Assembly (NCBI RefSeq): GCF_029211225.1
Contig: NZ_JARGEM010000003.1
Coordinates: 434,001-498,000, forward strand
Direction: 5' to 3'
DNA: 64,000 nucleotides
Source of the DNA: Antiquaquibacter metalliresistens
GTDB lineage: Bacteria > Actinomycetota > Actinomycetes > Actinomycetales > Microbacteriaceae
The position numbers and the translations under genes are program-made. Under the pieces are notes generated by a model. It searched no databases, was not told the DNA's origin, and saw only the letters and a program-made list of their open reading frames with translations. Numbering within the stretch: position 1 is the stretch's first letter; every line of letters starts with the position of its first letter. Positions 1 to 64,000 of this stretch are shown piece by piece.

Positions 1-606
1 GAAGGCCGAGTTGCGCGGCAGCAGCCAGGTGTGGCCGTCGCGCTGACGGAAGACCTTCACGGTCGCCTCGTTGTCGAGCATGGCGGCCACGATGTCGCCG
101 TTCTCGGCGTTCTTCTGCTGACGCACGACCACCCAGTCGCCGTCGCAGATCGCGGCATCGATCATGGAGTCGCCGACTACCTTCAGCATGAAGAGCTCGC
201 CCTTGCCGGTGAGCTGACGGGGGAGCGGGAACACCTCGTCGATCTGCTGGTCCGCGGTGATCGGGATGCCCGCCGCGATGCGGCCGACGAGCGGCACCAT
301 CACGGCGTCGCCCACCGCCGGGGCGTTCTCCGGGGCATCCTCGGCGCTGGAGGGAAGGTCGATCAGCACCTCCATCGCCCGCGGCCGATTCGGGTCGCGG
401 CGCAGGTAGCCGCTGAGCTCGAGCTGCCCGAGTTGATGGGTGACGCTCGAGAGGGAGGCGAGGCCGACGGCGTCGCCGATCTCGCGCATGCTCGGCGGGT
501 AGCCGCGGGTGGACACGGAGCGCTGGATGACGTCGAGGATCGCCAGCTGCTTGTCGCTGAGGCTCGTACGGCGCCTGGTGCCGCCCGCCTTGATGTCCTC
601 GTCCAT
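1..606 (-). CDS. lexA: LexA SOS repressor, 3' end cut by window edge
   Basis: Transcriptional repressor of the SOS regulon, a self-cleaving serine peptidase activated by RecA filaments. The visible 202 residues hold an N-terminal winged HTH (about 12-75), the Ala-Gly cleavage bond (A112-G113 in the segment GRIAAGIP), catalytic Ser147 in GDSM and Lys184 in ATVKVF, so all functional residues are present; only the last few residues of the dimerising peptidase domain lie beyond position 1. The ATG at 606 gives the usual actinobacterial N-terminus. The gene is divergent from a LysM membrane protein, the arrangement known for lexA with chiZ (mycobacteria) or divS (corynebacteria). Two SOS-box-like dyads in the shared intergenic region indicate autoregulation. 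Identification is very secure. Confidence 0.96.
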
Positions 607-664
607 GCCGTTCCTCCCGATGTCGGTGGTTCCTTCGAAACTGTATCCGGTTGCAGGGCGAGAA

Positions 665-680
665 ACAAACACCTGTTCGA
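665..680. promoter_or_regulatory. SOS box (LexA operator), lexA-proximal
   Basis: ACAAAC-ACCT-GTTCGA fits the actinobacterial LexA operator TCGAAC-N4-GTTCGA with a perfect right half and 4 of 6 bases in the left half. It lies 59 bp upstream of the lexA start, where an autoregulatory site is expected. Confidence 0.7.
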
Positions 681-737
681 GCGTGTCACGCCAATGTCGG
701 TGGCTGGTTCGAACATGATGCTTGATCTTCGGCGCAA

Positions 738-753
738 TCGAAGATATGTTCGG
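738..753. promoter_or_regulatory. SOS box (LexA operator), chiZ-like-gene side
   Basis: TCGAAG-ATAT-GTTCGG matches TCGAAC-N4-GTTCGA at 10 of 12 positions. It lies 77 bp upstream of the divergent LysM protein gene and probably makes that gene DNA-damage inducible. A further isolated TCGAAC half-site sits at 709-714. Confidence 0.75.
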
Positions 754-770
754 AACACAGATTCTAAGAC

Positions 771-809
771 TTCGTATCCGGCCCTCCCGGCCGAGCGGCC
801 GGATACGAA
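771..809. repeat. Perfect 13-bp inverted repeat in leader of LysM gene
   Basis: TTCGTATCCGGCC (771-783) and its exact complement GGCCGGATACGAA (797-809) are separated by 13 bp. The right arm ends 20 bp before the ATG at 830, just upstream of the ribosome-binding site. It could be a second operator or an RNA hairpin in the 5' leader; no T-run follows, so a terminator is unlikely. Confidence 0.75.
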
Positions 810-829
810 AACCTCGGAAGGCGGAGATC

Positions 830-1195
830 ATGAGCGCAGTGAGCATCGGGTTCGGAGTGGGCGACGACGCCTTCCGTGCACCGCGACCGCGCCTTCGCCT
901 CACCAAGCGCGGCCGCGGCGTGCTCACCACGCTCGCGGCCGCACCACTGGTCGTCGCGGCGTTCGTGTTCGCGCTCAACGGCGGCGGCGCGACGGCGAGT
1001 CTCGAGGGCTCGGATGTCGCGTTCCAGTACGTCACCGTCGATTCCGGTGAGTCGCTGTGGCAACTCGCCGAGACCATCGCGCCAGGGGCGGACCCGCGCG
1101 ACGTCATCGAGCGCATCGTGCAGCTGAACCAGCTCGATTCGTCCGAGGTGTTCCCGGGGCAGCAACTCGCGATCCCCGCGGAGTTCGCGCGCTGA
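830..1195 (+). CDS. LysM membrane protein, ChiZ/DivS-like SOS division inhibitor candidate
   Basis: A 121-residue protein with a basic cytoplasmic N-terminus (about 1-30), one transmembrane segment (about 31-49) and an extracytoplasmic LysM domain (about 67-116, with [15 protein letters not shown] and the closing PGQQLAIP). This architecture and the position divergent to lexA match the actinobacterial damage-induced cell-wall proteins ChiZ (Rv2719c) and DivS, which halt septation during the SOS response. The function is inferred from architecture, synteny and the SOS boxes. The ATG at 830 is chosen over an in-frame start at 722 because it has a purine-rich site (GGAAGGCGGAG) in front and because the earlier start would run through both the SOS box and the inverted repeat. 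Confidence 0.8.
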
Positions 1196-1213
1196 GACGC
1201 CCTCGGCGGAGCC

Positions 1214-1219
1214 TAGGCT
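1214..1219 (+). promoter_or_regulatory. -10 box TAGGCT of hisC, leaderless start
   Basis: TAGGCT lies 6 nt before the hisC GTG, with no Shine-Dalgarno sequence, so the mRNA probably begins at or next to the start codon. No convincing -35 is visible. Confidence 0.5.
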
Positions 1220-1225
1220 TGTCGG

Positions 1226-2299
1226 GTGACCTCGCTCGACGACCTGCCCATTCGTGACGACCTCCGGGGCCTGAAGCCCTACGGTGCGCCGCAGGAGCAC
1301 GTGCGTGTGCAGCTGAACGTCAACGAGAACACGCATCCGATTCCCGAGGCGGTCGCGACCGACATCGTCACGGCCCTCGCCGCCGCGGTGCTCGGCGTCA
1401 ACCGGTACCCCGATCGGGAGTTCACGGCGCTGCGGGAGTCCTTGGCCGGGTACCTCGGCGGGGGCATCCTGCCCGAGCAGATCTGGGCGGCGAACGGGTC
1501 GAACGAGGTGCTGCAGCACGTGCTGCAGGCGTTCGGCGGGCCCGGCCGCAGTGTGCTCGGCTTTCCGCCCACCTACTCGATGCACTCGATCATCGCCAGC
1601 GGCACGGGAACCCGGTGGATCGCCGCCGAGCGCGATGCCGGATACGAACTGAGCCCGGCCACCGTCGTCGCGGCGATCGAGCGCGAGCAGCCCGACATCG
1701 TGTTCCTGTGCTCGCCGAACAACCCGACCGGCACGCCGCTGGCGCTCGAGACGATCGCCGCCGCCTACGACGCGCACGAGGGCATGCTGCTGGTCGATGA
1801 GGCCTATGCCGAGTTCGCCGGCGATCAGCCGACGGCGCTGAGCCTCCTGCCGGGCCGTCCGCGGTTGCTCGTGAGCCGCACCATGAGCAAGGCCTTCGCC
1901 TTCGCGGGCGCCCGCGTCGGCTACCTCGTCGCCGATCCGGCGGCGATCGACGCGCTGCGCCTCGTGCGGCTGCCCTACCACCTCTCGGCGTTCACCCAGG
2001 CGGCGGCCGTCGCCGCGCTCGCCCACGCCCCCGAGATGCTCGCGATGGTCGAAGACATCAAGACCCAGCGCGACCGCATGATCGCCGCATTGCCGGAGCT
2101 CGGCTACACGCCGCTGCCGAGCGCGGCCAACTTCGTGCTATTCGGCGGGGTGTCCGATCCGCAGCGCACGTTCCAGGAGCTGTTCGAGCAGGGCATCCTG
2201 ATCCGGGACGTCGGCATCCCGCACCACCTGCGCGTCACCGCAGGCAGCGCGGCCGAGACCACGATCTTCCTCGACGCGCTCGGTAGGATCGAGCGGTGA
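1226..2299 (+). CDS. hisC: Histidinol-phosphate aminotransferase
   Basis: PLP-dependent class I/II aminotransferase that converts imidazole acetol phosphate to histidinol phosphate with glutamate as donor. The 357 residues carry SPNNPTG (163-169), the PLP-binding Asp191 in VDEAYAEF, and the Schiff-base Lys222 in [17 protein letters not shown]; the ending VTAGSAAET is typical of HisC. GTG start at 1226, preceded by a -10-like TAGGCT but no ribosome-binding site. First gene of hisC-hisB-hisH-priA; its TGA overlaps the hisB GTG by 4 bp. The hisD gene that often precedes hisC in actinobacteria is not next to it, and hisF is not in the window. Confidence 0.95.
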
Positions 2300-2901
2300 C
2301 CGCACAACGAACGGCGACCATCGCGCGCGAGACGAGCGAGTCGAGCATCCAGCTGAGCATCGACCTCGACGGCACCGGCACGTCGTCGATCGACACGGGC
2401 GTGCCGTTCTTCGACCACATGCTGACGGCGCTCTCCAAGCACTCGCTCATCGACCTGAACGTCAAGGCCGCGGGCGACACCCACATCGACGTGCACCACA
2501 CCGTCGAAGACGTCGGCATCGCGTTCGGCACCGCGCTCAAGCAGGCACTCGGCGACAAGGCGGGCATCTCCCGCTACGGCGACGCGCTCGTGCCGCTCGA
2601 CGAGGCGCTCGCCCAGGCGGTGGTGGATGTCTCGGGCCGCCCCTATCTCGTGCACTCGGGCGAGCCGGCCGGCTTCGAGCACCACCTCATCGGCGGGCAC
2701 TTCACCGGTTCCATGGTGCGGCACGTGTTCGAGGCGATCGCCTTCAACGGAGCGCTCACGGTGCACGTGACCGTGCTCTCGGGACGCGATCCGCACCACA
2801 TCGCCGAGGCCGAGTTCAAGGCCTTCGCGCGGGCGCTGCGCTTCGCCGTGCAGCCCGATCCTCGGGTGAGCGGCGTGCCGTCGACGAAGGGCAAGCTCTG
2901 A
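2296..2901 (+). CDS. hisB: Imidazoleglycerol-phosphate dehydratase
   Basis: Monofunctional HisB, a manganese enzyme that dehydrates imidazole glycerol phosphate to imidazole acetol phosphate, the HisC substrate. The 201-residue product shows the family's internally duplicated metal-binding motifs: [21 protein letters not shown], then [19 protein letters not shown] and [17 protein letters not shown]. It has the usual size and lacks the phosphatase domain of enterobacterial HisB. Translation is coupled to hisC by a 4-bp overlap, and hisH follows after 2 bp. Confidence 0.96.
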
Positions 2902-2903
2902 TC

Positions 2904-3536
2904 GTGGCCCGCCCAACCGTCGCACTGCTCGACTACGGCTCCGGCAACGTGCACTCCGCGGCGAAGGCGCTCGAACTCGCGGGCGCCGACGTGACGCTCA
3001 CGGCCGACCGCTCCATCGTGGAGTCCGCCGATGGGCTCGTGGTGCCCGGGGTCGGCGCCTTCGAGGCCGTCGTGGCCCAGCTCGGCGCGGTGCGCGGTGG
3101 TGCGATGATCGAACACCGACTCGCCGGCGGTCGCCCCGTGCTCGGCATCTGCGTCGGCATGCAGGTGCTCTTCGAGCACGGTGTCGAGCGAGGCAATGAC
3201 ACGCCCGGACTCGGGGAGTGGCCCGGCGTCGTCACGGAGCTGGATGCGCCGATCCTGCCGCACATCGGCTGGAACACGGTCGAGGCGGCCGAGCACTCGG
3301 CGCTCTTCGAGGGCATCCGCGACGAGCGCTTCTACTTCGTGCACTCGTACGCCGCGCAGCGCTGGGAGCTGCAGGTGGATGCGCCATTCCCGCAGCCGAG
3401 TCTCACGTGGTGCGAGTACGGCTCCCGTTTCCTCGCGGCGGTCGAGAACGGTCCGCTCGCCGCCACCCAGTTCCACCCGGAGAAGTCCGGGCCCGCGGGC
3501 ATCCGCCTGCTGCAGAACTGGCTCGGCACGCTGTAA
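2904..3536 (+). CDS. hisH: Imidazole glycerol phosphate synthase, glutaminase subunit
   Basis: Class I glutamine amidotransferase that supplies ammonia to HisF in the synthase complex. The 210-residue product has the catalytic triad: Cys83 in LGICVGMQ, with His191 and Glu193 in QFHPEKSG; the oxyanion segment VVPGVGAF is near residue 50. GTG start two bases after hisB, within the same transcript. Its partner HisF is not encoded here and must lie elsewhere. A 68-bp gap with a possible TACTAT -10 box (3558-3563) follows before priA. Confidence 0.96.
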
Positions 3537-3604
3537 CGCGGCGCCCGGCCGGGCGACTACTATCGGTTGTTTGTGCGCGGCATCGAGCCGCGAGAGAGAC
3601 GGCA

Positions 3605-4354
3605 ATGAGCGAGTTCAACAGGACGCCCGAACTGATCCTGCTTCCGGCGGTGGATGTCGCCGACGGCAAGGCGGTGCGGCTGACCCAGGGGGAGGCCGGC
3701 ACCGAGACGAGCTATGGCGAGCCGGTGGATGCCGCGCGCGAGTGGGTCGATCAGGGTGCGGAGTGGATCCACCTCGTCGACCTCGATGCGGCGTTCGGGC
3801 GCGGTCACAATCGCAGCGTCATCCGCAAGGTGATCAAGTCCTGCCCTCGGCGCATCAACATCGAGCTCTCCGGCGGCATCCGGGATGACGCGAGCCTCGA
3901 GTCCGCGCTCGCGACCGGTGCCAAGCGCATCAACCTCGGCACCGCGGCGCTGGAGAATCCGGAGTGGGCCGCCCACGTGATCTCCGAGTACGGCGATGCG
4001 ATCGCCGTCGGCCTCGATGTGCGCGGCACGACGCTCGCCGCCCGCGGCTGGACGAAGGAGGGCGGCGACCTCTGGTCGGTCATGGATCGGCTCGAGGCGG
4101 CGGGCTGCGCCCGCTACGTCGTCACCGACGTCACCAAGGACGGCACGCTCAAGGGCCCGAACCTCGACCTGCTGCGCCAGGTGATCGAGCGCACCGACCG
4201 TCCGGTGATCGCTTCCGGCGGCGTCGCGAGTCTCGACGACATCGCAGATCTGCGTGAGCTGGTACCGGGCGGGCTCGAGGGCGCCATCGTCGGCAAGGCC
4301 CTCTACGCGGGTGCGTTCACGCTCACCGAAGCCCTCGACGTCGCCGGCAACTGA
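3605..4354 (+). CDS. priA: Phosphoribosyl isomerase A (bifunctional HisA/TrpF type)
   Basis: (beta-alpha)8-barrel isomerase acting on ProFAR in histidine synthesis and, in actinobacteria lacking trpF, also on phosphoribosyl anthranilate in tryptophan synthesis. The 249 residues include the first catalytic aspartate (Asp17 in LLPAVDV), the phosphate motif [29 protein letters not shown] and the second catalytic aspartate in [14 protein letters not shown]. The RGWT segment is typical of PriA rather than strict HisA. Dual activity is inferred from the family. ATG at 3605 with GAGAGAGAC upstream; a longer in-frame extension is an artefact of the overlapping hisH frame. The downstream SseB-family gene overlaps by 1 bp. 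Confidence 0.93.
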
Positions 4355-5100
4355 TGACCGATTCCGCGGGCGTTCCGTGGGAAGGTCGTCGCTTCGAACC
4401 CAACCCGAGCGCCGACGACGACGGCTCGGCCGACCCGCGGCTGATCGAGGCGGTGCGGCGGTTCCGCGCCGGTGAGCTCGGCGCACTGCAGGTCGTGCTC
4501 GCCATGCACGACGCTCGCCTGCTGCTGCCGCTCGTGACGGTGCGCGGCGACGAGGGCATCGGGGCGCACGGCCAGCTGGTCGACAAGACCCAGGAACTCT
4601 CCATCGTCACCGTCGCCGGTCCCGACGGCCGCTCGGTGCTGCCGGTGTTCAGCTCGGTCGAGACGATGCGGGTGTGGGATGCTGCCGCCCGCCCCATCCC
4701 GATCGCCGCACCCCGGGTGGCCATCGCCGCCGCTGCCGAGTCCACTCCGCTGATCGTGCTCGACCCCGGATCGCCGACCGAGTTCGCCGTGCGACGGCCG
4801 GCGCTCGAGTCGTTGGCCACGGGCATCCCGTGGCTGCCCTGTTACGAGGACGAGACCGTGCTCGAGGCGTTCCTGGCCGCCGCGGCGCCCGAAGCCGCCG
4901 TCTTGGCCGTCACCCTCGCCCCGGGGGACCCCGACGCTCGCCTGACCGGACCGGAACTCGTGGTGCGCCTCGCTCTCGAGGAGGGACTGGATCGGTCCCG
5001 CTATGACGCCGTCATGGCGCGCCTGCGGCAGCGCTGGAGCGCGAGCGACGTGATCGCGGATCGGGTGGATTCGATGAGGGTTCAGGTCGTGACGGCGTAG
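4354..5100 (+). CDS. SseB family protein
   Basis: A soluble 248-residue protein of the SseB N-terminal domain family, which commonly follows hisA/priA in actinobacterial chromosomes. Features seen: an early segment DPRLIEAVRRFRAGELGALQVVLAMHD followed by LLPLVTVRG and a central PVFSSVETMRVWD motif, the pattern of this family. No catalytic residues are recognisable and no molecular function is established for the housekeeping members. Its ATG overlaps the priA TGA (TGATG), so it is translationally coupled to the his operon. The next gene is convergent. Confidence 0.82.
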   Translation: MTDSAGVPWEGRRFEPNPSADDDGSADPRLIEAVRRFRAGELGALQVVLAMHDARLLLPLVTVRGDEGIGAHGQLVDKTQELSIVTVAGPDGRSVLPVFSSVETMRVWDAAARPIPIAAPRVAIAAAAESTPLIVLDPGSPTEFAVRRPALESLATGIPWLPCYEDETVLEAFLAAAAPEAAVLAVTLAPGDPDARLTGPELVVRLALEEGLDRSRYDAVMARLRQRWSASDVIADRVDSMRVQVVTA

Positions 5101-5113
5101 CGAGCCGCGCGCT

Positions 5114-6829
5114 TCAGCACGTGTGCCCAGCGTGGGCCTTCGCGGCGAGGTGGGCGTGTGTCGCCGGGTTCTCGTCGCTGGCCGCCAAGAGGAACCCGTC
5201 GAGATCGACTCTCTCGCCGCCGAGCCAGGTGCCGAGCACGGTCACGTTCGTGGTCAGCGTGGCGGGGTCGACCTCATAGGGATCGGCGCTCAACTCGACG
5301 AAGTCCGCGAGCTTCCCCGGAGTGAGCGAGCCGACAAGGCGGTCGCGGTTGAGGGTTCTGGCCGCGTCGATGGTGTGCGCTCTCAGGGCCGCGTCGATGT
5401 CGATGCGCTGCTCGGGCGCGTGCACCGTTCCGCTGCTGGTCTGGCGTGTGACGGCCGTCTGCACGTTGAGGAGTGGGCTGGGCGGCGAGACCGAACCGTC
5501 ATTGTGGAACGACACGCACGCCCCAGACGCGACCGCGTCACTGAAGGCCTGCCAGCGAGCCCCGTGCGTCGAATCGAACATCTCGCCATCGAGGAGGTCG
5601 CCCCAGTAGTAGTACTGGAACGGAGCCATCGAGAGGTGAACGCCCAAGGCGGCGGCGCGCTCGAACTGGTCGCGACGTCCAGCGCCGACGTGTTCGATTC
5701 GCCAGCGATGATCGGTGCCGAGCAGGCCGTGCTCGCTGAGCGCGCGCTCGTAGGCGTCGAGGGCGAAATCGATCGCGAGGTCGCCGTTGGAATGGAACGA
5801 CATCTGCCAGCCAAGAGGAGCGCACTCGTCGAGAATCGCATCGACATCGTGCCGACCGTAGTTCATCGAAGCCTCGCCGCCGGCGGTCGCAGGATCGATG
5901 CCCGCACGATGGGTCGTCTCGGTTGCGAGGTACGGGAACGAGATCGCCACGTTGCCGATCCAGGGGGAGCCGTCCGTCCACAGCTTCACGCCCTGCTTGA
6001 CGAGCAGGCGATCGCCGGCATCGAAGGCGACCGGCTCCGTGTATCCCTCCGCGGTGGAAACCTGCCACATGCTGACCCGCAACGGTACGCCGGGAAGGGC
6101 GGCGAGCGCCTCGTACCCGGCCATGAGGTCGGCGGAGTAGGTCATGTCCGAGGTCGAGGTGATGCCCGCTCGCGCCATCAGGGCGTAGTACTGCGCCGCG
6201 CTGGAGAGCATGTTCCCGCCCAGTTCCAGGAGCACTGGCCCGAGTACGAGGGTGTTCGCAGGCACCTCGTAGGCCTTGCCGTCCAGCGCGCCGCTGGCTG
6301 TCCGCCCGAAGCGACCGCCCACGGGATCCGCGGGCACCGCGACATCCCAGCCGTTCTTGGCGATGAGGGCCGAGGTGAAGTAGGTTCCGTGTCCGGAGTT
6401 GTCCGCGACGACCACGACCCGGTCGCCGAAGATCTCGTCGAGGGTGGCCGCGTCCGGTGCCGGTCGGCCGTGCAGCAGGGCGTCGAATCCGTTGAAGACC
6501 AGGGGCAGCGAGGGCTCGCTCGCCGCGGCCGTCGTGGTGAAGATGGTCACGACATCGGCCCAGGTGGATGCGACCCAGGGGGCAATCGAGACCGCGGGCG
6601 CCTGGGTGGTCACCCCGCTGACGAACGGGTGGCTGTGCGGCTCGACGAACCCGGGCAGCAGCACCTGGGCGCGGGTATCGACCACGGTCGCACCAGGAAG
6701 TGCCGCCCGGCACTGTTCGAGGGTGCCGACGGCGACGATGGTGTCGCCCGACACCGCGACCGCCTGGGCCCGAGGCAATCGGTCATCCATCGTGATGATC
6801 GAGCCGGCCGTGAGAATCGTCTCTGTCAT
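5114..6829 (-). CDS. Amidohydrolase family protein (YtcJ-like)
   Basis: Metal-dependent hydrolase of the amidohydrolase superfamily, YtcJ-like branch. In the 571-residue form the HxH metal motif is H65/H67 in LLPGFVEPHSHPFV; further conserved elements are MSFHSNGDLAIDFALD, RIEHVGAG and VSFHNDGSVSPP, with the C-terminal TLNRDRLVGSLTPGKLADFV typical of cyclic amidohydrolases. Substrates of YtcJ-like enzymes are mostly unknown; amides or cyclic imides are possible. ATG at 6829 is preferred; an in-frame TTG at 6841 would overlap the MFS gene by 8 bp. Last gene of a minus-strand set MFS-amidohydrolase below the carboxylesterase, so a joint uptake and hydrolysis role is inferred. Confidence 0.85.
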   Translation of the reverse strand: MTETILTAGSIITMDDRLPRAQAVAVSGDTIVAVGTLEQCRAALPGATVVDTRAQVLLPGFVEPHSHPFVSGVTTQAPAVSIAPWVASTWADVVTIFTTTAAASEPSLPLVFNGFDALLHGRPAPDAATLDEIFGDRVVVVADNSGHGTYFTSALIAKNGWDVAVPADPVGGRFGRTASGALDGKAYEVPANTLVLGPVLLELGGNMLSSAAQYYALMARAGITSTSDMTYSADLMAGYEALAALPGVPLRVSMWQVSTAEGYTEPVAFDAGDRLLVKQGVKLWTDGSPWIGNVAISFPYLATETTHRAGIDPATAGGEASMNYGRHDVDAILDECAPLGWQMSFHSNGDLAIDFALDAYERALSEHGLLGTDHRWRIEHVGAGRRDQFERAAALGVHLSMAPFQYYYWGDLLDGEMFDSTHGARWQAFSDAVASGACVSFHNDGSVSPPSPLLNVQTAVTRQTSSGTVHAPEQRIDIDAALRAHTIDAARTLNRDRLVGSLTPGKLADFVELSADPYEVDPATLTTNVTVLGTWLGGERVDLDGFLLAASDENPATHAHLAAKAHAGHTC

Positions 6830-6833
6830 GGCT

Positions 6834-8384
6834 TCAGCCAATCATGTGGGAGGGAGCTGGTTCGTCGGCGAGCCCGAGGAACTCGTCGACCGGCAGCGTC
6901 GCCTGGCGTCGCCGCAACAACAGCACGATCGCTGCCGCGGCCACCGCGATCACGATGGCGCTGACCACCGCGGTCGAGACGAACGCCTGGGCGTAGATGT
7001 CCGCAAGGCTCGCGTGGTCGATCGCGCCGAGGGTCGAGTCCGTCGTGGTTCCGGTGGCCAGGTATGAGGTGATCGCGTCCCACGACCCGTCCCCGGAGAT
7101 CGCTCCAGCGCTCGCGGTGTGCACCCCGTTGAGCGTGAAGATGCTCACCAGCACCGTCGTTCCGGTGAGGCCGAGTGAATAGCCGAACTGGCCCACGGCG
7201 GTCTTGCTCGAGGTCACGGGGCCGAAGAATCGCGCCGGCGCGAGGCTCAGGTAGAGGTTGCCCTGCACCATTGCGACCATCGTCACGCCGAATCCACTCA
7301 GCAGCAGCATGGGGACGAAGACGAGATAGCTCGAGTCGGCCCGCACCAGCAGCAGCGTGAGCAGCGCGGCAACGATGAGAACGCATCCGATGAGGCAGAT
7401 GGCTCCCGCCGACATCCCCGCCTTGATCAGCCGGCCCGCAACGATCGCAGCGATGACGGCGACGACCACGGTCGGCAGGCTGGCGATGCCGACCAGGGCG
7501 GTGGGCATGTGCATGATGTATTGCCAGAAGTTCACTGCGGTCTGGCTCGATGCCGAACTGGCGAAATTGAAGATGACGCCCATGAGCACCGCGGCCAAGA
7601 ACGCCGGATGGGTGAGCAACTTCACAGGGAACACCGGGTTCGCCGCGCGGGCGCCGTAGATGCCGAACGCGACGAGGGCAACGATTCCCAGCGCGATCGG
7701 CAGCCAGAATCGCGGGTTCTCGAGCCCGGAGCTGGCGGCGCTGATGCCCACGAGGAGCCCGGCCACGCCGAGGGCGATGAGCAGCATTCCGACGTAGTCC
7801 ACCTTGCCGGTGGCCACTCGGGCGACATCGGGCAGCATGCGCAAGGTCAGCGGGAACACGATGAGCGACACCACGGGGAGGATCAGGAACGCCAAGCGCC
7901 AGTTGATGGCGGCAAGCGGGCCGGTGATCACGACCACGAGCAGCGGGAAGACCGTGTTGACGATGTTGAACTTGGCAAGAGCCGGGCCGCGGTCCTCCAC
8001 CGAGACGATGTCCTTGATCATGCCGTACGCCGCCGCGAAGGTGGTTCCGAGCGCGACCCCGGTGATGACCCTGCCCAGCAGGAACAGCATCGAATCGGGG
8101 CCGAGGGCCGTGATGATCTGCCCGACCGAGGCGAGTATCAGCGACATCGCCAGCAACTTGCGCCGACCGAGCCGATCGGCGAGCACTCCGCCGGGGATGA
8201 CGGTTGCCGCGAGCGCGAAGGTCGAGATGCCCGCAGCGAGCGACTGGAGCGAGGCCGTGAAGTTGAGCTCGTCCGAGACCTTCACGAGCGTGAGCGTGGT
8301 GATCAGGGGGTCGGCGACCTGAATGGCGCCGAGCAGCCCGAGGAGGAGGATCTGCGCCGTCCGTGTGCGTTGCGTGGTCGTCAT
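6834..8384 (-). CDS. MFS transporter, 14-TM DHA2-like
   Basis: Integral-membrane permease of 516 residues with about 14 predicted hydrophobic segments and the major-facilitator motif A GGVLADRLGRRKLL between segments 2 and 3; GRVITGVALGTTFAAAYG follows. The family exports drugs or moves organic solutes by proton antiport. The ATGA overlap with the upstream carboxylesterase and the 4-bp gap to the amidohydrolase show one transcript, so import of an ester or amide substrate, or export of its product, is an alternative to drug efflux. The substrate cannot be told from sequence. Confidence 0.88.
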   Translation of the reverse strand: MTTTQRTRTAQILLLGLLGAIQVADPLITTLTLVKVSDELNFTASLQSLAAGISTFALAATVIPGGVLADRLGRRKLLAMSLILASVGQIITALGPDSMLFLLGRVITGVALGTTFAAAYGMIKDIVSVEDRGPALAKFNIVNTVFPLLVVVITGPLAAINWRLAFLILPVVSLIVFPLTLRMLPDVARVATGKVDYVGMLLIALGVAGLLVGISAASSGLENPRFWLPIALGIVALVAFGIYGARAANPVFPVKLLTHPAFLAAVLMGVIFNFASSASSQTAVNFWQYIMHMPTALVGIASLPTVVVAVIAAIVAGRLIKAGMSAGAICLIGCVLIVAALLTLLLVRADSSYLVFVPMLLLSGFGVTMVAMVQGNLYLSLAPARFFGPVTSSKTAVGQFGYSLGLTGTTVLVSIFTLNGVHTASAGAISGDGSWDAITSYLATGTTTDSTLGAIDHASLADIYAQAFVSTAVVSAIVIAVAAAAIVLLLRRRQATLPVDEFLGLADEPAPSHMIG

Positions 8385-9964
8385 AGGAAGCTCAACACCT
8401 CGTCGCCCCAGGCGAGCCGCACCTCTCGGTCGAGGTCATCGACGACGCTGTCCCGCTTGTCGATCACGAGCGTCGCGCGCTCGCCAGCGCCATCGGCGCC
8501 GGTCTCGTACCTGGGCCACTCGGGTTCGCCGTGCGGGCCGTTGGGCACCCCGTCCACCGCGAAGGTCAGCCAACGCGTCTGCATCCGCTCCGAGATGGCC
8601 TTTCCGGTGGAGAGGCCACCGAGTTTGAACGTGATGTCCTTGGGGCCGCTCACGAGATTGCCCCACAGGTAGGGCAGTTCGGTGGCGTGCGTCGCACCGA
8701 TGCCCAGCAGCCGCAGCATGGGGGTGGCCCAGTCGAAGCGGTAGAGGTACACCGGGGCGACGCGGCTGTGGCCCTCCGCGAGCCACAGCGTGGGCATCCG
8801 GAATCCGACATCTCGGGCGACGCCCAACCCCTTTGCCTTCAGACTCAGGCCGCTGTACGCCGATCCAACTTGCGCCTCGCTGGGCAGGGTCAGTTCGGGA
8901 TGTTCGGCGGCGATCCCCGCGAACATCTTCATGATCGTCTCCGACTGAATCGGCATCAGCGGCGACTTCATGAGTTTGAACAAGCCGGCCTCGTCCTTGT
9001 TCGTGCCGATGATCAGGGGCACGGGGTGCGCAAGCCCGTCGCGGAAGCGGGTCACGGGATAGTCGGGAACGAGATCGCCATCCACGATCGGTGCAAAAGC
9101 GAGTGTTCCCGGGTATTCGGTCGGCACCTCGCGATACACGGCGAAGCCCGCATCCACGATCTGCTCGACGGGAAGTTCGCGCAGCCGCGCAACCGCGGTT
9201 GCCGTGATCGACACCGTGTCGAGGAACATCTGCGCGACCGTCGCGGCCCTCGCGGTGTCGTACACGGATGTCGCGGGGGAGCTCTCTGCGATTGCTCTCG
9301 CGAACAGGCCCTCGCTGCTCGGCGTGGTCATCAATGTCGTCACGAGCCCACCGCCCGCGGACTCGCCGAACAGCGTGACGTTCTTCGGGTCGCCGCCGAA
9401 CGCGGCGATGTTCTGTTGCACCCAGTTGAGGGCGAGCAACACATCGCGAAGCGCCAGGTTGGAGTCGAAGACATGCTCGCCGGAGTCGAACGAGGACAGG
9501 TCGAGGAACCCGAGGGCTCCAACGCGGTAGTTGACGGTCACGACGATCACATCGCCGCGAGTCACGAAGTGGTGCGCGTCGAACATCCTCTGGCTCGAGG
9601 CCCCGAAGATGTAGGCACCGCCGTGCAGCCACACCATGACCGGGCGTGGTTCGGGTGACTCACTCGCCGTCGGCGCGAAGACGTTGAGGGTCAGGCAGTC
9701 CTCGCTCTGCACCGCGCCGGCACTCAGGTCGATGATCGCGTTCGCCGGCTGAGGGCTGACCGCGCCGTACTCGGTGGCATCGACGATCTCGGTCCATGGC
9801 TCGGGCGGTCGGGGTGAGCGCCAGCGCAGTTCTCCGACGGGTGGTGCCGCGTAGCGCACGCCCTTCCAGGCGCGCACGAGTCCGTCGTCGGCACCTTTCA
9901 CCGGACCAGACCCGGTGGTGACGATGAGGCTGGGATCAGTCTCGAGGGTGTTCTGCTCGGCCAT
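8381..9964 (-). CDS. Type B carboxylesterase/lipase family protein
   Basis: Alpha/beta-hydrolase of the carboxylesterase type-B family, 527 residues, no signal peptide. The nucleophile elbow is GESAGG (200-205, Ser202), the oxyanion hole HGGAYIFG (from residue 114), the acid is probably Glu in GTNKDEAGLF and the histidine is in GATHATELPYLWG. The SEDCLTLNVFAP segment is diagnostic. It hydrolyses carboxylic esters; p-nitrobenzyl esterase-like and carbamate or phthalate ester hydrolases belong here. First gene of the esterase-MFS-amidohydrolase set, overlapping the MFS start by 4 bp. Confidence 0.92.
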   Translation of the reverse strand: MAEQNTLETDPSLIVTTGSGPVKGADDGLVRAWKGVRYAAPPVGELRWRSPRPPEPWTEIVDATEYGAVSPQPANAIIDLSAGAVQSEDCLTLNVFAPTASESPEPRPVMVWLHGGAYIFGASSQRMFDAHHFVTRGDVIVVTVNYRVGALGFLDLSSFDSGEHVFDSNLALRDVLLALNWVQQNIAAFGGDPKNVTLFGESAGGGLVTTLMTTPSSEGLFARAIAESSPATSVYDTARAATVAQMFLDTVSITATAVARLRELPVEQIVDAGFAVYREVPTEYPGTLAFAPIVDGDLVPDYPVTRFRDGLAHPVPLIIGTNKDEAGLFKLMKSPLMPIQSETIMKMFAGIAAEHPELTLPSEAQVGSAYSGLSLKAKGLGVARDVGFRMPTLWLAEGHSRVAPVYLYRFDWATPMLRLLGIGATHATELPYLWGNLVSGPKDITFKLGGLSTGKAISERMQTRWLTFAVDGVPNGPHGEPEWPRYETGADGAGERATLVIDKRDSVVDDLDREVRLAWGDEVLSFL

Positions 9965-9992
9965 GGATGTGTTCCCCTTTTCGGCGTGCCAG

Positions 9993-10748
9993 CTACTTCA
10001 GGACGAGGTGGAGCACGTTGCCCGCCTGAACGGCGAAGAGCAGCGCGAAGACGACCGTCATGATCACGGCATTGTGGGCGATGAGTTCGACCTTGATCGA
10101 GCGCAGTGCGCGAGTCACCTTCACGGAGCCGCTCGCCGCCAGCACCGTGGGCACGATCATTCCAAGAGATGCGGCCAGAGCGAAGATCAGGCTGATGATC
10201 ACGGACGCGCCAGCGCCGAGGCCGGCCGCACCGATATGGGCTCCAGCCTTCAACTCCAAAGGAAGGTTCTTCGCGTTGGTGATGGCCATGAGCGCGGCGA
10301 GTCCAGCGGCTTGCAGCCCCGACATGGAATCGATCGCGCTCAACCAGCTCGGCTCTTTCGCGGATTGCCCCGGCCCGGGACGCGAGCGCCAACTCACCAC
10401 CGCGAGGATGAGGAAGCCGATCGAGAGCACGATGCCCAGCACGAGCACGACCGTGTCATCCCCGGTGGCGGATTGCGTGCCCACGCTGTGCGTCGTCAGG
10501 GCCGCGACAACGGTCACCGCGAAGATGACCGCCAGCGCCGAGAGGGTGAAGGCGATGCCATTGAGCCTCGCACGCGGGGACAGCAGCACCGCGATGATGG
10601 CAGCGATCGGCAAAGGGCTGATGATGATCGCCATCGCCAGAGGGGGCAACTGCTGTATCAGCTCGTCCACGGTCAGGCTCCGTCCCCATTCGGTGCTCGA
10701 ATCGGGTTCATCGACGTCTGCCGTTCCCCCAATTCCCCCGGCGCTCAC
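9993..10748 (-). CDS. GAP family protein (Sap/sulfolipid-1-addressing type)
   Basis: A 251-residue membrane protein with about six hydrophobic helices. The motifs ALAMAII-type first helix ending SPLPIAAIIAVLLSP, then ITNAKNLPLE and a C-terminal hydrophobic hairpin, match the GAP (glycolipid-addressing protein) family of actinobacteria, where members help move lipids to the cell surface. GTG at 10748 is the annotated start; the first 24 residues are hydrophilic, so an internal start near the first helix is possible. It lies 28 bp upstream of the carboxylesterase on the same strand and may belong to that transcript. Confidence 0.75.
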   Translation of the reverse strand: MSAGGIGGTADVDEPDSSTEWGRSLTVDELIQQLPPLAMAIIISPLPIAAIIAVLLSPRARLNGIAFTLSALAVIFAVTVVAALTTHSVGTQSATGDDTVVLVLGIVLSIGFLILAVVSWRSRPGPGQSAKEPSWLSAIDSMSGLQAAGLAALMAITNAKNLPLELKAGAHIGAAGLGAGASVIISLIFALAASLGMIVPTVLAASGSVKVTRALRSIKVELIAHNAVIMTVVFALLFAVQAGNVLHLVLK

Positions 10749-10807
10749 GGTAGCGATCTGGCATGCCCGGGGCTCGACGATGTTCGGGTATTACGACACG
10801 GTGACGG

Positions 10808-12559
10808 TCACGGTGCTGGGATCGTGACGGTCAACACGACGTCGACGTCCTGCTCGCGAAGTGTCACGGTGGCGCGTCTGCCCAGATCGGCGAGTCCGAC
10901 ACCGGGCTCGCTCGGGGCCGCGCCCGGTGCCGAAAGCGTTCCGGGGGAGCGCACCACCAACCGCACCTCAGTTGGGGTCTGCTGCGACACGAGCAGGCGC
11001 ACGTGTGCCTTCGGTTCGCTTGCGTGCCGCACCACGTTGCTGAGCGCCTCGGAGAGTGCGTCGATGGTCACGGCGCTGCGCACACTGTCCGTGGCCAGCA
11101 GGTCCCAAGCTTCCGGGGCGGCTTCGAAGTCGAGGTCGATCGCACTGCGCCAGGCCGCCACCACCCGCAGGGTGCTCTCGCGAACCGCCGCGGGACGTCT
11201 CGAGATGGACGCCTCCGGGCGTCGGAGCATCTCGAGAACCCGATCCCGGCTGTTGTCGAGGTCGTCGCTTCCCGCGAGTCCGCGCTGGAGTCTGAGCGCG
11301 GTCGCTATGAGCTCGCCCTGCACTTCGGAGTGGAGAATCCGGGCGGCATGTTCGCGCGCGTCAACCAGTCGCCCCCGAGCGTGGGCGGCGTGCCGATCCC
11401 GCTCGCCGATCGCGCGAGCCAGGCTCGCCTCGGCCTCCCGCAAGCCCAGCACCACGGCGCTGCCGAGCGCCGTCGCGGCGGCCACGAGCGGGTAGCCGAT
11501 GAGGTTCACGGCGAAGTACGGTCCGTCGTGTCCCAACAGGCTCCCGAGCACCGTCGAACTGAGCCCAATCACGGCGCCCACCGCCGCGGAGCCGAGGATG
11601 ATCGCACCGAACCAGACCCCGAAACCCCACCGCCGCGGACTCAGCCGCCCCACGGCCATGCCGCCGAACACGCCGATCAGCAGGCCCGCGCCGACCATCG
11701 CGGCCGCGGTGGACGGCCCGGCATTCGAAACGAGCGCGGGCAGCGTCACCGCCAGGTAGAGCACGGGGGCGAGCCAGGCTGGTATCGGGCTCGGACGCAG
11801 CGCCAGCCCCGGCGGGGGCTGGTTCTCGCCGGCGCTTGTGGACAGGGCATCCCACGCCGCACGCTCATCGGGATGGGACTCCTGCTCGAACAGCCGATGG
11901 CTGAGCGGACGCACCACGTCGTTGGAGAGTTCGCGCAGTGTTCGAGCCTCTTCGTCGGCATCGAACGGTTTCGTCGCTGAGGACGCGAGGGCGGCCACGA
12001 CGACGCGCTCGGCCTCCGCCAGGAGATCGCGGGCGAGCGCGCCGAGATCACGTTCGTCGACCTGGCGAGCCTCGTCGAGCGCCCGTTCCACTCGCCTCAG
12101 CCGCGACTGCACCTCGCGGTAGCGCCGCACACCGTGCACGACGACACCGCAGAGCGTCAGCGAGACCACGGTGAAGATCACATTGGTCGCGATCCGTGTT
12201 GACATCGACCCGTCGAACACCTGCCGTCCCACGAGGATCTGCATGCCGTCCACAGTCAGTGGGCGAACGGCGCCGATCACCACCATCGCGGCGATGGCGA
12301 AGACACCGCGTGGGTTGGGGCGGGAGATCCGTCGTTCGACCAGTGCGGCAATGAGGATCAGGATGCCGGTGAAGCCGTGGGCCGTCGCGGCGATCGTCAC
12401 CCCAGTCACGCGCTCTGTTGCAGTCGCCGCCGCATCGTAGCCACCGAGCACGGTGACGCAGACGGGGGCCATCGCCAGCCACGCCCAGATCGTGAACACG
12501 CCGCCGCCCGCGATGGCGGGCCACAGCGCGCGGACAGATGACGATGGGTGCAAGCTCAC
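10808..12559 (-). CDS. Membrane sensor histidine kinase (NarL-partner class), atypical H box
   Basis: A 583-residue protein with about four N-terminal helices (to residue 145), a charged cytosolic linker, four more helices (about 275-395), then a kinase core. The dimerisation helix is RILHSEVQGELIATALRLQRGL, where the phospho-acceptor His is followed by Ser-Glu instead of the usual Asp; the ATPase part has an N box ALSEALSNVVRHA and a G box GVGLADLGRRA. It is therefore a diverged HisKA_3/HWE-like kinase, best regarded as a likely but atypical histidine kinase. The GTG start overlaps the response-regulator stop by 4 bp, so the pair is co-translated. The signal is unknown. Confidence 0.8.
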   Translation of the reverse strand: MSLHPSSSVRALWPAIAGGGVFTIWAWLAMAPVCVTVLGGYDAAATATERVTGVTIAATAHGFTGILILIAALVERRISRPNPRGVFAIAAMVVIGAVRPLTVDGMQILVGRQVFDGSMSTRIATNVIFTVVSLTLCGVVVHGVRRYREVQSRLRRVERALDEARQVDERDLGALARDLLAEAERVVVAALASSATKPFDADEEARTLRELSNDVVRPLSHRLFEQESHPDERAAWDALSTSAGENQPPPGLALRPSPIPAWLAPVLYLAVTLPALVSNAGPSTAAAMVGAGLLIGVFGGMAVGRLSPRRWGFGVWFGAIILGSAAVGAVIGLSSTVLGSLLGHDGPYFAVNLIGYPLVAAATALGSAVVLGLREAEASLARAIGERDRHAAHARGRLVDAREHAARILHSEVQGELIATALRLQRGLAGSDDLDNSRDRVLEMLRRPEASISRRPAAVRESTLRVVAAWRSAIDLDFEAAPEAWDLLATDSVRSAVTIDALSEALSNVVRHASEPKAHVRLLVSQQTPTEVRLVVRSPGTLSAPGAAPSEPGVGLADLGRRATVTLREQDVDVVLTVTIPAP

Positions 12560-13215
12560 GGGGCTGCGTCGTCGACGGGCGTGCCGAATGCACTGATGTA
12601 GCGGTTGCTCGACGCGACTCGAGGATTCACGGTCGGGTCGGAGCCGACCCCCAGGGTGTCGAAGATGCGAGTGATCGTGCGCTCGACCGCTCTCAGTCCT
12701 CGTCCACTGCGCCGGGCGATCTCCGCGTTGGAATGACCGCGCGCGATCAGCGCCAGGACCTCCAGCTGGGTGCGGGTCAACTGCATCAGCTCTCCCTCGC
12801 CGTCGGTTTCGGCGCTCGTGCCACCCAGGCGTCGGGGACTTGCTCGGAGGGCGACATCGACCACGCGAGCCAGCTCGGCACCCGAGGTGAGGGACGCCTT
12901 GTTGACGAAGTGGGCATCGGTGAGTGCCTTGACCGAGTGTGGTGCCGAGGCCGCCCGCGGGTAGTTGCTCAGGTAGACGACGGCGAGATACGGTGCCCGC
13001 TGGCGCGCGATGAGCGCAGCCTCTGCGCCGTCCGGACGCGATCCCAGATCGAGATCGGTGACCAGGGCATCCGGATCGACATCGTCGAGTGCGTCGAGGG
13101 CCGATGTCGCGTCGGCATGCGCGCTCACCACGAAGCCGGCGGACTCGAGGGACTCGGCGATGAGCGCACGCATGAGCGGGTGGTCTTCCACCAGCAGGAC
13201 GGTGCGACTGCCCAT
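12556..13215 (-). CDS. NarL/LuxR-type response regulator
   Basis: Two-domain regulator. Receiver domain: LLVEDHPLMR with acidic pair, phospho-acceptor Asp in ALVTDLDLG, and the conserved Lys in FVNKASL. C-terminal DNA-binding domain of LuxR type: LTRTQLEVLALIARGHSNAEIARRSGR followed by VERTITRIFDTLGV. ATG at 13215 gives the canonical start MGSRTVLLVEDH; an in-frame GTG at 13242 would add nine residues. First gene of the regulator-kinase operon. It may control the adjacent GAP-esterase-MFS-amidohydrolase genes, which lie just downstream on the same strand, but no binding site could be identified. Confidence 0.9.
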   Translation of the reverse strand: MGSRTVLLVEDHPLMRALIAESLESAGFVVSAHADATSALDALDDVDPDALVTDLDLGSRPDGAEAALIARQRAPYLAVVYLSNYPRAASAPHSVKALTDAHFVNKASLTSGAELARVVDVALRASPRRLGGTSAETDGEGELMQLTRTQLEVLALIARGHSNAEIARRSGRGLRAVERTITRIFDTLGVGSDPTVNPRVASSNRYISAFGTPVDDAAP

Positions 13216-13277
13216 TTCCGTCACACCTGAAGCGTAGGACACGAGGGCATGTCCTCCACGGTGCGCGTGGAGCGGGT

Positions 13278-13628
13278 CTAGATCACCGAGCCCGTGTACT
13301 TCTCGCCGGGGCCGGCGCCCGGCGCGTCCGGGAACGCGGACTCCTCGCGGAACGCCAGCTGCAGGCTGCGCAGCCCGTCGCGCAGCGGTCGTGCGTGCGA
13401 GTCGCTGATCTCCGGGGCGGCGGCCGTGACGAGTCCCGCGAGCGCGGTGATGAGCTTGCGCGCCTCGTCGAGGTCGATCTCGCTGCGCGCGTCCGGGCTG
13501 TCGGCGAGGCCGAGCTTGACGGCCGCCGCGCTCATCAGATGTACCGCGACGGTGTTGATGAGTTCGACCGCCGGCACCTCGGAGATGTCGCGGATCTCGT
13601 CGTCGCTGACTCCGGGGGCGTCGGGCAT
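13278..13628 (-). CDS. DUF1844 domain protein
   Basis: A small acidic cytoplasmic protein of 116 residues matching DUF1844: the segment AVELINTVAVHLMSAAAVKLGL followed by DLDEARKLITALAGLVTA is the family core. These proteins are widespread in actinobacteria and are usually found divergent to infC, exactly as here. Function unknown. Its promoter must lie in the 160-bp region shared with the infC leader. Confidence 0.88.
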   Translation of the reverse strand: MPDAPGVSDDEIRDISEVPAVELINTVAVHLMSAAAVKLGLADSPDARSEIDLDEARKLITALAGLVTAAAPEISDSHARPLRDGLRSLQLAFREESAFPDAPGAGPGEKYTGSVI

Positions 13629-13676
13629 GGCGGTTCCTTACGTTCGGGGGCGGTCTCTGCTATCCTTGTCCAGGCT

Positions 13677-13694
13677 CCGGGGCGTCAGTCCCGG
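13677..13694 (+). promoter_or_regulatory. Hairpin in the infC leader
   Basis: CCGGG (13678-13682) and CCCGG (13690-13694) can pair over an 8-nt loop, within a longer region flanked by CTCC and GGAG that can also pair (13675-13708). The 242-bp region 13629-13870 has no other gene. An infC-rpmI-rplT leader is a classical place for L20- or IF3-mediated autoregulation, but no known leader family could be assigned. Confidence 0.3.
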
Positions 13695-13858
13695 TACGAA
13701 AGTGGAGATACCTCCCACCTGTTGACCGCCTCTTAAGGTTACCGGGTAGTTAGCACCCCGCCGATCCGTCGGCAGCGTCAGGGTGTTTGGATGAGAACTT
13801 CTTTCGTGCATGCCGTGCTCGCGTGCAGATCGCGCTGGGCACACGAATCCACGATTTG

Positions 13859-13864
13859 AAGGAG
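13859..13864 (+). promoter_or_regulatory. Ribosome-binding site deciding the ATC start of infC
   Basis: AAGGAG followed by the 6-nt spacer CTCCGC and then ATC. This strong site at proper spacing supports the non-AUG start at 13871. Confidence 0.8.
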
Positions 13865-13870
13865 CTCCGC

Positions 13871-14503
13871 ATCAGCGATCCCCGTACTAACGACCGAATC
13901 CGTGTTCCGGAGGTCCGACTCGTCGGACCCGGCGGCGAGCAGGTCGGTGTCGTCGCCATCGACGTCGCTCTGCGCCTGGCCCAAGAGGCCGACTTGGATC
14001 TGGTCGAGGTTGCACCCAATTCCAAGCCCCCGGTCGCCAAGATCATGGACTACGGAAAGTTCAAGTACGAAGAGGCCCAGAAGGCCAAGGAAGCCCGGCG
14101 CAACCAGGCGAACACGATCCTCAAGGAGGTGCGGTTCCGCCTGAAGATCGACAAGCACGACTACGAGACCAAGCGCAAGCGCGCCGAGGGGTTCCTCCTC
14201 GCCGGCGACAAGGTGAAGGCGATGATCCTGTTCCGTGGCCGCGAGCAGTCCCGGCCCGAGCAGGGTGTGCGTCTGCTGCAGCGCTTCGCTGAGGATGTCT
14301 CGGAGTTCGGCTCGGTCGAGTCGACCCCCACGATCGACGGGCGCAACATGGTGATGGTGATCGGACCCCACAAGACGAAGGCGACGGCCAAGGCCGAAGC
14401 CGAGGCCCGCAAGGCCGCGAACAAGGCGCCGCGTACGGCGGCACCCCAGAACTCATCGGCGGAAACCCCCGCCGAGGACACGAAAGAGAAGAACGATGCC
14501 TAA
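13871..14503 (+). CDS. infC: Translation initiation factor IF-3, ATC start
   Basis: IF-3 binds the 30S subunit, prevents premature 50S joining and checks start codons. The 210-residue product has the N-domain starting (M)[25 protein letters not shown], the linker [15 protein letters not shown] and the C-domain with KEVRFRLKI and VEVAP-type strands, followed by an Ala-rich acidic tail. The start is assigned to ATC at 13871 because conserved homology begins there and AAGGAG sits 6 nt upstream; an ATG at 13787 would add an unrelated N-terminus. Rare start codons are a known IF-3 autoregulation device. It overlaps rpmI by 8 bp in infC-rpmI-rplT. Confidence 0.93.
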
Positions 14504-14690
14504 GCAGAAGACGCACTCCGGTGCCAAGAAGCGCTTCAAGCTCACCGGGAGCGGCAAGGTCATGAAGCAGCAGGCCGGTATGCGCCACAACCTGGAGGTC
14601 AAGAGCGGCAAGCGCAAGCGCTCGCTCAACCAGGAGCAGGTGCTCGCTCCGCAGGACGCCAAGGTCATCAAGAGGCTTCTCGGCAAGTAG
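14496..14690 (+). CDS. rpmI: 50S ribosomal protein L35
   Basis: A 64-residue, very basic protein of the large subunit. The N-terminus [20 protein letters not shown] and the ending VIKRLLGK are diagnostic of bL35. Start ATG lies within the 3' end of infC (8-bp overlap) and rplT follows after 31 bp, the conserved IF3-L35-L20 operon. Confidence 0.98.
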
Positions 14691-14721
14691 GCCGGGATAA
14701 CGGGATTCAGGAAGAACAGCA

Positions 14722-15102
14722 ATGGCAAGAGTGAAGAGGGCCGTCAACGCCCACAAGAAGCGTCGCGTCATCCTCGAGCGCGCATCCGGCTACCGCGGAC
14801 AGCGTTCGCGGCTCTACCGCAAGGCGAAGGAGCAGGTCACCCACTCCCTCGTCTACGCGTACCGTGACCGTCGTGCGCGCAAGGGCGACTTCCGTCGTCT
14901 GTGGATCCAGCGCATCAACGCCGCGGCCCGCGCCAACGGCCTCACCTACAACCGCTTCATCCAGGGCCTCAACCTGGCGGGCATCGAGGTCGACCGTCGC
15001 ATCCTGGCAGACCTCGCGGTCACCGAGCCCGCGACCTTCGCGGCGATCGTGAAGACCGCGAAGGCGGCGCTGCCGAAGGACGTGAACGCGCCGGCCGCGT
15101 AG
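14722..15102 (+). CDS. rplT: 50S ribosomal protein L20
   Basis: A 126-residue basic RNA-binding protein needed early in 50S assembly. Signature elements: [15 protein letters not shown], the region [15 protein letters not shown] and the C-domain [21 protein letters not shown]. Preceded by GGAAGAACAGCA. In other bacteria bL20 represses its own operon through a leader RNA; whether that holds here is not known. Last gene of the infC operon. Confidence 0.98.
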
Positions 15103-15131
15103 CACGCAACCTGCCGTTCACTCGGCCCACG

Positions 15132-15137
15132 TAAACT
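15132..15137 (+). promoter_or_regulatory. -10 box TAAACT, leaderless promoter of the rRNA methyltransferase
   Basis: TAAACT ends 7 nt before the GTG at 15145; there is no Shine-Dalgarno sequence between. Confidence 0.5.
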
Positions 15138-15144
15138 GGGTCGC

Positions 15145-15945
15145 GTGATCGACAATCCACGTTCGCCCCGCGTCCGCGCGGTGGCGAAACTGGCCAAGAG
15201 AGACGCCCGGTCGCAGACCGGGCTCTTTCTGTTGGAGGGCCCGCAAGCGGTGTCGGAGGCGCTCGCCTACCGTCCGGAGCTGCTGGTCGACCTCTTCGCG
15301 ACTCCGACCGCGCTCGAGCGGCACTCCGGGTTGCGCGCCGCCGCCGCGGAGGCCGGACTCGAGGTCGAGTTCGTCACCGAGGCAGTCGTCGATGCGATGG
15401 CCGACACCGTCACGCCGCAGGGGATCGTCGCGGTCTGCCGCCAGTTCCCGACATCGTTCAAGGACATCCTCGCCGCCGAACCGAAGCTGATCGCGATCCT
15501 CGAGGAGGTGCGGGATCCCGGGAACGCGGGCACCATCATCCGGGCCGCGGATGCCGCGGGTGCGGACGCCGTGATCCTCACCGGGCGCAGCGTCGACCCC
15601 TACAACCCCAAGGTCGTCCGGGCCACGACGGGCTCGCTGTTCCACCTCCCGGTGGCGGTCGGTGCGGACCTGGACGAAGTGGTGACGCTCGCGAAGTCCA
15701 CCGGCCTGCAGGTGATCGCCGCGGACATCAAGGGCGAGGATCTGCTTGCTGCACGCAAGGCCGGGGCCCTCGCCGCCCCGACGGCCTGGCTGTTCGGCAA
15801 CGAGGCTCGAGGGCTGGCGGACGAGCACTCGGCGCTTGCGGACTGGGTGATCACCGTGCCCATCTACGGGCACGCCGAGTCCATGAATCTGGCGACGGCC
15901 GCCTCGGTGTGCCTGTACGAAAGCGCCTTCGCGCAGCGCTCCTGA
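15145..15945 (+). CDS. SpoU/TrmH-family rRNA 2'-O-methyltransferase
   Basis: SAM-dependent 2'-O-ribose methyltransferase of the SPOUT class, 266 residues. N-terminal substrate-binding domain with FLLEGPQAVSEAL; C-terminal trefoil-knot domain with EVRDPGNAGTIIRAADAAGAD (motif 1), LFGNEARGL (motif 2) and VPIYGHAESMNLATAASVCLYE (motif 3). These motifs place it with TsnR/RlmB-like enzymes acting on 23S rRNA; the exact target nucleotide cannot be read from sequence. Lies between rplT and pheS, a frequent arrangement. GTG start after a leaderless-type -10 box. Confidence 0.9.
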   Translation: MIDNPRSPRVRAVAKLAKRDARSQTGLFLLEGPQAVSEALAYRPELLVDLFATPTALERHSGLRAAAAEAGLEVEFVTEAVVDAMADTVTPQGIVAVCRQFPTSFKDILAAEPKLIAILEEVRDPGNAGTIIRAADAAGADAVILTGRSVDPYNPKVVRATTGSLFHLPVAVGADLDEVVTLAKSTGLQVIAADIKGEDLLAARKAGALAAPTAWLFGNEARGLADEHSALADWVITVPIYGHAESMNLATAASVCLYESAFAQRS

Positions 15946-15948
15946 TCG

Positions 15949-15966
15949 CGTTACGGGCACGTAACG
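15949..15966 (+). promoter_or_regulatory. GlnR-box-like dyad upstream of glutamate-type ABC transporter
   Basis: CGTTAC-GGGCAC-GTAACG, an exact 6-bp inverted repeat. Read as GTTAC-N6-GTAAC it fits the actinobacterial nitrogen regulator GlnR half-site spacing (GTNAC-N6-GNNAC). It lies 50 bp before the transporter start. A dyad of another regulator cannot be excluded. Confidence 0.45.
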
Positions 15967-15983
15967 GCTTGGGCGATGCGTTG

Positions 15984-15999
15984 ACCCCCGTTCGGGGGT
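15984..15999 (+). promoter_or_regulatory. Strong hairpin just before the ABC-transporter start
   Basis: ACCCCCG (15984-15990) pairs exactly with CGGGGGT (15993-15999), ending 16 nt before the ATG at 16016. There is no T-run, so it is not a normal terminator; as RNA it could end transcription of the upstream gene or mask the translation start. Confidence 0.5.
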
Positions 16000-16015
16000 G
16001 TGCTTGTGTGGGCAG

Positions 16016-16753
16016 ATGGAAGCGCTTGTCGTCATCGATCACGTGAACAAGCACTTCGGGCAATTGCACGTCTTGAAGGACATCACGACGGCCGTCGGCA
16101 GCGGCGAGGTCGTCGTCGTCATCGGGCCGAGCGGTTCGGGCAAGTCGACGTTGTGCCGGGCCATCAATCGGCTCGAGACCATCGATGACGGCACCATCAC
16201 GATCGAGGGCAAGCCGCTGCCTGCGGAGGGCGCCGCCCTCGCGCGGTTGCGCGCCGATGTCGGCATGGTGTTCCAGTCCTTCAACCTGTTCGCACACAAG
16301 ACCGTGCTGCAGAACGTCACCCTCGGCCAGGTGAAGGTGCGCAAGCGCTCGCGAGCCGAGGCCGATCGGCGTGCGATGGAGATCCTCGACCGGGTCGGCG
16401 TCGCGAATCAGGCGGCGAAGATGCCGGCCCAGCTCTCCGGCGGGCAGCAGCAGCGCGTGGCGATCGCTCGCGCCCTCGCCATGGATCCCAAGATCATGCT
16501 CTTCGACGAGCCGACCTCGGCGCTCGACCCCGAGATGATCAACGAAGTGCTCGACGTCATGGTGGGACTCGCCGCCGACGGCATGACGATGGTCGTCGTC
16601 ACCCACGAGATGGGCTTCGCCCGCAAGGCCGCCGACCGGGTGCTGTTCATTGCCGACGGCGAGATCGTCGAAGAGGCGACGCCCGAGGCGTTCTTCACCG
16701 ACCCCCAGAGCCCGAGAGCGAAGGACTTCCTCTCGAAGGTCCTCACCCACTGA
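16016..16753 (+). CDS. gluA: Glutamate/polar amino-acid ABC transporter, ATP-binding protein
   Basis: ATPase subunit of a polar amino-acid importer, 245 residues. Walker [11 protein letters not shown] loop [11 protein letters not shown] signature LSGGQQQR, Walker [15 protein letters not shown] and the switch histidine in VVTHEMGF are all intact. The subunit order ATPase-binding protein-two permeases is that of gluABCD of corynebacteria, so glutamate is the likely substrate, with glutamine or aspartate as alternatives. ATG at 16016 fits the family N-terminus; an in-frame GTG at 15998 lies inside the hairpin. A GlnR-like dyad upstream suggests nitrogen control. Confidence 0.9.
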
Positions 16754-16789
16754 CCGGTGGGGGAGAAGCACAGCGCAAGGAGAGAACGA

Positions 16790-17661
16790 ATGAGATTCAC
16801 GAGACCTCTGATGATCTCAGCCATCGCGGCTGCCGGCATGCTCGCCCTCACCGGGTGCGTCGATTCGGGAGCGCCCGCTCCGGAGGAGTCGGCGCCCGTC
16901 GAGGAGGCGAGTTCGAGGCCGGCACGACCATGGCCCGGCTCAACGAGGCCGGTGCCATCACCGTGGGTACGAAGTTCGACCAGCCGCTCTTCGGTCAGGT
17001 CGACGCCAGCGGCAACCCGCAGGGTTTCGACGTCGAGATCGCCAAGATCATCGCTGCGAAGCTCGGCATCCCGGAGTCCGGGATCACCTGGACCGAGACC
17101 GTCTCGTCGAACCGGGAGCCGTTCATCCAGTCCGGTGAGGTGGACATCGTGGTCGCGACGTACACGATCAACGATGCCCGCAAGGAGGTCATCTCCTTCG
17201 CCGGGCCGTACTACAACGCCGGGCAGGACATCCTGGTGCTCGCGGGAAACCCCGAGGGCATCACGGGACCGGAGGATCTCGCGGGCAAGCCGGTGTGCAC
17301 GGTCGCCGGTTCGACCTCGGAGACCAACATCATGGAGTACACCGACCAGGTGACCTCGCTCGCGGGCTACTCGGAGTGCTTGCCGCTGGTCAGCTCCGGC
17401 CAGGTGGTAGCGCTCACGACGGACAATGTCATCCTCGCCGGTCTCGCCGCGAACAGCGGCGGTGAGTTCGAGGTGGTGGGCAACCCGTTCACCGAAGAGC
17501 CCTACGGCATCGGCCTCGCCAAGGACGACACCGACTTCCGCATGTTCATCAACGACGTGCTCGAGGAGGCCTTCGCGGACGGCAGTTGGGCCGCCGCCTG
17601 GGAATCGACCGCCGGAACGGTGCTGCCGCTTCCCGACCCGCCGACGGTCGACCGTTACTGA
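16790..17661 (+). pseudogene. gluB: Glutamate-binding lipoprotein gene of the ABC transporter, apparent 1-base frameshift
   Basis: Solute-binding protein, split over two frames. Frame one starts at ATG 16790 (after AAGGAGAG) with a lipoprotein signal: MRFTRPLM, hydrophobic core, lipobox LTGC, then a Pro/Glu-rich linker ending VEEA. From about 16909 the mature SBP_bac_3 domain continues in the next frame (EFEAGTTMARLNEAGAITVGTKFDQPLF ... PTVDRY), running intact to 17661. Adding one base near 16905-16909 would restore a protein of about 290 residues. No slippery heptamer or other recoding signal is visible. Either a recent inactivating deletion or a sequencing error; the mature domain shows no further damage and both permease genes are intact, which favours error or very recent loss. 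Confidence 0.85.
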
Positions 17662-17765
17662 GCATCGACGAGGGGTCGCGACGCGCCGCGCACGGCGTGC
17701 GCCAGGCGGCATGTTGCGGCCCCTCGGCGCGGTGGGGCTGAACTGAAGGAGGGAGAGGAGCGCAG

Positions 17766-18409
17766 GTGGATGTCATCATCGAGAACTTCCCCCGGTTCGT
17801 CGACGCCTTCCTCGTGACGCTGCGCCTGCTGGTCGTCTCGGGCGCCGGGGCGCTCGTCATCGGCACGGTCGTCGCTGCCTTGCGCATCTCACCGGTCCCC
17901 GCGTTGCGCGGCTTCGCAACGGCGTACACGGAGATTCTGAGGAACACGCCGTTGACGCTCGTGCTCTTCTTCTGCGCGTTCGTGCTGCCGCAACTCGGCA
18001 TCCGCCTGGACTACGTCCTCGCCGCCACGATCGGACTCACGCTCTACACCTCGCCGTTCGTGGCGGAGGCGGTGCGCTCCGGCATCAACGGCGTGCCGGT
18101 CGGGCAGGCCGAGGCCGCGCGCGCGATCGGGCTGCGATTCGGCCAGACCCTCGGTCTCATCGTGCTGCCGCAGGCGATCCGTATGGTCGTGCCGCCCCTC
18201 ATCAACGTGCTCATCGCGCTGACCAAGAACACCTCCGTCGCCGCGGGCTTCGCGGTGTTCGAGCTGGTCGCAGTCTCACGACAGGTCATCCAGCTGAACG
18301 GGCAGGCGACGATCCCGATCCTGGTTGCCGTCGCGGTGTTCTACCTCGTGATCACCGTGCCGCTCGGTCAGGCCGCGAACGCCCTCGAACGACGGGTGCG
18401 GGTGCTGCG

Positions 18410-18413
<4 letters not shown>
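17766..18413 (+). CDS. gluC: Amino-acid ABC transporter permease
   Basis: Inner-membrane permease of the His/Glu/Gln/Arg/opine family, 215 residues with about five helices. It shows YTEILRNTPLTLVLFF and the ATPase-docking EAA loop EAARAIGLRFGQTLGLIVLPQAIRMVVPPLIN. Start GTG at 17766, preceded by AAGGAGGGAGAGG. A 104-bp gap follows the binding-protein gene; the second permease overlaps by 4 bp. Confidence 0.9.
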
Positions 18414-20435
<2,022 letters not shown>

Positions 20436-20436
<1 letters not shown>

Positions 20437-22934
20437 TGCGCATCCCGATCAGCTGGCTCCGCGAGTTCGTGGATGTCCCCGCCGACGTCACCCACGAGCA
20501 GGTGCACGCCGCGCTCGTCAAGGTGGGGCTCGAGGAGGAGGACGTGCACACGTTCGACCTCACCGGCCCGGTGGTCGTCGGCCAGGTGCTCTCCTTCGAC
20601 GAGGAGCCGCAGTCCAACGGCAAGACCATCCGCTGGTGCCAGGTGGATGTGGGGGAGGCAGAGCCGCGCGGCATCGTCTGCGGCGCCTCGAACTTCGTCG
20701 TCGGCGACAAGGTCGTGGTCTCGCTGCCGGGCGCGGTGCTGCCCGGTCCCTTCCCGATCTCCGCGCGCAAGACCTACGGTCACGTCTCCGACGGCATGAT
20801 CGCCTCCGCGCGCGAGCTCGGTCTCGGCGACGAGCACTCGGGCATCCTGCGCCTGACCGAGCTCGGGCTCGATCCCGAGGTGGGCAGCGACGCGATCGCG
20901 CTGCTCGGCCTCGACGACTTCGCGGTGGAGGTCAATGTCACCCCGGACCGCGGCTACGCCTTCTCGATCCGCGGCATCGCCCGCGAGTACGCGAACTCGA
21001 CCGGCGCGACCTTCCGAGACCCGGTGGAGCGCATCACCCTGCCGGCGACCGCGCCGAGCGGCTTCTCCGTCGTGGTGGATGACGCGGCCCCCATCCACGG
21101 GCGCGCCGGTTGCACGGTCTTCGTGACGAGGGTGGTGCGCGGGGTGGACCCGAGCCGGCCCACGCCCGCCTGGATGGTGTCCCGGCTCGCGCTCGCCGGC
21201 ATCCGCTCGATCTCGCTCGCCGTCGACGTGACGAACTACGTGATGCTCGAGCTCGGTCAGCCGACCCACGCCTACGACCTCGACAAGCTCACCGGCGGCA
21301 TCACCGTGCGTCGCGCGCGTCCGGGCGAGACGATCACGACCCTCGACGACAAGGCGCGCACCCTCGATCCCGAGGATCTGCTCATCACCGACGAGTCCGG
21401 GCCGATCGGCATCGCGGGCGTCATGGGCGGTGCGACGACCGAGATCGATTCCGGCTCCACGAACGTGCTCGTCGAGGCCGCCAACTTCGACCCGGTGTCG
21501 ATCGCGCGTTCCGCCCGCCGCCACAAGCTGCCGAGCGAGGCCAGTCGTCGGTTCGAGCGCGGCGTCGACCCGCGCGTGGCGCCCTACGCCGCCGCGCGCG
21601 TCGTGGAACTGCTCGTCGAGCTGGGCGGCGGCACCGCCGACCCTCTCGGCTCCGTGCTCGACCAGGCTGTTGCCGTCGAGCCGATCGCGCTCGCGGAGCA
21701 CTTCGTCGCCGGGCTCATCGGTGTGCCGTTCTCGGCGGACGAGATCACCGGCTCGCTCGAGGCGATCGGCGCCGACGTCGTCGCGACCGACTCCGGCTGG
21801 TCGGTCACCCCGCCCAGCTGGCGCCCGGACCTGACGGATGCGCCGACCCTCGCCGAGGAGGTCGCCCGCATCGTCGGCTACGACCGCATCCCCTCGGTGC
21901 TGCCGGTCGCCCCGCCCGGGCGCGGACTCAGCCGTGAGCAGCGCCTGCGCCGGCTGACCGCGGCGTCGCTCGCCGCCGCGGGACTGACCGAGGTGCTGTC
22001 GTACCCGTTCCTGCCGCAGTCCAGCAACGACCTGTTCGGCTCGGCCGACGCGGGCACCGTGCCGGCGATGCGCATCGCCAATCCGCTGGATGCCGAGGCG
22101 GCGTGGTTGCGCACCTCGCTCATCCCGGGGCTCATCGCCATCGCGCGCCGCAATCTGTCCCGTGGGCTCACGGATCTGGCCGTCTACGAGCTCGGCGAGG
22201 TGTTCCTGCCCGAGGCCGGGCGAGCCTACGGCAGCGGTCCGCTGCCGGTCGGCGACGCGCTGCCCAGCGATGAGGCACTCGCCGCGCTGCGCGCCAGCAT
22301 CCCGCCGCAGCCCTGGCACGTCGGGGCGTTGTTCCTCGGTGACGCCGTGGATCGCGCACCCGGTCGGCCGGCGGTGCCCTCGGGCATCGCGGACGCCCTC
22401 GACGCGGCACGGCACCTGGCGAGCGTGGTCGCGGCGCCGCTGGAGATCCGCACCGGCATGCATCAGGCACTGCATCCCGGCCGCACCGCCGAGCTCTTTA
22501 CGAACGGCGTCGCGATCGGATGGGCGGGGGAGCTGCTCCCGGCCCTGGCCGCCGAGTTCGATCTGCCGCGCGTCGTCGCGGTGCTCGAGCTGGACCTCGA
22601 CGCGCTCGTCGCTGCCGGGGCCAGGGATGTCGCGGCCACCCCCATCGCCTCGATGCCGGCCGCGACGCAGGACGTGTCGCTCGTGGTGCCGATCAGCGTG
22701 CGCGCGGGCGAGCTGCTGGCGCTGCTCAAGCAGGGCGGCGGCGAGTTGCTCGAGCACGTCACCCTCGTCGACGACTATCGCGGCCCCGGCGTGCCGGACG
22801 GCAGCAAGTCGTTGACCTATGCGTTGCGGTTCCGCGCCCCCGACCGCACGCTCACCGCGGCCGAGGCGACCGAGGCGAAGCACGCGGCGGTCGCGCTCGC
22901 GGCGAGCGAGTACGGAGCGGTGCTGCGCGAGTAG
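20436..22934 (+). CDS. pheT: Phenylalanine-tRNA ligase beta subunit
   Basis: Non-catalytic beta subunit carrying the editing site, 832 residues, normal length. Domains in order: N-terminal MRIPISWLREFVDVP, tRNA-binding EMAP-like domain (about 40-150), B3/B4 editing domain, B5 domain (around 400-480), class II-like core, and the C-terminal anticodon-binding FDX-ACB domain ending FRAPDRTLTAAEATEAKHAAV. The ATG shares one base with the pheS TGA, so the two subunits are coupled. Confidence 0.96.
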
Positions 22935-23002
22935 GTTGCGCTGCTTTCGGTCGCATGCTCCCGCGGTTCGTCGTTGCGTGCGTGCGCACCCCGTCATGTG
23001 TG

Positions 23003-23044
23003 CGCACTCCCGTTATGAAGGAGGTCCTTCATAACGGGAGTGCG
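23003..23044. repeat. Perfect 20-bp inverted repeat after pheT
   Basis: The left arm 23003-23022 (starting CGCACTCCCG, ending TGAAGGA) and right arm 23025-23044 are exact complements around a GG centre. It would form a 20-bp RNA hairpin. There is no T-run, and it abuts a tandem repeat. It lies 69 bp after pheT and may act as terminator for pheT and the convergent DUF937 gene, or be a palindromic repeat element. Confidence 0.9.
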
Positions 23045-23087
23045 TCGGGCTAGTGCGTCGGGCTAGTGCGTCGGGCTAGTGCGTCGG
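23040..23087. repeat. 13-bp tandem repeat, 3.7 copies
   Basis: GTGCGTCGGGCTA occurs at 23040-23052, 23053-23065 and 23066-23078, followed by GTGCGTCGG (23079-23087). The copies are identical and begin inside the right arm of the adjoining palindrome. No coding frame explains them. Confidence 0.9.
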
Positions 23088-23145
23088 ACCCGGCGCGCCC
23101 GACCCGGTGCGGCGGGCCGGGCGCGCCGGCGAACTGCGCCGACGA

Positions 23146-23700
23146 CTACTTCTTGCCGCCGCCGAGCAGTCCGCCGAGCACCGAGCCGATGATCTCCTGG
23201 CCCTGCGAGCTGCCGAGCAGTCCGCCGAGCAGATCGCCGATGCCGCCGTCGGACGCCGGGGCCTCCGCCTTCGTCTCCTTGGCCGGCTCCTGCTTCTGAC
23301 CGAGGAACTGCGAGCCGACCCAGGCGATCACGATCGGGGCGATGATCGGCAGCACCTTCGCGATGATGTCCTTCGTGACATCCCCGGCGCTCGCCTTCGC
23401 GACGGCGGCCTCGACCTCGGGGGTCTTGGCACCGAACACGTTCTTGACGATCTTCTCGCCGTCGGCGGTGTCGATGGTCTCGACCTTCGCCTTGCCCGTC
23501 GGAACCTTCTTGCCGTGGTTGCTCAGCGCACCCTCGAGGGACTTGGCCCCGGCGCTGTCCGAGGCGTTGGCGGCCATGCCGCTGATGATCGCCGGGATCG
23601 CGGTCTTGACCGCGCTCTCCGCGACCTCCTCCGGGATGCCGAGCTGCTTCGCGATGTCGCCGACGGGAATGAGGTCGATCAGTCCGCTGAGGTCTGCCAT
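23146..23700 (-). CDS. DUF937 domain protein
   Basis: A 184-residue protein. The N-terminal part (MADLSGLIDLIPVGDIAKQLG, then AVKTAIPAIISGMAANA) matches DUF937, a helical fold also seen in YidB-like proteins; the C-terminus is a low-complexity Gly/Leu-rich tail (GGIGDLLGGLLGSSQGQE, ending GGLLGGGKK). A hydrophobic stretch near IIAPIVIAWVGSQFLG may associate with membrane. Function unknown. ATG at 23700 is chosen because AAGGAGAACACC precedes it; a longer frame up to 23943 has no support. Confidence 0.82.
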   Translation of the reverse strand: MADLSGLIDLIPVGDIAKQLGIPEEVAESAVKTAIPAIISGMAANASDSAGAKSLEGALSNHGKKVPTGKAKVETIDTADGEKIVKNVFGAKTPEVEAAVAKASAGDVTKDIIAKVLPIIAPIVIAWVGSQFLGQKQEPAKETKAEAPASDGGIGDLLGGLLGSSQGQEIIGSVLGGLLGGGKK

Positions 23701-23799
23701 TGGTGTTCTCCTTCTCGATGCCCCCAGGAACCATTCGCCGAGTGCACAGCCAGGGTAGCGATTCGCGGTGCCGCTGGGGAGTGCACTACGCTCGAAACC

Positions 23800-23880
23800 G
23801 TGACCGGCATCCGCACCACCGACGACAGCCTCGAGCTGCGCCGAGTGCTGCGTCGACGCGGCACCGACGAGCGACGTTAG
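23800..23880 (+). CDS. Possible 26-residue leaderless ORF
   Basis: GTG at 23800 opens a short, very basic and polar peptide (MTGIRTTDDSLELRRVLRRR, then GTDERR) ending at TAG 23880. A TACGCT -10-like box ends 8 nt before the GTG, the same layout as other genes in this window. No homology is recognised; it may be a chance ORF or a leader peptide. It ends 83 bp before argC. Confidence 0.2.
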   Translation: MTGIRTTDDSLELRRVLRRRGTDERR

Positions 23881-23951
23881 GCGACGTTCGCGACGACCCG
23901 ACGGGTCGCGCGCGCACGCCGCCGTACGACGTCCCTCGTCCACCTCGTCAA

Positions 23952-23957
23952 TAAGGT
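23952..23957 (+). promoter_or_regulatory. -10 box TAAGGT of argC, leaderless start
   Basis: TAAGGT ends 6 nt before the argC ATG without any ribosome-binding site. No ARG-box-like palindrome (TGAAT-type) was found around it. Confidence 0.5.
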
Positions 23958-23963
23958 AGAGCC

Positions 23964-25010
23964 ATGTCTTACTCGGTCGCCGTCGCCGGCGCCAGCGGGT
24001 ACGCCGGCGGGGAGCTTCTGCGGCTCCTCTCCGCGCATCCCGATTTCGAGGTCACCACGGTGACCGCCAACCAGAACGCGGGCCAACCGCTGATCGCGAC
24101 GCAGCCGCACCTGCGCTCGCTTGCGCACCTCACTCTGCAGGAGACCTCGCCCGAGACCCTCGCCGGTCACGATGTCGTCTTCCTCGCCTTGCCGCACGGC
24201 AAGTCGGGCGAGGTCACCAAGCACCTGCCGGAATCCACCCTCGTGGTCGACTGCGGGGCCGACCACCGGCTCACGAGCGAAGCGGACTGGGCCGCCTTCT
24301 ACGGGGGCGAGTTCTTCGGCGCGTGGCACTACGGCATGCCCGAGCTGCTGCTGGCGGGCGACGCCACCCAGCGCGAGGTGCTGGCCGGGGCCAAGCGCAT
24401 CGCGGTGCCGGGATGCAACGTGACGGCCGTTACGCTCGGGCTCGCCCCGGGCATCCACTCGGGCGTCATCGAGGCGCGCGACATCGTCGCCGTGCTCGCG
24501 GTGGGGCCCTCCGGCGCAGGCAAGAGCCTGCGCGTCGACCTGCTCGCCAGCGAGATGCTCGGTTCCGCGAGCGCCTACGGCGTCGGCGGCGTGCACCGGC
24601 ACAATCCGGAGATCCGGCAGAACCTGACCGCGGCGGGCGGGGTGGACGTGAGCGTGTCGTTCACTCCCGTGCTCGTGCCGATGAGCCGCGGCATCCTCGC
24701 GACCTCGACGGCGCGTCTGGCGGCGGGCACCACCGAGGCCCAGGTGCGCAGCGCCTGGGAGGCCGCCTACGCTGACGAACCGTTCGTGCACGTCTTGCCC
24801 GCTGGCACCTTTCCGCGCGTCGCCGACACCACGGGCGCCAACACGGTGCTGATCGGCCTCGCGGTCGACGAGGCCGCAGGCAGGGTCGTGGTGGTCAGCG
24901 CGCTCGACAATCTCGTCAAGGGCACGGCGGGGGCGGCGATCCAGTCGGCGAACCTCGCCCTCGGTCTGCCCGAGACCGCAGGACTGACCGTGGATGGAGT
25001 GGCACCGTGA
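23964..25010 (+). CDS. argC: N-acetyl-gamma-glutamyl-phosphate reductase
   Basis: NADPH-dependent reductase making N-acetylglutamate semialdehyde, third step of arginine synthesis. The 348 residues begin with the Rossmann motif [18 protein letters not shown], and include the catalytic cysteine in [27 protein letters not shown] and [11 protein letters not shown] are typical. First gene of a complete argC-J-B-D-F-G-H run; argJ overlaps by 4 bp. ATG start directly after a -10-like box. Confidence 0.96.
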
Positions 25011-26155
25011 GCGTGACGGCGGCGGCAGGATTCGAGGCCGCGGGCGTCGCGGCCGGACTCAAGGCCAGCGGCGGCCTCGACGTCGCGCTCGTGGTCAACC
25101 GCGGCCCGCTGCAGCACGCGGCGGCCGTGTTCACCACTAACCGCGCACTTGCCAACCCGATCATCTGGTCGAAGCAGGTGATCGCCGACGGCACCGTGAG
25201 CGCGATCGTGCTCAACTCCGGCGGCGCGAACTGCTTCACGGGCGCGCAGGGCTTTCAGGCCACCCACGCCACGGCGGAGGCGGTCGGCGAGGCGCTCGGC
25301 GTCTCCGCGGGGGACGTGCTCGTGTGCTCGACCGGGCTCATCGGCGAGCAGCTGCCGCTCGACAAGCTGCTGGCCGGGGTGCGTGCCGCGACCGCGGACC
25401 TCGGCGATCACGGCGAGGCGGCGAGCCTGGCGATCATGACCACCGACTCCAAGCCCAAGCGCTCGATCCGCACCGGCGATGGCTACACGATCGGCGGCAT
25501 GGCCAAGGGCGCCGGGATGCTGGCGCCGGGCCTTGCGACCATGCTCTGCGTCATCACCACCGACGCCGTGCTGAGCGCCGCCGATCTCGATACCGCGCTG
25601 CGGGCAGCGACCCGCGTGAGCTTCGACCGGCTCGACTCGGACGGCTGCATGTCCACCAACGACCAGGTCTCGCTGCTGGCCTCCGGAGCCTCGGGCGTCG
25701 CGCCGTCGCTCGAGGCCTTCACGGCGCAGCTCACCGAGGTGTGCGTCGACATCGCCACCCAGCTGCAGCAGGACGCGGAGGGGGCCAGCCACGACATCGC
25801 GGTGCGGGTCGTGAACGCCGCGAGCGAGGAGGACGCCGTGGAGGTGGGCCGGGCCGTCGCGCGGAACAACCTCTTCAAGGCGGCGATCTTCGGCAACGAC
25901 CCCAACTGGGGCCGGGTGCTCGCCGCGATCGGCACCACGGATGCCGCGTTCGACCCCTACGACGTCGACGTGAGCATGAACGGGGTGCGGGTCTGCCACG
26001 CGGGCGGACCCGACCGCCCGCGCACCGAGGTGGACCTCACGCCGCGCGCGGTGGATCTGCTCATCGACCTCAAGGTCGGCGATGCCGCTGCCACGATTCT
26101 CACCAACGACCTCACGCACGACTACGTGCACGAGAACAGCGCGTACTCCAGCTGA
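25007..26155 (+). CDS. argJ: Bifunctional glutamate N-acetyltransferase/ornithine acetyltransferase
   Basis: ArgJ recycles the acetyl group from acetylornithine to glutamate; 382 residues. The precursor is autocleaved into two chains at a conserved Ala-Thr bond, here in [11 protein letters not shown], making the Thr the nucleophile. Other family elements: [24 protein letters not shown]-like [13 protein letters not shown] and [13 protein letters not shown] start overlapping argC; stop shares one base with the argB ATG. Whether it also uses acetyl-CoA (NAGS activity) cannot be told. Confidence 0.95.
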
Positions 26156-27026
26156 TGGTCAGCCAAGACGTCGCCGCGGCCAAGGCCGCCGTGCTCATCG
26201 AGTCCCTGCCCTGGCTGCGGCGCTATCACGGCGCCACGATCGTGGTGAAGTTCGGCGGCAACGCCATGATCGACGACGAGCTCAAGCGCAGCTTCGCCGA
26301 GGACATGGTCTACCTGCGCACGGTCGGGCTGCGCCCGGTGGTCGTGCACGGCGGGGGACCGCAGATCACCGCGGAACTGACACGCCGCGGCATCCCGAGC
26401 GAGTTCCGGGGCGGGTATCGCGTGACCACCGAGGAATCGATCGGGGTGGTGCGTCAGGTGCTCGCCGAGCAGGTGGGCGGCGAGCTCGTCGGGCTGATCA
26501 ACGAGCACGGAGCGATCGCGGAGGGCATCTCCGGCGACGAGGGCGGGCTGTTCACCGGTGAGCGCCGCAGTACCATCATCGACGGCGAGGTCGTCGACCT
26601 CGGGCTCGTCGGCGAGGTCACCGCGGTCGATCCCACTCGGGTGCTGCAGGTGCTCGACGTCGGCGGCATCCCCGTGGTCTCCACGGTGGCGAACGGGCCG
26701 GACAGCCTGCTGAACGTGAACGCCGACTCGGCCGCGGCATCCCTGGCGATCGCCGTGAAGGCGGCAAAACTCGTCGTGCTCACGGATGTCGCCGGCCTCT
26801 ACCGCGACTGGCCGGACCGCGATTCGCTCATCTCGGTGATCGCCGTCGACGAACTGGCGGCGCTGCTGCCGAGTCTGGAGTCCGGCATGATCCCCAAGAT
26901 GACGGCGTGCCTGGATGCGGTGCGCGCCGGCGTGCCGACCGCCGCGGTGATCGATGGTCGGGTGCCGCACTCGATCCTGTTGGAGATCTTCACTCGAGGC
27001 GGCATCGGCACGGAGGTGGTTCCGGA

Positions 27027-27030
<4 letters not shown>
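26155..27030 (+). CDS. argB: Acetylglutamate kinase
   Basis: Phosphorylates N-acetylglutamate; amino-acid-kinase fold, 291 residues. Motifs: VVKFGGNAM near residue 27, [39 protein letters not shown] and [11 protein letters not shown], plus the regulatory C-terminus [14 protein letters not shown]. The N-terminal helix [20 protein letters not shown] is the part that mediates hexamerisation and arginine feedback inhibition in sensitive homologues, so feedback control is likely. ATG at 26155 (TGATG with argJ); an in-frame extension to 25324 runs through argJ and is ignored. Confidence 0.96.
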
Positions 27031-29107
<2,077 letters not shown>

Positions 29108-29171
29108 TCCACTGGTCGAGCCCGTCGAGACCCATCCCTAGACTGAGAACCGAACCCAAGGAGCAACTCAC

Positions 29172-31927
<2,756 letters not shown>

Positions 31928-31943
31928 CCCGCTGTTCCGGCGT

Positions 31944-32480
31944 TCAGGCGGCGAGCATGATCGCCGCGGCGCACGCCCCGGCCCAGATCAGGCTGGTGAG
32001 CGTGCCGATGATGAATCGCTCGCGCGCCTGACTGTCGTCGAGCTCTGAGAAGCGCCCGAGGCCCTTGACGGCCACGATGATCGCGATCGCGGCGGCCTGG
32101 CCGGCGACGACCGCGCCGATCAGGGCCAGGCGTTCCAGGATGCCGATGGTCGCCCCGCCCCGCAGAATCTCCTTGCGCGTCGTGCGGCTGTCGTCCACCA
32201 CGATGCCGCCGTGGTCGCCGAGCTCGACGCCGCCCTGCGCGAACCGCAGCACGAGACCCACGATGGGGCTGCCGCCGAGCACACCGAGGCCGGCCAGACC
32301 GATGGCGACGGCGATCGACAGCCATGCGCCCTCGGCGCGGAACGGCAGCGCGAGCGACAGCACGATCACGACGGCGACGACGGCCACCGCGGGCAGCACG
32401 AACCACTGCCGGTTCGTGACCAGGGCGACGATCACCAGGGCGAGCGTCGCAGCGATGGCGACGATCACTGCGATGGTCAT
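31944..32480 (-). CDS. Five-helix membrane protein, partner of SatD-like protein
   Basis: A 178-residue membrane protein: helices at about 2-21, 27-46, 54-79, 114-136 and 158-177, with a hydrophilic loop (about 83-112) between the third and fourth. The C-terminal pattern IGILERLALIGAVVAGQ ... KGLGRFSEL ... FIIGTLTSLIWA resembles the conserved end of DUF3307-type membrane proteins that accompany satD; this resemblance is from memory and not checked. Start overlaps the upstream SatD-like gene by 4 bp, so both act together. The single 5' operator region for the pair is 33071-33180. Confidence 0.7.
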   Translation of the reverse strand: MTIAVIVAIAATLALVIVALVTNRQWFVLPAVAVVAVVIVLSLALPFRAEGAWLSIAVAIGLAGLGVLGGSPIVGLVLRFAQGGVELGDHGGIVVDDSRTTRKEILRGGATIGILERLALIGAVVAGQAAAIAIIVAVKGLGRFSELDDSQARERFIIGTLTSLIWAGACAAAIMLAA

Positions 32481-33070
32481 GACGTCTCCTCCCCGAGCCT
32501 GGCTACGAGCCTAGCCAGGGGCGCCGTCGCGGCGAACTCAGCCTTCAGATCGGCGGCGCGGGCCCGATCGCTGGCCGCCTGCGGCGAGATCGCCAAGCGC
32601 TTCGCCGCCTCGGCCTGCGTGAGCCCGGCCACCCGCAGGTCGTAGAGCTGCCAGCCCTCCTCGGTGCGTCGGTTGCGAAGCAGCAGCAGCAGGTCGACCA
32701 GCGCCTCGACGTCCGCGGCCGATTCGGCGCCCTCGACTGCGAATCGGCTCGGCTTGCCCTTGGCTCGTCCCACGGCGGTCCGTGCGGCGATGAACGCCTC
32801 ACCCGTGGATTCGCGGATGCTGTTCCCGAGTGGGCGGCGCACCGCTCCGACCCCGAGGCCCACGCTGAATCGCCTGGTGCGGGTGAGCAGCAGCAGGGCT
32901 CGCAGCGCCGTCGATGCGTCGGCGGTCAGCAGCTGCACTTCGTCGCCCGCGCTGCGGTCCGGGGGGAGGGTGAGACCCTCGCCGAGTTCTGCGCTGAGGC
33001 CTTCGATGACCTCGGCAACGGCATCCACGCTGTGGCGGCTGTTGATCTGGTCTGCGGTGACGACGAACAT
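32477..33070 (-). CDS. SatD family protein with C-terminal helix-turn-helix
   Basis: A soluble 197-residue protein matching the SatD family. Residues 1-110 read like a nucleotidyl-cyclase or GGDEF-type ferredoxin fold: strand VVTAD (Asp7), a helix, then AGDEVQLL (Asp43-Glu44), a helix, then SVGLGVGAVRRP and GEAFIAARTAV. Residues about 150-173 form a helix-turn-helix (LTQAEAAKRLAISPQAASDRAR). The cyclase-like reading is inference. In streptococci satD lies in an acid-adaptation locus, but no biochemical function is known. Co-translated with the membrane protein downstream; upstream lie three identical dyads, so autoregulation through its own HTH is plausible. Confidence 0.75.
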   Translation of the reverse strand: MFVVTADQINSRHSVDAVAEVIEGLSAELGEGLTLPPDRSAGDEVQLLTADASTALRALLLLTRTRRFSVGLGVGAVRRPLGNSIRESTGEAFIAARTAVGRAKGKPSRFAVEGAESAADVEALVDLLLLLRNRRTEEGWQLYDLRVAGLTQAEAAKRLAISPQAASDRARAADLKAEFAATAPLARLVARLGEETS

Positions 33071-33082
33071 CCGGATCCCATC

Positions 33083-33157
33083 TCAAGGCTGGAAACTTGA
33101 TTCCTTGTAGATCAAGGCTAAGGACTTGATTCAGAGAAGTCAAGGCAGGCGGCTTGC
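33083..33157. promoter_or_regulatory. Array of three TCAAG-N8-CTTG(A) operator-like dyads
   Basis: Dyad 1: TCAAG 33083-33087 and CTTGA 33096-33100. Dyad 2: TCAAG 33112-33116 and CTTGA 33125-33129. Dyad 3: TCAAG 33140-33144 and CTTGC 33153-33157. Each has an 8-bp spacer and starts 29 and 28 bp apart; flanks are similar (AAGGCT, CTTGATT). The array fills the intergenic region between the divergent SatD-like and DUF817 genes. It is much richer in A/T than its surroundings. Confidence 0.8.
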
Positions 33158-33167
33158 CGTTACCCGG

Positions 33168-33173
33168 GATACT
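33168..33173 (+). promoter_or_regulatory. -10-like GATACT before DUF817 gene
   Basis: GATACT ends 7 nt before the ATG at 33181, suggesting a leaderless transcript that starts immediately next to the third dyad. Confidence 0.4.
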
Positions 33174-33180
33174 GGACAGC

Positions 33181-34056
33181 ATGGCCCGCTTCACCCACGT
33201 CGAGCAACGCATCGATGCGCTGGCCCATCGCGTGCTCGACGGCGCGCCGCCCCTGCGGGGCGCCCGGTCGTTTCTGGTCGAGTTCCTCGTGTTCGGGGCC
33301 AAACAGGCCTGGGCGTGTGTCTTCGGCGCCGCGCTCCTGGTCGTGCTCGTGGCCACGAGGTTCTGGTACCCGGATGACGCGGCCCTCGCCCGCAACGACT
33401 TCCTCGTCATCGCGGCCGTCGTCATCCAGGTCGTCATGGTGCTCTCGGGACTCGAGACCCCGAGAGAGCTCATCGTCATCGTGCTCTTCCACATCGTCGG
33501 CACGGCCATGGAGCTCTTCAAGACCGACGTCGGCTCGTGGAGCTACGAGGGCGGGGGCGTGCTGCACCTCGGGGCGGTGCCCCTCTACAGCGGCTTCATG
33601 TACGCCGCGGTGGGCTCATACCTGGTGCGGGTCTACCGACTGTTCGACCTGCGCTTCGATCGCTACCCACCGCGCTGGATCACCGCGATCCTCGCCGCGC
33701 TGATCTACGCGAACTTCTTCTCCCACCACGTCATCCCCGACGCCCGCTGGGTGCTGCTCACCGCGGTGGTCGCCGTCTTCGGCCGGTGCGTCATGCACGT
33801 TCGCGTGTTCCGAGCCCGGTTCCGGATGCCGCTGCTGGCGGCCTTCGCGCTCGTGGCGTTCTTCATCTGGATCGCCGAGAACGTCGCGACCTGGTCGAAC
33901 GCGTGGATCTACCCCAACCAGGAGAGCGGCTGGGAGCCGGTCTCCCTCACCAAGTTCGTCTCCTGGTTCCTGCTCATGATCATCTCCGTCGTGCTCGTCA
34001 CGTGGGTGTACCGCCCGAGGCCACCGGGGATGGCGGCGAGCCTCCGCTACGGTTGA
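33181..34056 (+). CDS. DUF817 family membrane protein
   Basis: An integral-membrane protein of 291 residues with about eight hydrophobic segments. FLVEFLVFGAKQAWACVFGA, the acidic FKTDVGSWSYEGGGVLHLGAVPLYSGFMYAAVGSYL and the ending FVSWFLLMIISVVLVTWVYRP are the conserved blocks of DUF817, a family of bacterial membrane proteins without known function. Start at ATG 33181; an in-frame start at 33154 would overlap the operator array. Divergent from the SatD-like operon and 3 bp from tyrS. Confidence 0.85.
   Translation: MARFTHVEQRIDALAHRVLDGAPPLRGARSFLVEFLVFGAKQAWACVFGAALLVVLVATRFWYPDDAALARNDFLVIAAVVIQVVMVLSGLETPRELIVIVLFHIVGTAMELFKTDVGSWSYEGGGVLHLGAVPLYSGFMYAAVGSYLVRVYRLFDLRFDRYPPRWITAILAALIYANFFSHHVIPDARWVLLTAVVAVFGRCVMHVRVFRARFRMPLLAAFALVAFFIWIAENVATWSNAWIYPNQESGWEPVSLTKFVSWFLLMIISVVLVTWVYRPRPPGMAASLRYG
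34048..34053 (+). promoter_or_regulatory. -10 box TACGGT, leaderless promoter of tyrS
   Basis: TACGGT at the 3' end of the DUF817 gene ends 6 nt before the tyrS GTG; no ribosome-binding site is present, and no room for a T-box leader. Confidence 0.45.
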
Positions 34057-34059
34057 TCC

Positions 34060-35346
34060 GTGCCAACACCGCAGCAAAACGACGAGACCTTCGAGGACAT
34101 CTGGGAGGAGATCCTCTGGCGTGGCCTCGTGCACGTGTCCACGAGCACCGACGAGTTGAAGGCCCTGCTCGCGGGGCCGCCGATCACGTACTACTGCGGC
34201 TTCGACCCGACCGCGCCGAGTCTGCACCTGGGCAATCTCGTGCAACTGCTGCTCATGCGCCGGCTGCAGCTGGCCGGCCACAAACCCCTCGGTCTGGTTG
34301 GCGGTTCCACCGGACTGATCGGCGACCCGCGCCCGACCGCCGAACGCACCCTCAACGACGAGGAGACCGTGGCGGAGTGGGTCGGCTACCTGCAGGCCCA
34401 GGTCGCGAAGTTCCTGAGCTTCGAGGGTGACAACGCCGCCCGGCTGGTCAACAACCTCGACTGGACGGCGCCGCTGAGCGCCATCGGGTTCCTGCGCGAC
34501 ATCGGCAAACACTTCCGAGTGGGCACGATGCTCAAGAAGGAGGCGGTGAGTGCGCGACTGAACTCCGATGCCGGCATCAGCTACACCGAGTTCAGCTACC
34601 AGATCCTGCAGGGCATGGACTTCCTCGAGCTGCACCGCGCCTACGGTTGCGTGCTGCAGACCGGGGGCAGCGACCAGTGGGGCAATCTCACGAGCGGCAC
34701 CGATCTCATCCATCGGGTCGAGGGGGTGAGCGTGCATGCGATCGGCACCCCGCTGATCACCAACTCCGACGGCACGAAGTTCGGCAAATCGGAGGGCAAC
34801 GCGGTCTGGCTGGATGCCGCGATGACCAGTCCCTACGCATTCACCCAGTTCTGGCTCAACACCGACGACGCCGACGTCATCGACCGGCTCAAGGTCTTCA
34901 CGTTCCTCAGCCGCGCCCAGATCGACGAGCTCGCCGTGGCGGTGCTCGCCGAACCGCACAAACGCGAGGCGCAACGCGTGCTCGCCCGCGAGGTGTCGAC
35001 GCTCGTGCACGGTGAGGCCGCGACGCTGGCGGCATTCGCGGCCGCAGAGGCGCTGTTCGGGCAAGGCGATCTCGCCGCGTTGGATGCCGCGACCCTCGAA
35101 TCGGCGTTGCGCGAGCTGCCCAACACCACCTCGCCGGCCACGACCACGGTGGCGCAGCTGCTCGTGGACACGGGCCTGACCTCGAGCCTGGGGGAGTCCC
35201 GTCGCGCGATCGCGCAGGGCGGTGTCTACCTCGACAACCGCAAGGTCGAGGATGAGGCGGCAACGCTGGAGAGCGCCGTCTCGTCGAGTCGCATGGTCGT
35301 GCTGCGGCGCGGAAAGAAGACCCTCGCGGGCGTCTTCGTGGAGTGA
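34060..35346 (+). CDS. tyrS: Tyrosine-tRNA ligase
   Basis: Class I synthetase of the TyrRS-alpha type, 428 residues. The HIGH-like motif is HLGN at 56-59 in CGFDPTAPSLHLGN, the KMSKS-like loop is KFGKS at 240-244, and the tyrosine-binding segment YQILQGMDFLELH and QTGGSDQWGNL are intact. The C-terminal S4 RNA-binding domain (about 350-428) binds the tRNA long arm. GTG start 3 bp after the DUF817 gene. Followed by the rrn operon. Confidence 0.96.
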   Translation: MPTPQQNDETFEDIWEEILWRGLVHVSTSTDELKALLAGPPITYYCGFDPTAPSLHLGNLVQLLLMRRLQLAGHKPLGLVGGSTGLIGDPRPTAERTLNDEETVAEWVGYLQAQVAKFLSFEGDNAARLVNNLDWTAPLSAIGFLRDIGKHFRVGTMLKKEAVSARLNSDAGISYTEFSYQILQGMDFLELHRAYGCVLQTGGSDQWGNLTSGTDLIHRVEGVSVHAIGTPLITNSDGTKFGKSEGNAVWLDAAMTSPYAFTQFWLNTDDADVIDRLKVFTFLSRAQIDELAVAVLAEPHKREAQRVLAREVSTLVHGEAATLAAFAAAEALFGQGDLAALDAATLESALRELPNTTSPATTTVAQLLVDTGLTSSLGESRRAIAQGGVYLDNRKVEDEAATLESAVSSSRMVVLRRGKKTLAGVFVE

Positions 35347-35380
35347 ACGAGAGCGCGACACGCCCGGGATGCAGCCAGAT

Positions 35381-35410
35381 TTGGACGAGCCGCAACAATC
35401 CGCGTAATGT
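35381..35410 (+). promoter_or_regulatory. Main rrn promoter candidate
   Basis: TTGGAC (35381-35386) and TAATGT (35405-35410) with an 18-bp spacer, about 480 bp upstream of 16S. The 547-bp region 35347-35893 has no gene; it holds this promoter, stable hairpins and the antitermination-like box. Confidence 0.6.
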
Positions 35411-35552
35411 AATCCCTTGTCACCCCAAAGGTGCGGAAGAGCGGAAGCGCTCACCGGCCTCAAGCGGGACCGAATCCGAATCGCTCACAGCGAATCCTCT
35501 TGTAGGAAGCTGTCGATGTGACTAAGATGGAAAACCCACCTGGTGCGGTCAG

Positions 35553-35586
35553 CCGGAACCCCTGGTTCCGGTGCGTCGAAAGACGC
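35553..35586 (+). other. Two hairpins in the rrn leader
   Basis: CCGGAACC/GGTTCCGG (35553-35571, 3-nt loop) and GCGTC-GAAA-GACGC (35573-35586). Adjacent stable stems in the leader RNA. Confidence 0.65.
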
Positions 35587-35660
35587 CGAGACCCCCGGTG
35601 GTAGGTTTGAGCAGTTGCCCTGAGAACGTGGCCGTGAGGTCACGTGTCAGGAGCGCCCGA

Positions 35661-35683
35661 TCCTTGAGAACTCAACAGCGTGC
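35661..35683 (+). promoter_or_regulatory. Antitermination (boxA-region) element of rrn leader
   Basis: CTTGAGAACTCAACAGCGTG resembles the leader element with TTTGAGAACTCAATAGTGTG in mycobacterial rrn operons, where it belongs to the boxB-boxA-boxC antitermination region. Confidence 0.6.
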
Positions 35684-35863
35684 ACAATGTCAAATGCCAA
35701 AAACCTCGTGCGTAGGCTCAGTTTCTAGCTGAGAACCGCGTAAGAGATTCCTTTGGAAAAAGATTAGACAACAAGCAAATGTCAGCAATGATGTTTGTCT
35801 CTTGTCAGTTTCAAACTTGTCACCTCGACATCCCATTCCGGATGCGGGTGGCGCTAGATGTGC

Positions 35864-35881
35864 CGAGACGCTTGCGTCTCG
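35864..35881 (+). other. 8-bp hairpin immediately before 16S
   Basis: CGAGACGC (35864-35871) pairs with GCGTCTCG (35874-35881). It may take part in 16S precursor processing. Confidence 0.55.
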
Positions 35882-35893
35882 AGCAATCAAACA

Positions 35894-41003
<5,110 letters not shown>

Positions 41004-41158
41004 CTTCCGTCCAGTGCCTGGCTTGCCAGGTGAGAGACAAATGAGTTGTGCTTGCGTCCACTTTGTGGTTCCCGATCTACGGACGGGAACTGCGCCCAGC
41101 TAGGGAGAAGACACGGTCTTCGACTGAACTGGCCAGAAACGATTGATAGATCAATAGT

Positions 41159-41277
41159 GTTTCGGCGGCCATAGCGAGAGGGAAACGCCCGGTTACATTC
41201 CGAACCCGGAAGCTAAGACTCTCTGCGCCGATGGTACTGCAAGGGGGACCTTGTGGGAGAGTAGGACACCGCCGGAC
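41159..41277 (+). rRNA. rrf: 5S ribosomal RNA
   Basis: About 119 nt with terminal helix (TTCGGCGG pairing with CCGCCGGA), CGCCCGGTTACATTCCGAAC and GCGCCGATGGTACTGC. It follows 23S after 155 bp. No tRNA follows; a strong terminator does. Confidence 0.95.
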
Positions 41278-41286
41278 TTCTTTGTG

Positions 41287-41317
41287 AAATGGCCACCCAG
41301 CAATGGGTGGCCATTTT
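41287..41317 (+). terminator. Rho-independent terminator of the rrn operon
   Basis: AAATGGCCACCC (41287-41298) pairs exactly with GGGTGGCCATTT (41305-41316) over a 6-nt loop, ending in a short T-run, 10 bp after 5S. Confidence 0.9.
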
Positions 41318-41339
41318 GCGTTAACGACCAGGAGATCAC

Positions 41340-42401
41340 GTGAGCCAGACGCCACCACGGGACGAGAACGACGACCGACCCCCGCGTCGGGATGGTGCGA
41401 GGGACGGCGGCCGTGCGCCGCGTTCGGACGCGCCGCGCTCCGGTGCGCCACGTTCGGGCGCGTCGCGCGATGGGCGACCGGGCGGCGGCAAGCCGACCGG
41501 CACCGGAAGGCCAGCCGGAGGGCGGGAGCGCACGTCCGGCGGCCCGGCCGGGGCGAAGGGGCGCGACGGTCGACCCGCCCGGGCGGGGGAGCAGCGACTG
41601 TGGACCCGCGATGGCAAGCCGGCGCGCAATGACGCCCGCGCGAGCATCCCGGAGTCCCGACCGGATCCGGACCCGTTCGGCACGAAGTCGGTGCGCACCC
41701 GCCACGACGATCCGCCGATCCCGGACAAGGTCACCGCGAAAGACCTGGACCGCCTGGCCCGCAACGAGCTGAAGACGCTCGCGCCCGAGAACCAGGAGAT
41801 CGTGGCGCGACGCCTGGCCATGGTGGCGCGCCTGATCGACGACGACCCCCAGTTGGCCCACCAGCACGCCATCTCGGCGGCACGGCGCGCGGGGCGCATC
41901 GGCATCGTGCGGGAGACCCTCGCGATCACCGCCTATGCCACCGGCGACTACGCCCTCGCGTTGCGCGAGCTGCGCACCTATCGTCGGATCTCCGGCCGCG
42001 ACGACCAACTGCCGATGATGGTGGACAGCGAACGCGGCCTCGGTCGCCCCGATCGTGCGCTCGAACTCGGGCGTTCCGTGCCGCGCGCCTCGCTGCCGGT
42101 GCCGGTGCAGGTCGAGCTCGCGATCGCCATGTCGGGCGCGCGCCTCGATCTCGGGGATGCCGAGGCCGCACTGCGCGAACTCGAGATTCCGCAGTTGGAC
42201 CCGTCGACCGCGTTCTCGTACAGCCCCGGTCTCTTCGACGCCTACGCGACGGTGCTCGAGGAGCTCGGCCGGCAGTCGGAGGCCGACGAGTGGTTCCGCC
42301 GCGCGGACATCGCGACCGCGGCGCTCGGCTCGGACGATGACGAGATCATCGAGGTGATCGAGGAGGAGCTCGCGCAGCATCCCGAAGAGGACGAGCAATG
42401 A
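41340..42401 (+). CDS. TPR-like protein with disordered basic N-terminus
   Basis: A 353-residue protein. Residues 1-100 are low complexity, rich in Arg, Gly, Pro and Asp with repeats such as RSGAPRSGASR, probably disordered. From about 125 helical repeats follow (LARNELKTLAPENQEIVARRLAMVARLI, ALRELRTYRRISGR, LDLGDAEAALRELEIP), consistent with tetratricopeptide-like helices; the end is acidic (EVIEEELAQHPEEDEQ). Conserved in actinobacteria upstream of the HAD phosphatase gene but of unknown function. GTG at 41340 with CAGGAGATC before it; overlaps the next gene by 4 bp. Confidence 0.75.
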   Translation: MSQTPPRDENDDRPPRRDGARDGGRAPRSDAPRSGAPRSGASRDGRPGGGKPTGTGRPAGGRERTSGGPAGAKGRDGRPARAGEQRLWTRDGKPARNDARASIPESRPDPDPFGTKSVRTRHDDPPIPDKVTAKDLDRLARNELKTLAPENQEIVARRLAMVARLIDDDPQLAHQHAISAARRAGRIGIVRETLAITAYATGDYALALRELRTYRRISGRDDQLPMMVDSERGLGRPDRALELGRSVPRASLPVPVQVELAIAMSGARLDLGDAEAALRELEIPQLDPSTAFSYSPGLFDAYATVLEELGRQSEADEWFRRADIATAALGSDDDEIIEVIEEELAQHPEEDEQ

Positions 42402-43381
42402 GTCCGACCCCGCTGAGCGGTGTCGACCTGCTGCTGGCCGACCTCGACGGCGTGGTCTACCGGGGGCCCGGTGCGATCGACCACGCGGTGGAGAGCATCA
42501 ACGCAGTTCGCCCGCCGGTGCGTGTCGGCTACATCACGAACAACGCCTCGCGCACCGACGTCTCGGTGGCCGAGCATCTGACAGGCCTCGGGCTGCACGT
42601 GGCGCCAACGGACGTGGTGACCTCACCGCAGGCGGCGATGGCGCTGCTGACCGAGCTGGTGCCGCCGGCATCCACGATCCTGGTGGTCGGCGGCGACGGC
42701 TTGGTCAGCGAGGTGCGTCGCGCGGGCTTCACCGTCACCGCGTCGGCCGAGGACGGTCCGGCCGCGGTCGTGCAGGGATTCGCCCCGCACGTGAGCTGGA
42801 CGGACCTGGCCGAGGCGGCATTCGCCCTGCAGGGCGCGGGTGCCGACATCCCGTGGGTCGCGACGAACACCGACTGGACCATTCCCCAGGCGCGCGGTAC
42901 CGCGCCGGGCAACGGCACGCTCGTCTCCGCGGTGCACACGGCCATCGGGCGACTGCCGGTCGTGGCGGGCAAGCCCGAGGTGGCGATCTTCCGGGAGGCG
43001 ATGTCGCGCTTCGGGGCGACGACGGCGCTGATGGTCGGCGACCGCCTCGACACGGACATTCTCGGAGCGAACCGGGCAGGCATCCGCTCCGCGCTCGTGC
43101 TCACCGGTATCGACCAGGCCAAGCAGGTGCTCGCTGCGGTGCCGCAGGAGCGCCCGACCTACCTGCTCGAAGACCTGCGGGGACTGCATGAGGAGTACCC
43201 GCAGACCGTCGAGCGCGATGGGCTGACGATCGTGGGCGGGGCCGCGGTGCGCCGCGACGGCCAGGTGCTCACGGTGGAGCGCGGCGAGGGCATCGACCTG
43301 CTGCGTGCCGGCGCCGCCGCGATCTGGAACTCCGGCATGGCGATCTATGCGCTGCAGGTGCCGCCGGAACTCTATTCTTGA
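42398..43381 (+). CDS. HAD-IIA family phosphatase (NagD-like)
   Basis: Haloacid-dehalogenase phosphatase, 327 residues. Motif I LLADLDGVVYRG gives the nucleophile and acid aspartates, motif II is in YITNNASRT, motif III lysine in VVAGKPEVAIF, and motif IV MVGDRLDTDILGA. The type IIA cap lies between. NagD/PGP-like enzymes hydrolyse sugar or nucleotide monophosphates; substrate unknown. Part of a transcript with the TPR-like protein upstream and a 47-residue ORF and tlyA downstream. Confidence 0.9.
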   Translation: MSPTPLSGVDLLLADLDGVVYRGPGAIDHAVESINAVRPPVRVGYITNNASRTDVSVAEHLTGLGLHVAPTDVVTSPQAAMALLTELVPPASTILVVGGDGLVSEVRRAGFTVTASAEDGPAAVVQGFAPHVSWTDLAEAAFALQGAGADIPWVATNTDWTIPQARGTAPGNGTLVSAVHTAIGRLPVVAGKPEVAIFREAMSRFGATTALMVGDRLDTDILGANRAGIRSALVLTGIDQAKQVLAAVPQERPTYLLEDLRGLHEEYPQTVERDGLTIVGGAAVRRDGQVLTVERGEGIDLLRAGAAAIWNSGMAIYALQVPPELYS

Positions 43382-43384
43382 CGC

Positions 43385-43520
43385 ATGGATGACGAGGCCG
43401 ACACCGACGCGCTGCTCTCGCGCCTGCGCCTGATCGAGGATCAGCCGCTGGAGTCGCGAGCCGCCGCCTACACACAGGTGCACGACGAGCTGCAGCACAT
43501 CCTCGAGGGCGGCGACGCGT

Positions 43521-43528
<8 letters not shown>
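43385..43528 (+). CDS. Small acidic protein (47 residues) upstream of tlyA
   Basis: ATG at 43385, 3 bp after the HAD gene, to TGA 43526-43528. The peptide is acidic and helical (MDDEADTDALLSRLRLIEDQ, PLESRAAAYTQVHDELQHIL). It is similar to small ORFs seen between the HAD phosphatase and tlyA in actinobacteria. Its end overlaps the proposed tlyA start, which suggests translational coupling. Function unknown. Confidence 0.7.
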
Positions 43529-44312
<784 letters not shown>

Positions 44313-44328
44313 TGTCGGCGCGACGGCG

Positions 44329-44334
44329 TAGCGT
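44329..44334 (+). promoter_or_regulatory. -10 box TAGCGT before alpha/beta hydrolase, leaderless
   Basis: TAGCGT ends 6 nt before the ATG at 44341, no ribosome-binding site in between. Confidence 0.4.
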
Positions 44335-44340
44335 CGAGGC

Positions 44341-45036
44341 ATGAGGGTGATCCTGGTTCCCGGATTCTGGCTCGACGCATCGTCGTGGGATGACGTCATC
44401 GGCGGCATCGAGGCCGCCGGCCACGTCGCCGAGCCGCTCACCCGCCCCGGGATGCACTCTCGCGCCGCCGACCGTTCGAGCATCACCCTGCGCGACAACG
44501 TGGATGCCGTGATCGCGCGCATCGACGCCGCCGACGGGCCCGTGGTGCTGGTCGGGCACTCCGGCGGCGGACCGATGATCCACGCGGCGGCGGATGCCCG
44601 CCCCGATCTCGTCGCGCGCGCCATCTACGTCGACTCCTGGCCCACCGGCGACGGCGCGATCATCAACGATGAGCTGCCCGCCGAGCACGGGGAGGTGCCG
44701 CTGCCGGAGTGGGGCGCGTTCGACGACAGCGACCTCATCGACCTCACGCCGGAGTTGCGCGAGCAGTTCCGGGCGCGGGCGATCCCGGAGGCCGAGCACG
44801 TCGCGATCGACCCGCTCAGGCTCACCGACGAGCGTCGATACGACGTGCCGACCACCGTGATCTGCTGCTCGGTCCCGAGCGCCGCGATGCGCGAGTTCAT
44901 GGCCGAGCACCGGTCGTGGATCCGCGAGCTCACGTCGATGCGCAACCTTGAGCTCGTCGATCTGCCCACCGGGCACTGGCCCCAGTTCACAAGGCCGAAC
45001 GACCTCGCTGCGGCGATCGTGGCCGCGATCCGCTAG
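44341..45036 (+). CDS. Alpha/beta hydrolase
   Basis: Small soluble hydrolase, 231 residues. The start VILVPGFWLDASSWDDVI is the first strand and oxyanion loop; nucleophile elbow VLVGHSGGG gives the catalytic Ser; the Asp is probably in the strand after YDVPTTVICC, and His in LPTGHWPQF near the C-terminus. These features match esterase-like members of the family; substrate unknown. It is monocistronic between tlyA and nadK. Confidence 0.85.
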   Translation: MRVILVPGFWLDASSWDDVIGGIEAAGHVAEPLTRPGMHSRAADRSSITLRDNVDAVIARIDAADGPVVLVGHSGGGPMIHAAADARPDLVARAIYVDSWPTGDGAIINDELPAEHGEVPLPEWGAFDDSDLIDLTPELREQFRARAIPEAEHVAIDPLRLTDERRYDVPTTVICCSVPSAAMREFMAEHRSWIRELTSMRNLELVDLPTGHWPQFTRPNDLAAAIVAAIR

Positions 45037-45158
45037 TCCTCCCCAGCGCCGGACGCCCCGAGGCTCGGCGCAGATTGGTCGCGGTGCTGCCGGGCCCGGC
45101 GGCGATCAGACAGAATGGAGTGCGCGGGTTTCCGCGGTCGCGTGATGGGAGTGGTTCG

Positions 45159-46085
45159 ATGGAATCCGATCGCCACATCCTCGTCGTCGCGCATACCGGG
45201 CGGGGTGACTCGCTCGACGCCGCGATCGAGGTGTGCCGGCAGCTGATCGCCGCGGGGTTGACCCCCGTGCTCTCGCAGGACGAGTTCTCGAGCATCATGG
45301 CCTCGGCGCCGGATCTCGGCCCGGTCGACCTGCTCGGCGACCGCGTGCAGATCGGCGACCTCGAGCTCGTGATCGTGCTCGGCGGCGACGGCACGATCCT
45401 GCGCGCGGCGGAACTCGCCCGTGGATGCTCCGCCCCACTGCTCGGCGTCAACCTCGGTCACGTGGGCTTCCTCGCCGAGAGCGAGCGCGAAGACCTGACC
45501 GAGACGGTGGTGCGCGCCCTCGCCCGGGACTACCTCGTGGAGGAGCGCATGACGCTCTCGGTGCGGGTCAAGGTCGACGCCGCGGTGGTCTATGAGACCT
45601 GGGCGCTCAACGAGGCCACCGTCGAGAAGGCGAGCCGCGAGCGGATGCTCGAGGTGGTGATCGAGGTCGACGGTCGACCGCTCACCTCGTTCGGTTGCGA
45701 CGGCATCGTGATGTCCACCCCGACCGGCTCGACCGCCTACGCCTTCTCCGCCGGCGGCCCCGTGGTGTGGCCCGCCCTCGACGCGATGCTCATGGTGCCA
45801 CTGAGTCCGCACGCGCTGTTCGGCCGCCCGCTGGTGGTGGGCCCCGATTCCTCCCTCGCCGTCGAGGTGCTCGATCGCACCCAGGGCACGGGAGTGCTGT
45901 GGTGCGACGGTCGTCGCACGCGCGACCTGCCGCGCGGCGCTCGCGTGGTCGTGCGGCGCTCACCGGTGCCGGTGCGCCTCGCGCGTCTCAACCAGGGCCC
46001 GTTCACCGATCGTCTGGTGCGCAAGTTCAATCTTCCCGTGCACGGCTGGCGCGGCCCCGTCGGGGAGGAGGCGTCGACGTCGTGA
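45159..46085 (+). CDS. nadK: NAD kinase
   Basis: Phosphorylates NAD to NADP; 308 residues. The GGDGT motif (75-79 in VIVLGGDGTILRAAEL) and the second motif TPTGSTAYAFSAGGPVVWP are diagnostic. ATG at 45159 chosen from the family N-terminus; longer in-frame forms lack homology. The order tlyA-nadK-recN is conserved in actinobacteria. Its stop overlaps the recN GTG by 4 bp. Confidence 0.95.
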   Translation: MESDRHILVVAHTGRGDSLDAAIEVCRQLIAAGLTPVLSQDEFSSIMASAPDLGPVDLLGDRVQIGDLELVIVLGGDGTILRAAELARGCSAPLLGVNLGHVGFLAESEREDLTETVVRALARDYLVEERMTLSVRVKVDAAVVYETWALNEATVEKASRERMLEVVIEVDGRPLTSFGCDGIVMSTPTGSTAYAFSAGGPVVWPALDAMLMVPLSPHALFGRPLVVGPDSSLAVEVLDRTQGTGVLWCDGRRTRDLPRGARVVVRRSPVPVRLARLNQGPFTDRLVRKFNLPVHGWRGPVGEEASTS

Positions 46086-47791
46086 TCGAGGAGATCTCCA
46101 TCCGGGACCTCGGCGTGATCGGCGAGGCCCGCCTGCCGCTCGGCCCGGGCTTCACCGCGCTCACCGGCGAGACCGGTGCAGGCAAGACCATGGTCGTCAC
46201 GGCGCTCGGCCTGCTGCTCGGCGAACGCGCCGACAGCGCGGCGATCCGTTCGGGCAGCCAGCAGACCGTCGTCGAGGGGCACTGGGTGGTGCCGGCGACC
46301 GGCGCCGTCGCCGATCGGGTGCGGGATGCCGGCGGTGACCTCGACGAGACCGGCGACGGCCGGGCGCAGCTCATCCTCGGTCGCTCCGTCTCGGCGGAGG
46401 GGCGCAGCCGCGCCACGGTCGGCGGCCGCGCCGCCCCCGTCGGCGTGCTGAACGAGATCGGGCGCCAGCTGGTGGTGGTGCACGGTCAGTCCGACCAGGT
46501 TCGGCTGAGGTCGACGGTCGCACAGCGCGAGGCGCTCGACCGCTTCGGCGGGCCCGAGCTCGCCGCCGTGCTCTCCGACTACGCCGCCGCATACCGCACC
46601 TGGCACGAACACCGTGGCGAGCTCGACGTGCTGGTCGCCGAGCGCGATCGGCGGGCGCGTGAGGCCGAGGAACTGCGCATCGCGATGGCCGAGATCGAAG
46701 CGGCATCCCCGGAGCGCGGGGAGGACGAGCGGCTCGCCGAGCTCGCCGAACGGCTCACCAACGTCGAAGACCTGCGCATCGCGGCGACCGAGGCGCGGGA
46801 GGCGATCTCCAGCCAGGAGCTCAGCGCCGGTGAGGCCGTGGATGCGCTCGCCCTCGTCGATGCCGCACGGCGCTCCCTGGAGCGGATGGTGGGCCACGAC
46901 CCCGCGCTCGGTGCGATCCTCGAGACGGCGACCGCGGCATCCTTCGCGCTCTCTGAGATCTCGGGTCAGCTGTCGAGCTACCTGGGCACCCTCGACACGG
47001 ATGGCGCGCGCGAACTGGAGGGCATCCAGGAGCGTCGGGCCGTGCTCAACGGGCTCATGCGCCGGTACGGTTCGAGCCTCGACGAGGTGATCGACTACCT
47101 GGAGTCGGGCAGCAGCAGGCTGCTCGAGCTCGACAGCGACTCCGATCGCATCGAGAGCCTCGGGCTCGAGGTGGAAGCCGACCGGGAGCGACTCGCGGCC
47201 CTGGCCGATCGCCTGAGCGAGCTGCGTCGTGCGGCGGCGGTGCGTCTCGAGGAGGCCGTGTCGGCCGAGCTCGGCGCCCTCGCGATGCCGGACGCGAGCA
47301 TCGTCGTGGAGGTCGCCGAGCGGGAGTTCGGCGTCACCGGCCGCGACGAGATCTCGATCCTGCTGCAGCCCCACGCCGGTGCCGAACCGCGGCCGCTGGG
47401 TCGTGGTGCCTCGGGAGGCGAGCTCTCGCGGGTGATGCTCGCGATCGAGGTCGTGCTGGCGGCGAGCGACCCGGTGCCGACCTTCGTCTTCGACGAGGTG
47501 GATGCCGGTGTCGGCGGGGCGAGCGCCACCGAGATCGGCAGACGGCTGGCCCGCCTCGCGCAGACCGCGCAGGTGATCGTGGTCACCCACCTCGCCCAGG
47601 TGGCCGCGTTCTCCACGAACCACCTGGTGGTCGAGAAGGGCACGGACGGGTCGGTCACGGCCAGTAGCATCCGGCTCGTGCACGCGGAGGAGCGCACCGC
47701 CGAGATGGCGAGACTGCTCTCCGGTCAGCCTGGCTCCGAGTCGGCGCTGGCGCACGCGCGCGAGCTGCTCGATGCCGCGCACGCGGGCTGA
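46082..47791 (+). CDS. recN: DNA repair protein RecN
   Basis: SMC-like ATPase that holds broken DNA ends, 569 residues. Walker A TGETGAGKT (about 28-36), coiled-coil arms (about 165-370), signature RGASGGELSRVMLA and Walker B TFVFDEVDAGVGG, then VTHLAQVAAF. GTG start overlapping nadK. recN is SOS-controlled in many bacteria; no clear LexA box is seen here because the gene is coupled to nadK. Confidence 0.95.
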   Translation: MIEEISIRDLGVIGEARLPLGPGFTALTGETGAGKTMVVTALGLLLGERADSAAIRSGSQQTVVEGHWVVPATGAVADRVRDAGGDLDETGDGRAQLILGRSVSAEGRSRATVGGRAAPVGVLNEIGRQLVVVHGQSDQVRLRSTVAQREALDRFGGPELAAVLSDYAAAYRTWHEHRGELDVLVAERDRRAREAEELRIAMAEIEAASPERGEDERLAELAERLTNVEDLRIAATEAREAISSQELSAGEAVDALALVDAARRSLERMVGHDPALGAILETATAASFALSEISGQLSSYLGTLDTDGARELEGIQERRAVLNGLMRRYGSSLDEVIDYLESGSSRLLELDSDSDRIESLGLEVEADRERLAALADRLSELRRAAAVRLEEAVSAELGALAMPDASIVVEVAEREFGVTGRDEISILLQPHAGAEPRPLGRGASGGELSRVMLAIEVVLAASDPVPTFVFDEVDAGVGGASATEIGRRLARLAQTAQVIVVTHLAQVAAFSTNHLVVEKGTDGSVTASSIRLVHAEERTAEMARLLSGQPGSESALAHARELLDAAHAG

Positions 47792-47794
47792 GCG

Positions 47795-48208
47795 CTACCG
47801 CCCCTGCACCTGCACGGTGTAGACCTGATTGTTCTCGAAGTTCAGCTCGGCGGTGACGTCGACCTGCGGTGCGATGCCGTCGGGGGTGGCGAACTCGTGC
47901 GTCGTCGCGGCGAGGTCGGCGGTGCACGGCGTGTTGGGGGAGCGCACGAACGAGATGGTGATGGTGGCGTCATCCGTGCGAGCGATCGAGGTCGGGACCG
48001 GTGGGCACGAACTCGAGCCGAAGGTGACGACCGCGAGGGCCGCCCGTTCGTCGTCGAGCCAGGCGGCCAGCGGCAGCCCGTTGAGCAGGCTCTGGTCGGC
48101 GTCGAGGCCCTCCGGCACGCCCGGCGTCGTGGTCGTGGCCACGTTCGTGGTGCAGCCCGCCAGCAGCGGCAGCGCGACGAGGAGTGTCGCCAACCGGTAC
48201 GGTCTCAT
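47795..48208 (-). CDS. Lipoprotein of unknown function
   Basis: A 137-residue exported protein: MRPYRLATLLVALPLLAGC is a lipoprotein signal with lipobox LAGC (Cys19), followed by a Thr-rich linker. Mature part contains two cysteines (SSCPPVP and NTPC) that may pair, and beta-rich segments ending NNQVYTVQVQGR. No family recognised. Convergent with recN (3 bp apart); own leaderless-type promoter. Confidence 0.8.
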   Translation of the reverse strand: MRPYRLATLLVALPLLAGCTTNVATTTTPGVPEGLDADQSLLNGLPLAAWLDDERAALAVVTFGSSSCPPVPTSIARTDDATITISFVRSPNTPCTADLAATTHEFATPDGIAPQVDVTAELNFENNQVYTVQVQGR

Positions 48209-48214
48209 GGGTGA

Positions 48215-48220
48215 ATGCTA
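48215..48220 (-). promoter_or_regulatory. -10 box TAGCAT of the lipoprotein gene, leaderless
   Basis: On the minus strand TAGCAT ends 6 nt before the ATG at 48208. Confidence 0.45.
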
Positions 48221-48300
48221 CTCAGGTCTGATCGTGGGGTGTGCACCGGGTTTCGCCCACGGCGCACCGCGCGTCGGTGCACCGCGACGATCTGTCGGGA

Positions 48301-48306
48301 TAGGAT
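48301..48306 (+). promoter_or_regulatory. -10 box TAGGAT of pyrG, leaderless
   Basis: TAGGAT ends 8 nt before the first of two successive GTG codons (48315 and 48318). Confidence 0.5.
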
Positions 48307-48314
48307 GAAACCCC

Positions 48315-50021
<1,707 letters not shown>

Positions 50022-50029
50022 GCACGTGC

Positions 50030-50665
50030 ATGTCTGAGCGGCCGCCGCTGGAAGACGACCCGGTCGAGGTCGATGTGCTCTCGAGCGAGCGCGTGTTCGA
50101 GGGTGCCGTCTGGGACGTGCGACGCGAGCGCTTCGTGCTCGACGGCGCCGAGATCGTGCGCGAGTTCGTCGCGCACACCGGTGCGGTCGCCGTGCTGGCG
50201 ATGGACGACGAGGGGCAGGTGCTGCTCATCAAGCAGTACCGGCATCCGATTCGCGCACGCGACTGGGAACTGCCGGCGGGCCTGCTCGACATCGCCGGAG
50301 AGCCGCCGCTGACGGCGGCGCGCCGCGAGCTCGCCGAGGAGGCCGACCTCGTCGCCGAGCACTGGGCGGTGCTGAGCGACTTCTGGACCTCGCCGGGAGG
50401 CAACTCCGAGGTGCTGCGCGTCTACCTGGCCCGCGGCCTGAGCGCGGCCCCCGAGGTGCACGCCCGCACCGAGGAGGAGGCCGGCATCGAGCTGCGGTGG
50501 GTGAGCCTTGACGATGCGGTGGATGCTGTGCTCGAGCGGCGCGTGCAGAACGCGATCACCTCCATCGCGCTGCTGGCGGCGCAGGCGGGCCGCGCACGCG
50601 AGTGGTCGACGCTCGCGCCCGCGGACGCGCCGTGGCCGTGGCATCCGCTCAACCGCGGGATCTGA
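50030..50665 (+). CDS. ADP-ribose pyrophosphatase-type Nudix hydrolase
   Basis: Hydrolyses nucleoside diphosphate sugars, most likely ADP-ribose. The 211 residues include the Nudix box [24 protein letters not shown] (the usual EEXG is EEAD), preceded by [16 protein letters not shown], and [18 protein letters not shown] typical of the ADPRase branch. ATG at 50030, 8 bp after pyrG. Followed closely by xerD. Confidence 0.87.
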
Positions 50666-50673
50666 GCGGCGCC

Positions 50674-51576
50674 ATGCAGCTCGCGGTCGCGGTCGACAAG
50701 TACCTGCGGCATGTCGCGATCGAACGCGGGCTCTCCGCGAACACCGTGCAGGCCTACCGGCGCGATCTCGAGGCGTACCTCGAGTGGCTGACGCAGCGGT
50801 CGGTGTCGGCGCCCGAGGCGATCACCGCGGCGGAGGTCACCGGGTTCGCCGCGCAACTGCGCACGCGCGAGGTGCCGCTGGCCGCGTCATCCGTCGCCCG
50901 CATGCTCTCGTCGGTGCGCGGTTGGCATCGGTTCCTCGCGGAGGAGGGCATCGTCGAGGTGGATGTCGCGGCCGATGCCAAGCCGCCGAAGCTGCCGATG
51001 CGGCTGCCGAAGGCGATCTCGATCGAGCAGATGGCCGCCGTGCTCGCCGCCACCGATGGCGACGACGTGGTGGCGCTGCGCGACAAGGCCCTGCTCGAGC
51101 TGCTCTATGCGACCGGAGCGCGCATCTCCGAGGCCGTGGCGCTGAACGTCGACGACATGATCGAGCCGGATGTCGTGCGCCTGTTCGGCAAAGGCGGCAA
51201 GCAGCGCATCGTGCCGGTCGGCAGCTTCGCGCAGGCGGCGATCGCGGCCTATCTCGTGCGGGCCCGGCCGGTGCTGTCGGTGCGCGGTGTGGCGACGCCC
51301 GCGCTGTTCCTGGGAGTGCGCGGGCAGCGGGTGTCGCGGCAGAACGCGTGGCTGATCATCCGGGCGGCGGCAGAGCGCGCGAAGCTCGGCATCGAGATCT
51401 CGCCGCACACCTTCCGGCACTCGTTCGCGACGCACCTGCTGGCCGGCGGTGCCGACGTGCGCGTGGTGCAGGAGTTGCTCGGGCACTCCTCGGTGGCGAC
51501 GACGCAGATCTACACGATGGTCACCGCCGACACCCTGCGCGACATGTACCAGGTGTCGCACCCGCGGGCGCGGTGA
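50674..51576 (+). CDS. xerD: Tyrosine recombinase XerD
   Basis: Chromosome-dimer resolvase acting at dif with FtsK, 300 residues. N-terminal SAM-like domain (1-100), catalytic domain with Arg150 (YATGARISE), Lys176 in GKGGKQR, His245-x-x-Arg248 (PHTFRHS), His271 (LLGHSS) and Tyr280 (QIYTMV). All six catalytic residues are present. ATG at 50674 matches the family start; the in-frame extension to 50602 overlaps the Nudix gene. Its location beside parA-scpAB is the usual actinobacterial one, which separates it from XerC and mobile integrases. Confidence 0.93.
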
Positions 51577-51693
51577 GTGCTGCAGCGACAGGCAAGGGCA
51601 CGGGCGGATACCGAGTCCAAACCTCAACCAGAGGGTGAGACGACCCCGTGCACCCCGCGCGTGTGCGCCCGGGGTACGCCGGGGGCGCGGACG

Positions 51694-51699
51694 TACACT
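51694..51699 (+). promoter_or_regulatory. -10 box TACACT of the parA-like gene, leaderless
   Basis: TACACT ends 6 nt before the ATG at 51706. The 129-bp gap after xerD holds no gene. Confidence 0.5.
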
Positions 51700-51705
51700 C
51701 GATGC

Positions 51706-52611
51706 ATGACGGCCCAACGCGACGACTCGGCGGTACTGCCGGGGCTCGAGGCGTCGGCACCCGAAGCGCCCGTGGTGATGGGGCCCACCGGCCGTCCGCA
51801 GACGAAGTTCCCGGAGCCCCCGCCGCTGCGCGGCCACGGCCCCGCGCGCGTGATCGCCCTGTGCAACCAGAAGGGCGGGGTCGGCAAGACCACGAGCACG
51901 ATCAACCTCGGTGCCGCGCTCGCCGAGTACGGCAGGCGGGTGCTCGCCGTCGACTTCGACCCGCAGGGCGCGCTCTCCGCGGGCCTGGGCGTGCCCACCC
52001 ACGACGTGCCGACGATCTACGACCTGCTCCTGGGCACGGTCGCGAACCCGGCCGATGCGATCGTGCACACCGCTACCCCGGGCCTCGACGTGATCCCGGC
52101 CAACATCGACCTCTCCGCGGCCGAGGTGCACCTCGTGAACGAGGTCGCCCGCGAGACGATCCTCGCCCGCGTGCTGCGCAAGGTGAGCGACCAGTACGAC
52201 GTCGTGCTCATCGACTGCCAGCCCTCGCTCGGTCTGCTCACGGTGAATGCCCTCACCGCCGCGCACGGCGTGCTCATCCCGCTGGAGTGCGAGTTCTTCG
52301 CGCTGCGCGGCGTCGCCCTGCTCGTGGAGACGATCGAGAAGGTCAAAGACCGGCTCAATCCCGCGATCAAGCTCGACGGCATCCTGGCCACCATGTTCGA
52401 CCCGCGCCTGCTGCACTCGCGCGAGGTGCTCGACCGGGTGGTCGAGACCTTCGGCGACGAGGTGCTCGAGACGGTGATCGGGCGCACCGTGAAGTTCCCG
52501 GACGCGAGCGTCGCGGGCACGCCGATCACGAGCTTCGCCCCCGACCATTCGGCGTCGGAGTCCTATCGCCAACTGGCCAGAGAACTGATCCACCGTGGCG
52601 CCGTCGCCTAG
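51706..52611 (+). CDS. ParA/Soj family ATPase
   Basis: Deviant-Walker ATPase, 301 residues. Walker A' CNQKGGVGKTTS at about 62-74, A'' VLAVDFDPQGALSAGLG, Walker B VVLIDCQPSLG. It has an extra N-terminal region of about 55 residues. Sits upstream of scpA with a 17-bp overlap, without parB, an arrangement seen across actinobacteria where this ParA paralogue accompanies the condensin subunits; the canonical parAB near oriC is expected elsewhere. Role in chromosome organisation inferred from context. Confidence 0.9.
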   Translation: MTAQRDDSAVLPGLEASAPEAPVVMGPTGRPQTKFPEPPPLRGHGPARVIALCNQKGGVGKTTSTINLGAALAEYGRRVLAVDFDPQGALSAGLGVPTHDVPTIYDLLLGTVANPADAIVHTATPGLDVIPANIDLSAAEVHLVNEVARETILARVLRKVSDQYDVVLIDCQPSLGLLTVNALTAAHGVLIPLECEFFALRGVALLVETIEKVKDRLNPAIKLDGILATMFDPRLLHSREVLDRVVETFGDEVLETVIGRTVKFPDASVAGTPITSFAPDHSASESYRQLARELIHRGAVA

Positions 52612-53434
52612 CGACACGCGAGTGGATGACGCGGGCGGCGCCGAGGCCGAAGCTGCCGGGTTCTCCGTCTCGCTGTCCAACTTCGACGGTCCGTTCGACC
52701 TGCTGCTCTCGCTCATCGCCAAGCACGAGCTCGACATCACCGAGGTGTCGCTGTCGAAAGTGACCGGCGAGTTCATCGCCTACCTGCACGGTCTCGACAC
52801 CGACGAGGAGCTCGAGCAGGCCAGCGAGTTCCTCGTGGTCGCCGCGACCCTGCTCGACCTGAAGGTGGCGGGCCTGCTGCCGCAGGGCGAACTCGTGGAC
52901 GCCGAGGATGTCGCGCTGCTCGAAGCGCGCGACCTGCTGTTCGCCCGGCTGCTGCAGTACCGCGCGTTCAAGGAGGTCGCGCAGTGGTTCCACGGTCACC
53001 TCGAGGCCGAGTCGACGCGTCACGTGCGCTCCGTGCGGCTCGAAGACCAGTACCGCACCCAGACTCCGGAGCTGGTCTGGACGCTCACGGTGGACGACTT
53101 CGCCGCGCTTGCCGCGCTCGCCTTCGCCCCCCGGGAGATCCCCTCGGTCGGACTCGACCACCTGCACGCGCCACTGGTGAGCATCCGCGAACAGGCCGCC
53201 CACGTGGTCGCGATGCTGCGACGCGGGGAGCCGATGACGTTCCGGCAGCTGATCGCCGGCGCCGACCAGAAAGGCGTGATCATCGCGCGTTTTCTCGCGG
53301 TGCTCGAGCTGTACCGTGGAGCGTTCATCGGATTCGAGCAGCTGGAACCGCTCGGCGACCTGACCATCCACTGGTCCGCCGAGCACTGGTCGGACGACAG
53401 CCTCGCCAACCTCGGAGCGGACTATGGAAACTGA
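52595..53434 (+). CDS. scpA: Segregation and condensation protein A
   Basis: Kleisin subunit of the SMC-ScpAB condensin, 279 residues. N-terminal SMC-neck-binding part FSVSLSNFDGPFDLLLSLIAKHELDITEVSLSKVT, middle region with ASEFLVVAATLLDLKVAGLLP, C-terminal winged helix (about 205-270). GTG start, overlapping the parA-like gene by 17 bp and scpB by 11 bp, so all three are coupled. Confidence 0.95.
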   Translation: MAPSPSDTRVDDAGGAEAEAAGFSVSLSNFDGPFDLLLSLIAKHELDITEVSLSKVTGEFIAYLHGLDTDEELEQASEFLVVAATLLDLKVAGLLPQGELVDAEDVALLEARDLLFARLLQYRAFKEVAQWFHGHLEAESTRHVRSVRLEDQYRTQTPELVWTLTVDDFAALAALAFAPREIPSVGLDHLHAPLVSIREQAAHVVAMLRRGEPMTFRQLIAGADQKGVIIARFLAVLELYRGAFIGFEQLEPLGDLTIHWSAEHWSDDSLANLGADYGN

Positions 53435-54011
53435 CGAGATCGACGCCCCCGAGCGCACCGCAGCCGACCTGGAGCGCGCGCTCGAGGCGATCCTCATGGT
53501 CGTGGACGAGCCGCAGACCCTCGTCTCGCTGGCCACCGCGCTGAGCGCGCCCGTGCCCGCGGTGCGGCAGACCATCGAACGACTCGTCGCCGACTACGAC
53601 GGGGAGGCCGGCGGGCCGCGCCGCGGCTTCGAGCTGCGCGAGGTCGGCGGCGGGTGGCGCATCTACGTGCGTGCCGAGCACGACGACATCGTGCGGGACT
53701 TCGTGCTCACCCAGAGCCCCAGCCGACTCAGTCAGGCCGCGCTCGAGACGCTCGCCGTGATCGCCTACAAGCAGCCGATCAGCCGCGGCGCGATCGCCTC
53801 CATCCGCGCCGTCAACGTCGACTCGGTGGTGCGTACGCTGCTGGGCCGCGGGCTCATCACCGAGGCGTTCACCGACCCCGAGACCGGCGCGATCCACTAC
53901 GAGACCACCGATCTGCTGCTCGTGCAGCTGGGCATCAACTCGATCGACGAGCTGCCGAAGATCTCGCCGTTGCTCGAAGACGGTTCGGAAGGCTTCGATG
54001 AGCGACGCTAG
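53424..54011 (+). CDS. scpB: Segregation and condensation protein B
   Basis: Dimeric winged-helix partner of ScpA, 195 residues. LERALEAILMVVDEPQTLVSLATAL starts the first domain, and SRLSQAALETLAVIAYKQPISRGAIASIR with VVRTLLGRGLI the second. ATG at 53424 inside the end of scpA; its own end overlaps the pseudouridine synthase gene by 14 bp. Confidence 0.95.
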   Translation: METDEIDAPERTAADLERALEAILMVVDEPQTLVSLATALSAPVPAVRQTIERLVADYDGEAGGPRRGFELREVGGGWRIYVRAEHDDIVRDFVLTQSPSRLSQAALETLAVIAYKQPISRGAIASIRAVNVDSVVRTLLGRGLITEAFTDPETGAIHYETTDLLLVQLGINSIDELPKISPLLEDGSEGFDERR

Positions 54012-54783
54012 CGGGCTCGGTGCCTCGGCGGAGGGCGAGCGACTGCAGAAGGTGATGGCGGCGGCGGGTGTGGCATCCCGGCGCGCCTCGGAGGACCTCA
54101 TCGCCCAGGGCCGGGTGAGCGTGAACGGCGCGGTCGTGCGCGAGCCGGGCCGCCGGGTGCTGCCCACCGATCGCGTCACGGTCGACGGCACGGCGATCCA
54201 GCTCGACCCCACTCGGCGCTACATCATGCTGAACAAGCCGGTCGGCGTGGTCAGCTCGATGGCCGACGAGAGCGGCCGACCCGACCTGCGCGAGTTCACC
54301 CGTGACTACGAGGAGCGGCTGTTCAACGTCGGACGCCTCGATGCGAACACGTCCGGCCTGCTGGTGCTCACCAATGACGGCGAGCTCGCCCACGTGCTCG
54401 CCCACCCCTCCTTCGGCGTCGCCAAGACCTACATCGCGAAGGTCTCCGGCGCGGTGAGCGCGCAGACCATCGCGAAGCTGGTCAAGGGCATCGAACTCGA
54501 CGACGGCCCGATCGCCGCGGACAAGGCGCGGATGCTGGCCCCGGCATCCGGCGGCACCTCCATGGTCGAGATCACCCTGCACTCCGGTCGCAACCGCATC
54601 GTGCGCCGTATGCTCGACGCGGTCGGACACCCCGTGCTCGAGTTGGTGCGCCGCTCCTTCGGGCCGCTGCACCTCGGCAGCCTCGGGATCGGGCGCACTC
54701 GCGACCTCACTACACTCGAACTCGGCGAACTCCTCACCATCGCGAGGGAGGCCGAACCCCGACCGCACGGAGACCAGCAGTGA
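53998..54783 (+). CDS. rluB: rRNA pseudouridine synthase (RluB/RsuA type)
   Basis: Pseudouridylates large-subunit rRNA. The 261 residues have an N-terminal S4 domain ([31 protein letters not shown]), then KPVGVVSS and the catalytic-aspartate motif [47 protein letters not shown] is typical. The scpAB-rluB order is conserved in many bacteria. RsuA-like specificity for 16S rRNA is the alternative. Confidence 0.92.
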
Positions 54784-55862
54784 CCGAGAGCCGCATCGAC
54801 GCTCAGGTGCGCGTCGTCGGCGCCGGACTGCTGGGTGCGAGCATCGGCCACGGCCTCACCGCGCGCGGGGTCGACGTGATCCTGCACGACGCCTCCCGGG
54901 CATCCCTGGGACTGGCCATCGACTACGGCGCCGGTCGCGCCGCCGCCGCGGGGGACGACCCAGCACTCGTCGTCGTCGCGGTGCCGCCGGATGCCGCGGC
55001 CGAGGTCATCGCCGCCGAACTCGCGGCCTGGCCGAACGCCACGGTGACGGATGTCGCGAGCGTGAAGTCCGGCATCCTCGCCGAGCTCGAAGCGGCCGGC
55101 GCCGACGTCGCGCGGTACATCGGCGGCCATCCGCTGGCCGGCCGGGAGCGCGGGGGAGCGATCTCCGCGCGCGCCGATCTGTTCCTCGGGCGGCCCTGGG
55201 TGATCACCGGTGGGGCGGGGGCACGCCGCCGTGCGGTGGAAGACCTCGTGCTCGAGCTGGGGGGCATCCCGGTGTCGATGAGCACCGAGGAGCACGACGA
55301 CTCGGTCGCACTGGTCTCGCATGCCCCGCAGGTGGTCGCGAGCCTGCTCGCCGCCCGACTGACCGGCGCGAGCGATGCGGCAGTGGGTCTCGCCGGGCAG
55401 GGCTTGCGCGACACCACCCGCATCGCCGCCAGCGATCCCGAACTGTGGGTGCAGATCCTGGGCGCGAACGCGGCCCCCGTCGCCGAGATCCTCACCGCGC
55501 TGCGCGCCGACCTGGATGCCGTGCTCGCCGCACTGGAGCACCCCGAGGCCGCCGGCGCCCGCCGGGCGATCGCGCAGACCCTCGCCGCAGGCAACACGGG
55601 GGTCGCGCGCATCCCCGGCAAGCACGGGCAGGCCAAGCACTTCAGTCGGCTCGTGATCCTCGTCGACGACCGGCCGGGCGAGCTCGCCCGGCTGCTGACC
55701 GAGATCGGCGAGCTCGGTGTGAACATGGAGGACCTGCGCCTGGAGCATTCGCCGGGCGCGCAGGTGGGCCTGGCGGAGATCGCCGTGCTGCCGGAGGTCG
55801 AGCAGCGGCTCGCGACCGAGCTGACGGCGCGCGGCTGGAAGATCGCGGAGGCGTACGCATGA
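54780..55862 (+). CDS. tyrA: Prephenate dehydrogenase
   Basis: NAD(P)-dependent dehydrogenase of tyrosine synthesis, 360 residues. Rossmann motif [15 protein letters not shown] at the start, substrate-site [13 protein letters not shown], and [12 protein letters not shown]. The C-terminal 75 residues ([36 protein letters not shown]) are an ACT domain, which usually gives feedback inhibition by tyrosine. Overlaps rluB by 4 bp and cmk by 4 bp. Confidence 0.94.
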
Positions 55863-56518
55863 CCACGGTGGTAGCCATCGACGGACCGGCCGGCAGTGGC
55901 AAGTCGAGCGTGTCGCGTGCCGCGGCGCGCGTGCTCGGCTTCGACTACCTCGACACCGGCGCGGCCTACCGCGCGCTCGCCTGGTACTGCATCGAACAGG
56001 GTCTCGACCCACTCGATGCTGCCGAGGTGGTGGAGGCGCTGCCCGGCTTCGCCTACGCGATCGGCACCGATCCCGACGGCTACTTCGTGCGCGTGGGTGC
56101 GGAGGACGTCACCGGCGACATCCGCGAGCCGCGCGTCACGGCCCGGGTGAGCGCGGTCGCGCGCATCCCCGAGGTGCGCGCGCATCTCACCGGCATCTTC
56201 CGCGACATCATCGCGGGCACCCCGCGGCCCGGCATCGTGGTGGAGGGGCGGGACATCACCACGATCGTCGCTCCGGACGCGACCGTGCGCATCCTGCTGA
56301 CCGCCTCGGAGGAGGCGCGGGCCGCCCGCAGATCCGCGGAATTGACCGGCGCGGACGCCGCCGCGGCAGGCCAGGCGATCGCCGCGCGTGACCAACAGGA
56401 CTCACGTGTGGTGGACTTCATGACAGCAGCAACCGGCGTGACGACTCTCGACTCGACCGATCTCGACTTCGACGCAACCGTGCAGGCCGTCGTAAACCTC
56501 GTGAAGGAGGCCTCGTGA
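55859..56518 (+). CDS. cmk: Cytidylate kinase
   Basis: Phosphorylates (d)CMP with ATP; 219 residues. P-loop [21 protein letters not shown], then [15 protein letters not shown], and the CMP-binding segment [18 protein letters not shown]; the lid region [10 protein letters not shown] follows. ATG at 55859 at the tyrA stop (ATGA). cmk-der adjacency is the usual actinobacterial order. Confidence 0.96.
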
Positions 56519-58023
56519 ACGACGAGGACGACGATTTCCCAGAGCTCGACACCGAGCTCGCCGAGCGCGTGCGCTCGCTCGACGACGAACAGGCCGCGCA
56601 GCGCGCCGACGCTCTGCGGGCGGGGCTTGCCGAGTACGACCTCGACGACGAAGACCTCGACATCCTGGACGCCGCGACCGACGACCCCGACGCGATCGTC
56701 TACCTGCCCGCCCTCCCCGTGCTCGCGATCGTGGGCCGGCCGAACGTGGGCAAGTCCGCGCTCGTCAACCGCATTCTGGGCCGCCGTGAGGCGGTCGTGG
56801 AGGACACCCCGGGCGTCACGCGCGACCGCGTGAACTACAAGGCGGAATGGGACAACCGGCGCTTCACGATCGTCGACACCGGCGGCTGGGAGCCCGACGC
56901 GAAGGGCATCAACGCCGCTGTCGCCGCGCAGGCCGAGATCGCCATCGACCTTGCCGACGCGGTGCTGTTCGTGGTGGATGCCACGGTCGGCGCCACCGCG
57001 ACCGACGAGCGCGTCGTGCGGCTGTTGCGCTCCACGAAGAAGCCCGTGATCCTCGTCGCCAACAAGGTGGACGACGTCCGGCAGGAGCCGGAGGCGGCGG
57101 CGCTGTGGTCCCTGGGGCTCGGCGAGCCGCATCCGGTCTCCGCGTTGCACGGCCGGGGCGTCGCCGACGTGCTCGACCTTGTGCTCACGGTGCTGCCGGA
57201 GGTCTCGGCGGTCGCCAAGGAGGAGGTCGGCGGGCCGCGTCGCGTGGCGCTGCTGGGTCGACCGAACGTGGGCAAGTCGAGCCTGCTGAACAAGGCCGCG
57301 GGGGAGGAGCGGGTCGTCGTCAACGAGATGGCCGGCACCACGCGCGACCCAGTGGACGAGCAGATCGAGCTCGGCGGTAAGGTGTGGCGCTTCGTCGACA
57401 CCGCCGGCATCCGCCGCCGCGTGCACCTGGCACAGGGTGCCGACTTCTACGCGACGCTGCGCACGAGTGCGGCGCTGGAGAAGGCGGAGGTCGCCGTCGT
57501 GCTCATCGACGTGACCGAGCCGATCAGCGTGCAGGATCTGAAGATCATCGACCTCGTGCTCGAGTCCGGTCGCGCCCTCGTGATCGCCTACAACAAGTGG
57601 GACCTGCTCGACGAGGAACGCCGCATCTACCTGGAGAAGGAGATCGAACGCGACCTCGCCCACGTCTCCTGGGCGCCGCGCGTGAACATCTCCGCGAAGA
57701 CCGGCCGGCACCTGGAGAAGCTCGTGCCCGCGCTCGAGGTGGCGCTGGCGAGCTGGGACACGCGCATCCCCACCGGCAAGTTCAACGCGTTGCTCGCCGA
57801 GCTCACCCAAGAGCACCCGCACCCGGTGCGCGGCGGGCGCCAGCCGCGCATTCTGTTCGGCACCCAGGCGGCCACCCGCCCGCCGACGTTCGTGCTGTTC
57901 ACGACCGGCTTCCTCGACCCGCAGTACCGCCGGTTCATCGTGCGGAGGCTGCGGGAGATCTTCGGCTTCGAGGGCAGTCCCGTGAACGTGAACATGCGGG
58001 TGCGTGAGAGGCGCAAGCGGTGA
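56515..58023 (+). CDS. der: Ribosome biogenesis GTPase Der
   Basis: EngA, a double-GTPase for 50S assembly, 502 residues. Two G1 loops GRPNVGKS at 74-81 and 248-255, two G3-type switch regions ([11 protein letters not shown] and DTAGIRRRV), G4 motifs NKVD and NKWD, and a C-terminal KH-like domain. The first 65 residues form an acidic extension absent from short Der proteins but usual in actinobacteria. Overlaps cmk by 4 bp and the Nudix gene by 4 bp. Confidence 0.96.
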
Positions 58024-58502
58024 GCGGCGCCCCGAACAACCTGCCGCGCAGGCAGCACGAGCTCGGCGACGAGTGGGTGCACGGCCCGAACGGCGAGAAG
58101 TTCTGGGGACGTTTCGGGGCCGCGGGGCTGCTGGCGTGGCATCGGGATGCCGGCGTGCTGCTGCAACTGCGTGCGGTCTGGAGCCACTTCGGCGGCACCT
58201 GGGGCCTGCCCGGCGGAGCGCGCAAACTCGACGAGTCGGCGGTGGATGCGGCGGTGCGTGAGGCCGCGGAGGAGGCGACCGTGCCTCGGGATGGGCTGCG
58301 GGTCATCCACGAGTCCGTGCACGACCTCGGATTCTGGAGCTACACGACGGTGATTGTGGAGGCGACCGAGTTCTTCGAGCCGGTGATCGCCGACGCGGAG
58401 AGCCAGGAGCTGGCGTGGGTGGGGCTGGACGACGTGGCCGGGATGCCGCTGCACCCCGGATTCGCGGCGTCGTGGCCCGCGCTGCGGGAGCACTTGGTCT
58501 AG
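58020..58502 (+). CDS. Nudix hydrolase
   Basis: A 160-residue Nudix domain protein. Nudix box [24 protein letters not shown] follows GGTWGLP. Entry [25 protein letters not shown] and a C-terminal [19 protein letters not shown] are similar to actinobacterial proteins encoded after der. Substrate not predictable; mutT-like nucleotide clean-up or a nucleotide sugar are options. GTG start coupled to der. Confidence 0.86.
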
Positions 58503-58641
58503 GGCTGTTTCGGGCCCGCATCCCGCAGCGGGCCGGACCGGTCGCGCACACTCGGTCTGGGGCCGTGAGTCGGCACGTCGGGAAGGCACGGCACCCAGCG
58601 CGTGCCCGGTGCCCGGTGCATGCCCTGAGATCGTTCGCGAA

Positions 58642-58662
58642 ACTCAGGACGTTCTCCTGAGT
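58642..58662. repeat. Palindromic repeat, copy 1 (ACTCAGGA-N5-TCCTGAGT)
   Basis: ACTCAGGA (58642-58649), spacer CGTTC, TCCTGAGT (58655-58662), then AC. Second copy lies 140 bp away. Noncoding stretch 58503-59043 between two convergent genes. Confidence 0.85.
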
Positions 58663-58781
58663 ACAGCTCTTGAACATCTGCGCGCGGTGCCCGCATTCGG
58701 CGCTCAGCGTCCACCACGGCGACCGCAGATCCGCACCACACCCGCGGCGCCGCAGCACTAGACGCCACGTCGCGGTACCGA

Positions 58782-58802
58782 ACTCAGGAGACAGTCCTGA
58801 GT
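58782..58802. repeat. Palindromic repeat, copy 2 (ACTCAGGA-N5-TCCTGAGT)
   Basis: ACTCAGGA (58782-58789), spacer GACAG, TCCTGAGT (58795-58802), again followed by AC. Flanked by GTAC on the left. The arms equal those of copy 1 while the spacers differ, and no coding frame accounts for either. The rest of the 541-bp gap shows only short GACGTCGGGTGC and GGCGTGCC repeats. Confidence 0.85.
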
Positions 58803-59003
58803 ACGGCGAGTCGCGCCGACGTGTGCGAGGCGTGGGTCGGCGAAGCGAGAGTCGCGACGACGTGCGTGATGCGTGGGCCGGGCGAGGCGAGGGAACGCCG
58901 GCGAGGCGGGTCGAGCGACGTGTGGCCACGCGACGTCGGGTGCGACGTCGGGTGCGAGGAGTGAGGGTCGGGCGTGCCTGGAACAGCGGGCGTGCCCGGA
59001 ATG

Positions 59004-59038
59004 GCGGGCGTGCCCAGCGCATGGCCGGGCACGCCCGC
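59004..59038 (-). terminator. Hairpin terminator of the DHA2 exporter gene
   Basis: GCGGGCGTGCCC (59004-59015) and GGGCACGCCCGC (59027-59038) pair exactly over an 11-nt loop, 6 bp after the stop codon of the minus-strand exporter. No T-run, as is common in high-GC actinobacteria. Confidence 0.65.
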
Positions 59039-59043
59039 CGACG

Positions 59044-60501
59044 TCAGTGCGCTCCGGGCTGCGGGCCGAACTCGCTCTCGGGCTTCGGCACGAACCATGC
59101 CGCGACGATCGCCGCCAGCGAGATGATCGCGCCGGCGAGAAATGCGGTGTGGATTCCGGTGGCCAGGGCCGTGACATCCCCTGCGCCCGCTTCGGCCGCG
59201 CCCACCTTGCCGATGGTCAGCAGCGCGATGAACAGCGCGGTGCCGGCCGCGCCCGCCAGCTGCTGCACGGTGCCGATGGTGGCGGAGCCGTGCGAATACA
59301 GCTCAGGCTTGACCGAGCCGAGCGCCGTGGTGAACAGCGGCGTGAACATCAGCGCGAGCCCGACCGAGAGCACGATGTGCAGGGCGAGCACCAGGCCCCA
59401 CGGCGTGTTCTCGCCGTAGGTGGTCATGGTCCACAGTGCGGCGCTGACGATGATCGCGCCGGGCACGATGAGCGGTCGCGGGCCGACCTTGTCGTAGAGC
59501 CGGCCGATAATCGGCCCCGCGAAGCCCATCATGAGGCTGCCGGGCACGAGGATCAGGCCGCTGACGGCGGGCTCCAGCCCGAGCACGTCCTGCGTGTAGA
59601 TCGGCAGGATGATGATGGTGCCGAACAGCGCACCCATCATGATCACCATCAGCACGATGGAGACGCTGAATCCGCGGGCCCGGAACGTGCGCAGGTCGAG
59701 GAAGGCCTGCTCCCGACGCTGCAACTGCACCTGGCGCAGGATGAAGAGCGCGAGCGCGACGCCGCCAACCGTCAGGGGGATCCACGGTGCCATGAGTGCG
59801 TGCCCGGAGACGGCCTCGCCGAGGCTGGAGAGCCCGAAGATCAGCCCGCCGAACGCGAACGCGGAGAGCACGACCGAGAGCGCGTCGAGCGGCACCGTGC
59901 GCGGCTCGGTGACGTTCTTCACCCGGGCGGCGCCGAGCGCGAGCGCGAAGATGGCGATCGGCAGCACGAGGATGAAGATGAAGCGCCACTCGAGCGCCTG
60001 CACGATCAGTCCGCCGACGGCGGGGCCGACGGCCGGTGCCACCGACATGACGATGGAGATGTTGCCCATGGTCTTGCCGCGCTCGTGCGGCGGCACGAGG
60101 GTCATCACGGTGGTCATCAGCAGCGGCATCATGATCGCCGTGCCGGAGGCCTGCACGATGCGGCCCGCGAGCAGCACCTCGAAGCCGGGTGCGATCGCGG
60201 CGATCGCGGTGCCGGCGGTGAACAGGCTCATCGCCAGGATGAACACGGTGCGGGTGCTCAGGCGCTGCATGAGCCAACCGGTGGTGGGGATGACGACGGC
60301 CATCGTGAGCATGAACGCGGTGGACAGCCACTGCGCGGTGCTCTCCTCGATGTCGAGCGCCACCATGATCTTGGGGATGGCGACACCGATGACGGTCTCG
60401 TTGAGGAAGACGACGAAGGTCGCCACGAGCATGAGGTTGATGACGAGGCGGTTGCGGCCGCGGTGGTCTGGAGCCAGTTCGGTCTCTGGCTGGGTGGACA
60501 T
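59044..60501 (-). CDS. DHA2-family MFS multidrug exporter
   Basis: A 485-residue permease with about 14 helices. Motif C typical of antiporters is in SVAPAVGPAVGGLIVQALEWRFIF, and the first helix carries FLNETVIGVAIPKIMVAL as in EmrB/LfrA-type pumps. Drug:H+ antiport is the likely activity; substrates unknown. ATG at 60501 is the best start; the longer in-frame version has a non-homologous extension. Upstream GTGAAC occurs at 60592-60597, 60601-60606 and again near 60676, possible operator half-sites. No regulator gene is adjacent. Confidence 0.88.
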   Translation of the reverse strand: MSTQPETELAPDHRGRNRLVINLMLVATFVVFLNETVIGVAIPKIMVALDIEESTAQWLSTAFMLTMAVVIPTTGWLMQRLSTRTVFILAMSLFTAGTAIAAIAPGFEVLLAGRIVQASGTAIMMPLLMTTVMTLVPPHERGKTMGNISIVMSVAPAVGPAVGGLIVQALEWRFIFILVLPIAIFALALGAARVKNVTEPRTVPLDALSVVLSAFAFGGLIFGLSSLGEAVSGHALMAPWIPLTVGGVALALFILRQVQLQRREQAFLDLRTFRARGFSVSIVLMVIMMGALFGTIIILPIYTQDVLGLEPAVSGLILVPGSLMMGFAGPIIGRLYDKVGPRPLIVPGAIIVSAALWTMTTYGENTPWGLVLALHIVLSVGLALMFTPLFTTALGSVKPELYSHGSATIGTVQQLAGAAGTALFIALLTIGKVGAAEAGAGDVTALATGIHTAFLAGAIISLAAIVAAWFVPKPESEFGPQPGAH

Positions 60502-60591
60502 GGCGTGATCGGTCAAAACGGTCCCGTCGGTGTGTTGAGTGGTGGAGATGGAGCGAGGAATGGGGATGCGGGCAGCCCGGCCCGCTCGGAA

Positions 60592-60606
60592 GTGAACGTT
60601 GTGAAC
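60592..60606. promoter_or_regulatory. Direct repeat GTGAAC-GTT-GTGAAC upstream of exporter
   Basis: Two direct copies (60592-60597, 60601-60606) 9 bp apart, 91-105 bp upstream of the exporter start, in the 182-bp gap that otherwise shows nothing definite. Confidence 0.3.
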
Positions 60607-60683
60607 ATCCTGTCGTATTCCCCCGACATCGGTGTTGCGGTTTCGGCCCGGATGCGTTCGCCTCGCGCGAACATCGGGTGAAC

Positions 60684-61172
60684 TCAGCGCGGGGTGAGAC
60701 GGAAGATGCGCAGTTCGCGACCGGCCGTGCGCTCGTAGCCGCGATATCCGGGCCAGTTGCGTTCCAGCAGCACCCAAGTCTCCTCGCGCAGTTCCGCAGG
60801 CACCGGCACCGCGGTCACGTCGATGCGCTTGCCCTTCACCTCGACGAACACGTCGGGGTGGGCGAGCAGGTTGAACGTCCAGGCCGGGTGCGTGTCGCGC
60901 GCGAAGTTGCTGCCGGTGACGAGCATGTCCACCCCGTCGGGGCAGTACATCAGCTCGATGCGCCGCGGCTCACCCGTCTTGGCTCCCAGCGTGTGCAGTA
61001 CCAGGGATGGCACGATCGCCCCGCTGATCGGCGTGCGTCCGCGCGTGAACACCCGCGCCCCGCGCTCCAGCGTCGGCATCACCCGGGGCCCCACCGTGCG
61101 GAACACCCACGTGCGCGACATCGCGGACACGGCGGGTCGCATGAATCGTGGCAGCACCCGCCCATTCTGCAC
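60684..61172 (-). CDS. Nitroreductase/deazaflavin-dependent (F420) family protein
   Basis: A split-barrel protein of about 162 residues related to Ddn of mycobacteria. Family elements: GRTPISGAIVPSLVLHTLGAKTGEPRRIELMYCPDG, GSNFARDTHPAWTFNLLAHPDVFVEV and RNWPGYRGYERTAGRELRIFRLTPR. The family binds the deazaflavin cofactor F420 and reduces enones or nitro compounds, though some members are flavin-linked. GTG at 61172 is chosen because AGGAGGG lies 9 nt upstream; an ATG at 61193 would place that site inside the gene. Confidence 0.8.
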   Translation of the reverse strand: MQNGRVLPRFMRPAVSAMSRTWVFRTVGPRVMPTLERGARVFTRGRTPISGAIVPSLVLHTLGAKTGEPRRIELMYCPDGVDMLVTGSNFARDTHPAWTFNLLAHPDVFVEVKGKRIDVTAVPVPAELREETWVLLERNWPGYRGYERTAGRELRIFRLTPR

Positions 61173-61197
61173 GCACAACGACCCTCCTCGCATCGAC

Positions 61198-61203
61198 TAG
61201 ACT
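61198..61203 (+). promoter_or_regulatory. -10 box TAGACT ahead of the tRNA-Pro locus
   Basis: TAGACT ends 13 nt before the degenerate tRNA copy at 61217. No second promoter is seen before the intact tRNA at 61308, so both may be transcribed from here. Confidence 0.4.
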
Positions 61204-61216
61204 CGACGGGTTGTCA

Positions 61217-61287
<71 letters not shown>

Positions 61288-61307
61288 ACAACTGAAAAAT
61301 GATGCCA

Positions 61308-61381
<74 letters not shown>

Positions 61382-61385
61382 CAGA

Positions 61386-61421
61386 AAATCCCTGATGAGA
61401 AGCAATTTTCATCAGGGATTT
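61386..61421. terminator. Bidirectional terminator between tRNA-Pro and integrase
   Basis: AAATCCCTGATGA (61386-61398) and TCATCAGGGATTT (61409-61421) form a perfect 13-bp stem with a 10-nt loop; A-tract on one side and T-tract on the other serve both strands. Confidence 0.85.
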
Positions 61422-61443
61422 GTTGTTTCTGAACGTCGTTTTC

Positions 61444-61465
61444 TCTGGTCCCCCTCTGGTCCCCC
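61444..61465 (+). repeat. 11-bp tandem repeat pair (possible integrase arm sites)
   Basis: TCTGGTCCCCC at 61444-61454 and again at 61455-61465, back to back. Inverted counterparts are at 61531 and 61542. Confidence 0.85.
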
Positions 61466-61488
61466 TGGACAGGTAGGCGTGGTCGACC

Positions 61489-61530
61489 TGTGGATGACAG
61501 AATCCGTCGCGATGCCCTGTCTGTGGATAA
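61489..61530. other. DnaA-box pair within the repeat-flanked interval
   Basis: TGTGGATAA (61522-61530) is the perfect complement of TTATCCACA; TGTGGATGA (61489-61497) differs at one base. Both lie between the two inverted repeat pairs. It could be a DnaA-binding site or chance. Confidence 0.5.
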
Positions 61531-61551
61531 GGGGACCAAAAGGGGACCAGA
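61531..61551 (-). repeat. 11-bp spaced inverted counterparts of the TCTGGTCCCC repeats
   Basis: GGGGACCA at 61531-61538 and GGGGACCAGA at 61542-61551 are inverted copies of TCTGGTCCCC with the same 11-bp period. Together with 61444-61465 they flank a 65-bp interval. Confidence 0.8.
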
Positions 61552-61577
61552 ACGGTAAAAATCGGCGACGGAGCCGC

Positions 61578-62810
61578 TCATAGCCCGCGTCCCGTGCCCT
61601 GCCGTGATCGTCGCGATGGGTTCCGAGGAGTGTCTCTGCTGAGGAAGGCGTTGGCCTGTTCTGCGGCGGAGGCGAGGTGGCGGTCATCGGGGTGGAGGTA
61701 GCCGCGAGTGGTCTCGATTGAGGCGTGTCCGAGGATCTCTTGGAGGACATGGAGGGGAACCCCGGCGTCGGCGAGCCAGGTGGCGCCGGTGTGTCGGAGA
61801 CCGTGTCGGGTGAGGTTCGGCAGGCCGAGGTCAGCAACAACCTGGTCCCAGCTGGTGGCGTCGCGAACGGTGGCCGTCGTGAGGAAGCCGCCCCGTGGAC
61901 CGACGAGGAGTGGTGAGTCCGCTTGCTTGAACGCGCAGAGTCGTTTCAGGACCGGCCGGAGTGGGTCGAGAATCGGCACGCGACGCTCCTTGCGGCTCTT
62001 GGTTGGTTTGGTGATGAGGCCGCCCCTGCCGGGAAAGACCTGTCGTCTGATGATGACGAGGTTCTTTGTGAAGTCCACGTCTCCGACTTGAAGTCCGGAG
62101 ACTTCTGAAGAACGTGCTGCCAGTAGAGCGGCGAGCATCACGAAGTCTGAATAGGACTGGTGGACGGTGCCGCAGGCGGAGGCGAGCTGGTTCAGCTTCT
62201 GCAGGTCAGGGATCGCGTGCGTGCGCGGGGCAGCATCTTCGGCCGGTTGGATTCGGAAGGCGTTTCTGTGGAGACTCCGCTTCGCACGGTGCTTGGCGGG
62301 ATTGATTGTGATCAGGCCATCGCGAACGGCTTCGTCGAGCACCCGCACGAGTGGCGCGATGGTGTTCTTGATCGTCGATGCGCCGTACTGCTTCTCCCAG
62401 TCATCAATCGTGCGGTCGATCATTCCAGCCGTGATCTGCGTGACGGGCAGATGGCCGAGCGCCGGGAGCACTCGGAGCCGAAGACCGTACCGGTAGTTGT
62501 CGCCGGTTGAGGTCATATCGAGGCCTCGTGCCCATCGATCGTCGATCGAGGTGAAGAACTCCAGGAGGGTCATGGAGATGTCCATGCCCTTGACCGAAGA
62601 GTTCCGGAGCGTTTCGAAGAATGCCCGTGCGGTTGCCTCGTCTTTCACGATCTCGGTACGGATCACTCGCTGCTTGTTGAGCGGATCGGTCCAGCGTGCC
62701 CGCGCTCGAATCCCGTAGGAGCGTCGTTCCATGTCGGTGGAGATCCTCACCCCGATCGGCGGCACCGGTCGGGGTGAGGACTCAGGCATTGGCTCAGTTG
62801 GGCGAGCCAT
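61578..62810 (-). CDS. int: Tyrosine-type site-specific integrase
   Basis: Phage-type integrase of 410 residues. N-terminal arm-binding part (about 20-75), core-binding SAM-like domain (about 80-175) and catalytic domain with Arg233 (ARSSEVSGL), Lys271 (TKSRKERRVP), His336-x-x-Arg339 (HGLRHTGATW), His362 (LGHASIETT) and Tyr371 (RGYLHP). All catalytic residues are present. ATG at 62810; a longer form would read through the excisionase gene. It overlaps the xis-like gene by 17 bp, and its 3' end points at the tRNA-Pro, so it should mediate integration there. Confidence 0.93.
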   Translation of the reverse strand: MARPTEPMPESSPRPVPPIGVRISTDMERRSYGIRARARWTDPLNKQRVIRTEIVKDEATARAFFETLRNSSVKGMDISMTLLEFFTSIDDRWARGLDMTSTGDNYRYGLRLRVLPALGHLPVTQITAGMIDRTIDDWEKQYGASTIKNTIAPLVRVLDEAVRDGLITINPAKHRAKRSLHRNAFRIQPAEDAAPRTHAIPDLQKLNQLASACGTVHQSYSDFVMLAALLAARSSEVSGLQVGDVDFTKNLVIIRRQVFPGRGGLITKPTKSRKERRVPILDPLRPVLKRLCAFKQADSPLLVGPRGGFLTTATVRDATSWDQVVADLGLPNLTRHGLRHTGATWLADAGVPLHVLQEILGHASIETTRGYLHPDDRHLASAAEQANAFLSRDTPRNPSRRSRQGTGRGL

Positions 62811-63012
62811 GGTGCGGCTCCAATTTCTGCAGCCATTCGTCGATCGCTTCGAGCCGGTACCGGGCAATACCGCCGAGCTTGATGAATGGTGGTCCGGTCT
62901 CCGCGGAGCGCCATCGAGACAGTGTCGATTCGGAGACCTTCAGGTACGAGGCGACTTCTCGACTATCCAGCAATGGCGAGACGGGCGCGGTCGCTTCGGC
63001 TGCGTTGCTCAT
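62794..63012 (-). CDS. xis: Excisionase-type helix-turn-helix protein
   Basis: A 72-residue DNA-binding protein of the MerR/excisionase-like HTH_17 family: LLDSREVASYLKVSESTLSRWRSAETGPPFIKLGGIARYR is the winged HTH. Such proteins (Xis, AlpA type) bend attachment-site DNA and steer the integrase to excision. Coupled to int (17-bp overlap) and to the DUF4913-like gene upstream (4-bp overlap). Confidence 0.87.
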   Translation of the reverse strand: MSNAAEATAPVSPLLDSREVASYLKVSESTLSRWRSAETGPPFIKLGGIARYRLEAIDEWLQKLEPHHGSPN

Positions 63013-63572
63013 GACTCCTCCTGCGGAGGATCGCCGAGCGAACGGTAGAACTCGTCCTCAGCCGCTTGACGTCGCTGAACGTCATCAACGACGAACTCAA
63101 CGAAGTCGGCTTCCCGGTCGGTGATCATCGCTTCTTCGGAGGGAGTAGGCGGCTCTTCCCCGGGCCAGGTGGCTTGCCGTGTGGGGCGATCACGATCGAG
63201 TCGAGTCCCGGAAGTAGCTACCCAGTCCCGGAGGCGGAGGCGAGCATCCGCAAAGTCGCGATGCCACCCCAGCGGTGCGGATCCGTTTTGGTTGGGGTCG
63301 TAGGCGCACAGCCAGTGCAGATGCAGCGCTGACAGCTCCCACACGAGCTCGGGGTGACGATGCCAGTAGGGCGGGATCACTGCGGCTGGGAGTCCGTACC
63401 TGCGGCGGAGCCAGTCGACCCAGCGATTCAGCTCCAGCCACTCGACTTCCGCGTCGTTCGCGGTGAGGAGATTCCAGTTGATCGGATGCGGTGGTTCAGC
63501 GACCAGCGATTCGTCGTAGTCATCTTCGTCGCGCCCTTCGTGTGCTTCAGCTGTGGGAACGAAGTCACTCAT
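63009..63572 (-). CDS. DUF4913-like protein of actinobacterial mobile elements
   Basis: A 187-residue acidic soluble protein. The core (LNRWVDWLRRRYGL ... IPPYWHRHPELVWELSALHLHWLCAYDPNQ, then GWHRDFADARLRLRDWV) resembles DUF4913, a Trp/His-rich family almost confined to actinobacterial plasmids and integrative elements; the assignment is from memory of the pattern. A conserved Arg-Asp rich tail (RLDRDRPTRQATWPGEEPP) follows. Function unknown; its place between ssb and xis suggests a role in replication or transfer of the element. Confidence 0.6.
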   Translation of the reverse strand: MSDFVPTAEAHEGRDEDDYDESLVAEPPHPINWNLLTANDAEVEWLELNRWVDWLRRRYGLPAAVIPPYWHRHPELVWELSALHLHWLCAYDPNQNGSAPLGWHRDFADARLRLRDWVATSGTRLDRDRPTRQATWPGEEPPTPSEEAMITDREADFVEFVVDDVQRRQAAEDEFYRSLGDPPQEES

Positions 63573-63587
63573 GATGACCGCTCCTGC

Positions 63588-64000
63588 TCAGATGCTGACC
63601 GCAGGAGCGACATCTGACTGCGCTCGTGTTCGGGCGGGGGATTCAAAAGGGGAGGCATCACGACCGGTCGACTCACGCATGTTGCTGTCGCGATGGGGTC
63701 CGCGATCGACCTCGTATTGGGTGCGCGCTACGTCGTGACCAAAGCGGGACACGATGAACTCCTCGGCTGCGACGCTCTGGCCATCCTTCTCGTAGCTGTA
63801 CTCGCGCACGCGCCCGGTGGCGATGAACTTGTCGCCCTTGTGGAATCGCGCGGCTCCTTCTTCGGCTGCGCGGCGGAAGGCACTCATGTCGTGGAAGGAC
63901 GGGTCGAGCTGCGTGAAACTTCCGTCTGGCGTCTGCTGCGAATGCTCTATGCCGATCCGCGCGTAGAACCGCGCGGTGCCGTCCTCGGTGTAGGTCAGAC
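63588..64000 (-). CDS. ssb: Single-stranded DNA-binding protein of the element, 5' end cut by window edge
   Basis: The frame is open to 64000 and holds most of an OB fold: LTYTEDGTARFYARIG, then FHDMSAFRRAAEEGAARFHKGDKFIATGRV, YSYEKDGQSVAAEEFIVSRFGHDV. The C-terminal tail is polar and lacks the acidic DDDIPF-type tip of chromosomal SSB, as is usual for plasmid and ICE versions. An internal ATG at 63887 is not the start, because the OB fold begins upstream. Spacing to the DUF4913-like gene is 15 bp. Confidence 0.85.
   Translation of the reverse strand, partial: LTYTEDGTARFYARIGIEHSQQTPDGSFTQLDPSFHDMSAFRRAAEEGAARFHKGDKFIATGRVREYSYEKDGQSVAAEEFIVSRFGHDVARTQYEVDRGPHRDSNMRESTGRDASPFESPARTRAQSDVAPAVSI

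Follow-up and report, generated by a model that had tools for sequence, protein, structure and literature searches.

A SatD-family protein with a cyclase-like domain and a tiled operator array as a candidate repressor of its own membrane-protein operon

A SatD-like gene, a membrane-protein gene and three upstream dyads lie side by side in a 64,000-nucleotide stretch of Antiquaquibacter metalliresistens (contig NZ_JARGEM010000003.1, positions 434,001 to 498,000; the whole stretch analysed is hereafter the window), raising the question of what kind of protein SatD is, which protein reads the dyads and how the membrane protein is involved. Both genes are where the original prediction placed them, according to open reading frame calls: the SatD-like gene (satD) at 32477-33070 (-), encoding 197 aa, and the membrane partner at 31944-32480 (-), encoding 178 aa, with a 4-bp overlap between the membrane gene start and the satD stop that bears out their proposed co-translation. 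On the minus strand the pair has argH on one side and, on the other, a divergent DUF817 gene (33181-34056, +; PF05675, E 3.1e-101) with an ATG start and an alternative TTG start at 33154. A row of genes at 25007-31787, which we take by resemblance to be argJ, argB, argD, argF, argG and argH, adjoins the satD pair. A complete rRNA operon (16S, 23S, 5S) is found at 35894-41277 (+), beyond a tyrS-like gene, and a tRNA at 61308-61381. The nearest named relative of the SatD-like protein, at 73% identity, comes from a Rhodoglobus MAG.

By profile comparison, the window protein is a divergent member of the SatD family (PF16264; S. mutans secretion and acid tolerance D). An alignment of this protein with 39 relatives (A2, 40 rows) was matched by hhalign to one of 28 SatD proteins from other phyla (A5) with a probability of 99.8 (E 5e-28, 186 columns; locus L078 is common to both), in agreement with the assignment made in the original prediction. 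PF16264 itself was matched by 19/28 of the A5 proteins at E 0.001 (best 8.5e-32), whereas the window protein had no match even at E 10. A search of its own genome with the PF16264 profile found none, and the control genomes gave none either; two homologues scored weakly, at 28.4 (L078) and 25.3 bits (L061) against a curated cut-off of 29. The window protein shares with the family the D...S and GD motifs, the C-terminal HTH and, as a family trait observed here, a downstream DUF3307-type partner, with which the window partner has its C-terminal domain in common.

The AF2 model of the SatD-like protein (pLDDT 96.5, pTM 0.90) contains both of the parts that had been proposed, a beta-alpha-beta-beta-alpha-beta-alpha-beta domain followed by a helical part carrying the HTH. 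Based on the model and on profiles, the class III cyclase-like domain extends over residues ~1-113, the HTH over ~137-172 and the recognition helix over 163-172, and D7, G42-D43-E44, the strand at 68-74 and the GEAFIAARTAV helix at 91-103 all lie as described beforehand. The top Foldseek match in the PDB by E-value was the CdaR/PucR-type regulator 3onq (E 6e-4), which presumably combines a GGDEF-like domain with an HTH; a TM-score of 0.29 and an rmsd of 14.7 indicate that the overall arrangement does not match. It was followed by the adenylyl cyclase Ma1120 (E 0.0047) and by Rv1900c (E 0.021), each at prob 0.99, and then by a GGEEF domain (prob 0.91) and Panoptes OptS (prob 0.90). TM-scores to cyclases were modest, at 0.41-0.47 (normalised to target length) for the highest-scoring named chains and lower for the others. 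When a profile of 37 N-terminal domains was compared with the PDB, the six best sequences were all class III cyclases, comprising Rv1900c (E 0.0011), four Ma1120 variants (0.005-0.008) and one more (0.037). By sequence profile the SatD domain is closest to class III cyclases, and since class III, GGEEF and mCpol chains also score by fold, the suggested cyclase resemblance is upheld. Full-length profiles rank HTH proteins first; the other-phylum one also matches Ma1120 (E 0.057), and a cyclase is absent among the 60 PDB matches of the actinobacterial one.

The metal-binding aspartate pair of the N-terminal profile aligns with that of Rv1900c (DIVnS versus DIVGST and GDefQ versus GDgF). Counterparts of D7, S11, G42 and D43 are invariant in all three alignments, which share members, and the two metal-binding aspartates, D7 and D43, are kept in 40/40 A2 rows. 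The other catalytic positions were read from the alignments with the roles that Asn, Arg and Lys have in class III cyclases. The position of the transition-state Asn is occupied by Phe in 40/40 A2 rows and by Phe (or Tyr) in other-phylum members; the transition-state Arg (R97) is kept in 39/40 A2 rows and is Gly in 26/28 A5 rows; and the purine-contacting Lys position holds Arg (R39) in 38/40 A2 rows and other residues elsewhere. Because of the aromatic residue at the Asn position and the Gly in place of Arg in other phyla, we think that the N-terminal domain is a degenerate cyclase, more probably sensing a nucleotide than making one. Activity may nevertheless survive loss of the Asn by itself, which several established cyclases tolerate according to the passages available from PMC4886424.

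The partner is a membrane protein, as had been predicted, with five or six helices in its AF2 model (pLDDT 89.5) where exactly five had been given, and no match among PDB folds was obtained (best E 0.6). Twenty-eight aligned actinobacterial partners share a membrane domain at the C-terminus, containing charged residues that do not vary (IGxLER...K...R...E...GT..S), and the conserved motif IGxLER...K...RF...E...IGTL.S makes up the C-terminal portion of 26 DUF3307-type proteins as well. An hhalign comparison supports this shared C-terminal domain (prob 98.5, E 3.4e-15). The window partner resembles DUF3307 proteins in this domain and in its position after satD, and differs in having no match to their N-terminal domain (PF11750), which was not found in its genome either. 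Since several actinobacterial partners are only ~120-145 aa long (L060, L062-L069, L071-L074 and L076), the C-terminal membrane domain nearly alone seems to be enough. On an Agrobacterium pAt plasmid (L085, 4240-5315), the gene after that of a SatD family member encodes a short hypothetical protein with a match to the C-terminal portion of DUF3307 proteins, similar to the short actinobacterial partners.

The linkage of the two genes is widespread. SatD homologues were detected in 80/149 related genomes, and DUF3307 homologues in 56/198 genomes of another phylum, that of genome G149 (Balneolaceae), which we take to be Bacteroidota in GTDB. From the 56 genomes with a match, 25 loci were fetched in full and 20 analysed for neighbourhood; satD lies immediately upstream of the DUF3307 gene in 20/20 of these (19 by BLAST, L165 by position and motif), and the five further loci also contain a SatD match. 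The same order occurs in a Fusobacterium record, where SatD was recognised by motif, and on a haloarchaeal plasmid, so that the pair spans several bacterial phyla and extends to one archaeal plasmid. A partner was detected in 38/40 loci of the collection scan, L043 and L046 being without one on stretches that end soon after satD. Two genomes (G130:C12 and G086:C4) have a satD homologue matched as two separate pieces on the same contig.

Upstream of satD the three dyads of the original prediction are exact (33083-33099, 33112-33128 and 33140-33156, spaced by 29 and 28). On the plus strand they define the operators O1 (33082-33101, CTCAAG-N8-CTTGAT), downstream of the expected transcription start, O2 (33111-33130, ATCAAG-N8-CTTGAT), overlapping the predicted -10, and O3 (33139-33158, GTCAAG-N8-CTTGCC), overlapping the predicted -35. 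The repeat unit is 20 bp, ATCAAG-N8-CTTGAT, tiled as ATCAAG-N8-CTTGAT-N8-ATCAAG with two symmetry centres per 28-bp period, and because the stretch between units often forms the same dyad reversed, the half-sites alternate about 14 bp apart. Allowing one mismatch, the window holds 17 dyad matches, where 5.9 would be expected and 100 shuffles never gave more than 12. The genome scan for TCAAG-N8-CTTGA that had been suggested gave a divided outcome, in that the single dyad is not enriched (13 on both strands versus 52 for the backwards motif), while the spaced cluster stands out. An exact double CAAG dyad was located in 14 of 149 related genomes, at 16 places, all of them 4-58 bp upstream of a satD match (backwards control, 1/149 genomes), and the array, in this exact CAAG form, is therefore found only at satD.

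This periodicity extends well beyond the CAAG half-site. The top autocorrelation lag was 28/29 in 39/50 satD upstream regions (shuffles, mean 1.56, max 5; other windows of those loci, mean 0.46, max 4) and in 22/35 regions outside Actinobacteria (shuffles, mean 0.97, max 4; random windows, mean 0.73, max 3), where the half-sites differ (TATTAC, TATCTG, TATAGC, TATCGG); it was not the top lag in the other 11/50 and 13/35. A stricter palindrome-plus-repeat score beat at least 99/100 shuffles in just 27/50 regions. The 50 regions resulted from dereplication of 65 at >85% identity, and 49 are labelled or placed as Actinobacteria; the remaining one, L054, is from a MAG labelled Acidobacteria. Left out were L029 (no start found), L007 and L008 (copies of the window), L010 (the same as L039), L076 (truncated start), L078 (other phylum) and L050 (32 nt upstream). 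L140 and L088 were omitted from the other-phylum period set as near-duplicates, and start codons of the other-phylum loci were partly re-chosen between the listing of half-sites and the period count. The satD pair of L054 groups with Microbacteriaceae sequences, and the contig is perhaps mis-binned.

A search for TTGANN-N17-TANNNT predicts a sigma70-like satD promoter on the minus strand, TTGACT-N17-TAGCCT, with the -35 (33138-33143) in O3 and the -10 (33115-33120) in O2, 44 nt before the ATG. The same signature occurs in 22/50 upstream regions with N17 (shuffle mean 0.2, in shuffles that do not preserve the array) and in 11/50 with N18, whereas each remaining spacing between 10 and 25 gives 0-2. 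In 12/22 regions the end of the -10 is 6-7 nt from the ATG, which suggests a leaderless mRNA. Given that the operators cover both the -35 and the -10, we infer repression and not activation.

Half-sites co-vary with the recognition helix of SatD itself. Half-site classes were set from DNA alone, allowing 39/50 rows to be assigned, and were compared with every protein column; the three strongest associations fell on recognition-helix positions 168, 164 and 165. K168 was associated with TCAAC (5 in the class, 0 outside; p 1e-5), G164 with TTAG (3 in, 2 outside; p 1.1e-3) and S165 with TCAGG (3 in, 3 outside; p 2.2e-3). As these p-values are uncorrected and column 82 comes right behind position 165 (uncorrected p 2.3e-3), only K168 is clearly above the rest. 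Class labels were crude, two Microbacterium rows with G164 being labelled AAG. Under a looser rule covering all 50 rows, K168 and TCAAC occurred together in 6 rows, the residue only in 1, the half-site only in 1 and neither in 42; the corresponding counts were 5, 3, 0 and 42 for G164 and TTTAG, and a weak 3, 4, 1 and 42 for S165 and TCAGG. In a tree built without the HTH, well-supported independent pairs numbered 2 for K168/TCAAC, 3 for G164 and 1 for S165, with an average of 1.8 concordant and 0.0 discordant independent pairs for K168. Two K168 pairs on well-supported branches suggest, and do not prove, that helix and half-site evolved together independently. Self-regulation through the dyads, as originally envisaged, agrees with the double dyad being found only at satD and with the co-variation, which is the evidence that points to SatD as the protein binding its own array.

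The original prediction had also placed the DUF817 gene under the control of the dyads. As worded, this part is not supported. In the 19 distinct loci whose fetched stretch includes a DUF817 gene, that gene usually lies on the far side of the membrane gene in convergent orientation (15 loci) and diverges from satD in 4, while the array remains next to satD. This gene order weakens the case for DUF817 as a regulon member, and its adjacency is probably incidental.

The family, the fold, the array and its confinement to satD among the genomes scanned, the promoter signature and the helix/half-site co-variation are supported by computation. Our preferred reading, to which we give a probability of about two in three, is that SatD represses its own two-gene operon, with a nucleotide or metal sensed by its cyclase-like domain. 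The C-terminal HTH would bind the alternating half-sites (ATCAAG in the window) spread across the satD promoter, and SatD so bound would cover the -35 and -10, switching off satD and the co-translated membrane gene. The N-terminal domain, as a putative class III cyclase homologue with both metal-binding aspartates kept and other catalytic residues lost, would bind a nucleotide (with metal), most probably as the signal altering the DNA binding of SatD. The level of the membrane protein, with its IGxLER/K/RF/IGTL domain, would thereby follow the nucleotide state; here we infer both the ligand sensing and the role of the membrane protein. In a transposon study (PMC11323703), satD, present in 178/249 S. 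pyogenes genomes, is reported to be the only accessory gene that ranks within the uppermost quarter for essentiality. This would fit a repressor of a harmful partner, since loss of the repressor would free that partner; the essentiality could also have another cause. More tentatively, HTH-HTH and cyclase-cyclase dimer contacts might alternate along the half-site array, so that SatD would form a cooperative filament, gated by a nucleotide bound at the interface of the degenerate cyclase domains. If true, SatD would represent a previously undescribed type of autorepressor, nucleotide-gated and dedicated to one conserved membrane protein, that occurs in Archaea as well as in several bacterial phyla.

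Three other explanations were weighed against autorepression. SatD may be an active enzyme whose cyclic nucleotide or dinucleotide acts on the partner while the HTH adjusts its own supply. The invariant metal-binding aspartates and the R97 retained in A2 are compatible with this, as are the fold matches to active cyclases and Panoptes OptS and the cyclases that dispense with the Asn (PMC4886424, in part). Against these stand the Phe at the Asn position throughout A2, the Gly that replaces Arg in most other-phylum rows and the purine-contacting Lys that is not kept, which together make synthesis an unlikely function. The pair could instead be a Panoptes-like guard module or a toxin-antitoxin system, in which a toxic membrane protein is held off by SatD and freed when a nucleotide pool is lost, for instance under phage attack. 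Such a role would suit the behaviour of satD in S. pyogenes, as well as the coupling of a cyclase-like enzyme to a membrane effector in Panoptes, as excerpts of PMC12657218 portray it. Some plasmid contexts also point this way. The satD/DUF3307 pair is carried by 3.77-kb E. coli/Klebsiella plasmids, lies near toxin-antitoxin genes on Pseudomonas fragi and Agrobacterium plasmids, and on a Sphingomonas plasmid (L082, 1947-9437) immediately adjoins a Pycsar effector and cyclase gene, with a TIR-domain gene a few genes off. Chromosomal contexts argue the other way. For the 20 loci of the G149 phylum (147/151 neighbouring proteins scanned, four omitted; plain counts), the commonest Pfam families among the matches listed are housekeeping, and a phage-defence island was rejected on this ground for the chromosomal loci; the window copy, too, has arg genes, tyrS and an rRNA operon around it. 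PADLOC gave one weak match, over the HTH, among eight SatD and partner proteins, with none for the window proteins, and no DUF3307 match was found in phage records. We consider a guard or toxin function rather improbable on balance.

The dyads might also belong to another regulator, HspR/HAIR-like or global, with the SatD HTH acting elsewhere. The intervals between dyads read CTTGA-N10/11-TCAAG, which to our eyes superficially resembles a HAIR element. The double dyad occurs only at satD in the 149 genomes, the half-sites vary with SatD's own recognition helix, and other phyla retain the spacing although their half-sites are quite different; the HspR/HAIR reading was rejected because the half-site changes with the SatD helix and the spaced dyads are found only at satD. 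That an unrelated regulator owns the array is very unlikely indeed.

Several further observations concern the genomic surroundings of the pair. Among the PADLOC matches listed for neighbours, most belong to one set of five DEAD-box helicases, with single matches to RTasRmuC, PD-T4-6, mad2, mad3 and ZorB. Two Enterobacteriaceae plasmids, L079 (pEC34A, 3.77 kb) and L088 (4.42 kb), have five annotated genes each, including a satD-like and a DUF3307 gene; a DNA search of 5,426 E. coli genomes with the pEC34A module gave no match. Another plasmid pair lies near an AAA ATPase and a helicase, and that of a Salinivibrio plasmid among ordinary metabolic genes.

Among characterised proteins, class III cyclases such as Rv1900c and Ma1120 share with SatD the fold and both metal-binding aspartate positions, and SatD differs in being without the transition-state Asn and the purine-contacting Lys and in being fused to an HTH within 197 aa. 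DUF2652 proteins are described, in the portions seen of PMC4886424, as bacterial class III cyclase relatives whose mycobacterial members keep the Arg and not the Asn; that description (~250 aa, single-domain bar one, an HTH unmentioned in those portions) sets them apart from SatD. Panoptes, the nearest described pairing of a palm-fold protein with a membrane effector that we know of, is a defence system of an mCpol enzyme (OptS) and an S-2TM-beta membrane effector (OptE) in the passages of PMC12657218 available. It likewise joins a palm-fold nucleotide domain to a membrane protein; SatD has in addition an HTH and an operator array, and its partner is without a PDB fold match. The excerpts of PMC11323703 associate satD with acid tolerance in S. 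mutans, a label repeated in those of a Fusobacterium annotation paper (PMC10326533), and those of PMC5786311 and PMC10210942 report changes in satD expression or protein level and nothing further. A DNA-binding or cyclase role is absent from these passages on SatD, and our search of open-licence literature found no work linking SatD to a cyclase, to an operator or to DUF3307; the printed literature may differ.

SatD and DUF3307 are already named families, and what is new is the proposal of a self-repressing, cyclase-derived regulator of one membrane protein. SatD/DUF3307 pairs are common, yet the literature found, as far as the passages available go, says little of them beyond 'acid tolerance'. 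With the present proposal the family would gain a testable job, and the accessory satD gene that behaves as essential in S. pyogenes a possible reading, while the co-varying helix and operator pairs would offer a natural set for studies of DNA recognition.
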